Assembly (NCBI GenBank): GCA_012034615.1
Contig: JAAUPA010000010.1
Location: 1-42,857, forward strand
Direction of reading: 5' to 3'
DNA: 42,857 nt
Source of the DNA: Leptolyngbyaceae cyanobacterium CSU_1_4
GTDB lineage: Bacteria > Cyanobacteriota > Cyanobacteriia > Elainellales > Elainellaceae
In this document: piece after piece, positions 1 through 42,857 of the stretch
Layout: every line of letters begins with the position of its first letter
How positions within the stretch are numbered: position 1 is the stretch's first letter
Notes under the pieces: generated by a model
The model's database searches: none
Told to the model about the DNA's origin: nothing
The model's input: the letters and a program-made list of their open reading frames with translations, nothing else
Made by a program: the position numbers and the translations under genes

Positions 1-60
1 GAGCATTCTGAGCTTTAGAATCAACTAGACTACTGATCAATGACTTGATATAGTCGTGCT

Positions 61-1120
61 ATGCCTCGAAAGAACTCCCTTTTTTCCAACAGTACGTACG
101 TTACCTTCCTAGATGGGTTGAAGCAGTGTATCCGCTCGGCTCAAATTAAAGCTGCTTTAGCCATTAATCGTGAACTTGTCCTTCTGTACTGGCAAATTGG
201 TCATGAAATTTTGTTGAAGCAGAAAAGTCGAAGGCTGGGGGGACGAAAGTTATCGATCGCCTTTCAAAAGACTTAAAGGAAGAATTTCCAGAGATGACGG
301 GTTTTTCTCGTTCAAATCTGAAGTACATGAGAGCATTCGCAGAAGCTTATCCAAATGCTCAATTTGGTCAACAGCTTGTTGACCAAATTCCATGGGGGCA
401 CAACATCCGGATTTTAGAGATGGTAAAAGATCCAGATACTCGACTGTGGTACGTTCAGCAAACGATTGAAAATGGGTGGAGTCGCAATATTCTGGTCATG
501 CAGATTGAAAGCGCTCTGTACCAGCGGCAGGGTGGTGCCATTACAAACTTCGAGCAATCACTTCCATCTCCACAGTCTGATTTAGCTCAGCAGTTGATTA
601 AAGATCCCTATCACTTTGACTTCTTAACTTTGACACAGGATGCTCAAGAGCGGGATCTAGAACATGCCTTAGTTCACCATATCCGAGACTTTCTCATGGA
701 GCTTGGAATGGGCTTTGCGTTTCTAGGAAGCCAGTATCCCTGGTTGTGAGTGGAAAAGAATATCGGCTTGATCTCCTCTTCTACCATGTTCATTTGCATT
801 GCTATGTAGTAATTGACCTTAAGATGGGGGAGTTTGAACCCCAGCATTCAGGGCAAATGAGCTTTTACGTGGCAGCAGTTGATAACCAGCTTCGTAGCGA
901 TCGCCATGAACCCACAATCGGGATCATTCTTTGTAAATCGAAAGATAAGACCACTGTGGAGTATGCGTTGCAAGGAAGCCAACAGCCCATTGGCGTATCG
1001 ACCTATCAATTTCAATCTCAACTTCCGCTTGCGCTTAGGGATAAACTTCCAAGCATTGAACAATTAGAAATGGAACTTACCAGTATTTTTGAAGAGATTG
1101 AAGGAGAAACTGAGCAGTAG
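61..1120 (+). pseudogene. DUF1016/YhcG-like PDDEXK nuclease gene, frameshifted
   Basis: Three consecutive pieces in three frames together read as one DUF1016 (YhcG-type) protein of about 350 residues. The N-terminal part (61 to about 230) has the family's LALINRELVLLYWQIG-like helix region. The middle part (about 240-748) contains GFSRSNLKYMRAFAEAYP and IPWGHNIRILEMV. The last part (about 742-1120) holds the PDDEXK nuclease core, with RLDLLFYH and VVIDLKMGEFEPQHSGQM. The second break is explained by one missing C in a C run near 735-740, which would restore QYPLVVSGKEYRLD. The first break near 225-245 needs at least two indels, one in a run of six G. DUF1016 proteins are often found beside restriction or defence genes, but no partner is visible here. 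The nuclease motif residues are present. It is either a real pseudogene or a sequencing casualty. Confidence 0.75.
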
Positions 1121-1188
1121 GTTTCATGACGACGGCGATCGCTAGGTCGCTAAGAGATTGCTACTGATACCTGAATTGCAGCGTAAAT

Positions 1189-1300
1189 GTGGTATTTCAA
1201 AATCCGACACTGTTCTAGCTAGAAGAATATATATCAAAATGTGGTATTTCAAAATACCACAGTGTTACTTTTCAGAAAGCGTCGTATATTGAAATACGAC
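1189..1300. promoter_or_regulatory. three 20-bp palindromes upstream of parA: candidate parS/operator
   Basis: Three related 20-mers occur at 1189-1208, 1241-1260 and 1281-1300. The central copy, GTGGTATTTCAAAATACCAC, is a palindrome with 9-bp arms. The third, GTCGTATATTGAAATACGAC, has 7-bp arms. The first has a degenerate right arm ending in CCGAC. They share the pattern GTsGTATwT-yr-AAATACsAC and are spaced 52 and 40 bp apart, start to start. Their place directly in front of a parA-parB pair, and the covariation of the arms in copy three (both G-C pairs swapped together), point to a ParB-binding centromere and/or ParA autoregulatory operator. The function is inferred from position and symmetry. 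Confidence 0.7.
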
Positions 1301-1327
1301 AAATTGAATATTGCATCAACTATCACT

Positions 1328-2128
1328 ATGGCGAAACATAAAGCCGTTATCGCAATTCTGGCAAACGCTGGTGGAGTTGGAAAAACAACGCTTGCAGTGC
1401 ATTTAGCGTATGAGCTAGGTAGGCGAAACTTCTCTGTTGGCTTAATTGATCTCGATCCACAACGAGCACTAGATGTATTTTGCGGGTTGCCTTCTGCCGC
1501 AGCCGAATTCTCGATAGCTCAAGTCCTGTCAAAGGATTTCCGAGGAAATTGGCCCTTTGTATCAGCTTGGGAAAATTCTAAAGTAGAAGTCTGCCAGGGT
1601 CACCCGATCATGTCGAAAATAGCTGATGATCTGGTGATTCGTAGACGAGGAGAATATACCCTTGCAGATCGGATGAAAAATTATCCACTTTCCCATGACG
1701 TAGTGATTTTAGACTGCCCTGCTACATTAGGAATGATTTGTGAAAATGCGATTGCTGCAAGTACCGGACTGCTAGTGCCGATTCAGTTAGAGATGAAATC
1801 AGTCTCAGGTGCAGCCGATCTAGTTCAATGGGCAATTGCGATTGCAGATGAACTCGATTTAGAACCGCGTCCGCCCATCTTAGGATTGGTGCCTAGTCTC
1901 TATGACCATACCCGAGCGATTCACCGACAGTATCTCCAACAGCTACCAGAAGTAGCAAGTCAACTAAGGATTAAGTTATATCCTCAAATCCGGGACTCCT
2001 CTGAGTTCAAGAATGCCAGTGCTAATGGGCTACCGCTTCAAAAATATCGCCCTGCTCATCCTGCTTGCAAGGACTTCGTTACTATTGCGAATGATTTAGT
2101 CAAACTTGTGAAAGAAGGAAAAATCTGA
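1328..2128 (+). CDS. parA: ParA-family partition ATPase
   Basis: This is a 266-residue ParA/MinD-type P-loop ATPase, which would power segregation of a replicon together with ParB. The P-loop ANAGGVGKTT lies near residue 13, followed by the switch region LIDLDPQRALDVF and the Walker B-like strand VVILDCPATLG. The usual signature lysine just before GG in ParA proteins (KGGVGKT) is replaced by alanine, a variant I associate with cyanobacterial plasmid ParAs. I chose the ATG at 1328 because an in-frame start further upstream (1241) would run through the palindromic operators and add a non-conserved leader. No strong Shine-Dalgarno is visible. The stop codon overlaps the parB start (TGATG), so the two are translationally coupled. 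A plasmid-type parA on a chromosome-like contig suggests an integrated plasmid or mobile-island remnant. Confidence 0.85.
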   Translation: MAKHKAVIAILANAGGVGKTTLAVHLAYELGRRNFSVGLIDLDPQRALDVFCGLPSAAAEFSIAQVLSKDFRGNWPFVSAWENSKVEVCQGHPIMSKIADDLVIRRRGEYTLADRMKNYPLSHDVVILDCPATLGMICENAIAASTGLLVPIQLEMKSVSGAADLVQWAIAIADELDLEPRPPILGLVPSLYDHTRAIHRQYLQQLPEVASQLRIKLYPQIRDSSEFKNASANGLPLQKYRPAHPACKDFVTIANDLVKLVKEGKI

Positions 2129-3243
2129 TGGGAAAACTGCCAACGATCGGTCAGCGATTTACAGGTGCTATTCAAGCTAATGACCAAGCGCAACGTATTG
2201 CTGAACTACAGTCTGAAATTGAACAATTGCGATCGACTCAATCTCCTAATCTAGAGGAGCAACTTGAAGTGTTACGGCGGCAGCTTATTGCGCAATCTGG
2301 GGAATTAGAAGTAGATATCACTCTAGTAAATCCTAATCCTCATCAGCCCCGACAAACAATTACGCAAGAGAGTATTCAAACAATTGCTCGAAGTCTTGAG
2401 CAAGATGGGCAAATTTCTCCCCTTATCATTGTTCAGCAAGGGTCGGAGTATGTTCTGTGGGATGGACAGAGGCGCTGGGAAGCTGCAAAGAAATTGGGAT
2501 GGAAGACTTTGCGTGCTGTAACGGCACCTATGCCAGAGAACTTACATCGGCAATCGCTGCTCACGTTTATCCATCATGAAGACCTCAATCCACTCGATAA
2601 AGCAGAGGCAATTGTTAAAGAAGTATCGGCTTTAACAGGACTGGGCTTCGAGGAAATCTCAACGATGCTCTCAACAGTTTTACGTCGATTAGAACGACAA
2701 CAGCAAATGCATCAGTTGACTAACCTTGTGACAGCTCATCCAAAACTTCAGCTTCAAGGAGTCAAAGCCTTGGATGTTGGTGAAATAGAGGAAAAACTTC
2801 TCCTCTCTTTTTTAGACCTAGCGTTAAATCCAGCTTCGATGAAAGCTAATTTAATGCCCATGTTATCCTTGCCCTCAGATTTAAAGGAGTCGATCCGAAA
2901 ACGCGGGTTGCGGGGTGCTCATGCCTTAGCTTTAGCCGTTCTGTCTGCTAAAACCTTAAAGATTTCAGAGAACCAGGCGGCGAAAGAACGAATTAAAGCA
3001 ACTCAGCAAGTTATAGAAGAAGCATTGACTGTTTCAAAAACCCGTGAGCTGGTTACTCAAATTAAGTCTAAATACTTGAAGTCAGAAACTTCTAGTTCTA
3101 GAGATGTGACCGCTGTAGCACGGAGCATAGAGAGGTTAGGAAAATCGGTTCTTGCCAATACTGATACAGAACAGTTAGTAGCGTTAAAAACGCTATTACA
3201 GCAAAAGCTAGCAGAGATTGAATCCACCCTAGCAAGTTCGTGA
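2128..3243 (+). CDS. parB: ParB/RepB-family partition protein
   Basis: This 371-residue ParB/Spo0J-type protein overlaps parA by one base. Residues 15-60 form a predicted coiled coil (heptad-rich QAQRIAELQSEIEQLRS). The ParB/sulfiredoxin domain follows, with NPNPHQPRQTI, the SLEQDGQISPLIIV strand and the DGQRRWEAAKKLG motif, which corresponds to the GERR box of CTP-binding ParBs. The stretch HHEDLNPLDKAEAI begins the KorB-like HTH region. The C-terminal part (about 200-371) is helical and less conserved. It would bind the palindromes upstream of parA (or a parS elsewhere) and stimulate the ParA ATPase. The length is somewhat above that of chromosomal ParBs, in line with plasmid types. Confidence 0.85.
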   Translation: MGKLPTIGQRFTGAIQANDQAQRIAELQSEIEQLRSTQSPNLEEQLEVLRRQLIAQSGELEVDITLVNPNPHQPRQTITQESIQTIARSLEQDGQISPLIIVQQGSEYVLWDGQRRWEAAKKLGWKTLRAVTAPMPENLHRQSLLTFIHHEDLNPLDKAEAIVKEVSALTGLGFEEISTMLSTVLRRLERQQQMHQLTNLVTAHPKLQLQGVKALDVGEIEEKLLLSFLDLALNPASMKANLMPMLSLPSDLKESIRKRGLRGAHALALAVLSAKTLKISENQAAKERIKATQQVIEEALTVSKTRELVTQIKSKYLKSETSSSRDVTAVARSIERLGKSVLANTDTEQLVALKTLLQQKLAEIESTLASS

Positions 3244-3667
3244 GAGTCTCGTCCTCTCCCCGAACATTGTTTCTTAGAAAATGCTGGTCAGTTCGTTGAT
3301 TCCCTATCCGATTGTGGATCTAAGACGTACTCTGAAATGATCCTGCCCTTAGGTTTTCCCAGTCCCCTCTCCTTGCTCAAACATTTGTCCTGCTGGTTTC
3401 CTCCTTTTACTACTCAAACTCTTATGCAAACGTCGATTCGATCTGTTGCTGAGTTGGGTAGTGTTTCAGAGATGCTACTAGATGAACTAAATGTATTAAG
3501 CAGGTCAGCTTTCTACAGAACTTAACAACACATCTAGAACATTACCCGGTTGGTAAAATGGCTCTGACCTATGCCTTGATCGGGTTCGGGCTGGAGGGGA
3601 GCATAGCCATTGGGCGACCCTTGCGGTATCTGCGCAGCAGCACGCCTCAATCCCAGCCGAGATATTT
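3244..3667. other. intergenic stretch downstream of parB, no convincing gene
   Basis: I see no gene with recognisable similarity between the end of parB and the small minus-strand frame at 3668. A short plus-strand frame at 3337-3525 has no clear ribosome-binding site, no motif and a composition I would expect by chance. The only structured element is one copy of a 32-bp repeat at 3614-3645. Confidence 0.5.
3614..3645 (-). repeat. 32-bp interspersed repeat, copy 1 (inverted relative to copy 2)
   Basis: The reverse complement of this segment (starting GCGTGCTGCTGCGCAGATAC) matches 4019-4050 at 30 of 32 positions. The two copies are inverted and lie about 375 bp apart. Neither lies in a convincing gene. 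They resemble the short dispersed repeats common in cyanobacterial intergenic DNA. Confidence 0.7.
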
Positions 3668-3802
3668 TCATAATGAGCGCCGCTGAGCGCCTATTGTTTT
3701 GTGGTGTGCTCCCCTTCCATCTGATCCAGCATCTTCAGCACTTAGCAGTATCCACAGATAGTTGGCTGCATTCCCCGCAGTTGGGTTAAAGGTTCTCGCC
3801 AT
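3668..3802 (-). CDS. possible small protein remnant (44 aa)
   Basis: A 44-codon frame starts at ATG 3802 with an AAGGAG motif 12 bases upstream and begins MARTFNPTAGNAANYLW. A one-base shift after residue 20 would give an alternative ending, LKMLDQMEGEHTTKQ, with a stop at 3691-3693. That reads more like protein than the present C-terminus, so this may be another frameshifted small gene. I do not recognise the family. The support is the start signal and the amino-acid composition only. Confidence 0.25.
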   Translation of the reverse strand: MARTFNPTAGNAANYLWILLSAEDAGSDGRGAHHKTIGAQRRSL

Positions 3803-4018
3803 AGATAGGTCAAACTCCTTCTCGAATCCGCCTTTGAGCCTCTGAGGATTGTAGATACATTTAGTGTAAGTGAATCGTGTAAGTTAAAGAGAATCTAGAA
3901 ATATCGCGGGTTGTAGAGCTTGGTCTCGCCGTTCTATAAGGGCGTTTAGCCTTTTCAACTGCTGCTCTGGCTTGGCGATCGCCTCTCTACGTGCGATCGC
4001 CTTTTGCCATTGACGCTA

Positions 4019-4050
4019 GCGTGCTGCTGCGTAGATGCCGCAAGGGTCGC
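4019..4050 (+). repeat. 32-bp interspersed repeat, copy 2
   Basis: This copy (starting GCGTGCTGCTGCGTAGATGC) differs from the reverse complement of 3614-3645 at two positions only. It lies inside a long plus-strand open frame (3991-4422) that shows no protein-like features. Confidence 0.7.
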
Positions 4051-4143
4051 TGCCAGGTCTTCCCAGAGGCTTGGCAGTCAGCCTTTTGCCAGAAGAAGCC
4101 TGAATCATCGCAATCCAATCGAGTAGCCGCAGTCGTTCGGCTG

Positions 4144-4237
4144 CCAAATAATTGGGTGCGATCCTATTTTCGGTATGGTTCATTGTTTTACCGTACCCAA
4201 TTTTGGTGTGATAAATATTTAAACCATGCCGAAATAG
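4144..4237. repeat. two interleaved inverted repeats
   Basis: One inverted repeat pairs 4144-4157 (CCAAATAATTGGGT) with 4195-4206 (ACCCAATTTTGG). A second pairs 4164-4180 (CTATTTTCGGTATGGTT) with 4222-4237 (AACCATGCCGAAATAG). The arms alternate rather than nest, so as RNA they could form a pseudoknot, and as DNA they could be the decayed ends of a small element. No gene covers them convincingly. The function is unknown. Confidence 0.45.
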
Positions 4238-4265
4238 TTTATGAGTACAGAGCTTTTGCAGGCCG

Positions 4266-4474
4266 CTATATCTCCTCCTTTCCAGGCAAAGCTAACGGCT
4301 CTATCCCGTTTTCTCGTAGCTGCTGTTCTAAAAGCTTTTCTCGACTCAGAGCGATATCAGCTTCCTCGAAAGCAGTGCTAAGGCTGATTTCCATGGGGTT
4401 GATGATGCGATCGCTTAACTAGACGATAAGCCGACTGTGACGGTGGAACGAGATGCTTTTACTGATTCACTCAT
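4266..4474 (-). pseudogene. degenerate small gene downstream of RHH gene
   Basis: Two short minus-strand frames follow each other 18 bp downstream of the ribbon-helix-helix gene. The first starts at ATG 4474 (MSESVKASRSTVTVGLSSS, stop at 4415). The second runs from about 4394 to 4266 (starting MEISLSTAFEEADIALSREK, 42 residues). A one-base shift would join them into a protein of about 68 residues with an amphipathic, charged C-terminal helix. I do not recognise the family. By position it could be the partner of the RHH gene (for example a toxin or accessory protein), but nothing in the sequence shows that. Confidence 0.3.
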
Positions 4475-4492
4475 AGGGTTGGTTTCTTGGGG

Positions 4493-4681
4493 TTAGGAAG
4501 AGGGGCGATCGATCGGAGTCTGCCTTTCCTTTTCTTTCCGATATTCTCGGACAGCCCGTTCAAGTAAGAAATTTATAAGGCTACTAGTTGACCGACTTTC
4601 GTCTTTCGCCCACTCTTCTAACTCATCAGCGATCGGATCAGGCAGGTAGGCGCTAACTCTCTTCATTTCGTCTTGGCTCAA
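4493..4681 (-). CDS. ribbon-helix-helix (CopG/Arc-like) DNA-binding protein
   Basis: This 62-residue protein has a ribbon-helix-helix pattern: a basic beta strand (MKRVSAYLPDPIADELEEWA) followed by SRSTSSLINFLLERAVREY. Such proteins bind DNA as dimers and usually repress their own operon, often as antitoxins. The start is TTG at 4681, chosen because a perfect AAGGAGG lies six bases upstream. An internal ATG (4666) has no such signal. It is divergent from the HTH gene at 4850 across an inverted repeat that could be its operator. A degenerate small gene follows on the same strand. Confidence 0.65.
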   Translation of the reverse strand: MSQDEMKRVSAYLPDPIADELEEWAKDESRSTSSLINFLLERAVREYRKEKERQTPIDRPSS

Positions 4682-4777
4682 AGTCTACCTCCTTATTGAA
4701 GCATTTTGAATCTTACTCAGAACGTGCTAACACAAATATGAGTTGTAAAGGAATAGATTTGTGCTATCACTATATTC

Positions 4778-4827
4778 ATGTGGTGCAGCTATAGTTCAAC
4801 CATGAGCGCGCCACCAAAGCACCACAT
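4778..4827. promoter_or_regulatory. inverted repeat between divergent RHH and HTH genes
   Basis: The 9-bp arms ATGTGGTGC (4778-4786) and GCACCACAT (4819-4827) are perfect reverse complements. Further ACCAC half-sites occur around 4811-4836. A TATATT box at 4771-4776 could serve as a -10 element for the gene at 4850. The position between two divergent DNA-binding proteins suits an operator, which is inference. Confidence 0.45.
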
Positions 4828-4849
4828 TGGAACCACGGAGGGAGATTAA

Positions 4850-5158
4850 GTGCAAGTAGAGCAAGTATCACAGACCTCGCGGGAGGGTTCAAAAACTTCG
4901 GTCGAGGTTCTAGAAACTTCGCTGTACACATTTAGGGAGGTTCAGATTTCACTAGCCAGATTCAAAGGCGACGTTGTTCCGCCATCAACTTTAAGACGAT
5001 GGCTATCTCTGCTAGGAATAGTGCCAGACGAATTTGGCTGCTACTCCACCGATGAGGTAACAATTCTGGCTCGACTCATCTTCTGGTTGAAGCGAGGCAG
5101 GACAGTCCAGACCTTCGCCCAAATCATTCAAAAGGAACTGGCGACCAATGGCTATTAA
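4850..5158 (+). CDS. small MerR-like helix-turn-helix protein
   Basis: This 102-residue protein starts at GTG 4850 with GGAGGG upstream (4837-4842). Residues 1-35 are Ser/Thr-rich and probably flexible. Residues 45-100 look like a MerR-type winged HTH: PPSTLRRWLSLLGI would be the recognition region, then CYSTDEVTILARLIFWLKRG. It is probably a regulator or excisionase-like factor of this accessory region, and no effector domain is present. The next gene starts inside its last codons (ATG at 5148), so the two are likely co-expressed. Confidence 0.5.
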   Translation: MQVEQVSQTSREGSKTSVEVLETSLYTFREVQISLARFKGDVVPPSTLRRWLSLLGIVPDEFGCYSTDEVTILARLIFWLKRGRTVQTFAQIIQKELATNGY

Positions 5159-5512
5159 CGCTGAAAAACTAAACGCAACAGCGAACCGCTCCACTGCTAG
5201 GAAAGGCTTCATCTCGAAAGCAAAGGACGATCGCTCCCTACTTCCCAGACGGAACCCGCCACCGACTCTAACCGTGTGGTGGGAGCCTACAAGATTGATG
5301 CAATGAGGGAAGGAGCGATCGCCCTGTCTGCTATATCTCACGAGGCAAAGAGCGCCCTACAGTCCGCCGGATTGCAGAATGCCTCCGCCTACGTGCAACG
5401 GAAGCAAGCGGAGCGCAATCTAGTAGTAGATTCAGGCTTCAGACGCGCTCGCCTACTTGAGCGATCCAGTCTGATTCAGCTTAAATCAGAGGCAAAAATC
5501 ACCCCTAAATAA
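5148..5512 (+). CDS. hypothetical protein, probably frameshifted
   Basis: The gene begins at ATG 5148, overlapping the HTH gene by 11 bases, and reads MAINAEKLNATANRSTARKG. This frame stops at about 5305, but the adjacent frame continues from about 5276 with GAYKIDAMREGAIALSAISH to a TAA at 5510-5512. Restoring one G in the GGG run near 5279-5281 would join them into a protein of about 121 residues with many basic and small residues. I do not recognise the family. The gene is followed by a 12-bp palindrome, CCTTAGCTAAGG (5529-5540). Confidence 0.35.
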
Positions 5513-6146
5513 ATCTATAAAAGATTTGCCTTAGCTAAGGTTTAGGCAGAAGACAATGATGTCTCTACTGCCATTGTTCACGGTGTTGTCGGGGTGGTTA
5601 AGGAGATGAATCCCCAGTCCTGATGAGCTGCCAGCAAGCGGTGAAGGCGATCGTTCTCAATGGCGCAGGCGTGCAGTCTGGGAGGTATCGCTTGGCGGAA
5701 TCTTGCCTCCCTCAGATCGAGAAACCAATCCTGACTGGGATTCAGAATTGGGTCTGGCAAATTTCAGCCTGTCACAGAGGTTGAAATTTGCTGGTAGGTT
5801 GTCCCAGTGCATCCGGCAACGTTCACCGCCTTCAATTAAATCGTGACCAGATGCTTAAAACTTCCGTTCCAAACTCCAAAGAAACTTTTCCAAGCCTCCA
5901 AAATCTGGACGCTTTCTGCATTTACTTTTTCAGTGCCAACCCTTAAGCTTCACCTTATCAGCCAGTGCAAAAGAACTAGAGAAGGCTGAACAATATCTCG
6001 CCATACCAGTACGCAGACAGAACGAAAGCTTGCCAAGAATCGTCAAGGAGCCAGAAAATGCGACGAGGTTTAAGTTCAAGAAAGGCTTCCAGAGAAATCA
6101 GCCTCTGGAAGAACTGGAAGATTAGACCTGCTTTGAAAATAGAAAA
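5513..6146. other. intergenic stretch without recognisable gene
   Basis: The only clear structure is a 12-bp perfect palindrome at 5529-5540. A minus-strand frame of 60 codons (5578-5760) starts with MPDPILNPSQDWFLDLREAR and could be a scrap of a lost gene, but I cannot assign it. The rest, up to the IS110 remnant, shows nothing I can support. Confidence 0.4.
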
Positions 6147-6341
6147 CTAGCTCCGTAGTTGAGCACTTGCAATGGGAATCAGTTGAACCTGATATCCTAG
6201 TCGTTCTATTCGGTGCTGTAAGGTTTGTACAAGGTGCTGTTGTTGCTTTTGCCCCGGATTCGTCATGCAGTAGTCACGATAGGGTTGATGTTGTTTCAGA
6301 ATGTGATAGACCGCAATCAGCAAGCGATGGGCAACTGTCAA
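6147..6341 (-). pseudogene. IS110-family transposase, C-terminal remnant
   Basis: About 64 residues match the C-terminal end of IS110/IS116-type transposases: VAHRLLIAVYHILKQHQPYR, then a run to LVQTLQHRIERLGYQVQLIP. The N-terminal DEDD domain and the Ser-containing middle domain are missing. Upstream DNA (6342-6480) has stops in this frame. The element was therefore truncated, perhaps when the neighbouring IS21-type element arrived. Confidence 0.55.
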
Positions 6342-6603
6342 ATGTCAATTACATAGGCGCATTATTTCAAAGGTATTTTCCGCTCTTTTTGAGTCAGTGA
6401 GATCGGAGCTAGAGAACAAAAAAAGAAGAGATCGCAACTGCCATTAGACGACAACGATGACGTTGTTGTACTAACCCAATGAATTCTTTTGTCAATCACG
6501 CTCAGAAGGTAGCGTTGACCTAGAAATAAACATCACAAGCTGACATCTGCTGGCTCAATAGTCCAGTAGAAGCATGACATGAGGTTAAGAACACCTCTGT
6601 GAT

Positions 6604-7386
6604 TTATGGAGAACTGGTGCGAGAGATCGCTGACTGCTTGCGGAAACTCTCCGCTTTAAGTTCGATAATTGTCGCGTGATGGACTAAGCGATCAATCGCA
6701 GCCACAGTCATCATCGAATCGCTGAAAATGCTATCCCATTGACTGAACGGCTGGTTCGCTGTGACCAGCAAACTCCGACGTTCATAGCGATGAGAAATCA
6801 ACTCAAACAACACTGAGGTTTCAGCTTCCGTCTTTTTGACATAACCCAAATCATCAATGACGATTAAATCAAAGCGATCCAATTTGACCAGCATGGGTTG
6901 CAGTTGCAGTTGTAATTTAGCCTGTTGCAGCAGTTGCACTAGGGCAGTTGCCGGAAAGAATTTCACTCGTTTGCCCAGTTCTAGCATGGCGCGAGATAGG
7001 GCACTTGCCACATGGGTTTTACCGACTCCTGAAGGACCAAATAACAAACAGTTCCCGCCCTGTGCGACCCAGCTTGTGTCTTCTGCTAACTGCATGATGG
7101 CGGCGGGGTTGAGGCTGGGAACATGACTAAACTCAAAGTTGGAAAAGGACTTTCCATAAGGCAGTTGTGCCTCGCTCAACGCGCGGCTGAGGCGGGCTTG
7201 ATCGCGCCGTTGGCTTTCCCCCTCGCACAATGCCAGCAAGAATTGCGCATAGGACCAATGCTCCTGAGTTGCTTGCTGTTCGAGTTGTTGCCACTGGGCT
7301 TTCATCTGGCTGAGGTGGAGGCGTTTGAGGTGGTCGTTGAGGTTCTGGTAGGGGCTGCTCACAGGCAGAGGTAAGGAGTTGGTCAT
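6604..7386 (-). CDS. istB: IstB-like AAA+ ATPase, IS21-family helper of transposition
   Basis: IstB is the ATP-dependent helper that selects targets and stimulates the IstA transposase. The protein has about 260 residues. The IstB N-terminal region (HLKRLHLSQMKAQWQQLEQQ) precedes a P-loop GPSGVGKTHVASALS, Walker B LIVIDDLGY and a sensor region SHRYERRSLLVTANQPFSQW. I place the start at ATG 7386 (MTNSLPLPVSSPYQ). An upstream in-frame ATG at 7416 is also possible. The gene lies inside the 3' end of istA in another frame. The coding sequence appears intact. Confidence 0.85.
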   Translation of the reverse strand: MTNSLPLPVSSPYQNLNDHLKRLHLSQMKAQWQQLEQQATQEHWSYAQFLLALCEGESQRRDQARLSRALSEAQLPYGKSFSNFEFSHVPSLNPAAIMQLAEDTSWVAQGGNCLLFGPSGVGKTHVASALSRAMLELGKRVKFFPATALVQLLQQAKLQLQLQPMLVKLDRFDLIVIDDLGYVKKTEAETSVLFELISHRYERRSLLVTANQPFSQWDSIFSDSMMTVAAIDRLVHHATIIELKAESFRKQSAISRTSSP

Positions 7387-8863
7387 AGGTGGCAAGATTA
7401 TGTTGAGTCGTTTCAATGAAGGTCATTGTGTTGGCATTGGGAATCAAGTCAAACGCTTGCTGCAATTGCCGCAAACTCAAAGTCTGAGCTGCCAATTGCA
7501 CCGCCAAATAGGTAGCAACTTCTGCTTCTTTATCCTGGGTCGCCGCGACATAAAGCGCTTCGACCATGATGCGGGCAGCCGTGTCAGATTCAATGAGCTG
7601 TTTCATTTGTTGCCATAATTGCTGCCACTGTTCATTGGGCAGCACGTCCGCTTGCCAATCACAATGTAAAAAGGCGCGGGGCTTGCGGCGAAAACTCTCC
7701 ACCAAATGGCGATAATTAATACTGCGTCCTCGGCGAATTTTCTCACTGCCGTGGATATGAACTCGAACCAGTGCCAAGACTTCAGTTCGACCGACAAAAC
7801 CGATGAGTCTGTCATGGTAAAGGTGAATCGTCAGGCGTTGTCCTATCAGGCGTGATGGGACGCTGTAAATAATGCTGCGGATGTTGATGGTACTGTAGCA
7901 ACTGACTTTGACACTGAGAACTTCGTAGTCAGGTGAGCGATAGCGAGGTAGCGCTTGCAGCAAGGCTTTTTCAACTTCAAACTTTTGAGTTCGTTTAGCA
8001 TTTTGTTTGGCGACCACCTGCTCAATTAGTGCTTGATACTCTGAGACTGATGCAAAATCTAGGCTGCCCCGGCGGAATAAAGCTTGGCAGAGTTTGCGCT
8101 TAAAGTGCCCATGAGGTGACTCCACGCTCCCATTTTCATGGGCTACACCTTTGTTATTGTGAGTCGGGCGAAGGCGATAATGACTACAAACTTCGCTATA
8201 CATCTGGGTCAGTTTGGGATTGCGTCCTCCGACATTGCGATAAGCGGCACTCAAACTATCAGTGCGATGGATTTGAGGCACGCCGCCGCAAGCTGCTAGG
8301 GCATTCTGCAATCCTTGAGACAACCCGACAAAGCTTTCACCACCCTGGATCACTTGAATGTATTGCCAGCCACTGTAGGCTAGACGATAGTGATAGAGCA
8401 GGTGTTGAAACAGTTGACCTTGAAGAGTGACGGTGACACCTTTGAGATGAGTAAAATCCGATAACCCCATCTCGCCAGGTTCATGGCGAATCTTGAACAT
8501 AACTTCTTTGGGTTTGCCTTGTGAGGCTTTCCATCGTTCGACGCGCCGTTGCATTGTGCGTAAAACCCCTTCATATTTACCGGGATAAGTCTCCTGTAAA
8601 TATTCAAATAAAGTCATCGGTTCGAGGCGTGGCTCACGTTGGAGCATGGGGTCTAGCTCACTGAGCCAGACCTGTTCTAATGGGTCAGCCCGGGTTAACC
8701 AGTCATGCGGTTGCCCTCTTTGGGGCTGGTGCGTCCCGGTATCGATACGGCTGCCCGTGCGAACGGAGATGCCTGCTGTAGCTGCTGCGGTCGCTTGCTT
8801 GGCTCCAGAATCTCGTTTATTCATGTAGAGTTGATACTGTTGAATATTAATTTGGACGGGCAC
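7133..8863 (-). CDS. istA: IstA-like DDE transposase, IS21 family
   Basis: IstA is the DDE transposase of IS21 elements. The N-terminus (QYQLYMNKRDSGAKQATAAA, then GISVRTGSRI) is the HTH DNA-binding part. The catalytic core shows DFTHLKGV (first D, near residue 135), IHRTDSLSAAYRN (second D) and HENGSVESPHGHFKRKL (E). A GTG at 8863 is the likely start. The frame stays open for about 250 bases beyond the istB start, giving a Pro/Gln-rich tail (PEPQRPPQTPPPQPDE) that IstA proteins do not normally have. The natural stop near 7380 may have been lost by mutation or frameshift. The catalytic residues are intact. Confidence 0.8.
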   Translation of the reverse strand: MPVQINIQQYQLYMNKRDSGAKQATAAATAGISVRTGSRIDTGTHQPQRGQPHDWLTRADPLEQVWLSELDPMLQREPRLEPMTLFEYLQETYPGKYEGVLRTMQRRVERWKASQGKPKEVMFKIRHEPGEMGLSDFTHLKGVTVTLQGQLFQHLLYHYRLAYSGWQYIQVIQGGESFVGLSQGLQNALAACGGVPQIHRTDSLSAAYRNVGGRNPKLTQMYSEVCSHYRLRPTHNNKGVAHENGSVESPHGHFKRKLCQALFRRGSLDFASVSEYQALIEQVVAKQNAKRTQKFEVEKALLQALPRYRSPDYEVLSVKVSCYSTINIRSIIYSVPSRLIGQRLTIHLYHDRLIGFVGRTEVLALVRVHIHGSEKIRRGRSINYRHLVESFRRKPRAFLHCDWQADVLPNEQWQQLWQQMKQLIESDTAARIMVEALYVAATQDKEAEVATYLAVQLAAQTLSLRQLQQAFDLIPNANTMTFIETTQHNLATYDQLLTSACEQPLPEPQRPPQTPPPQPDESPVATTRTASNSGALVLCAILAGIVRGGKPTARSSPPQPRVERGTTALWKVLFQL

Positions 8864-9055
8864 TAGGACTCTCTAATTGAAGTTAGGGGAACTCTCTAGT
8901 GTCCTTTCTTTTAGCATTGAGATGTACTACTCACAACAGTCGCTCTAGGCGATCTGACAAGCGATCTAGATCAAGGTTTCAATTCGGTAGAAGATCGCGT
9001 GCCAATGTAGTTGTCGTTAGTCATCTCACCATGCCTATCTAACTGTCGCGCGATA

Positions 9056-10114
9056 GCTGAGGTTTTTCACGAAACGAAAAGCGGAATGCCTCAAGGAGGA
9101 GTTATCTCTCCCCTCCTAGCAAACATTGCACTGGATGGAATGGAGGCACTCCTTAATACCCACCAGACAACTCGTGAATACACGGTCAAAACTGGACAAT
9201 GGGTAGGTAAGGTTACGAAAAAGAAGGTCAACACATATGGGTTAATCCGATATGCAGATGACTTTTTAATCACCGCCGAAACGAAAGAGGAAATTGAAGC
9301 AATTATTCCAGTAATAGGTGAATGGCTAAAGAGCCGTGGGCTTGCATTCAATGAAGAAAAAACCAAAATCCGACATCTATCGGCTGGAATTAACTTTTTT
9401 GGATGCAATGTCAAGCAGTATGGAAGTAAATGCCTAATCAAACCTCAAAAAGAAAAGGTAATAGCCAAAATTAAAGAAATTAAATTTTGGCTAAATACAC
9501 ACCCAGATATCAGCCCAGAGGCAGTTATAAGGGTAATAAATCCTATCTTGAGAGGATGGGCTAACTACTACAAACACGGAGCCAGCAAAGAAACGTTTGA
9601 GTACTTCGACGATAGGGTATGGCAACTGCTCATGACTTGGGCTACAAAACGTCACCCCAATAAAGGCAAGAGATGGGTAGTCCTCAGATACTTCGGTAGA
9701 CTGGGGAATGACCATGGGGTCTTCAAGGCTAATGCCCCAGACAGATAGGGTAAAAAGATAGTGAATTACCTATTCAAAATGAGGAACGTTGCTATCACTC
9801 GCCATGTCAAAGTTACAGGCACAGCCTCACCAGATGACCCAGGCTTAAACGAATACTGGACAAATAGAGCAACCAGGCAAGGAAAAGAATTCTTTGCCAA
9901 AGGAAGCAACCTATATCAGTTAGCCACGAGGCAAAACTGGAAATGTCCAGTATGTTGCGAACACCTATTTAACGAGGAACGCATCCATACCCATCATGTA
10001 AAGGCGGTGGCAACTGGCGGAACAGATAATATTGATAATCTCTCCCTGGTACATGAGGTCTGCCACAAAAATTTACATCTGATGAAATGCAAGCATGAGT
10101 GGCAAGAGGCTTGA
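9056..10114 (+). pseudogene. group II intron RT/maturase/HNH protein, 5'-truncated with internal stop
   Basis: The recognisable protein begins at about 9056 with AEVFHETKSGMPQGGVISPL, which is RT motif 4. It continues with LIRYADDFLI (the catalytic YADD), then the maturase X domain (INPILRGWANYYKHG) and an HNH endonuclease (WKCPVCCEHLF, IHTHHVKAVATGGTDNIDNL, CHKNLH). The first RT motifs are missing. A TAG at 9746-9748 interrupts the frame between maturase and HNH, where CAG (Gln) would be expected. Frame and homology continue on both sides, so it is a nonsense mutation and not a frameshift. The protein cannot be functional as it stands. Confidence 0.85.
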
Positions 10115-10188
10115 GCCGTATGATGGGAAACTGTCAAGTACGGTTCTTAGGGGAGGCGGGAACGGCGACGCGACGCTCCTTACCCGAC
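10113..10188 (+). ncRNA. group II intron domains V and VI with 3' splice site
   Basis: Domain V (10113-10146, 34 nt) has the lower helix GAGCCGTA/TACGGTTC with the AGC catalytic triad, an AG bulge, and the upper helix GATGG-GAAA-CTGTC with a GNRA-type tetraloop. Domain VI follows (about 10149-10182), with GGGGAG pairing to CTCCTT and a candidate branch-point A at 10182, seven bases before the 3' end CCCGAC (10183-10188). Everything catalytic in these two domains is intact, although the intron's 5' half is missing. Confidence 0.85.
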
Positions 10189-11046
10189 AAAACGACAGGA
10201 TGGTCACTCTCTGAGGATTGTCGGCAGATCACGTTTACCGATAAAAAGGGGATCGGTCGAGTCAAGATGCTGGGTACCCGTGACCTTGGTTTCTACTCTG
10301 CTGATCAAATCAAACGGGTGAGACTGATTAGACGTGCTGATGGGTATTTTGTTCAGTTCGCTGTCAAGGTGGACAGAACAGAAGTATTAGAGCCTAGCGG
10401 GTCAGTCGTTGGGCTAGATGTTGGGCTAGAGTCCTTTTACACTGACTCAAATGGTGAAAAGGTGCCTAACCCTCGTTTCTATCGCAAAGGTCAGCAAGCC
10501 TTGAGACAGAAGCAAAGACGGGTATCTAGAAAAGTCAAAGGGTCTAAAAATAGAGCTAAAGCCAGAGTCAGACTGGCAAAGAAGCACCTCCAGATAAGTA
10601 GACAACGTAAAGACCATGCAATCAAGCTTGCACGGTGCGTCATCTCATCTAACGATGTAGTCGTCTATGAAAACTTGAGAGTGCGGAACATGGTCAAGAA
10701 CCATTGTCTAGCAAAGTCAATTAACGATGCTGGATGGTATCAGTTCAGGATATGGCTAGAGTATTTTGGGAAGGTATTTGGGCGTTTGACGTTAGCGGTT
10801 GAACCTGCTTACACGTCTCAAGAATGTTCTAGCTGTGGTGTCATCGTCAAAAAATCTCTATCTACTAGAACCCATGTTTGCGAATGTGGATGCGAGTTGG
10901 ATAGAGATGAGAATGCTGCTATCAATATTTTGATGAAAGGAATCGGTATGAGGGGGCACCTCAAAACCGCTACACGAGATGTAGAAAACGCTTGGGGAGA
11001 ATTGACCTCTACTCTGCTTGGGGAAACCTTGGCAGAAGCAAGTTAG
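10189..11046 (+). pseudogene. tnpB: TnpB (RNA-guided nuclease of IS200/IS605/IS607-type elements), 3' exon
   Basis: About 285 residues match the C-terminal part of TnpB. The RuvC-like residues are all visible: VGLDVGLESFYTD (first D), VVVYENLRVRNMV (E) and LDRDENAAINI (final D). The zinc-ribbon cysteines are in CSSCG and CECGC. The N-terminal beta-barrel/HTH region is absent because the intron sits at this point. The exon starts KTTGWSLSEDCRQITF exactly at the intron boundary. A GTG at 10099 inside the intron keeps the frame open but is not a real start. The guide RNA of such elements normally overlaps the end of tnpB and the right end (here about 10950-11092). Confidence 0.8.
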
Positions 11047-11062
11047 CTCGATGAACCAAGAA

Positions 11063-11085
11063 TCCCGCTGGCTTCAGCCGTGGGA
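11063..11085 (+). other. right-end hairpin of the TnpB element
   Basis: The segment starting TCCCGCTGGCTTCAGCC folds as an imperfect hairpin (TCCC with GGGA, GGCT with AGCC), followed by GTGTCAA. This is the form of right end seen in many cyanobacterial IS200/IS605-type elements. The element probably ends at about 11092, directly against the pnt terminator. Confidence 0.6.
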
Positions 11086-11090
11086 GTGTC

Positions 11091-11123
11091 AAAAAAGAAA
11101 AGAGGCAGAGAATTCTCTACCTC
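11091..11123 (-). terminator. intrinsic terminator of the pnt operon
   Basis: Read on the minus strand, GAGGTAGAG-AATT-CTCTGCCTC forms a 9-bp stem with one G-T pair, followed immediately by TTTTCTTTTTT. It lies 34 bp past the pntB stop and is a textbook rho-independent terminator. Confidence 0.85.
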
Positions 11124-11156
11124 CATCTACAAAGGAAGGATTCGTCCCCTATAGAT

Positions 11157-12562
11157 CTACAATTCCTTTACTGAAGCCACAAGCTGCGTAATTGCATCTT
11201 TAGCGCCACCAAACAGCATCATTGTTTTGCTCTTATAAAACAAGTCGTTCTCTACTCCTGAGAATCCTGCACTCATTCCTCGTTTAATCACAATGGTGTG
11301 TTGTGCTTTGTCCACTTCCAGAATCGGCATCCCGTAAATGGGGCTGCTAACATTGGTCTTCGCCGCTGGGTTTACCACGTCATTAGCACCAATCACCAAC
11401 GCGACATCTGTTCGTTCAAACTCTGGGTTAATGTCGTCCATGTCATAGAGTTGCGTGTAAGGCACATTTGCTTCTGCTAGCAATACATTCATGTGTCCCG
11501 GCATCCGTCCGGCAACCGGATGAATCGCGTATTTTACCTCTACGCCCAAGCGTTCCAACTGGTCTGCAAGCTCCCGGACGGCGTGTTGAGCCTGAGCAAC
11601 TGCCATCCCGTAACCAGGAATGATCACCACCGATCGCGCATAGCCCAACATCATTGCGCCTTGTTCTGCGTCAATCGATCGCACCGTACGATCATCAGAG
11701 CTGGCGATCGCCCCATCACTGCTTGCCGTTTTACTAGAGCCAAACGCACTAAATAACACATTCACCAATGTCCGGTTCATCGCCCGACACATCAGCTCAG
11801 TCAAAATAATGCCCGAAGCTCCTACCAATGCCCCAGCGATAATCAAAATGTTGTTCATCAACACAAACCCGGCAGCACTGGCAGCAACTCCCGAAAAAGA
11901 GTTCAACAAAGAAATTACAACGGGTGTATCTGCACCTCCAATGGGCAGCACAAACAAGATTCCCAAAACTAGCGACAGCCCAGTCAGAACTAGAAAGATC
12001 ATCGGGTTGTGGGGATCAGCAATTAACAATCCGCTGCCCACTAAAAAAGAAATGACGATCGCCAAATTAATCGGCTGCTGAAACGGAAAAGTAATGGGTG
12101 CTCCAGGCACTAACTCTTGTAGCTTTGCAAACGCCAGCAAGCTCCCTGTGAACGTCACGCCGCCCACCAAAATACTCAATACGATCGTCACCGTTTCATC
12201 AATCGGAACGATATCGACCGTATGAATGACACGCCAAAATTCACCGACTGCAACCAGGGCAGAAGCCGCGCCGCCAAAGCCATTCAGCAAACCCACCATT
12301 GGGGCATAGAGGTCATTTGCACTTTGTACGCCATAATTGCGCCGATCGCCGAGCCAATGGCAATGCCCACCGCAATCATTTCGTAATTCAGCACCTTTTG
12401 ATCTAAAAGCGTTGCTACGACCGCAATCAACATCCCGATCGCCCCAATCAAGTTGCCTTGGCGCGCTGTTGCAGGCGACCCTAATTGTTTCAACCCCACA
12501 ATAAATAATGCTGAGGCAACCAGATAACTGAGTTGAATGCTGGTAGGAAGAAAATCGATCAT
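11157..12562 (-). CDS. pntB: NAD(P) transhydrogenase subunit beta (PntB), with frameshift
   Basis: PntB is the membrane and NADP(H)-binding subunit of the proton-translocating transhydrogenase. The N-terminal 88 residues (from ATG 12562, LSYLVASALFIVGLKQLGSP with several membrane helices) are in one frame and the remaining 380 in the next. Both are highly conserved. Adding one A in the run at 12297-12300 restores TSMPQMVGLLNGFGGAAS, giving about 468 residues, the normal length. The C-terminal NADP-binding domain has IIPGYGMAVAQAQHAV, HPVAGRMPGHMNVLLAEA and VIGANDVVNPAA. The start overlaps the pntA2 stop (ATGA). The break is either a sequencing error or a very recent mutation, because the rest of the gene shows no decay. 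Confidence 0.9.
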
Positions 12563-12852
12563 GCTTTTACGTCCTTCTTTTTAAACATTTGCAGCATCCG
12601 ATCGGTGACCAAAAAGCCACCGACCACATTAATCGTTGCCAAAATTACACCCAGCAAACCCAAAATTACCGTCAGATTCCAGTCGCGCTCACCCGCCACC
12701 AAAAGCGCCCCCACAACTGCAATTCCAGAAATTGCATTAGAACCCGACATCAGTGGTGTGTGCAGGGTCGGCGGAATTTTATTAATCACCTCAAAGCCAA
12801 CAAACGAAGCTAATGTAAACACCACCAATCCAGCAATAATTCCATCTACCAT
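12559..12852 (-). CDS. pntA2: NAD(P) transhydrogenase subunit alpha 2 (PntA2)
   Basis: This 97-residue membrane subunit corresponds to the C-terminal membrane part of E. coli PntA, which is a separate gene in cyanobacteria. It has three hydrophobic helices: IIAGLVVFTLASFVGFEVI, ISGIAVVGALLVAG and LGLLGVILATINVVGGFLV. The conserved segment PPTLHTPLMSGSNAISGI lies between the first two. It sits between pntA1 (7 bp gap) and pntB (4-bp ATGA overlap) in one operon. Confidence 0.9.
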   Translation of the reverse strand: MVDGIIAGLVVFTLASFVGFEVINKIPPTLHTPLMSGSNAISGIAVVGALLVAGERDWNLTVILGLLGVILATINVVGGFLVTDRMLQMFKKKDVKA

Positions 12853-12859
12853 AATGTTC

Positions 12860-14020
12860 TTAGCCTTTGGCTCCTACTGTTTCGCCCAACAAATCCTTAA
12901 CGCGCTGATTCTTAACCTCTCCCCCGTGGGTGACACAAGCACTCGATACGATGTCATCGTCAAAGTTCAGCGTCAATACGCCATCTTTAACCAAAAACTG
13001 CACCAAAGTCAGAATGTTCTTGGCATACATTTGGCTGGCATGGAACGGCACCGTAGAAGGAAGATTTGCCTCTCCAATCAACGTCACGCCGCCTTTAACA
13101 ACTGTTTTGCCTGCTTCACTGCCCTCGCAGTTGCCGCCCTGATCGGCAGCAAGATCGACGATTACAGAACCGGGTTTCATGTTGGCAATCATGTCAGCGG
13201 TGACCAGACGCGGAGCTTGCCGACCCGGAACTTGAGCCGTCGTAATCACCACATCAGACATTTTGACGTGCTCAGCGATCGCTGCCTGGGTTCGTTGCTT
13301 GACCGCCTCAGAAACTTCCTTGGCATAGCCCCCAGCCGCGACAGTCTCTTCCTCAAGCTTCACTTCGACAAACTTCGCCCCTAAGCTCTGCACCTCTTCT
13401 TTTACCGCAGGGCGAATATCGAAGGCTTCTACCACCGCGCCCAAACGTCGAGCTGTGGCGATCGCCTGTAGCCCCGCTACACCCGCGCCAATCACCAACA
13501 CCTTGGCAGGGGCGATCGTTCCGGCTGCTGTCGTCAACATCGGGAAAAACTTAGGTAAAGCCGCTGCTGCCAAAAGCACTGCCTTATATCCCGCCACACC
13601 CGCCTGAGAAGACAGCGCATCCATGCTCTGGGCGCGACTGGTGCGGGGAATTAGTTCTAACCCAAAGGCAGTAATTTTCCGTTCGGCAAGCTGCTGGATC
13701 AACGCCGGAGAACCCAAAGGATTGAGAAACCCAATCAATGTTGCGCCTTCCTTCAGCAAATCTGCCTCGTGCCGTCCATCTTCCCGCTCTTGCGGCGGGT
13801 TCACTTTAAGCACCAAATCGGCGTGCCAAAGCTGCTCAGTATCCGTCACAATCTTCGCCCCTGCTGCTTCATAGGCTGCATCCGAAAAGAAAGATTGCTC
13901 TCCTGCACCTGCTTCAACCCACACTTCCATCCCTTGCTTAACCATTCGACCGACGATCTCAGGAACAACCGCGACGCGGCGCTCCCCGATTTCAATTTCT
14001 TTAACAATGCTGACCTTCAT
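12860..14020 (-). CDS. pntA1: NAD(P) transhydrogenase subunit alpha 1 (PntA1)
   Basis: This 386-residue soluble NAD(H)-binding subunit carries out hydride transfer from NADH to NADP+ together with PntB. The N-terminal alanine dehydrogenase/PNT domain starts MKVSIVKEIEIGERRVAVVP. The Rossmann fold has VLVIGAGVAGLQAIATARRLG and VEAFDIRPAVKEEVQSLG, and the mobile-loop region is near DVVITTAQVPGRQAPRLV. The start is ATG 14020 with GAGGAG six bases upstream. It is the first gene of pntA1-pntA2-pntB. A terminator-like hairpin lies in its leader, 27 bp before the start codon. Confidence 0.93.
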   Translation of the reverse strand: MKVSIVKEIEIGERRVAVVPEIVGRMVKQGMEVWVEAGAGEQSFFSDAAYEAAGAKIVTDTEQLWHADLVLKVNPPQEREDGRHEADLLKEGATLIGFLNPLGSPALIQQLAERKITAFGLELIPRTSRAQSMDALSSQAGVAGYKAVLLAAAALPKFFPMLTTAAGTIAPAKVLVIGAGVAGLQAIATARRLGAVVEAFDIRPAVKEEVQSLGAKFVEVKLEEETVAAGGYAKEVSEAVKQRTQAAIAEHVKMSDVVITTAQVPGRQAPRLVTADMIANMKPGSVIVDLAADQGGNCEGSEAGKTVVKGGVTLIGEANLPSTVPFHASQMYAKNILTLVQFLVKDGVLTLNFDDDIVSSACVTHGGEVKNQRVKDLLGETVGAKG

Positions 14021-14047
14021 TGATTCTCCTCAGTATGCAGTTGAGTC

Positions 14048-14072
14048 AAAAAAAATCTGGGTTGTTACCCAG
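14048..14072 (-). promoter_or_regulatory. terminator-like hairpin in the pntA1 leader, candidate attenuator
   Basis: On the minus strand CTGGGT-AACA-ACCCAG forms a perfect 6-bp stem with a 4-base loop, followed by A and eight T. It ends 27 bp upstream of the pntA1 start. No minus-strand gene lies upstream that would need a terminator here, since the neighbour at 14412 points away. It therefore belongs either to the pnt leader or to a short non-coding transcript. A HIP1 octamer (AGCGATCGCT) directly abuts the stem. An attenuation role is inference. Confidence 0.5.
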
Positions 14073-14411
14073 CGATCGCTTAAACCTCACAAACTTGCTG
14101 CTGTGACCTGTGACCTGTTGTTCTGGTGGCTTTCATTAAGTCAGACGAAATTTCGCCCACTATCCTCTGCATCCTATGCGTTCTATTGAGTAACTCTAGC
14201 GTTCTTTAACCTTGTCTTATGATTTAACATTATGAGTCAGGTCAAAAGAATTAGTTAAGTTTATTAAAGATGAAGTTTCTTGAAGTAGCGATCGTGGCAT
14301 GACTGAAAGGGCGATCGCGGATCTATCTTGACCATCTCTTGATTTTTATACTGCTATCCTGAAGCAAAATAAAACATAAGGCAGAATAAAGGTATGCAGG
14401 GAGATAGAGCA
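14073..14411. other. divergent promoter region between pntA1 and the DUF2301 gene
   Basis: This stretch holds no protein-like frame. It contains HIP1-type octamers near 14073 and 14311 and AT-rich DNA around 14205-14290 and 14340-14385 that could contain the promoters of the two divergent transcription units. I could not pick out a convincing -35/-10 pair. Confidence 0.4.
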
Positions 14412-15062
14412 ATGGACACACAACAACCCATTATTTACCAAGGACAGTTTGGTGAATTCACGATTGATCAGGGCGATCGCCAGGGCGTAATGATCTACCG
14501 GGCGGGCTTAATGATCGCCGCGCTCAGTTTTGCTATTGGCAGCACGATAGTTCTCTGGCAGGGCAACGATCCCGCTATGATTCAGGCACTTAGTCCGCTT
14601 TACACGCTCTTTTGCATTGGGCTTGGTGTTAGCCTCCTGTCGATTCATATTTATATGGTTGTGCTGCATCGGGCACTGCAAGCGTTTTGGATTGTGGGCG
14701 CGATCGCTGCTGCGGTTGTAGCGCATTTTTACGCTGAACCTTTTGCTTTATCCGTGTATCAACACCCCATAACCATCTTGGGTATTGGTTTTACGTTTGC
14801 TGCCTTAACAGGATTATTCTTTAAAGAAGCCGCTTGTTTTAATCGCCTTGAGACAAAAGTTCTAACGCCGTTAGTGCCGCTACTGCTGCTGGGACATTTA
14901 CTAGGTTTTTTACCTATGATGGGAGAGAAAATACTTTTAGCACTGTGGGCAGTCCTGTTTACAGTTTTTGCATTACGCAAGGCTTTTCAAGCTATTCCTC
15001 CCGATATCGGCGATAAAAGTGTCTTCGCTTATTTGAAGAATCAACGCTTGGAAAATGCTTGA
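14412..15062 (+). CDS. DUF2301 family integral membrane protein
   Basis: This protein of 216 residues has about six to seven hydrophobic helices, including IYRAGLMIAALSFAIGSTIV, LYTLFCIGLGVSLLSIHIYM, AFWIVGAIAAAVVAHFYAEP and PLVPLLLLGHLLGFLPMMG. The motif FFKEAACFNRLETKVLTPL is typical of the cyanobacterial/plastid DUF2301 family, whose function is unknown. I prefer the ATG at 14412 (MDTQQPIIYQGQFGEF) because GGGAG lies nine bases upstream. The in-frame ATG at 14394 has AAAGG too close to it. It is probably monocistronic. Confidence 0.7.
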   Translation: MDTQQPIIYQGQFGEFTIDQGDRQGVMIYRAGLMIAALSFAIGSTIVLWQGNDPAMIQALSPLYTLFCIGLGVSLLSIHIYMVVLHRALQAFWIVGAIAAAVVAHFYAEPFALSVYQHPITILGIGFTFAALTGLFFKEAACFNRLETKVLTPLVPLLLLGHLLGFLPMMGEKILLALWAVLFTVFALRKAFQAIPPDIGDKSVFAYLKNQRLENA

Positions 15063-15136
15063 ATATACGAGAACAAGTGCTCTAAGCATCACAAGCTTCT
15101 AGTACGATGGGTCTACTCTGTTTCTAGATCTGCCTC

Positions 15137-16005
15137 ATGCGGCGTGATTCAATTTTTTACAAAATTTTTCAGCAATTTCCAGCAATCCTGTTTGAAATAG
15201 TAGAAATTCCTCCTGAAAATGCCGCCCAGTATCGCTTTGATTCTGTTGCCGTTAAAGAACCCTCCTTCACTATTGATGGTGTTTTCTTACCACCCGAAAG
15301 CAGCACAGGCGTTGTTTACTTTTGCGAAGTTCAGTTTCAGCGAGATGAATTACTTTATGAACGGCTATTTGGTGAATCGTTTCTATATTTTTATCGCAAC
15401 CGCAATCGCTTTAGTGATTGGCAAGCGGTCGTTATTTATCCATCTCGTTCAAAAGAACAAAGCCAGTTTTATCCTTATGAAGATTTAATACAAGGACATC
15501 GGGTACATCGCGTTTATCTGAATGAACTAGGCGCGATCGGCGATCTGCCCTTGGGGTTATCAGTCATGGGTTGAGCACATTAAGTCAGAAGAAAGCTCCT
15601 GAAGCCGCCAAGCAAATGCTAAAGCGATCGAAACAGGAAACTGCATCTCAGGAAGAGTTTCGCGCCATAATAGGGATCATTACAACGGTTATTGCCTATA
15701 AGTTTAGTAAGTTATCAAGGGCGGAGGTAGAAAAAATGCTGGAAATTACAGGACTTCAGGAAACGCGATTTTACCAAGAAGCAAAGCAAGAAGGTCGCCA
15801 AGAAGGTCGCCAAGAAGGCAGGATAGAAGAACGTCAGTCCTTGATTTTGGATCAATTGACTGGGTTGCTAGGAGAATTACCGGGATCAATTCAAGAGAAA
15901 ATCACCGCTTTATCGAGCGATCGCCTTAAGTCCTTAGGTCTAGCGTTACTAAAGTTTAATCAACTGACAGATTTAGAGGAATGGCTTAAAAATCAGCCAG
16001 AATAG
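15137..16005 (+). CDS. DUF2887 (Rpn/PDDEXK-like) family protein, frameshifted
   Basis: Two adjacent frames together make one DUF2887 protein of about 289 residues. The N-terminal half begins MRRDSIFYKIFQQFPAILFE and contains the PD-(D/E)XK-like core: FDSVAVKEPSFTIDGVFLPP followed by VVYFCEVQFQRDELLYERLF. The second half carries the helical tail, with a QEGRQEGRQEGRIEER repeat from near-identical codons at about 15785-15825. Restoring one G in the GGG run at 15568-15570 gives LSVMGLSTLSQKKAPEAAKQ and joins them. The family is related to recombination-promoting/transposase-like nucleases and is abundant in cyanobacteria. The biological role is not established. Confidence 0.7.
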
Positions 16006-16011
16006 GCATTT

Positions 16012-16503
16012 TCACTTTATGCGCAACGCCTGAATAGCTCGTTCAATCTCAATAATAAAAATAGGGGTTGTCCCTTCAGTTTGGGGCAGAACTGCTACAC
16101 AGCTTGCAATACTCAGAACATGACCTTGGCGATAAGATTCAGGAAGCTGCCGAATTGTTGAACTCGGTAAATCGATCAAGTCAGGGGGAGTATCGACCAA
16201 GAATGCGTACAGTTCTTTCTGTTTTAGTTGTGTGATTACTAAGAACTTTCCACTCGCCACTTCTAAGGATTGGGCGAAGTGTTTGTGTAAATTTAGCACT
16301 GTAATAACACGTTGACCAAAGTGAAATAGCTCAATGCTCTCAGTACTACTAATCATCTGAGGTGGGCAACTTACTACTTTGACGATCGCATTCATGGGCA
16401 ATGCTAAAGTTTGATTGGCGATCGTAAATGTAATGACCCGAACCGACTCTTGAGAACGATTATGAGAACTGTTTAGAGACTGAAAAGGAATAGTAGATTG
16501 CAT
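16012..16503 (-). CDS. CheW-like domain protein, last gene of the phototaxis operon
   Basis: This 163-residue protein has a single CheW-like fold: VRVITFTIANQTLALPMNAI, then FGQRVITVLNLHKHF, then FLVITQLKQKELYAFLVDTP. CheW proteins couple receptors to the CheA kinase. It starts 21 bp after the cheA/pixL stop on the same strand, so it is the sixth gene of the operon and a second CheW besides the PixI-like one. It is a little diverged in the middle of the domain. Confidence 0.75.
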   Translation of the reverse strand: MQSTIPFQSLNSSHNRSQESVRVITFTIANQTLALPMNAIVKVVSCPPQMISSTESIELFHFGQRVITVLNLHKHFAQSLEVASGKFLVITQLKQKELYAFLVDTPPDLIDLPSSTIRQLPESYRQGHVLSIASCVAVLPQTEGTTPIFIIEIERAIQALRIK

Positions 16504-16524
16504 AGTTTTGAGAATTTAAGATAT

Positions 16525-19500
16525 TTAAGTTTTTGAACTGAGGCTGACCAATGTGCTGACCAACTCATGCTCAGTGTAAGGTTTAGTTAGGTATGCGGAT
16601 GCTCCTAGCTGTAAGGCGAGGTGGCGGTGTTTTTCGCTGCTGCGTGAGGTGAGCATGGTTACTGGAACAGTTTCAGAAAACTCTTTCTTATACCGCATTA
16701 AAAACTCAAATCCATTGAGCTTAGGCATCTCTAAATCACAGGTAATCAGTTGAATGCTTAGGTGCTGCTGAAGCTGGGCGATCGCATCTAATCCATCTTG
16801 TGCTTGTACCACCTGGTATCCTGCTTTTTTCAAAGTCAATGCTAACGTCTGGCGCACCGTTGCAGAATCATCAATGACCAAAACTCGTTTTGCCGCGATC
16901 GTTGGCTTTGATTCTAGAGTAGAGGGTGGTTCGATCACAATTGGATCGGGAGATACAAAGGTATCTTGACTCGTGATGGATTGCTGAGGTGTAATCTGCT
17001 GAGGTGCAATTTGCGGAATTACCGTTCCTTGACGGTTACCATGATGGACTAATGCAGCTCCATCAACCACTAGTGTTAACTGTCCATCTGCCAAAATGCT
17101 ACAGCCATAGATGTAGTTAGGAGGGGCGATCGCATTGCTCACAGGACGAATCACCAGTTCTTGTTCACCTAAAATCTGATCCACCGAAATTCCTAAGAAA
17201 CCCTTTTTCCAGCGCAGCAGCAATAGAGAAGTGGCATCAGTGGCAACAGGCAAATGCAAAGCCTTGAGAGAGATCTCATTTTTGATTTGCTCTGGTAGAG
17301 AGGTGCTGTAATTCACCAGATCTGCTAAGCGACAAATAGGCACCGGATATTCATCTTGTCCGCGTTTCCAATGAAATACGCTTTGACCCGTCATCGTTTC
17401 AATTTGGTCGGCTTGCGGGATGACAATTCTTTCAATTTCATCTGAGAGGAAAGCATAGACAGCATAGCCAACCTGACAAACGAGCAGGCGAGCCGTCATT
17501 AATGTGAGGGGAAGCTGGAGCGTAAAGGTAGTGCCTTGGTGTAGTTCTGTTTGCACCGCAACATTACCCTCTAGCGATCGCAACTGATTACGCACCACGT
17601 CTAACCCAACGCCTCGACCAGAGAGATCGGTCACTTCATCGGCAGTGGAAAATCCGGGTTGAAACATTAGCTCTAGCAGTTCATCGGAGGAACACTGATC
17701 GACATGAGGAGAAGGGAGCCGCTTCATCTCAAATCCCCGCCGACAAATCTTTTGTAAATTCAAACCCTGACCGTCATCTTTAACTTCAATAATAGTACGG
17801 TTTCCCTGCTGATAGGCATTGATCGTAATCTGTCCCATTTCGGGCTTACCTTGTTGCCGACGAGCTTGAGCAGATTCAATTCCATGGTCGAAAGCATTGC
17901 GAACGAGGTGTAGCAGCGGATCATATAGTTTTTCGGCGATCGCCTTATCTACCAGCACTTGCGCACCCCGAATTTGCAACTCTACGCGCTTATCATGAAC
18001 TTCAATGAGCTGTTGTAAAACTCTAGGAAAACGGTTTAAAACAGTACCTATCGGAATCATGCGGGCTTCCATTAAATCATCCCGAACGTGATTCAAAAGT
18101 CGTCCTTGTTTCCCTAGAGATTGACTTGATTGTCGAGTTGCCCAGTCGATCGCTTCTGTCGTTCCACCAAGCTGTACCAACTCTTCTAATGCAGCGTACA
18201 AAAAGACGTGCAGTTCACTATGGCGATCCATTTCTAACGGATCAAATAAACTTGTTTCTGTCTGGTACTCAAATCTTCCTTCCTCTTGCCAGCCACCTTT
18301 TCCTGAGGAAGTCACCAACATTTGATCGGACCAATCCCTTAGCCTCGTCAACGTCTGCTTATGTTGATTCAAGCCATCGACCAATTCCTGAACCTGCCGC
18401 TGTAGTCGTTCATCTTGTAGAGCTTGGCGGTTTTGGTTAATTAGAAGTTCGCCTACAGAATGGCTGAGAGATTCTAAATGTTCTAAATTGACGCGAATTG
18501 AAATGGCAGGAGATGAACTTTTTTTGGGTAAAACTTGGGACGGAAGCTGGGCTTTTTCAACAGCTTTTTCTGGAGCGATCGCCCTTGAGTCCATGCCCTC
18601 AGACATCTCTGGAGGTGCGATCGGAGCTTCAGCCTCAATCACCAAACTATCCAGGCTCAACTCACTTAATCCATCTAGAGCATCCAATAGCCCTGCATCT
18701 AGACCGTATTCTGACACTGGGGGAGGGCTTGAAAGAGATGGCAGGCTTGAAAGATTGGGTAAATCACCTGGATCAGACAAGGCATTGAAGTCAAAGAAAT
18801 CATCCTGAGAGGTCGAAGTGATGTCCACGATCGTAGGATCTTTAGTCGGGGCGACCCCTTGCGGGTAACTCGAAGAGATCGCCGTTGTCTGCGTATGGCT
18901 CGATTCGCTCTGGAGCAAAAACCTGGAGCTTTAATAGGCTGATTCAGAAAGTTAATTAAATGCTTCCACATTTTCAACAATTGCTGAACTCGCGGGTACT
19001 GCCTGATTAGATTCTTGGGTGGATTTTTACGAGGAATTTTTTGTGCAGGTTGATCCAATGTAGGTTTCTTTGCGGGTTTCTTCTGTGCCAGTTGCTTGAG
19101 GGCTGAGGAAGGCTCTCCACCGCGAATCCGATCGCCTGCAAATACTGCCATTTGTCCTTGCCGAAAATCAGCTAAAGCAGTGTGAGCAATCGTCAGAATT
19201 TGATCAGGATGAGTATTAATTGCTTGGATGGTCGTCTTAGCGATCGCCCCAAATCCCGACAAATTAAGAGATTCTGCCAAACCTAAAAAAACATCAGCAT
19301 GGACTTGAAGTAATTTGGCGATCGCCACTCCATCGCCACCTGTCAGCAAACCTTCTAACTCCTCTAAACGGCTATCAACGCCGCTTTCAAAAATCGATTG
19401 AGTAATATCAAACCCCAGTTCAGCAGAAGTTGGAATAGAGGCACCCGGATCAAAATTTTTGCCCAATTTAGCTTTCAGCCGTTTAAAAACTGAATCAGCT

Positions 19501-19855
19501 TGTTGAAGCACCTCGGCATTGTTGCACTGGCTACCTGCGATCGCCGCGGTGACGGGCATTCGCAAACATTCGTATGCTTCCAGCAGCAGCCCTTCCAGTT
19601 CCGAATCTACGATCACGTCAGGGTTGTAAAGCGATTTAAACACATCCTCTAAGGAATGCGCCATTGCTTTCATGCTCTCGACCCCAACGCTAGCCGCCGC
19701 CCCTTTCAGGGTGTGTGCTGATCGCATGAGATTATGCACTTTGGCAGGAGTTCGGTCTTCCTTAACCCCAGCAAATCCTGTTCGATCGCTTGCAGCAAAT
19801 CCTGGGCTTCGGGAAGGAAGTACGAATAGCCCTGCTCTTGGATGGAGGAATCCAT
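16525..19855 (-). CDS. pixL: CheA-type hybrid histidine kinase (PixL/PilL-like), two frameshifts
   Basis: This is the central kinase of the phototaxis/chemotaxis pathway, about 1110 residues. The start at ATG 19855 lies one base after the pixJ stop. Domains in order: an Hpt domain with the phosphoacceptor in MRSAHTLKGAAASVG, a long linker, the dimerisation region (VNLEHLESLSHSVGELLINQ), HATPase (LLHLVRNAFDHGIES, VKDDGQGL, SGRGVGLDVV), a CheW-like domain, and a C-terminal receiver (LVIDDSATVRQ, ITCDLEMPKLNGFEF, YLTKPY). The present sequence breaks twice. One G is missing near 19766-19769 (restoring DLLGVKEDRTPAKVHNLMR) and one T near 18917-18921 on the minus strand (restoring PGFLLQSESSHTQ). 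All signature motifs are intact, so I treat it as one functional gene with probable sequence errors. Confidence 0.85.
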
Positions 19856-19856
19856 G

Positions 19857-22800
19857 CTAGTTCACCTTAAACTGACCAACGCTGGCTTGGAGCTGTTGCG
19901 CGGTTGCTAGTAGCTCTTGGAAAGAAGCTGAGATGTGGGTTGAGTCGGTTGAGTTTTTATTGGCGATCGCCGCCACATCCGACATGGCTTGGGTGACAAG
20001 CTGCGACTGCTGGGTCTGAACTTGGGTTGCTTGGGTAATTCCTTGCACCAGTTGGCTAATTTGCGCCGTTGCTGTCACAATTTCGTTGAGCTGCTGGCGG
20101 GTTTCGTTGACCAAGTTGGTGCCGCCCACAACCTGCTGAATACCCAGATCCATCGCTGTTGTTACCTCGACGGTTTCTGCCTGAATTTCTTGCACCAGTT
20201 TTTCAATTTCGCGGGTAGCTTCAGCAGATTGGCGAGAGAGCGATCGCACTTCATCCGCCACCACCGAGAAGCCTCGACCATATTCTCCGGCGCGGGTTGC
20301 CTCAATGGAAGCATTGAGCGCTAGAAGCTGGGTTTGGGTGGTGAAGTTGCTAATCAAACTCACCACTTTAGAGATTTTTTGGGAAGATTCGCTTAGGCGT
20401 TTAATCTTCTTACTCGTTTCCGCCACCGTTTCCCGAATCGCCATGATTCCATCTACCGTTTTGTTCATGGCAGTATCGCCCGCCTTCACCGTTTGGTTTG
20501 CCTGCTGGACGGCAGTTTCCACCTGTTTGGCGTTGGTAGCAACCGCCTGAGTGGAGTTAACCATTGATTCAATGCGTTCGATCGCCTGGGTCACTTGAAC
20601 AAACTGCTGTTGGGCTTCATGGGAAAGGGTGGCGATCGCCGTTTCACTGTTGCTAGAAGTCTCCGACACTTTAACAGCGGCTGATTGCACCTGCGTCACA
20701 ATTTTACGCAAGCTTTGAATCGTGTTGTTATAGGCATCAGCGATCGTGCCGACTGCATCTTCGCTGACTGGCACCCGCACGGTTAAATCTCCTGAAAGCA
20801 CAGGTCGTACTGCGGTCAGCATTTGAATTACCTGCTGTTGCAGTTTGTCGTTAGCTGATTTTTCCCGCGTTACCGATTGCGTTAACTGTTCAGATTGATT
20901 TCTCAGTTTTTCTAGGGAAAGGGTTTGGTTTAGAGCAAAGCCAAGCTGCAAGGCAATTTGGTTCAGCAACGTCACTTCTGATTCGTCCCATTTGCGCGTT
21001 CCGGAGTTTTGATAAGCTCCCAAAATTCCCCATAGCTTCCCTTCTACAAATACAGGAACCAGTACATAGGCTCTGGCTTGAAATTTCTCTAGAAGCTCGA
21101 CGTGGCAAGGGTTATGATTCGCCGTATAAATATCGTCTACCGCCAAGCTTTCCCGATTTCGATACCGCCCGCCCTCAGTGTCTTTGAGATAAGTATCCCG
21201 CACATTGGTGCCCACTTCACTGCCCACCAATCTTTCCCAACCCGTAGCCACCGATTCTGAAATAAAGGTGCCGCTCCAATCTGGTGAGAACTGATAGACC
21301 GCCACGCGATCGGCTTTTAGCAACTGTCGGACTTCTTGCGTCACCGTACTAAACACAGAGTGAATATCGAGTGATTCCCGCACAATGTCTAAAGACTGTC
21401 GAATACTTTCTGTGGCGTTAACCAGCGCTCGTTCTTGTTGCGCCTGCTTTTGAACTTTGCTCAAAAACTCGCCCTGCTGAATCCCAATTCCTAGTTGAGC
21501 GCCTAGTTGAGTCAAAAGGTTTTCTTCTGAGGCATCCCACTGGCGCGGGGCAGCATTTTGGTAAATTGCTAGCAGCCCCCAAAGCTGTGAACCAACCCAA
21601 ATAGGAGCAACCATATAGGCTTTGGCTTCCATCTGCTCCAAAATATTGCCGTAGCACTGAGAGTAGACGACTTGAGCAATATCGTGGACAACCAGCGTTT
21701 CTTTTTTGCGAAATTTGCCGCCCTGGTTTTCTTGAAGATAGATATCTTCCCAAACGAGTGGGCTATTAGATTCTAAAAACTTTGACCACCCCTTACCCAC
21801 GGCTTCAGCGAGAATCTCATTGTGCCAATGGGCGTTGAAGCGAGAAATAATCACGCGATCGCCCAGTAAAAACTGTCGAACCTGCTGCGCAATTTGTCCC
21901 AAGATAATATCTAAGCTCTGGCTCTGACGCACCATTTCAACGACAGATTGTCCAACCTTAGTAATAATTTGACCAAATTCTTTCTCACGGCTTGCCGCTT
22001 TAGTCAGTTGGTCAGCCTGCATTTTAACCCGCTGCACATATTCTGCTTGCCGCACCGCCATGCCCAACTGAGAGGCAATTTGCCCCATCAAATTGACTTC
22101 AGCCTCTTCCCAAATCCGCACTCCAGAATTTTGATAAGCTGCTAACAATCCCCAAAGTTCGTTCTTCTGAAAGATTGGCACAATGACATAAGCTCGAGCC
22201 TGAATTTTTTCTAAAAACTCGATGTAGCAGGGAGCGAACTCCAGGGCATAAATATCATTAACCTTGTTGTACGCATCCCCTTTTGCATAAGCTCCCCCCT
22301 GTATGTCTCGCAGGTAAGTATCTGTTTTAAGGCTGTTATCATTTTGCTGCTCTTGAATCAGAGAAATCCACCCAGCGGCAACAGACTCAGCCACAGTTTC
22401 ACCGCTCCAATCAGGGTTAAAGCGATAGATTGCCAGGCGATCGCACTTCAGCAATTGCCGGACTTCTTGAGTGGTTGATTTAAAGATTAGTGGTAAGTCA
22501 ACAGTTTGCCGAATCCGTTCAACAATCTTGCTGACTGTTTGTTCCCGCTTAACGGCAAGCCCTCTCTCTTCAGCTTGCTCGCGAACTTGGGTCAAATAAG
22601 TTGCCTGCTGCAAAGCTACGCCCAGAGAGCCGCTGAGACGAAGCATCAACGTCAATTCATCATCTTGCCAATGGCGCACCCCAGAGTTTTGATAAGCCGC
22701 TAACAATCCCCACAGCTTTGTCCCCTGAAAAATAGGCGTAATTAAACTCGCTCGGCATTGATATTTTTCTAAAACTTCTAGGTAACAAGGCGTGTAGCCC

Positions 22801-24125
22801 ATGGCGTAGATATCATCTACCCGAGTGTAGTTTTCTGCTCGGCTGTTTTCTCCTCGGTTATATTTTCCGCCCCGTGCATCTTTCAGGTAAGTATCAGTGT
22901 CTAAGGTGGCAGAAGAGGTATACCTTTTGACGTTACAGCGATCGTAACTGCTTAGATCCTGCTTTTGGTAAGCACCTGGATTTCGGGTGGAAGAAGTACC
23001 AAGATTTTCTTCTTCCTGAATCACCGAAAGCCAGCCTGAACCCACCGACTCGGCAATAAACTCACCGCTCCAATCTTCGTACAATTTGTAAATTCCCACG
23101 CGATCGCACTTCAGCAAACGTCGGACTTCACGAGTCGTGACCCGAAAGATCGTCTCTGAATCCAGAGATTCTCGAATCTGATCAATCAGCTTAGTCAGAA
23201 CATTCTCTTTACAAGCTTGTTCTTTCAATTGTTGTGAAAACTCGGCTTCTTGCAAAGTCGAAGCCAGTTGCAGGGTGACTTGATAAAACAGCGTTGTTTC
23301 AGTTTCTTGCCATTGGCGCGGCTCTCGGCATTGATGCGCAACCAGCAAGCCCCACAGCTTCCCTCCGATCACAACTGGAATGCTGAGAATAGACTTAACC
23401 TGAATTTGCTCCATTAACTGGCGTTGATAAGGCGTTATCTTTGCCTTACTCGTGTCGTCTGCAATGACCATCTGTTGAGTCAGGTAGTCTTCAACTTTAT
23501 TGGCTCCAAAGGTTGCAACTGGCAGCGTATTGCCTAAAACCGTTGCCCAGTCTGAATCAACAGATTCCGCTATCACTTGTCCTTCGCTAGCAGAGCTAAA
23601 GCGGTAAATGAGCACCCGATCGGCTGGCAATGATTCTCGAACGGTGTCCACGGTGAGATTGAGCAGAATCTCTAAATCTTGAGCTTGTTGCATTTGGGTG
23701 GCGATCGCCATCATTTGCTGCCGCTGATAGCGAAATTTTTGGGCAATCAATGGCGAGCTATCCTGCTTAGAAACTTGAGGGCGAGTTGCCACAAACTCTG
23801 TGACTTGTAGAAAGCTACTTTTGACATTGTTTTTTTGCAATAGTCCAGCCTGCATCAGCTCAGCTTTGAGGTTGGATAGCGCCGTTGCAACCTGCAAAAA
23901 CTCCCGATTGTCGTCTGGCATTGCACTATCTTCTTCACGACGATTGACCTGTGCCTCTAGTTGTGCCGCAGGCTGAACGCTGGGTTCAAGCTGCGGCTTT
24001 GCTCTAGCAGCTTGAACCTTTCGGGGTGGCAGCACTTCAGGCTGTTTTTCTTGCGGTTCTGTTTGTGCAAAGAAATCTGCAAAATCTCCTAGGGTGGTCG
24101 TTTCAGATTGATGAGATGTTGTCAT
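19857..24125 (-). CDS. pixJ: multi-GAF methyl-accepting chemotaxis protein, PixJ-like candidate photoreceptor
   Basis: This is a 1422-residue soluble receptor without obvious membrane helices. After a flexible N-terminus (1-140) come five GAF domains, at roughly 150-300, 315-515, 530-700, 725-900 and 915-1090. A HAMP-like linker ([20 protein letters not shown]) and the MCP signalling domain follow, with the hairpin tip [20 protein letters not shown]-like sequence. GAF2 to GAF5 each have a Cys where cyanobacteriochromes attach bilin: [33 protein letters not shown] and [14 protein letters not shown]4 also has the [12 protein letters not shown] segment and GAF5 has [15 protein letters not shown], both very like the red/green GAF of Anabaena PixJ. 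It is therefore probably a phototaxis receptor. Bilin binding is inference. Confidence 0.85.
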
Positions 24126-24175
24126 GGAAGTTGCCTCAGAACGTAGATACGGGAAATCGCTAGCTGTAATGTTTT

Positions 24176-24222
24176 GATCCGGTTTTTTAATGGATCGGTT
24201 TTTTAAGGATCAGTTTTTAATG
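24176..24222. repeat. three short tandem repeats between pixI and pixJ
   Basis: The 99-bp gap between pixI and pixJ contains three near-identical units of 15-17 bp: GATCCGGTTTTTTAATG, GATCGGTTTTTTAAG and GATCAGTTTTTAATG. On the coding (minus) strand these are A-rich tracts separated by GATC. They may tune translation or transcription of pixJ, or may only be slippage products. Confidence 0.6.
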
Positions 24223-24224
24223 GA

Positions 24225-24797
24225 TTAACTTATTTGCCGACAATGAATGTTTAACGCAGGATCTTGTAACAACGCTGATAGGTTGAGAACGATCGTGCGA
24301 TCGCTCGTTAGATATCCTTTGACAAACGGTAAGAATTTCACCGAGAACGCCTCTAAAGATTCAGCATGAATCAACTGCGGATCGTAGGATTCAATATCAT
24401 GAACCTGCGGCACACAAAGCCCTAAGGTTTGACCATTCACCTCAACCATGACAGCCATGAAGGTAGAACTGCCAGATTGTAAAATCCCTGAAAATCCCAC
24501 CTGCTGTCCCACATCGACTAGCCAAAGCATTTCGCCTCGCCAGTTATAAAGCCCCAACACGCAGATCGGCATGTGAGGCACAGGCAGAATATCGGTGATA
24601 GTCGCAGTGGCGATCGCCGCAATTTCATCGACTGCCAGCAACGCTGTTTTTTCGGGGCAAAGCTGCAATCGTAGAAATCGCTGCCCCATTTCTACAGGCA
24701 CAGGCTCGGCAAACAAGCTGGAAAAATCACCCCGATCGCCGACTAATTCAGTGAGCGTTTGCTGATCAATGGGGACAGAATCTAACACCTCTAGCAT
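24225..24797 (-). CDS. pixI: CheW-like adaptor (PixI-like)
   Basis: This 190-residue protein has a CheW-like domain: RFLRLQLCPEKTALLAVDEI, VLGLYNWRGEMLWLVDVGQQ and FMAVMVEVNGQTLGLCVPQV. The NWRGE segment is the conserved CheW interaction motif. It is the third gene of the operon, 14 bp after pixH, and would link PixJ to PixL. The position and size match PixI of Synechocystis and PilI-type proteins. Confidence 0.85.
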   Translation of the reverse strand: MLEVLDSVPIDQQTLTELVGDRGDFSSLFAEPVPVEMGQRFLRLQLCPEKTALLAVDEIAAIATATITDILPVPHMPICVLGLYNWRGEMLWLVDVGQQVGFSGILQSGSSTFMAVMVEVNGQTLGLCVPQVHDIESYDPQLIHAESLEAFSVKFLPFVKGYLTSDRTIVLNLSALLQDPALNIHCRQIS

Positions 24798-24811
24798 GGC
24801 TTCTCTCTTCG

Positions 24812-25174
24812 TTACTTGATCAATTTCCGAATAGTCTGGAGAAATATGGTCGGGTCAACAGGCTTAGGAATATAGGCATTCGCTCCTAACATATCGCCCC
24901 ACATTTTGTCTGCATCTGTATCTTTGGTCGAACAGATCACCACAGGAATGCTGCTCGTGTTGGGATCTGCTTTCAGTTCTCGACACAGTTCAAAGCCGCT
25001 CTTACCCGGAAGAATGACATCCAGCACAATTAAATCTGGCTTTTGGCTATTTAACTTGACCTGGGCTTCCTCACCACTTTGGGCACTGATTACCGTTAAT
25101 CCCGCTTGCTTCAGATAATTCGTCAGCAATTGCATTTCGGTGATGCCATCTTCCACTAACAAAACTGTTCCCAT
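24812..25174 (-). CDS. pixH: CheY-like response regulator (PixH/PilH-like)
   Basis: This is a stand-alone receiver domain of 120 residues. The acidic pocket is in VLLVEDG, the phosphoacceptor Asp in DLIVLDVILPGKSGFELC, the Thr/Ser position in PVVICSTKD and the Lys in YIPKPVD. It has no output domain, as expected for a CheY/PilH-type phosphate shuttle or sink of the PixL kinase. It starts 4 bp after pixG. Confidence 0.88.
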   Translation of the reverse strand: MGTVLLVEDGITEMQLLTNYLKQAGLTVISAQSGEEAQVKLNSQKPDLIVLDVILPGKSGFELCRELKADPNTSSIPVVICSTKDTDADKMWGDMLGANAYIPKPVDPTIFLQTIRKLIK

Positions 25175-25178
25175 CGTT

Positions 25179-26360
25179 TTAGCTCCTATCGACTGTTCCT
25201 AAATATTTCCGTACCACTGTCAACACCTTGTCCGCATCCACAGGTTTTGAGAGAAACCCACTAGAACCCACAACCTTGGCGCGAACCCGATCTATGATGC
25301 CGTCGTTGCTGGTTAAAATAACAATTGGCGTATCTTTAAATACAGCAACGCGCCGAATTTGCGAACAAATCTCGTAGCCACTGGCGATCGGCATCACCAA
25401 GTCTAAAAAGATGACTCCTGGCTTTTGCTCTAAAAGTGTGGGTAAAGCCTGCATTGAATCTTGAATGCCAATGAACCGATAGCCCGCTTGGGTCAAAATT
25501 TTTCCCATCGTGTCGCATTCTCGTTTGCTGTCGTCAATGCAAACCACAAGGGGAGCCGATGGTAGCGCAGATTGAACACCCGAGGTTGGAATAGAAGAGA
25601 CTGGCATCGCCTCCAGCCCATTTGCCACTGGAGAAGGAAAGTCAGGAACGGGAATCAATCCAATAAAACCTTTGCGAAAGTACGGAACTAACATCCGGGT
25701 CAAAGGCACGAGATCTTGCTTCATCAGCACTGCCAAGTCGCGGAGCGATCGCTTCCCATCTGCCAGAGCCACAAGGGTTTTATAGATTTTTTCAGAAGTC
25801 TGCTGCTGTAAAAGTTCCTGTTGTCGCAGGATGGGCGCTAGGCTGGGCGAATGATCGACTAGCCCCAAAGCCCGCCACTCATTCCAAATCGGCTGAACTT
25901 CATCCAGAAGCTGTTGGGCATTAACAAGTGCTAAAGCTGCATCCAACACATCTTTAGGATCAACTTTAAAGTTAACAAATCGGGTTTCTTCTTGTTGAAG
26001 AACGTCAAACAAAACATCAGACACGATGCTGCGAATGAGAGCAACCGTTTGCTCTACCGTAATCTTTTGCTGTTTAACCAAGCTGATTAGAATGTCATAG
26101 TCCCAACGTTGGATATTGCCCGATGCTCCAAATGTAACGGCTTGGGCATTAATTTGAGGACAATGACGGGATAAATTTCGATACCAGCGCCGCACAGGAT
26201 GAGGACCACCCGATGCCCAAATTAAGCGCCCCATGTAGAGATAAAGGCTCCATTTCTGGTCATTTGCCTCTGTATCAAGCCTTCCGGTAAGATGCAAGCG
26301 ACTTTGGACACCAAGTAACCCACTTGGCATATCAGCAGATGAGTGATCGACCCCTATCAT
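25179..26360 (-). CDS. pixG: PatA/PixG-family response regulator with PATAN domain
   Basis: This 393-residue protein has the PATAN/DUF4388 N-terminus typical of cyanobacterial PatA, PixG and TaxP regulators: SRLHLTGRLDTEANDQKWSL, YLYMGRLIWASGGPHPVRRW, RWDYDILISLV. A linker (about 235-265) leads to a C-terminal receiver with VVCIDDSKRECDTM, IFLDLVMPIASGYEIC and LSKPVD. In phototaxis systems such proteins act on type IV pili at the cell pole. It is the first gene of the six-gene minus-strand operon, and the start at ATG 26360 has only a weak ribosome-binding site. The upstream region is shared with gvpA. Confidence 0.85.
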   Translation of the reverse strand: MIGVDHSSADMPSGLLGVQSRLHLTGRLDTEANDQKWSLYLYMGRLIWASGGPHPVRRWYRNLSRHCPQINAQAVTFGASGNIQRWDYDILISLVKQQKITVEQTVALIRSIVSDVLFDVLQQEETRFVNFKVDPKDVLDAALALVNAQQLLDEVQPIWNEWRALGLVDHSPSLAPILRQQELLQQQTSEKIYKTLVALADGKRSLRDLAVLMKQDLVPLTRMLVPYFRKGFIGLIPVPDFPSPVANGLEAMPVSSIPTSGVQSALPSAPLVVCIDDSKRECDTMGKILTQAGYRFIGIQDSMQALPTLLEQKPGVIFLDLVMPIASGYEICSQIRRVAVFKDTPIVILTSNDGIIDRVRAKVVGSSGFLSKPVDADKVLTVVRKYLGTVDRS

Positions 26361-26750
26361 AATATTTAATTACCATTCAAAGCGGTACAACAATTAATAC
26401 AAACGTCAGCAGACAGACCCATTACATCGCTGCATAAAACTTCCCTATCTAGACAAGTTACCTAATTGCAAAGCAAAGAGAAATTCAATGTTTGCCATTA
26501 GTTCAGACTTGTTAATCTAGGCTTCAGGAACCTTAACTAATAGACTGCCCACTTCTTGAAATAAGCTAACCAAATGAAGAGACTTCTGTGAGAGAAAAAA
26601 TACGAAATCTAACGTTACAAAACTCAGCAATGTTAGCTCTATTTGAAACCTGGGAAGGATGTACATATCTCTGTTTTGAGAGAAATGCCTGCCGATTGAG
26701 AAAGGCATCTATCAATCCCCCAACAATCATTTTAAAATTAGGTGACTAAC
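26361..26750. promoter_or_regulatory. shared intergenic region between phototaxis operon and gas vesicle cluster
   Basis: About 390 bp separate the divergent starts of pixG and gvpA. The sequence is AT-rich. A minus-strand frame of 63 codons at 26517-26708 has no start signal or motif and I do not count it as a gene. AGGTGA seven bases before gvpA is its ribosome-binding site. Promoters of both operons must lie here, but I could not assign boxes with confidence. Confidence 0.5.
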
Positions 26751-26969
26751 ATGGCTGTCGAAAAAGTAAACTCTTCCTCTAGCTTGGCTGAAGTCGTCGA
26801 TCGCATTCTTGATAAAGGAATTGTCATTGACGCTTGGGTTCGGGTCTCTCTCGTCGGAATTGAGCTGCTAGCAATTGAAGCTCGGGTTGTAATTGCCTCG
26901 GTTGAAACCTACCTGAAGTATGCTGAGGCCGTGGGCCTAACCTCGCAAGCTGCTGTTCCTAATGCATAG
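26751..26969 (+). CDS. gvpA: gas vesicle structural protein GvpA
   Basis: This 72-residue protein is the main wall-forming protein of gas vesicles: [20 protein letters not shown] and [20 protein letters not shown] are the two helix-strand segments that make the ribs. The start is ATG 26751 ([15 protein letters not shown]) with AGGTGA upstream. A GTG three codons earlier is in frame but less likely. Only one gvpA copy is present, whereas many cyanobacteria have several. A hairpin follows the gene, which fits a high ratio of gvpA message to downstream genes. Confidence 0.97.
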
Positions 26970-26978
26970 GTGACTGCA

Positions 26979-27017
26979 TAGCCTCATTAGATAGCAATCG
27001 TCTATTTAATGAGGCTA
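26979..27017 (+). terminator. hairpin between gvpA and gvpC, partial terminator or mRNA stabiliser
   Basis: Arms TAGCCTCATTA (26979-26989) and TAATGAGGCTA (27007-27017) form a perfect 11-bp stem with a 17-base loop. No long T tract follows (AATTCTTAACATTTATT), so it is a weak terminator at best. It may cap and stabilise a short gvpA transcript. Confidence 0.65.
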
Positions 27018-27045
27018 ATTCTTAACATTTATTGGGAGGAAGTTC

Positions 27046-28176
27046 GTGAGTTCTCTTAAAGCCTCTTGGCAAACACAAAAAAATCAGCGGCAGCAAGAAT
27101 TGCTACAACGGCAACAACAAGTCCGCAAATCTTTAAATAGATATCAACAAGAGCGTCAGGCAAAAGCTGCTGTATTGCGTCATGATCTCAACCTGTTTCA
27201 GCAATCTCTTCAGCAAGAAACTCAAGATTTTTTAATTGATGTTAGCCTCGATCGCCAACTGCGATCGGAGCAAGTCATTCATCAGCTTCATGCCTTTACT
27301 CAAGCCTTACAGCAGCAAACCGCCGATTTTTTAGAAGTCACTGCTGCCGATCGCTCTTTAATGTCTCAAGAGCTTACTCAAGACTTATCGGCATTTCATG
27401 CTGGACTGAATCATTCAGTGCAAGTTTTGCGAAAGAATCTACACGTCCAGATGGAACACCTCCACTCAGAGACTCAGGTTTTTCTAAAGAAGTGCCAAGC
27501 ACAACGCCAGCAGCAGCAACTGGATTTGATGCAAAGTTTGGCAATTTACATTGCGTCATTGCAAGAGCAAGTCCAAACCTATTTAGCAGAACTGGAGTTA
27601 GGACGGCAAGAACGAGGGCAACAGATCAGACAGATGTTGCAGGAAAGCCGCGATCGCCGTTTAACAGAAACAGCAGAACTATTCCAACAGTTCTCAGAGT
27701 TTCGCACTGAACTAAGATCGTATTGCGATCGCCTTCATGAAACCGTTTGGGGCAAATCTCAAGCCATTCAGCCCTTAGAATCTACGCTTCAAAAGCCCGC
27801 TATGCTGAGGAGCGATCGCGCCACAAAAGCAGTTTCTGCACCAGTGCCTGTTACTCAACCTGTTGCTCAACCCAGCAAACTATCTGCAACTCAAATCCTT
27901 AGCAACCCACCTTTAGTTACTGTAGCACCTATCAAAGCTGTTGCTGTTGCGCCACACCAACCTGTACCGTCTGCCTTACAGCAAGATGATGAGCTACTCG
28001 AGCAAAAGATTTATAGCTACATTAAGCAAATTGAGGGTGCCCGGCTGACTGAAATTCAGTCTGCTTTGGGTATTAATCGTTCACAGACGGTTGATAGTCT
28101 GCGCGCCTTAATTAAAAAAGGTTTGATTACACAGCGCGATCGCGTTTATTTAGCTCAAGAGGAAATTTCTCTGTGA
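27046..28176 (+). CDS. gvpC: gas vesicle outer-surface protein GvpC with C-terminal winged-helix domain
   Basis: GvpC binds the outside of the gas vesicle and stiffens it. The start is GTG 27046 with GGGAGGAAG upstream. Residues 1-235 are an all-helical, Gln-rich array of about 33-residue repeats (for example [20 protein letters not shown] and [20 protein letters not shown]). Residues about 240-310 are a Pro/Ala/Val linker. Residues about 317-376 are unusual: [20 protein letters not shown] and [20 protein letters not shown] look like a small winged helix. The same domain ends GvpN. The total of 376 residues is much longer than the roughly 190-residue Anabaena GvpC. The stop overlaps the gvpN start (GTGA). 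Confidence 0.85.
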
Positions 28177-29471
28177 CTACTGTTCTAAAAGCCAATCCCC
28201 GGCAATTCGTTAACACTCCTGCCATTCAGCGAGTCGCTACCCGTGCCTTGCGTTACCTGCAATCGGGGTATTCTGTGCATCTACGAGGACCTGCTGGCAC
28301 CGGAAAAACCACGTTGGCGCTGCATCTTGCTGACCTGCTGGCACGCCCTATCATGCTAATGTTTGGTGATGACGAGTTCAAAACCTCAGATTTAATTGGT
28401 AACCAAACGGGTTACACCCGTAAAAAAGTCGTTGATAACTTTATTCACAGCGTTGTTAAAGTTGAGGATGAACTGCGTCACAACTGGGTTGATTCTCGCC
28501 TAACTTTGGCTTGCCGAGAAGGTTTCACGCTGGTTTATGACGAATTCAATCGATCGCGCCCCGAAGTTAACAATGTTTTGCTCTCGGCGTTAGAAGAAAA
28601 ACTTTTGGTTCTGCCGCCCAACAAAGATCGATCGGAATATGTCCGAGTTAGTCCTCATTTTCGGGGCATTTTTACCTCCAATCCTGAAGAATACTGCGGG
28701 GTTCATTCTACCCAAGATGCTTTACTCGATCGCCTGATCACCATCAATATCCCTGAACCCGATGAACTAACGCAGCAAGAAATTGTGGTTCAAAAAACAG
28801 GGATTGATCGAGAAAGCGCCGTAGCAATTGTGCAAATCGTCAAAGCATTTCGCAAAAGAACAGCGAATGAAAGATCATCAGGCTTGCGATCGTGTTTGAT
28901 GATTGGCAAAGTTTGCCATGAACACGAAGTTATGGTGATGCCAGAAAACGCAGAGTTTCGAGATATTTGCCAAGATTTGCTGCTCTCTCGTACAGCCTTA
29001 CCCTTAGAGGAAGCCACTCATATTTTATGGGAAATCTTTAACGGGTTCATTGCCAACGACGTGCTTCAGGTTTCTATGGCGATCGCCCTTCATGATGATC
29101 TGGATGTACCCGTTCCTGAATTCAATGAGATTGCTCTCAGCGAAATAGTGCAATCGATTCCAGGCGATCGTCTGGCAATTTTCAATGACTTAATGAATCT
29201 AGACGACTCGCCCGAACTCAGCCTTAATTCTGGTGATCTCGATTCTGTTGAGGTCATAGACGAGATCTTGCTCGTTCCCTATCAACAGGAAATCTACGAA
29301 TATTTGCAGCAACAGCAGGAAGCGCGCCCGTTTGAAATTCAGTCTGCATTAGGGATTAAGCGATCGGACGTGGCAAACGCGCTGCAAGCTTTAACTGCTA
29401 AAGGGCTAACCATTCCTCAAAACAATTTCAAAAAGCAGTCATCGTACCGCATTCATACTTTAGAGGAATAA
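28173..29471 (+). CDS. gvpN: gas vesicle protein GvpN (AAA+ ATPase) with C-terminal winged-helix domain
   Basis: GvpN is a MoxR/CbbQ-like AAA+ ATPase needed for gas vesicle growth. Walker A is [15 protein letters not shown] (about residues 39-53), Walker B and following region is [20 protein letters not shown], and [20 protein letters not shown] is the sensor 1/arginine-finger region. The gene starts at GTG 28173, overlapping gvpC by four bases. At 432 residues it is longer than the ATPase core. The tail (about 368-432: [40 protein letters not shown]) is clearly homologous to the C-terminus of GvpC. Confidence 0.92.
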
Positions 29472-29477
29472 CTCACC

Positions 29478-29804
29478 ATGACTGCATCCCCCGCAGGTCG
29501 CGCTATTACAACGTCCACCCAAGGCTCTAGTTTGGCAGATGTGCTGGAGCGCGTGCTAGATAAAGGCATTGTCATTGCTGGAGATATTTCTGTTTCTGTG
29601 GGTTCCACCGAACTCCTGAGCATTCGGATTCGGTTGCTCATTTCATCAGTTGACAAGGCAAAAGAAATTGGGATTAACTGGTGGGAAAGTGATCCGTATC
29701 TCAGCAGTCAGTCGCAGCAAATGCTTGAAGCCAATCGTCAATTACAAGCAAGGATTGAGAGTTTAGAAGGTCAATTAAAAGTTCTTAGCGGTGAATCGGC
29801 ATGA
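29478..29804 (+). CDS. gvpJ: gas vesicle protein GvpJ
   Basis: This 108-residue GvpA-related protein has the core SSLADVLERVLDKGIVIAGD and ELLSIRIRLLISSVDKAKEI, followed by GINWWESDPYL, typical of GvpJ. The C-terminal 35 residues form a short coiled coil (NRQLQARIESLEGQLKVL). GvpJ is a minor component thought to act at the conical tips or in nucleation. It starts 6 bp after gvpN and overlaps the next small frame by four bases (ATGA). Confidence 0.92.
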   Translation: MTASPAGRAITTSTQGSSLADVLERVLDKGIVIAGDISVSVGSTELLSIRIRLLISSVDKAKEIGINWWESDPYLSSQSQQMLEANRQLQARIESLEGQLKVLSGESA

Positions 29805-29977
29805 TCAGCGTTAAAGCGATTAAACAAGTGTCAACCAGCCAAACAATTTCCAGTTTTCAAGCTATGTCTAGCATGAGGCAAAGCTCTAGCCGAGCTATAG
29901 ATCGGGGAAGAATAGCGGTTGGGTATAGTCAAAGGGTGAACCATGAAACGCGCCGCCAAATTCGTGTAAACCAATGA
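29801..29977 (+). CDS. small basic protein between gvpJ and gvpK (gvpX position)
   Basis: A 58-codon frame starts at ATG 29801, overlapping the gvpJ stop as ATGA, and ends 38 bp before gvpK. It reads MISVKAIKQVSTSQTISSFQ at the start and ends in a strongly basic tail (HETRRQIRVNQ). Of 58 residues about 11 are Arg or Lys and about 13 are Ser. The coupled start argues that it is translated. Some cyanobacterial gvp clusters have an extra small gene, called gvpX, near this place, but I cannot confirm homology from memory. The function is unknown. Confidence 0.55.
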   Translation: MISVKAIKQVSTSQTISSFQAMSSMRQSSSRAIDRGRIAVGYSQRVNHETRRQIRVNQ

Positions 29978-30015
29978 ACGATCGGAGCGCGGTTTTATCT
30001 CGAACCGAGGGTTGA

Positions 30016-30504
30016 ATGTCTCTGACAAATTCTCAAATTCAAGCGATGCCTGCGAGGGATTTTGAGGTATCCCAAATTGAGGCACCCCAAAAGAAAGATG
30101 CAGGGCTGGCTCCGCTGCTGCTAACGGTGGTGGAACTGGTGCGGCAATTGATGGAGGCACAGGTAATTCGGCGAATGGAGTCGGGTGATTTGAGCGAATC
30201 TGACTTAGAACGGGCGGCAGAAAGTGTGCGTAAGTTAGAGGAGCAGGTTATCAATCTGTGCAAAATATTTGAAATTGATCCGGCTGATCTCAATATTGAT
30301 CTGGGCGATATTGGCACCTTATTTCCTCAGTCTGGAGGCTACTATCCGGGCACTCATTCGGCAAATCCATCAATTCTAGAATTGCTCGATCGCCTCCTCA
30401 ATGTAGGAATTGTAGTGGAAGGAAATATTGATTTAGGGCTGGCTCAAATCAATTTAATTCATGCAAAGCTACGACTTGTATTAACTTCTCAGCCCATTGG
30501 CTAA
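30016..30504 (+). CDS. gvpK: gas vesicle protein GvpK
   Basis: This 162-residue protein has the GvpK signatures GLAPLLLTVVELVRQLMEAQ and VIRRMESGDLSESDLERAAE. A C-terminal GvpA-like segment follows (SILELLDRLLNVGIVVEGNI, LAQINLIHAKLRLVL). GvpK is required for assembly. The protein closely resembles cyanobacterial GvpK in length and sequence. The first 30 residues are variable. Confidence 0.92.
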   Translation: MSLTNSQIQAMPARDFEVSQIEAPQKKDAGLAPLLLTVVELVRQLMEAQVIRRMESGDLSESDLERAAESVRKLEEQVINLCKIFEIDPADLNIDLGDIGTLFPQSGGYYPGTHSANPSILELLDRLLNVGIVVEGNIDLGLAQINLIHAKLRLVLTSQPIG

Positions 30505-30596
30505 GCACAAAAAGTAAAGGTCGAAATAATACGAGATGAATGTTTGAGGAGATTGCTGGGTAGCCTCATAGGGACGCGATCGCTCTAGGTGAATGT

Positions 30597-31331
30597 ATGG
30601 GATGCGGACTTTATTTATACGGTATTTTTCCAGCTACAGCGCTTCATAAAATAACGCTAGAGGGACTCGATTGCCAACCTGTTCAGTCCCATACCCTGAA
30701 CGACTTTACCTTTCTCTATTCTGAGGCGCAACAGAACAGATATTTAGCTAGCCGTCGTAATTTGCTAGGACATGAGCGGGTTCTGGAACAGGCAATGGAG
30801 CAGGGATATCGGACATTGTTACCGTTGCAGTTTGGGCTGATTGTGGAGGATTGGACGACGGTTGAAAGTCAGTTAATTAAAACTCAGAAGGAGAACTTGA
30901 AGAATCTTTTTTCTAAGTTGGAAGGGCGACGAGAAGTCAGCGTTAAGATTTTTTGGGAAGCCGATCGGGAGTTGGAAGATCTAATGCGGGAGAATGAGGG
31001 GTTGCGGACTGAGCGCGATCGCTTAGAAGGGCAGTCGCTGAGTATGGATCAGATTGTGAAAATTGGGCAGGCGATCGAGGCGGAAATGGTTGGACGAAAA
31101 CAGGATATTATTCAAGCCTTTCAAGAGACGTTAAACCCGTTGGCGATCGAACAGATTGAAAATGATTTGTTGACAGACAGCATGATTTATAACGCGGCTT
31201 ATTTGATTCCTTGGGAGGCAGAACCCGAGTTTAGTGAGCAGGTGGAAGCGTTGGATCTGCGGTTTGAGGAGCGTTTGCGGATTCGGTATAACAACTTTAC
31301 TGCGCCATTTAACTTTGCACAGTTGGTGTGA
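30597..31331 (+). CDS. gvpF: gas vesicle protein GvpF (GvpF/L family)
   Basis: This 244-residue member of the GvpF/L family begins GLYLYGIFPATALHKITLEG. It continues with LGHERVLEQAMEQGYRTLLP, LQFGLIVEDWTTVESQL and a coiled coil (ELEDLMRENEGLRTERDRLE). The C-terminal end DLRFEERLRIRYNNFTAPFN is a family hallmark. GvpF is an accessory protein that interacts with GvpA early in assembly. The ATG at 30597 is chosen, with a modest AGGTGA upstream. Only one F/L gene is present. Confidence 0.92.
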   Translation: MGCGLYLYGIFPATALHKITLEGLDCQPVQSHTLNDFTFLYSEAQQNRYLASRRNLLGHERVLEQAMEQGYRTLLPLQFGLIVEDWTTVESQLIKTQKENLKNLFSKLEGRREVSVKIFWEADRELEDLMRENEGLRTERDRLEGQSLSMDQIVKIGQAIEAEMVGRKQDIIQAFQETLNPLAIEQIENDLLTDSMIYNAAYLIPWEAEPEFSEQVEALDLRFEERLRIRYNNFTAPFNFAQLV

Positions 31332-31446
31332 GGGGACGTTATTGACGCAGATGGAAAGACTCTACCTCATCTCTTCTGAAGAAAAGGGACTTAGAAGGGT
31401 TTGCAGGGATTGATAGTCTTTGGTTTTTTATTCCTTGGGGGTTCTG

Positions 31447-31746
31447 ATGTTTTTTGATTTATTGACGGCACCTTTTACGGCTCCCCTGAGCGGGATTGCT
31501 TGGATTGGTGAAAAAATATTGGAGAGAGCCAGTACGGAACTGGATGAAACGGAAAACTTGAACAAGCGGCTGTTGTCGTTGCAACTGGCGTTTGATATGG
31601 GTGACATTTTGGAGGAAGAGTTTGAGGAGCAGGAAGAGGCGTTGCTGTTGGCAATTCAGGCGCTGGATGATGAGATGAGGGCGGCAGAGCGGGAGGCAGC
31701 AGAGCGGGAGGCAGCAGAGCAGGAGGCTGAAGAGCCGCAGGATTGA
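31447..31746 (+). CDS. gvpG: gas vesicle protein GvpG
   Basis: This 99-residue protein starts at ATG 31447 with GGGGG seven bases upstream, giving MFFDLLTAPFTAPLSGIAWI, the conserved GvpG N-terminus. A long acidic helix follows (LNKRLLSLQLAFDMGDILEE), and the tail is Glu/Ala-rich and repetitive (REAAEREAAEQEAEE). GvpG acts with GvpF and GvpA in assembly. It is the last gvp gene here. The gvpV and gvpW genes that follow gvpG in some cyanobacteria are absent from the window. Confidence 0.88.
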   Translation: MFFDLLTAPFTAPLSGIAWIGEKILERASTELDETENLNKRLLSLQLAFDMGDILEEEFEEQEEALLLAIQALDDEMRAAEREAAEREAAEQEAEEPQD

Positions 31747-31769
31747 ATCTACAATATTGAATCTACAAT
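31742..31769. repeat. 14-bp perfect tandem duplication at the gvpG stop codon
   Basis: ATTGAATCTACAAT occurs twice in tandem. The first copy contains the gvpG stop codon. Confidence 0.9.
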
Positions 31770-31792
31770 AGGGAGAGATTTTCTAGTAATTC

Positions 31793-34057
31793 ATGCTAAC
31801 TCCTCCCTCAAATTCAGTCTCTTCAGGTTTCTATCGGTTGCATGAACAGGTGCAGCGGTGGATTTGGGAACAGCGTTGGGCGGAATTGCGCGATATTCAA
31901 GAACGGGCGATCGCCCCTATTCTAGCAGGCACCACCGATTTGATCTTGGCGGCAGCGACGGCAGGCGGTAAAACTGAGGCAGCGTTTTTGCCGATTTTTT
32001 CTAAGCTGGCTGAGAATGCTTTAGATACTTCTAAGGCTGGAATTCAGGTTTTGTCCTTGAGTCCACTGAAGGCATTAATTAATGATCAACATTATCGCTT
32101 ATCTGAACTGGGAGAACGATTGGAGATTCCCGTTCATGCGTGGCACGGAGATGTGGGTTCAGGACGGAAGCAGCGGCTGGTAAGGAATCCTACAGGAATT
32201 TTATTAATTACGCCAGAGTCATTAGAGGCGATGTTCACAGGCAGAGGACAGGATCTAACCAGAATTTTTGCGGCGTTACAGTACGTCGTGGTGGATGAGT
32301 TGCATTCGTTTATTGGAACGGAGCGGGGACAACAGTTGCGATCGCTGCTACACCGTTTAGAACAGTCGCTCGATCGCCGCATTCCTCGTATTGGACTTAG
32401 TGCTACGCTAGGAGAAATGAATTTAGCAAAAGATTATTTACGCGCCGGAGAGTCTGATTTAGTTCAATTAATTCAATCATCTGAAGAAGGTCAGGAGATT
32501 AAATTACAGATTCGAGGATATCGAAAAGCTGCGCCTGATCTTTTTATTGATGACATTAATCAGGAACGCGAGGCAGAATATTCTAGGAACGAAATTGATA
32601 TTGCTAAACATCTGTTCAAAGTGCTGCGAGGCGAGAAAAATTTGATTTTCATTAACCGCCGCCAAGATGTAGAGCAATACGCCGACTGGTTAGGACGGCT
32701 GTGTGACGATCATCGGGTGCCTCATGAATTTATGCCCCATCATGGCAGTTTATCGAAGGAGTTGCGAGAGGCGGCAGAGGAGGCACTGAAAGAGCGCGAT
32801 CGTCCTGCCAATGTCATTTGTACTTCCACTTTAGAGTTAGGAATCGATATCGGTTCGGTAACCTCGATTGCCCAAATTGGCACGCCTTATTCTGTGGCTA
32901 GCACTCGGCAGCGATTGGGGCGATCGGGGCGGCGGCAGGGCGATCCGGCGATTCTGCGGATTTATATTACTGAGCCAGAGATCACGCCGTCTACCCATCC
33001 TGAAGCGACCTTACATCCCTCGTTAGTGCAGGCGATCGCGATCATTCATTTGCTGTTGCAGGGTTGGTATGAACCGCCGATAGTGGGTAAGCTTCATCTC
33101 TCCACCCTGATTCAACAACTGCTTTCTTTGATCGCTCAGTATGGCGGAGTCCGACCGGATCAAGCTTGGAATATTCTTTGTAAATGCGGGGCTTTTAAGG
33201 CGATCGATCAAGCCATTTACATTCAATTATTGCGATGTTTAGCAGCAAAAGATTTGATTCAACAGAGCCAGGAAGGGCTATTGCTGTTGGGCTTGAACGG
33301 CGAGCGCATTGTTAATCACTACAGCTTTTATACGGCGTTCAAAACCTCTGAAGAATTTCGGATCACAACGGCAGGCAAAACCCTGGGAACCTTACCGATC
33401 GATTCACCGCTCACCGAAGGACTGCTGCTGATTTTTGCGGGCAAGCGCTGGCAAATTTTGTCGGTAGACCGCGAACATCGGGTGGTCGATGTGGTGCAGG
33501 CTTCGGGCGGCAGAGTGCCCTACTTTGGTGGTGAGCCGGGAAGCATTCATGACCAGGTGCGGCAGGAGATGTTTCGGATTTATGGCTCTGATGTGATTCC
33601 CGCTTTTTTAGATGCAACGGCGCGAGATTTGCTGCTGGAAGCCCGAACCAACTTTGCGGCGTACCGTTTGGCAAATAACTTTTGGTTGGAGAATGGGCGA
33701 CAAACCATCCTGTTTCCGTGGCGAGGAAGTTTGGTGATGAATACGCTGCTCGTGCAATTGTTGGCGAACGATATTTCGGTGGAGCAAGGGGCGATCGCTC
33801 TTACGGTCAGCCTTCCGGCGCAAGATCTGTGGAAGCGTTTGAAAAAAATGGCAGCGGCAAAACCACCGGATGCAGTGAACCTTGCCGCTACAGTCAGCAA
33901 CAAAATCAACGAGAAGCATGATCTGTTTTTAGATGAAGATCTGCTGTGTCAAAATTATGCTGCTAGCCATCTAGATGTACCGAGCACCTGGGAAATGCTG
34001 CGGCAATGGATGAATGCAGGAAACCTTACCCATTCAACCAACGGGCTGCATCTTTAG
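31793..34057 (+). CDS. Lhr-like DEAD/DEAH-box helicase
   Basis: This 754-residue superfamily 2 helicase has the Q-region ([20 protein letters not shown]), motif [15 protein letters not shown], motif Ia [11 protein letters not shown], motif [10 protein letters not shown], motif [11 protein letters not shown], motif [21 protein letters not shown], motif [14 protein letters not shown] and motif [10 protein letters not shown]. The C-terminal 300 residues resemble the Lhr-type winged-helix and beta-barrel region. Lhr-like helicases unwind DNA and RNA-DNA hybrids in repair. It follows the gvp cluster by 46 bp on the same strand but has no known link with gas vesicles. Its 3' end overlaps that of hemB by 32 bp on the opposite strand. 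Confidence 0.82.
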
Positions 34058-35009
34058 CATGATAGGTCAGAATGAGATCTGCACCTGCACGCTTAAACCC
34101 GATTAACGTTTCCATTACCACTTTTTCTTCATCAACCCAGCCGTTGAGGGCTGCGGCTTTCACCATCGCATATTCTCCCGATACGTTGTAGGCGGCAACA
34201 GGTAAATGAGTGGCTTGTTTGACGCGCCAAATAATATCCATGTAAGCCAAGGCAGGTTTTACCATCAGCATATCTGCCCCTTCAGCAATATCCAGCGCAA
34301 TTTCTTTCAGCGCTTCTGTGCCGTTGGCGGGGTCCATTTGATAGGTGCGGCGATCGCCAAACTGGGGTGCCGATTCAGCCGCATCCCGAAACGGACCATA
34401 GTAAGCAGAGGCATACTTGGCGGCATAGGACAGGACTGGAATATCTTCAAACCCTGCCTCATCCAATCCGGCTCGAATTGCCTGCACAAAGCCATCCATC
34501 ATGCCCGAAGGCGCAATCATATCAGCCCCCGCCTTTGCCTGAGAAACCGCCGTTTTTTTCAATAATTCCAACGTCGGATCATTCAGCACCCGTCCCGACA
34601 AATCCCCCACTTCCAAGTAGCCACAGTGCCCATGAGCCGTATATTCGCACAGGCAAGTATCGACAATGACCAGCAAATTAGGAACTGCTTCTTTAACGGC
34701 TGTTGCCGCCCGTTGAACAATGCCGTGATCGTGCCATGCACCAGTTGCGTCATTGTCCTTATCGGCAGGAATACCAAACAGAATAATTGCTGGAATGCCC
34801 AAGTCATAGACTTCTTTGGCTTCCTCCACAATTTTATCGATCGACAACTGATACACACCCGGCATTGATTTTACTTCTTTGGCAAAACTCTCACCCGGCA
34901 CGGCAAACAAGGGATAAATTAAATCATTGGTCGTCAAAATATTTTCTCGCACCATGCGACGAAGCTGGGGATGGTTGCGAAGACGGCGAGGACGCTGAGT
35001 AGGAAACAT
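34026..35009 (-). CDS. hemB: delta-aminolevulinic acid dehydratase (porphobilinogen synthase)
   Basis: HemB condenses two 5-aminolevulinate molecules to porphobilinogen in tetrapyrrole synthesis, feeding heme, chlorophyll and bilins. The protein has 327 residues. The two Schiff-base lysines lie in [17 protein letters not shown] and [14 protein letters not shown]. The metal-binding cysteines are in [16 protein letters not shown], which indicates a Zn-type active site. The start is ATG 35009 ([20 protein letters not shown]). It is convergent with the helicase gene and appears to be a single-gene unit. Confidence 0.95.
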
Positions 35010-35136
35010 AGAGTTAGGAAATTTACTAAAAGGGCGATCGACTGAATTTTACGGATAGTTATTCAGTCTAAGGCTTTGACAGTCGTCTCCAACCAACCCT
35101 GTAACTTTTTGTAAAACCTTGATCTTCTCTGGCAAT

Positions 35137-35184
35137 TCCCTGGCGATTCTCTGGCGCTAGTCCCTGGCGATTCTCTGGCGCTAG
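35137..35184. repeat. 24-bp perfect tandem duplication at the yjbQ stop codon
   Basis: The 24-bp unit beginning TCCCTGGCGATTCTCTGGCG is present twice without a gap (35137-35160, 35161-35184). The second copy ends in CTAG, which includes the yjbQ stop codon. A degenerate third unit, TCTCTGGCAATTCC, precedes them. Confidence 0.9.
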
Positions 35185-35597
35185 TCGCCCATGACATGCA
35201 CCACGAGTTCTCGCCCATGGTTCCTCTGCCGATGCTCCCACAGGTAAATTCCCTGCCAGGTTCCTAAAACTAGCTTGCCGTTGGCGATCGGGATTTGCTC
35301 TGAAGTATGGGTCAAGACGGTGCGAATGTGAGCGGGCATATCGTCGGCTCCTTCGGTGCTGTGGATGTAGGGCTCGTCCTCTGGCACCAGCTTCGCCAGA
35401 AAGTTCGCCAAGTCTAGCAACACATCAGGATCAGCATTTTCTTGAATGATCAGGCTGGCAGAAGTATGGCGCAAAAACAAGCTACAGAGCCCCGTTTGAA
35501 TGCCCGACTCTGCCACGATCGCCGCCACTTTAGTCGTCACTTTTTGTAGGGATTTTCCTTGAGTTTGAACTTTAATCAGCCGTTGATAGTGAGCCAT
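35181..35597 (-). CDS. YjbQ-family protein (UPF0047, secondary thiamine-phosphate synthase)
   Basis: This compact 138-residue protein of the UPF0047/YjbQ family contains the signature histidine motifs LFLRHTSASLIIQENADPDV and HSTEGADDMPAHIRTVL, and ends with GTWQGIYLWEHRQRNHGREL. Family members have weak thiamine-phosphate synthase activity, but their main role is unclear. The start is ATG 35597. The gene is divergent from the secreted-protein gene at about 35606, leaving almost no room between them. Confidence 0.85.
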   Translation of the reverse strand: MAHYQRLIKVQTQGKSLQKVTTKVAAIVAESGIQTGLCSLFLRHTSASLIIQENADPDVLLDLANFLAKLVPEDEPYIHSTEGADDMPAHIRTVLTHTSEQIPIANGKLVLGTWQGIYLWEHRQRNHGRELVVHVMGD

Positions 35598-35605
35598 AGG
35601 GAATT

Positions 35606-36606
35606 TTGAAGGTCGCTACAGTTAAAAAATTAAGACGTTGGGGAACATTTTTGCTGTTGCGATCGTCTCATGCTTTTTAACGCTTGCAATCAGAGAAAAG
35701 GCAGAATTAGCGGCGATCGCGTTTAACTCATTTTTTACCCCAGGTTTAGCCATGCTACAGACTTCTAAAACAACTCAGACATTAAACTCAACAGACTCAA
35801 CAAATTTCTTCAGATCTACCCGTGCCGGTCTGTTCAGCCGCGATGTAGGCGATTCCCTTGAAAAAGCCAAAAATATTGGCACGTTGAGCCGCAGCTACTC
35901 CCGTTCTGGCGAGGTGGGAAAGAAGGATCTGGACTTCTTCCGCTTTAAATTAGACGGAACGACCTCTGTCACCGCCCAGCTCAAAAACGAAGACAAAGAC
36001 AAAAGCCCGATCGCTATGACCCTCCTCGATGGCAACGGCAACACCATTCAAGGCAGCAACGGCAAGTTTTTGTTCAGAAATATCCAGCCAGGAGCCACCA
36101 AACAAATTACCGCCAGCCTCCCTGCCGGAACCTACTACATCCGTCTCGGAACCGCTAAGGGCAGCCAGCAAGATTATGACTTTAACCTCACCGCATCTGC
36201 TTCAATTGGCTCAGGATTTGGCGGAATAGGCTCAGGAAGCAATTTAGGAGATACAGAAAATTTGGGGCGGTTGCAGTCTGGCAGAACCTATCGTGAATCT
36301 GGGTCTGTCGGCGGCAGTAGCAATATAGATTCTTACCGCTTTACGGTCGATCGCCCCAGTCGCCTCCTAGCAGAGCTAGCCAACAATGGGAACGACGATA
36401 TCGCCTTCAGACTGCTCAATACCAGTGGAGAAACCGTCCGAAGCAACGGCAACTTCTTGTTTGCCAATATCAGACCTGACGATGAAGAAAGGCTGCTCGC
36501 TTCTACCTTAGGCGCAGGAACCTATGCTTTCGTAATTCAAAGCAGCGTGGGGCGTAACGAGGAGTACACCTTTAGGCTCGAACAATCTGACGTAACACCG
36601 ATCTAA
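35606..36606 (+). CDS. secreted protein with two PPC-like beta domains, probable frameshift in the signal peptide
   Basis: About 333 residues. Two similar beta-rich domains (about residues 90-200 and 220-333) look like bacterial pre-peptidase C-terminal (PPC) domains: DFFRFKLDGTTSVTAQLKNE with LPAGTYYIRLGTAKGSQQDY, and SYRFTVDRPSRLLAELANNG with LGAGTYAFVIQSSVGRNEEY. A Ser/Gly linker separates them. The frame containing these domains opens at TTG 35638. If one T is restored in the run at 35648-35652, the frame extends to TTG 35606 and gives KKLRRWGTFFAVAIVSCFLT, a classical signal peptide. I infer that the real gene starts there. The role is unknown, probably an extracellular or surface protein. 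No protease domain is present. Confidence 0.65.
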
Positions 36607-38450
36607 AGCAGCAGTTCCGAAGGCTCCGCACTAATCATCACCGGATCTTGATAAAGCGGCACGGTAAAGGTGACAGTCGAACCTAACCCTTCACCCATGC
36701 TGTAAAAGTTAACAATTCCGCCCATGGCTTCCACCAGCTTTTGGGAAATTGCCAAACCTAAGCCCGTGCCGCCATATTGACGAGTCCGCGACCCGTCTAC
36801 TTGGCTAAAAGACTGAAACAACTTATCCTGTTTTTCCAAAGAAACACCAATCCCCGTATCCGCCACGCTAATTTTGACGCTGCCAGGTTTCTCCTGATTC
36901 TGCACCAAAATTTTGTCGGGCAAAACTTCAGCCGTAATGGTGATGCCGCCCTCGTGAGTGAACTTGACGGCGTTGCTCAGCAAGTTCAACATCACTTGTA
37001 ACAGCCGTTGGTAGTTGCCCAACACCACCACGTCGTCCCGGGTTGCGGGGGTGAGAATTTCTAGACTCAGGGATTTTTGCTGGGATTGGGGACGAATAAA
37101 GTTCTCAACATCGCTCAACAAATCGTCGAGCTGAATGGGATTGAGATCAAGTTGCATCTTCCCTGCTTCAATCTTGGCGACATCTAAAATATCGTTAATG
37201 ATGCTTAATAGATGAATTGCCGAACGGTGCGCCTCTTCAATAAATTGGCTTTGTTCTTCAGGATCATCTGCCATGCCGTCCATAATCAGCTTTAGGAAGC
37301 CAATCACCCCATTAAGGGGCGTGCGCAGTTCGTGGGAGGTGTTTGCCAAGAACTCGCTTTTGAGGCGAGAGGCTGCCTCGGCTTGCTGTCGGGCTTCCTC
37401 AATTTCTCGGTGACGCTCCATGAGGCTTTCGTTGGCGCGTCGCAGTTCTGCGGCTAGGTTGCGGCTTTCTTCGAGCAAGGTGGCGTGGGCAACTCCGGTT
37501 CCCACTTGGTCGGCAATTTCCTTTAGCAGATCAAGGTCAATATCGCTCCAGGGGGAGGCTGGATTAATTTGCTCTGAATTGAGTTGGTAGAGAATGATTA
37601 AGCCGTTGGGCTGGTCTTTGTAGGGAGTGGCGATCGCCAAAACCGAGTGGGGTACGCCCTCTGTTGAGCTAAATGTCACAGGTTCCAGGGTGGAGAGCGC
37701 CTGAGCCAAATATAGCCCGTCTTCAAGCTTCAGTTCTGCGCCCAACATCGAATTTAAGTCCGACTGACAATACTCCGCCACAACTTTCAAGCTCTGGCTG
37801 GGAGGCTTGTAAGGGCAAATCAAACAACGGCTGACATTCAGCGCTGTGCCCAAGCCCTCTACGGTTTGTTGCCAAATTGTTTCTAAATTAAGGCTCCGGC
37901 GAATTTGCCCAATCACCTGGGTCAACTGCTGCCGATAACGGCTAGAGCGCGGAGCCAACACCGCTGGGGCGATCGCATTGACCAATGCCAACGCTTCTTC
38001 TCGGGTTGCCGTTCGGAGAAACCGCCCCATCGCCACCACCAAAGTCGCTGAGCCATAGGGCACAATAATGGGACTGAGGGTCAGGTCAAAAATGAAATAG
38101 CGACTCGCATAGGCAAACCCATACTCAAACCGCATCGGGGTCAAATCCTCAAGCACCTGCCGCACCAGCCCCAAGTAAGTAGAGGCATCCAGGGGGGCAA
38201 ACTGCGACGGTTGACCAATGACTTGTTCTGGGTTGATTCTGTGCCCACTGTTTTGCCAACAGAAGGAAAAATATCGCCCCGCCTCATCTTGAGTAAACAC
38301 CAAATCCGCATCCGAAACCGATCGCCATCCATTGCGTTGCGGAGAAGGGAGAGGCGTGGGTTGGGTCGTCGAAAGCGGAATATCGCTAGGCGAAGTCATT
38401 AGCGTAGAACTGCGATCGGTCGGGACACTTTTTGGCGTTGACTGAAGCAT
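36603..38450 (-). CDS. PAS/GAF-domain sensor histidine kinase
   Basis: This is a 615-residue soluble kinase. After a disordered, Pro/Ser-rich start (1-45) comes a PAS-like region (about 45-150: LVFTQDEAGRYFSFCWQNSG). A GAF domain (about 175-335: LNLETIWQQTVEGLGTALNV) and a coiled coil follow. HisKA has the H-box SHELRTPLNGVIGFL, and HATPase has N-box LNLLSNAVKFT, G1 VADTGIGV, F-box DKLFQSFSQVD and G2 GGTGLGLAISQ. No receiver or output domain is attached and no response regulator gene is adjacent, so the partner is unknown. The stop overlaps that of the PPC gene on the other strand. Confidence 0.85.
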   Translation of the reverse strand: MLQSTPKSVPTDRSSTLMTSPSDIPLSTTQPTPLPSPQRNGWRSVSDADLVFTQDEAGRYFSFCWQNSGHRINPEQVIGQPSQFAPLDASTYLGLVRQVLEDLTPMRFEYGFAYASRYFIFDLTLSPIIVPYGSATLVVAMGRFLRTATREEALALVNAIAPAVLAPRSSRYRQQLTQVIGQIRRSLNLETIWQQTVEGLGTALNVSRCLICPYKPPSQSLKVVAEYCQSDLNSMLGAELKLEDGLYLAQALSTLEPVTFSSTEGVPHSVLAIATPYKDQPNGLIILYQLNSEQINPASPWSDIDLDLLKEIADQVGTGVAHATLLEESRNLAAELRRANESLMERHREIEEARQQAEAASRLKSEFLANTSHELRTPLNGVIGFLKLIMDGMADDPEEQSQFIEEAHRSAIHLLSIINDILDVAKIEAGKMQLDLNPIQLDDLLSDVENFIRPQSQQKSLSLEILTPATRDDVVVLGNYQRLLQVMLNLLSNAVKFTHEGGITITAEVLPDKILVQNQEKPGSVKISVADTGIGVSLEKQDKLFQSFSQVDGSRTRQYGGTGLGLAISQKLVEAMGGIVNFYSMGEGLGSTVTFTVPLYQDPVMISAEPSELLL

Positions 38451-38582
38451 AGACAGCGGGCAAAAGCCTGAAATCAGGATTGGGCAAGCCTAGAGTTCCC
38501 GATTTAACTTTGCACGTACCCGTTTTCTACCCATCCTAACTAAGCGCTCATTTGAACAACAATGAAGCCAGAGGGAAATGCC

Positions 38583-38810
38583 TTAATCATTCCACTCTCC
38601 TTTGGGCGGAACCGGCGGATTTCGGTAGACGGTTCGGGTCACTTCGTCATCTCTGCGGCTACCGCTTAGCCACTGCCGCACCGCAACTTCAATCACTTTA
38701 CTGGGGTCGTTGGTCAAATGGCTAATTTGCTCCAATAGCTCAGCATCAATTTGAACTGAGAGATCCACTTTGCCAGAGGGAAGCTTGGAACTAACGATCG
38801 GGTCATTCAT
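38583..38810 (-). CDS. small ribbon-helix-helix type protein, possible antitoxin
   Basis: I place the start at ATG 38810 (MNDPIVSSKLPSGKVDLSVQ), giving 75 residues, with AAGGA 12 bases upstream. A longer form from TTG 38846 adds an unlikely leader. KVDLSVQIDAELLEQISHLT and DPSKVIEVAVRQWL form a strand-helix-helix pattern like CopG/CcdA-type DNA-binding antitoxins. The C-terminal 25 residues are charged and Pro-rich (NPPVPPKGEWND). No toxin gene is adjacent. A TATAAT box (38882-38887) lies on the opposite strand and could serve lepA. Confidence 0.5.
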   Translation of the reverse strand: MNDPIVSSKLPSGKVDLSVQIDAELLEQISHLTNDPSKVIEVAVRQWLSGSRRDDEVTRTVYRNPPVPPKGEWND

Positions 38811-39046
38811 AGTATGCTGAAATCCTTGAGTCACAATAGGGTGCAAGGTTAAAGATATAACGTGCTAAAGATATACCGTGGGTATAATCACCCGATACAC
38901 TGCATTTTACGACGCGCGCTCAACAAGAGGTAGACTTCTCTCGGAATTGTTCATATCCCCCCAATCCAATTACAAATCAGCTCACCCTCTGCTTAGGCAT
39001 TAAAATAAGTTAAGGCATTCCTATCGTCCTGAGTTCTTCTTACTAT

Positions 39047-40848
39047 ATGACTGACGTACCCGTCTCTCGCATTCGCAATTTTTCCATCATTGCCCACATT
39101 GATCATGGCAAATCCACCTTGGCAGACCGTTTGCTCCAGGTCACAGGAACGGTGAGCGATCGCGATATGAAAGCCCAACTCCTTGACAACATGGATCTGG
39201 AGCGAGAGCGGGGCATCACCATCAAATTGCAAGCCGCCCGCATGAACTATAAGGCAAAAGACGGTCAGGACTACGTGCTGAATCTGATCGACACGCCGGG
39301 ACACGTTGACTTTTCCTACGAAGTCTCTCGGTCGCTTGCGCCTGCGAGGGGGCGCTGCTGGTGGTCGATGCGTCTCAGGGCGTAGAAGCGCAAACCCTGG
39401 CAAACGTTTATTTGGCGCTGGAGAATGACCTAGAAATCATTCCGGTGCTTAACAAAATTGACTTGCCCGGTGCAGACCCCGATCGCGTGACGGGTGAAAT
39501 TGAAGAAATTATTGGGCTAGATTGCAGCGACGCGATTCTTGCCTCAGCCAAAGAAGGCATTGGCATTGGCGATATTCTAGAAGCGATCGTTGAAAAAGTG
39601 CCGCCCCCCAAAAATACGATCAACGAGCCTTTACGGGCACTGATTTTTGATAGCTACTACGATGCCTATCGGGGCGTAATTGTCTATTTCCGGGTGATGG
39701 ATGGAACCGTGAAAAAGGGCGATCGCGTCCGGTTCATGGTCTCCGGCAAAGAATATCAAATCGACGAACTCGGCATTCTCGCTCCTACCCAAATCCAAGT
39801 CGAATCCCTCCATGCCGGAGAAGTGGGCTACCTCGCCGCCGCCATTAAATCCGTTGAAGATGCCCGTGTGGGCGACACCATCACCCTTGCCGCCGCCCCT
39901 GCCGCCGAACCTTTCCCCGGCTACACCGAAGCCAAACCCATGGTCTTCTGCGGTCTCTTCCCCACCGATGCCGACCAATTTGAAGATTTGCGAGAGTCCT
40001 TAGAAAAGCTGCGCCTCAACGATGCCTCGTTGCACTACGAGCCAGAAACCTCTAGCGCTATGGGCTTTGGTTTTCGCTGCGGCTTTTTGGGGCTGCTGCA
40101 CATGGAAATTGTCCAAGAACGCCTAGAACGAGAGTATGACCTCGATTTAATTACTACGGCTCCCTCAGTAATTTACAAAGTCATTAAAATCAATGGCGAA
40201 GAAGTCTACATCGACAACCCCAGCAACCTCCCCGACCCGCAGCAACGCGAGAAAATTGAGGAGCCTTACGTTCAGGTCGATATGATTACCCCGGAAGCTT
40301 ACGTTGGGGCATTGATGGAACTTAGCCAGAGTCGGCGGGGCGTGTTCAAAGACATGAAATACCTGACGCAAGGGCGCACCACGCTGATGTATGAACTCCC
40401 TTTGGCAGAAGTTGTCACAGACTTTTTCGACCAAATGAAGTCCCGTTCCAGAGGCTACGCCAGCATGGAATATCACCTGATTGGCTACCGCGAAAATCCG
40501 CTGGTGAAGCTCGATGTACTCATCAACGGCGAACCTGTTGATCCTCTGGCGACGATCGTTCACCGGGATAAGGCTTACTTTGTGGGCAAAGCCCTAGTCG
40601 AAAAATTGAAGGAGTTGATTCCGCGCCACCAGTTTAAGATTCCACTGCAAGCTTCGATCGGGAGTCGCGTGGTGGCGAGTGAGCACATTCCAGCGCTCCG
40701 AAAAGACGTGTTGGCGAAGTGCTATGGCGGTGACATTAGCCGGAAGAAGAAGCTGTTGCAGAAGCAGGCAAAGGGCAAGAAACGGTTGAAGGCGATCGGG
40801 ACTGTGGATGTGCCCCAAGAGGCGTTTATGGCGGTGTTGAAGCTTTAG
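39047..40848 (+). CDS. lepA: elongation factor 4 (LepA), with frameshift
   Basis: LepA/EF4 is a ribosome-bound GTPase that acts in translation elongation or initiation under stress. The N-terminal 98 residues from ATG 39047 contain the G1 motif [14 protein letters not shown], switch I ([20 protein letters not shown]) and G3 [16 protein letters not shown]. The next frame carries G4 [10 protein letters not shown] and the rest through the LepA-specific C-terminus ([20 protein letters not shown]). Restoring one G at about 39340 joins the two as [20 protein letters not shown], giving about 600 residues, the usual length. Conservation on both sides is complete, so the break is very likely a sequencing error. 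Confidence 0.92.
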
Positions 40849-40883
40849 TGGCTCATTCTTTTAACTCAAATGCTTTTGATTGT

Positions 40884-41150
40884 TTATTTTGGCAATTGTG
40901 CGATCGCATCTAGAAGCGGTAACACACATTTGGAATAGAATCGCTCTTGATAAACACCGCCTGCTTCAATGACCCGAAAATAGCCCGATATACAGTTTTG
41001 CTGCACAATATGTCTATCTAGGGCATGTAGATCCTTCCAGTCTCCCGCATTGCCAATTGCGATCGGGAGCCAAGGTTTCTTTGCTTCCTCAGCACTTTGA
41101 ATTCCTTGAGAATGGGCAAGAAGTCCGATAATGCCAGGGACTAAACGGGG
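40884..41150 (-). pseudogene. C-terminal remnant of an unrecognised gene
   Basis: A minus-strand frame without a start codon reads about 88 residues of protein-like sequence: GIIGLLAHSQGIQSAEEAKK, PWLPIAIGNAGDWKDLHALD and GVYQERFYSKCVLPLLDAIA, ending in TAA at 40884-40886. Upstream, at 41151-41195 in a neighbouring frame, TDWVLSKPKVFGDP looks like its continuation, so the gene was probably frameshifted and truncated at its 5' end. I do not recognise the family. Confidence 0.45.
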
Positions 41151-41358
41151 TCACCAAAAACTTTAGGTTTACTCAACACCCAATCGGTGTAGCCAGTTGT
41201 CTAAATTCCCCTGCCATAAATCACATTATTGCTCCCTGTACAGCTTGGCGATCGCAGCCCAAGCCAGATGGGATGTTTATTTTTCAGAGAGATAAGGTTT
41301 TGCTAAGAATTAGGTCATGAAGAGTGGTCTGTTAAGAATAAAGGATGGGGTGATGAAA

Positions 41359-41427
41359 GAATTCAAAATTATCAATTCAAAATTCAAAATGAACAGCCTT
41401 TAATCCTGAATTTTGAACTTTGAATTC
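41359..41427. repeat. AT-rich ATTCAAAA-type inverted repeat
   Basis: Repeats of ATTCAAAAT (41361-41390) face TGAATTTTGAA and TTTGAATTC (41407-41427) across a short spacer. Such ATTCAAAATTCAAAA elements are common intergenic repeats in cyanobacteria. The segment between the decayed gene and the integrase (41196-41472) otherwise shows nothing I can support. Confidence 0.6.
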
Positions 41428-41472
41428 GCTCGTCTTTCGCCACTAACTAAAAATTGACAACCCAATAGCCTG

Positions 41473-42438
41473 TTAAACATCAAGCGGACTTCTAACTCCT
41501 TGTCCTCCTCGGTTTAGAACATGCGTATAAATCATCGTCGTTTTGACATCCTTATGCCCCAGTAACTCTTGAATCGTGCGGATGTCATAACCATTTTCGA
41601 GCAGGTGAGTTGCAAAGCTGTGGCGGAAGGTATGGCAACTGACCCGTTTGTTGATTTTGGCAGCGCGGACGGCTCGTTTAATCGCTTTTTGTAAGCCGCT
41701 TTCATGGAGATGATGACGGCGAACAGTTCCACTACGGGGATCTTGGGAAAGCTGTTCTGCCGGAAAAATGTATTGCCAGCCCCAGTCTCGGTTGGCGTTA
41801 GGATACTTTCTTTCTAAAGCAAACGGCAGATAAACTGCACCATAGCCGCGTTCTAAGTCCTGATGATGTCGATATTTGACGAGTTGGAGGTGGGATTGTA
41901 GCAGATCAATGACGCTGAGGGGCAGCATGGTTAGACGGTCTTCCATGCCCTTGCCATTGCGAACGATGAGTTGTTTCTGGGCAAAATCAAGGTCTTTGAC
42001 TCGCAGGTGCAGACATTCGGTTTGCCTCAGCCCACAGCCGTAGAGCAATTTAACCACAATCTGATAAACCCCAGAGAGTTCTTGAAGAACGCTTCGTACC
42101 TCGGTTTGGGCAAGGACAGTGGGTAGGTGGCGCGATCGTTTGGCACGGAGAGCGTTGATGGAAGCATCAAGGGGTTGATGGAGAACTTCTTGGTAGAGAA
42201 ACAGGAGGGCATAGAAAGCCTGGTTTTGAGTAGCGGCAGAGACTTGAGTGTCAACTGCAAGGTGACTGAGGAAGGATTCAATTTCTGGGACACCCATATT
42301 TTTGGGATGTTGCTTGTTGTGAAAGAGGATGAAGCGTCTGATCCATTGCACGTAGGTTTCTTCAGTCCGGTAAGAGTAGTGCTTCAGGCGGATCATGTCG
42401 CGGACTTGGTCGAGTAGTTTTCGAGGGGGTGCTTGCAT
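41473..42438 (-). CDS. intI: integron-type integrase (IntI-like tyrosine recombinase)
   Basis: This 321-residue tyrosine recombinase has an N-terminal SAM-like domain ([20 protein letters not shown]) and the catalytic residues R ([17 protein letters not shown]), K ([14 protein letters not shown]), H-x-x-R ([16 protein letters not shown]), H ([12 protein letters not shown]) and Y ([19 protein letters not shown]). The extra segment between boxes I and II ([51 protein letters not shown]) is the hallmark that separates IntI from XerC/D. The integrase is intact. Its 5' side faces a candidate att site at 42565-42641, the normal integron arrangement, in which cassettes are transcribed away from intI. 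Confidence 0.9.
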
Positions 42439-42564
42439 TGCTAACCTCAGTAGGTTGAGACTTGTTTATGTATTAGATAGTACATAGTAACTCTCTATAA
42501 CCTTCTGGAGAATCTACGTAAGTTTCTCTCTAACTCCCCAAAATCGGAAGATATACGGAAGATT

Positions 42565-42641
42565 TCCACCTAACTCCCTACCTATGGGTTATTAGTTGTA
42601 CAGAGTCCACTTTAATAACCTAATAAAGGGAGTTAGGTGGA
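42565..42641 (+). other. candidate integron recombination site (attI or attC-like)
   Basis: Perfect 14-bp arms TCCACCTAACTCCC (42565-42578) and GGGAGTTAGGTGGA (42628-42641) contain ACCTAAC (RYYYAAC) at 42568-42574 and GTTAGGT (GTTRRRY) at 42632-42638, the core-site consensus of integron recombination. A second inner stem pairs GGTTATTA (42587-42594) with TAATAACC (42613-42620), with unpaired spacers of eight and seven bases between the stems. A two-stem hairpin like this is how attC sites fold. The position 127-203 bp from the intI start also suits attI. Which of the two it is remains open. Confidence 0.6.
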
Positions 42642-42857
42642 CTTTGTCTGTCTAATTAGATCGTTAGCAGGCTCCGCCCACAGGTCTTACACTCGTTGAT
42701 GAGGGCGATCGACCACTGGGAAAAGAACCGGGAGCGATCGGTTGAGCCAGAGAGAGGCGATCGGGAATAGTAGAGTGAATGAGGGCGATCGGGGGTGAGG
42801 GATGAGTGAAGTACAGAGAGGCGATCGAGAGCGAGAACCAGCTAACAACCCGGTTGG
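42642..42857. other. right-edge stretch with clustered GCGATCG motifs and a possible second att half-site
   Basis: No gene is visible. GCGATCG occurs five times at irregular spacing (42705, 42734, 42757, 42785 and 42821), with flanks that partly repeat (GATGAGGGCGATCG/AATGAGGGCGATCG and AGAGAGGCGATCG twice). The last bases, AGCTAACAACCCGGTTGG, resemble the left end of an attC site, but the window stops before the rest could be seen. Confidence 0.35.

Follow-up and report, generated by a model that had tools for sequence, protein, structure and literature searches.

A winged-helix C-terminus common to the gas-vesicle proteins GvpC and GvpN in many mat-forming cyanobacteria

The gas-vesicle locus

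The window, that is the whole stretch of 42,857 nucleotides of Leptolyngbyaceae cyanobacterium CSU_1_4 that was analysed, carries a gas-vesicle cluster of the cyanobacterial type with the gene order gvpA-C-N-J-K-F/L-G (Table 1). GvpN matches TIGR02640 with E=2e-118 (394.6 bits, over the equivalog cut-off of 266.8). Its core is MoxR-like, and CbbQ/NorQ are its nearest neighbours according to an AlphaFold2 (AF2) model and Foldseek. The 33-residue GvpC repeats of TIGR02641 match two stretches of the window GvpC at a borderline E=0.0035 (17.5 bits, under the cut-off of 18.8); gene position and homologues support the probable identity of this protein as GvpC. The overlap of the gvpC stop with the gvpN start likely couples the translation of the two genes. 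A GvpK with a GvpA-like domain, the form found in this cluster, has already been mentioned in the literature (PMC10903477).

Divergent from gvpA, on the minus strand between window positions 19857 and 26360, lies a chemotaxis/phototaxis-like set that encodes an MCP with five GAF domains, CheW, a CheY-like protein and a DUF4388-receiver protein. None of the other loci compared showed such a set next to gvp, save for DUF4388/receiver relatives in a few of them (L137, L037).

Table 1. Genes and protein features of the gas-vesicle cluster in the window
Feature	Residues	Position (nt)	Strand	Description and basis
gvpA		26742..26969	+	major shell protein; PF00741 E=5.6e-17
gvpC	376 aa	27046..28176	+	alpha-helical repeat body, proline/alanine-rich linker, C-terminal winged helix-turn-helix (wHTH); identity from adjoining gvpA/gvpN, borderline TIGR02641 repeats, homologues 5' of gvpN in dozens of loci
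wHTH tail of GvpC	310-370	27973..28155	+	AF2 core pLDDT >90; Pfam wHTH matches
elements of GvpC tail				H1 310-329, H2 334-341, H3 345-358, wing strands 361-364 and 367-370
recognition helix H3, GvpC tail	345-358	28078..28119	+	conservation table; MarR/ArsR control
gvpC stop/gvpN start overlap		28173..28176	+	4 nt, from ORF coordinates; same -3 spacing in many relatives
gvpN	432 aa	28173..29471	+	AAA+ ATPase of the MoxR type, followed by an acidic linker and a C-terminal wHTH
AAA+ core of GvpN		28206..28991	+	TIGR02640 match
GvpN linker	~300-366	29070..29270	+	mostly low confidence; pLDDT <50 at 344-366
wHTH tail of GvpN	367-427	29271..29453	+	AF2 pLDDT ~95 at 371-410; Pfam wHTH matches
elements of GvpN tail				helices 371-381, 386-393, 397-409; wing 413-418 and 421-427
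recognition helix H3, GvpN tail	397-409	29361..29399	+	S398 corresponds to S346 of GvpC
gvpJ		29478..29804	+	GvpA paralogue; PF00741; halo_gas_GvpJ under cut-off
gvpK		30016..30504	+	C-terminal GvpA-like domain; PF05121 and PF00741
gvpF/L		30597..31331	+	PF06386 E=9.1e-63
gvpG		31420..31746	+	PF05120 E=7.7e-22

Fold, homology and distribution of the two tails

Neither textbook GvpC nor textbook GvpN carries a domain of the kind found here, as the original prediction had it. AF2 models both tails as H1-H2-H3-beta-hairpin, i.e. the three helices and ensuing wing of a winged helix; pLDDT exceeds 90 in the core of the GvpC tail and is about 95 over most of GvpN residues 371-410. For the GvpC tail, Foldseek returns wHTH-containing proteins as structural neighbours (best E=1.6e-3), and a Pfam scan of the isolated tails returns almost only wHTH families. 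The commonest of these is TrmB, found in 11/18 GvpC tails and 25/26 GvpN tails. For the window pair, the isolated GvpC tail lies just above the TrmB cut-off of 25.6 (E=9.9e-6, 25.8 bits) and the GvpN tail below it (3.7e-5). The full proteins do not qualify as TrmB/MarR regulators, their TrmB scores being 21.1 and 23.7 bits versus the same Pfam cut-off. The nearest sequence relatives of the tails are DNA-binding domains (CodY, CooA, MarR).

The proposal that the two tails are homologous and winged-helix-like is borne out by these models and by the alignments. When whole GvpC is compared with whole GvpN by BLASTP, the single real match joins GvpC 315-360 to GvpN 363-412 (26/50 identical, E=1e-9), and a profile of 18 GvpC tails aligns with one of 26 GvpN tails over 59 columns (probability 99.8, E=1.5e-29). 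Likeness at the DNA level, claimed at the same time, holds in part. The 14-mer GAAATTCAGTCTGC occurs in exactly two copies in the window (28051-28064 and 29334-29347). However, the same codon is used at 9/23 identical residues where 8.3 are expected from local codon usage, so that the DNA similarity adds nothing beyond protein homology and the tails are paralogues of long standing rather than the product of recent copying. A recent duplication or gene conversion is out, given this codon identity, the nearly equal GvpC/GvpN tail identity within and between genomes (0.442 vs 0.430; permutation p=0.0046 for the small excess) and a single GvpC/GvpN split that is not rejected. When the GvpC tails are all forced onto one side of the tree, this constrained tree is in fact the more likely one (p-AU 0.757, from only 49 columns). 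The origin of the tails is thus compatible with one GvpC/GvpN split.

In a phylum sample of 386 genomes, 56 carry the 58 GvpN that score above the TIGR02640 cut-off. The tail is present in 27 of these 58 and in 18 GvpC of the same loci; a nineteenth GvpC tail was found in genome G278. To these were added 80 named loci, chosen for closeness to the GvpN of the window, so the sample leans towards its relatives. After dereplication the tails number 92 for GvpN and 81 for GvpC, and 70 genomes have both. The same tail is therefore found in other cyanobacterial gvp clusters, and the same small winged-helix C-terminus is present on GvpC and GvpN in many mat-forming cyanobacteria. Almost all tail-bearing ORFs other than GvpN are the gene directly 5' of gvpN, often with a 4-nt overlap. 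In some Nostocales a tailed gvpC lies some 5-6 kb 3' of gvpN; loci L037, L039, L040 and L137 have it there rather than between gvpA and gvpN. What looked in Nostocales like a further gene with the tail is, by sequence, this downstream gvpC. The linkers of other GvpN are acidic and measure 7-383 aa (median 58), those between the AAA+ core and the tail being very long in L131, L156 and L111 (maximum 383 aa).

A profile of the domain finds only two matches in the genome of the window, gvpC and gvpN. Across 80 genomes it finds 45 places: 43 gvpC or gvpN, one decayed tail behind gvpN (G149) and one generic ORF of 87 aa (G109, E=3.6e-5), the sole non-gvp match. A further 26 genomes have one to three matches each. 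The domain is practically confined to gvpC and gvpN (44/45 places in the 80 genomes, the decayed tail counted). No tail was found in the non-cyanobacterial GvpN checked, those of the Halobacterium, Spartinivicinus and Octadecabacter plasmid loci. Genome G262 has two gvp loci (L055, L064), one with both tails and the other with the GvpN tail only.

Conservation, decay and the recognition face

Both tails are under purifying selection. Pairwise Nei-Gojobori dN/dS, taken by tail group, is 0.045-0.073 for GvpC in three groups of 6-20 pairs; two smaller groups, of 2 pairs and 1 pair, give 0.05 and 0.26. For GvpN it spans 0.035-0.26 and is highest in Halomicronema and in the Nostocales without a GvpC tail (0.18-0.23 in the latter). 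Among GvpC tails R345 is conserved in 81/81, R366 in 78/78 aligned, Q347 in 78/81, D/E350 in 79/81 and D365 in 77/81. The conserved basic residues R345, R364 and R366 sit on the recognition helix and the wing. Position 346 is usually F or V. Serine, as in the window, is found there in only one other GvpC (L156), and GvpN also has S in both cases.

On the GvpN-core (locus) tree, the GvpC tail requires 5 changes and the GvpN tail about 16. Behind gvpN, loci L005, L006, L011 and L130 contain relics of the tail that are interrupted by stops or frame breaks. In Arthrospira sp. PCC 9108 (L149, about 7680-7880) a frame change severs gvpC from its wHTH tail, which also contains a stop codon. The tail has decayed in several Nostocales and in Arthrospira. 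Eleven loci have a GvpC tail but no intact GvpN tail, whereas many Nostocales, including Nostoc and Sphaerospermopsis, have a GvpN tail while a GvpC tail was not found in their genomes. That a GvpC tail is always paired with a GvpN tail seemed true among the first 58 GvpN and was refuted by the named genomes. In Planktothrix the long GvpC40 is present in all non-planktic strains and absent from the planktic ones, which have a shorter GvpC (PMC5259702). Taken with the relics, this hints that tail loss goes with planktonic life, but it is a lead only, since Nostoc, which is often not planktonic, also lacks the GvpC tail.

Positions 13 and 17 in general helix-turn-helix numbering usually face DNA bases. 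We take tail positions 346 and 350 to be their equivalents, exposure resting on the numbering rather than on coordinates. The tails were compared there with 24 MarR-type and 29 ArsR-type domains from ten of the same genomes, in partial alignments (about 18 MarR and 26 ArsR cover the site, with a few ArsR rows visibly misaligned). A hydrophobic residue occupies position 346 in 98% of GvpC tails and 74% of GvpN tails, versus 0% of MarR-type and 12% of ArsR-type domains. Position 350 is acidic in nearly all GvpC tails, whereas the controls tend to H, K or R. The small or polar plus basic residues that a DNA-binding regulator would show at the base-contact positions are therefore lacking at the family level, although the window pair itself has S at 346. 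Net charge was discarded as a test, since it does not discriminate between the tails and the control regulators. Upstream of gvpA in 58 tail-bearing loci, no inverted-repeat word is conserved beyond shuffles, a weak test; the enriched 8-mer is the cyanobacterial HIP1 repeat GCGATCGC, and nothing else stood out clearly.

Of the aligned columns, position 346 stands out most: here the two tails from one genome agree with a frequency of 0.56, as against 0.32 for random pairing (z=4.7, 0/3000 permutations). The second-best is the wing-tip column 364 (z=3.0). The F/F table at 346 gives a Fisher p=3e-6. This match is confounded by phylogeny, consisting mostly of one F group and one V group with too few informative independent pairs. 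In a whole-domain mirror-tree, the signal is gone once phylogeny is controlled for (partial r 0.015, 227/500 permutations as high), which leaves no mirror-tree support for direct tail-tail pairing. An apparent loss of the hydrophobic residue 346 in GvpN tails without a GvpC tail (9/22 vs 59/70) was also discarded, since these are mostly one clade and two-tailed Nostocales also have S.

Possible roles and relation to known systems

The tail is a real, old, conserved domain common to two gas-vesicle proteins. It was originally proposed to dock both proteins on a common partner, to bind nucleic acid as a cluster regulator, or to let GvpN recognise GvpC-coated vesicles. Docking on a common partner fits best. 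We tentatively propose that GvpC and GvpN each acquired an ancient cyanobacterial wHTH at the C-terminus, most simply by one old duplication, and that it serves as a docking module, tethered in either protein through a flexible linker. With the face formed by recognition helix and wing, both tails would bind the same partner surface, so that coat protein and AAA+ motor meet at one growing vesicle or assembly complex. We infer a protein ligand that the two tails share and, as its effect, a gathering of GvpN and GvpC where assembly takes place. Protein docking is favoured over DNA binding because the DNA-contact positions are hydrophobic and acidic, unlike those of MarR and ArsR, and because same-genome tails match there beyond chance. 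Such matching at 346 and 364 would fit two domains tracking one ligand. The window pair has S/S rather than F at 346, which counts against this reading.

Alternatively, the GvpN tail might bind the GvpC tail, wHTH to wHTH, and so recruit GvpN to GvpC-coated vesicles. The two tails occur together in 70 genomes, residues are matched at 346 and 364, and Halobacterium GvpN binds the C-terminus of GvpC (PMC9372576). However, whole-domain covariation does not exceed phylogeny, and each tail occurs alone: a conserved GvpC tail in the 11 loci, a GvpN tail in many Nostocales such as Nostoc and Sphaerospermopsis. Recognition of coated vesicles through both tails is therefore not required, and a common third partner is preferred over obligatory mutual docking, which we consider unlikely. 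Since these 11 GvpC tails keep R345 (11/11), F346 (11/11) and Q347 (10/11), the GvpC tail probably binds something besides the GvpN tail.

Nucleic-acid binding is possible but less favoured, and on balance rather doubtful. Here the tails would bind DNA or RNA, and unassembled GvpC and GvpN would regulate the cluster, for example by feedback on free coat protein where vesicles are made only at times. GvpC is an abundant coat protein of gas vesicles, which argues against such a role, as do the hydrophobic and acidic residues at the canonical base-contact positions and, weakly, the want of a conserved inverted repeat upstream of gvpA. Conversely, the sequence and fold neighbours of the tails (TrmB, MarR, CodY, CooA) are DNA-binding wHTH domains, the basic residues R345, R364 and R366 are conserved, and the confinement of GvpC40 to non-planktic Planktothrix is what a regulatory role might predict (PMC5259702). 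That the tails are a largely passive leftover of an old fusion, doing little in most lineages, is very improbable. The many changes of the GvpN tail on the locus tree, its higher dN/dS in Nostocales without a GvpC tail and the relics with stops would agree with this, but not the low dN/dS of the three larger GvpC groups or the invariance of R345 and R366.

Returning to the docking module, an extended form of it, which we put forward as speculation, is a dedicated gas-vesicle adaptor. Its two copies, on coat and motor, would tie the growth of the vesicle to its coating by GvpC by way of a single putative receptor common to both, and it would be dismantled when a lineage becomes permanently planktonic. 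That the tails are shared, near-confined to gvp and lost or decayed in several lineages points to an overlooked common docking or control step in gas-vesicle building. According to a recent review, bicones form without GvpN but neither turn into nor elongate as cylinders (PMC10903477). The common tail is a tangible starting point for finding where GvpN acts, and on what. Its absence from Halobacterium GvpN and its loss in several Nostocales may explain why it has gone unstudied. It also matters when a GvpC is chosen for engineered gas vesicles, since many natural GvpC carry this extra folded domain.

The winged-helix domains of MarR, TrmB, CodY and CooA share the fold of the tails and a weak sequence similarity. 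These are transcription regulators, whereas the tails sit on a coat protein and an AAA+ ATPase and mostly have F/V and D/E at the base-contact positions. RuvB, Orc1/Cdc6 and MCM are AAA+ proteins with an appended C-terminal wHTH, the same order of AAA+ core and wHTH as in GvpN. GvpN differs from them in being MoxR-type, near CbbQ/NorQ, and in the flexible linker that precedes its wHTH; the likeness does not imply that GvpN acts on DNA. In Halobacterium salinarum the C-terminal domain of GvpC binds GvpN and GvpO (PMC9372576), a likeness in that the GvpC C-terminus is a GvpN contact, but the plasmid gvpACNO stretch of this organism, unlike the window, has no match to the tail.

The pairing had been thought undescribed, but it is partly anticipated in one genus, Planktothrix, and credit is due to Pancrace et al. 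2017 (PMC5259702). These authors noted that, within the C-terminus of GvpC40 from benthic Planktothrix, a run of 28 aa has 64% identity with the GvpN of Planktothrix, and that the C-terminal 60 aa are common to GvpC40 and the GvpC of Geitlerinema sp. PCC 7407 (PMC5259702). Judged by the published description, this is very probably the tail described here; the window GvpC, with 376 aa and a GvpN-like C-terminus, is itself of the GvpC40 type (about 40 kDa). The titles and abstracts of the open-access papers searched hold no description of a winged-helix or helix-turn-helix domain on GvpN or other gas-vesicle proteins. The earlier account concerns a stretch of identity in one genus, without domain, fold, distribution, decay or mechanism (PMC5259702). 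What appears new here is the fold, the full domain, its breadth, its gas-vesicle specificity and its decay.

Follow-up and report, generated by a model that had tools for sequence, protein, structure and literature searches.

The window, by which we mean the whole stretch of 42,857 nucleotides of contig JAAUPA010000010.1 from Leptolyngbyaceae cyanobacterium CSU_1_4, contains a gas vesicle cluster with a short reading frame lying between gvpJ and gvpK. The features of the locus are listed below.

26742..26969, + strand: gvpA, 75 aa; NF006874, 137.5 bits.
27046..28176, + strand: gvpC-like gene, 376 aa; TIGR02641, 17.5 bits, just below the cut-off of 18.8.
28173..29471, + strand: gvpN, 432 aa; TIGR02640, 394.6 bits.
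29478..29804, + strand: gvpJ, 108 aa; PF00741, 58.5 bits; top NCBIfam match GvpJ, under the cut-off.
29801..29977, + strand: gvpX-type small gene, 58 aa, ATG start, pI 12; from the ORF listing and relatives, without a Pfam or NCBIfam family.
29801..29804, + strand: ATGA overlap of the gvpJ stop and the small-gene start, read from the sequence.
29801..29863, + strand: conserved start of the small protein, 21 residues, family consensus MITIKTMKQIATSRTIPSFRS; from alignment A1.
29888..29974, + strand: basic tail of the small protein, helix H30-57 in a low-confidence model; from alignment A1.
30016..30504, + strand: gvpK, 162 aa; PF05121, 110.6 bits; C-terminal GvpA-like stretch, PF00741, 50 bits.
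30597..31331, + strand: gvpF, 244 aa; NF052351, 380.2 bits.
31420..31746, + strand: gvpG, 108 aa; PF05120, 77.7 bits.

The GvpA-like PF00741 domain of the window GvpK occupies residues 119-157, at its C-terminus. The C-terminal ends of the gvpC-like protein and of GvpN are both winged-helix-like (TrmB/MarR-type matches, under curated cut-offs), a tail of DNA-binding type thus being common to two adjoining gas vesicle proteins. Elsewhere in the same genome, on other contigs, are a gene resembling gvpV (E 1.3e-13) and another member of the GvpF/L family (109 bits). An RNA element at the locus was ruled out, as no Rfam family reached its gathering score within positions 26000-32500, and consensus promoter or terminator sites between gvpJ and gvpK did not exceed shuffled sequence by more than about one standard deviation, with none on the + strand of the interval.

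The 58-residue frame at 29801-29977, described in an earlier note on this DNA as an overlooked small basic gene, is an open frame on the + strand with an ATG start. The earlier note placed this start inside the gvpJ stop codon. The two do overlap, as ATGA, with the A of the ATG just ahead of the TGA at 29802-29804, so the start is not wholly inside the stop. The frame does end just before gvpK, its stop finishing at 29977 with 38 nt left to the gvpK ATG at 30016. The predicted protein contains 11 Ser, 10 Lys+Arg and 2 Asp+Glu residues (computed pI 12.0). The mere presence of a 58-codon frame in this interval is not significant by itself; a 109-codon frame is also present in the same stretch on the opposite strand. 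At E <= 1 the window protein had no family in either Pfam or NCBIfam, the Pfam search finding no PF00741 domain (the GvpA/J/M/S shell family) in it, and its best four matches among solved structures (E 0.4-0.75) were to an unrelated human or animal protein. Across 12 members of the family described below, Pfam matched three mutually unrelated families in one member each (best E 0.007) and NCBIfam none.

The evidence that the frame is a gene comes from its relatives. With the window protein as the sole query, tblastn at E <= 0.01 found matches in 12 of the 40 genomes searched, the window's own genome among them with a single match, at the gvp cluster; the best non-self match (7.7e-19) was in the sister species G001. 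Every one of the 12 matches sits a short distance upstream of gvpK and is read in its direction, and gvpJ was located upstream of the relative in 11 of them, the exception being G036. One further relative, in G027, was recognized by inspection, and another, L066 (Leptolyngbyaceae cyanobacterium CSU_1_3), was found together with an ATGA overlap; the scan of named genomes yielded three loci only, its confirmation having relied on the first row alone. In the 12-row alignment A1, the start of the protein is conserved (consensus MITIKTMKQIATSRTIPSFRS), the middle is variable, and the tail is basic with shared DR.R and RRQW-like positions, being truncated in the window copy.

A profile built from the 12 relatives of A1, window included, gave 80.9-112.2 bits for the long forms of the gene. 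Although 12 of these 13 long forms are themselves profile rows, G036 lies outside the rows and scores 80.9 bits. Among control fragments, the full profile gave at most 13.6 bits over 1,926 reversed sequences and at most 9.2 bits over 19,260 shuffled ones; for a start-only profile of 21 columns the respective maxima were 7.3 and 9.0 bits. In a six-frame scan of 94 loci, no minus-strand fragment of the gvp stretches matched the full profile at E 0.1. A candidate in G367 (18.6 bits with the full profile, without a start-only match) looks like a low-complexity repeat and was not counted. G415, at 10.6 bits, falls within the range of the reversed controls and is counted as doubtful, retained because of its position and its ATGA overlap. 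The small frame is therefore a genuine gene belonging to the cyanobacterial gas vesicle cluster: the tblastn check proposed in the earlier note, with its 12 matches among 40 genomes (the window's own counted) that each lie upstream of gvpK, and relatives beyond chance expectation bear out its claim of a real gene, a conserved protein-coding frame coupled to gvpJ.

The loci scanned came from GvpK-bearing genomes, 45 of 60 relatives and 56 of 386 genomes drawn from the phylum, eight of them shared, which gives 93 genomes and 94 loci, with G310 contributing two; 75 of these loci have an identified gvpJ. We found 13 unbroken long forms, one broken form (G001), seven Microcystis-type forms (see below), G310 and the doubtful G415, so that some form of the small gene is present in 23 of the 94 loci and 71 are without trace. 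Among the 40 genomes searched with tblastn, all 12 matched genomes carry GvpK and none of the five GvpK-less genomes matched. In the phylum draw, at least six of 386 genomes, all with GvpK and two of them marginal, have a relative, and none of the 330 GvpK-less genomes does; the figure of six is a lower bound because at most 16 candidates were scored per genome and Microcystis-type starts were missed. In the genomes examined, the small gene is located exclusively upstream of gvpK. Within the window's own family, GvpK occurs in 29 of 36 genomes and the small gene in seven, leaving 22 of the 29 GvpK bearers without trace. On a tree of gvpJ and gvpK with 92 tips, the 23 bearers require 12 changes, against a mean of 20.9 and a minimum of 17 in 500 shuffles, and the presence of the gene therefore follows ancestry. 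As the place is identical each time and presence tracks ancestry, we read the gene as an old one that has been repeatedly lost. The earlier note had chosen beforehand, as its refuting test, a lack of conservation in relatives with the same gene order; there the frame is conserved in a minority and lost in most.

A gene at the same place has a name in Microcystis. All seven GvpK-bearing genomes of genus g66 in the phylum draw have a frame that overlaps the end of gvpJ and begins MIPVRTMKHIPQMREIP. We take g66 to be Microcystis because the GvpF of one of its genomes, G147, differs from PDB chain 4qsg_A at 7 of 244 positions, 4qsg being, as we assume, Microcystis aeruginosa GvpF. A solved structure of Microcystis aeruginosa GvpF is described in the literature. 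The Microcystis-type frame has 102-108 codons and carries the GvpJ tail a second time in its later part, where 45 of 72 aligned residues are identical to the GvpJ of a same-genus genome. With the start-only profile made from the long forms, all seven Microcystis-type frames score 16.9-17.1 bits and G310 scores 18.8, against controls of no more than 9.0; with the full profile, the values are 18.3-20.3 bits and 19.6 bits, respectively. Published work describes gvpX in Microcystis, named since 2004, at the place of the window gene, with the order gvpJ-X-K in Microcystis and gvpJ-K in Anabaena flos-aquae, and reports a joint gvpJ-X RT-PCR product in Microcystis (PMC6362013); in the review literature, GvpX is called somewhat similar to GvpJ and is placed among the non-essential proteins. 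On account of its position and its likeness to GvpJ, the Microcystis-type frame should be the published gvpX, a match made by description.

The window gene is accordingly a short gene of the gvpX type that lacks the GvpJ-like tail, a variant and not a new kind of system. Both it and Microcystis aeruginosa GvpX, compared here through the frames of genomes whose genus was inferred, lie between gvpJ and gvpK, overlap the end of gvpJ and share a related first 17-21 residues; they differ in that the Microcystis protein ends in a copy of the GvpJ tail whereas the window protein ends in a basic tail. A shared origin of the window protein with GvpJ received nothing from hhalign, which compared the small-gene family with GvpJ (probability 0.1%, E 0.47). 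The GvpX of Serratia sp. ATCC 39006 has the name in common and is likewise reported to be dispensable for vesicle formation, a comparison by description only; in the gene order given in a review, it sits between gvpK and gvpA3, unlike the window gene. The description of the frame as overlooked thus stands for the short form, which has no Pfam or NCBIfam match, and falls for the position, for which the Microcystis literature cited above has a gvpX dating from 2004.

Three direct copies of a unit made up of the gvpJ tail and the small-gene start follow gvpJ at a spacing of about 250-275 nt in L119/G147 and L120/G285, and second, degenerate start copies in Microcystis-type genomes score 9.7 bits, just over the start-only control maximum of 9.0. 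G310 has two gvpJ-gvpK loci (L093 and L108), one of which lies beside the Microcystis clade on the gvpJ+gvpK tree. Since G310 itself is assigned to a different family, transfer of the gas vesicle cluster is suggested. Because this locus adjoins the Microcystis clade, the G310 start is not independent evidence. We tentatively suggest, while giving it slightly less than even weight, that the short form is ancestral in an old, often-lost accessory gene, that Microcystis gvpX would be a later chimera of its start with a tandemly duplicated gvpJ tail, and that the start would be the working part. If so, the GvpJ likeness of Microcystis GvpX would be a by-product of duplication.

The small gene is fast-changing, and its constraint is weak in the window genus. 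Between the window and G001, the sole other genome of that genus found, the small frame has dN 0.167 and dS 0.393 (dN/dS 0.42, 51 codons) and gvpJ has dN 0.010 and dS 0.451 (dN/dS 0.02, 108 codons); the tail part of the small frame taken separately gives 0.57 (0.188/0.329). In the same pair, the small proteins are 67% identical, the GvpJ proteins 99% and the GvpK proteins 93%. The G001 copy has an in-frame TGA at codon 20, seen in a single assembly of a single genome; the remainder of that frame is still recognizable. A one-base length difference near the 3' end gives the window protein last residues unlike those of G001. For Microcystis-type frames past the gvpJ stop, dN/dS is 0.41, and for gvpJ 0.10; their overlap with gvpJ has only two variable sites, both in one genome, which are synonymous in the small frame and change GvpJ, a number too small to carry weight. 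From these ratios and the stop in the sister species, the small gene is weakly held wherever it was measured. In the codon-substitution check proposed earlier, dN is below dS, and the ratio of 0.42 against 0.02 for gvpJ indicates weak constraint. The absence of the small gene from 71 of 94 loci, the sister stop and this same difference in dN/dS together make it dispensable.

These observations bear on a serious rival explanation, that an ancestral gvpX-type gene has lost its role in the window genus and may be decaying there, the window frame still being open by chance or through recently relaxed constraint. The stop at codon 20 of the sister copy, the low identity of the small protein beside gvpJ and gvpK, the dN/dS values for the whole frame and its tail, the early end and altered last residues of the window copy, and the 22 GvpK-bearing family members without trace are all in keeping with it. 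However, the window frame is fully open and has kept the DR.RI..GY and RRQ positions along with the conserved start, dN is still lower than dS, and the sister stop comes from a single assembly. We regard decay as the less likely account, if one to be taken seriously.

The account that we consider fairly probable is that the frame is a genuine short-form gene of the gvpX kind, made as a by-product of gvpJ translation, whose product is a non-essential helper on the GvpJ/GvpK/GvpF complex. We infer that translation is coupled to that of gvpJ, that the tail is helical, what the product would bind and how it would affect assembly. The ATGA overlap suggests a ribosome restart after gvpJ: ribosomes finishing GvpJ would restart on the small frame through the overlap, and the small protein would be a minor by-product of gvpJ translation. 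The same overlap occurs in G001, G038, G415 and L066. Among the 15 genes listed, nine start 29-230 nt past the end of gvpJ and seven have AGGA within 20 nt upstream of the start, the window gene having only GGTGAA; given these starts and AGGA sites, coupling to gvpJ is not the rule. An AlphaFold model of the window protein, based on four sequences, has helices H4-11, H17-26 and H30-57 (mean pLDDT 64.1, pTM 0.29); only the last helix is moderately confident, with the last 19 residues at about 80, and the basic tail probably forms a helix. The product would most likely sit on the GvpJ/GvpK/GvpF assembly complex, adjusting vesicle assembly and not enabling it. The earlier claim of a real accessory protein therefore keeps its first half, a real gene in the cluster; the accessory role is an inference weakened by the non-essential status given to GvpX in a review, the sister stop and the 71 loci without trace.

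It is improbable that the frame serves translation only, carrying ribosomes from gvpJ to gvpK and keeping the message intact with an irrelevant product. While the overlap, the position and the wide variation of gap lengths among genomes would fit such a role, it needs no conserved product, and in fact many families share a conserved start that scores above all controls; moreover, 38 nt separate the frame from gvpK in the window, elsewhere it can be far from both neighbours, and the majority of clusters do without it. A chance frame that is no gene, as its shortness and its codon-position GC (0.45, 0.48, 0.41, without the pattern of neighbouring gvpK at 0.62, 0.35, 0.42) might suggest, is hardly credible and already refuted for the family by relatives that many families carry at this position and that score far over reversed and shuffled controls, and for the window copy taken singly it merges with decay.

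The gvpJ-gvpK interval also houses a second small family, which we call Y, of 47-60 codons with the core DSEHYRQMLVRDGERRFREWHTAFLKYQK. It lies between gvpJ and gvpK in nine compared loci (bearers G004, G010, G022, G026, G027, G029, G172, G182 and G415; also L054 to L064) and was found somewhere in 9 of 40 relatives, all nine with GvpK. Y is doubled in G029 and lies C-terminally in a 234-codon frame of G032; it was not found in the window genome. Like the window gene, it is short, often sits between gvpJ and gvpK and has no Pfam or NCBIfam match, and it is the more conserved of the two. A shared origin with the window protein was rejected (hhalign E 0.21 over one column).

Gas vesicle clusters are mined and trimmed for ultrasound reporters, which makes the question of which accessory genes count a practical one. 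A small gene with a conserved start and frequent losses, unmodelled in annotation libraries, offers an inexpensive candidate tuning factor, and it would account for the GvpJ-like look of Microcystis GvpX. The picture of how vesicles are constructed is unchanged, and the gene is a modest addition to the known gene set.
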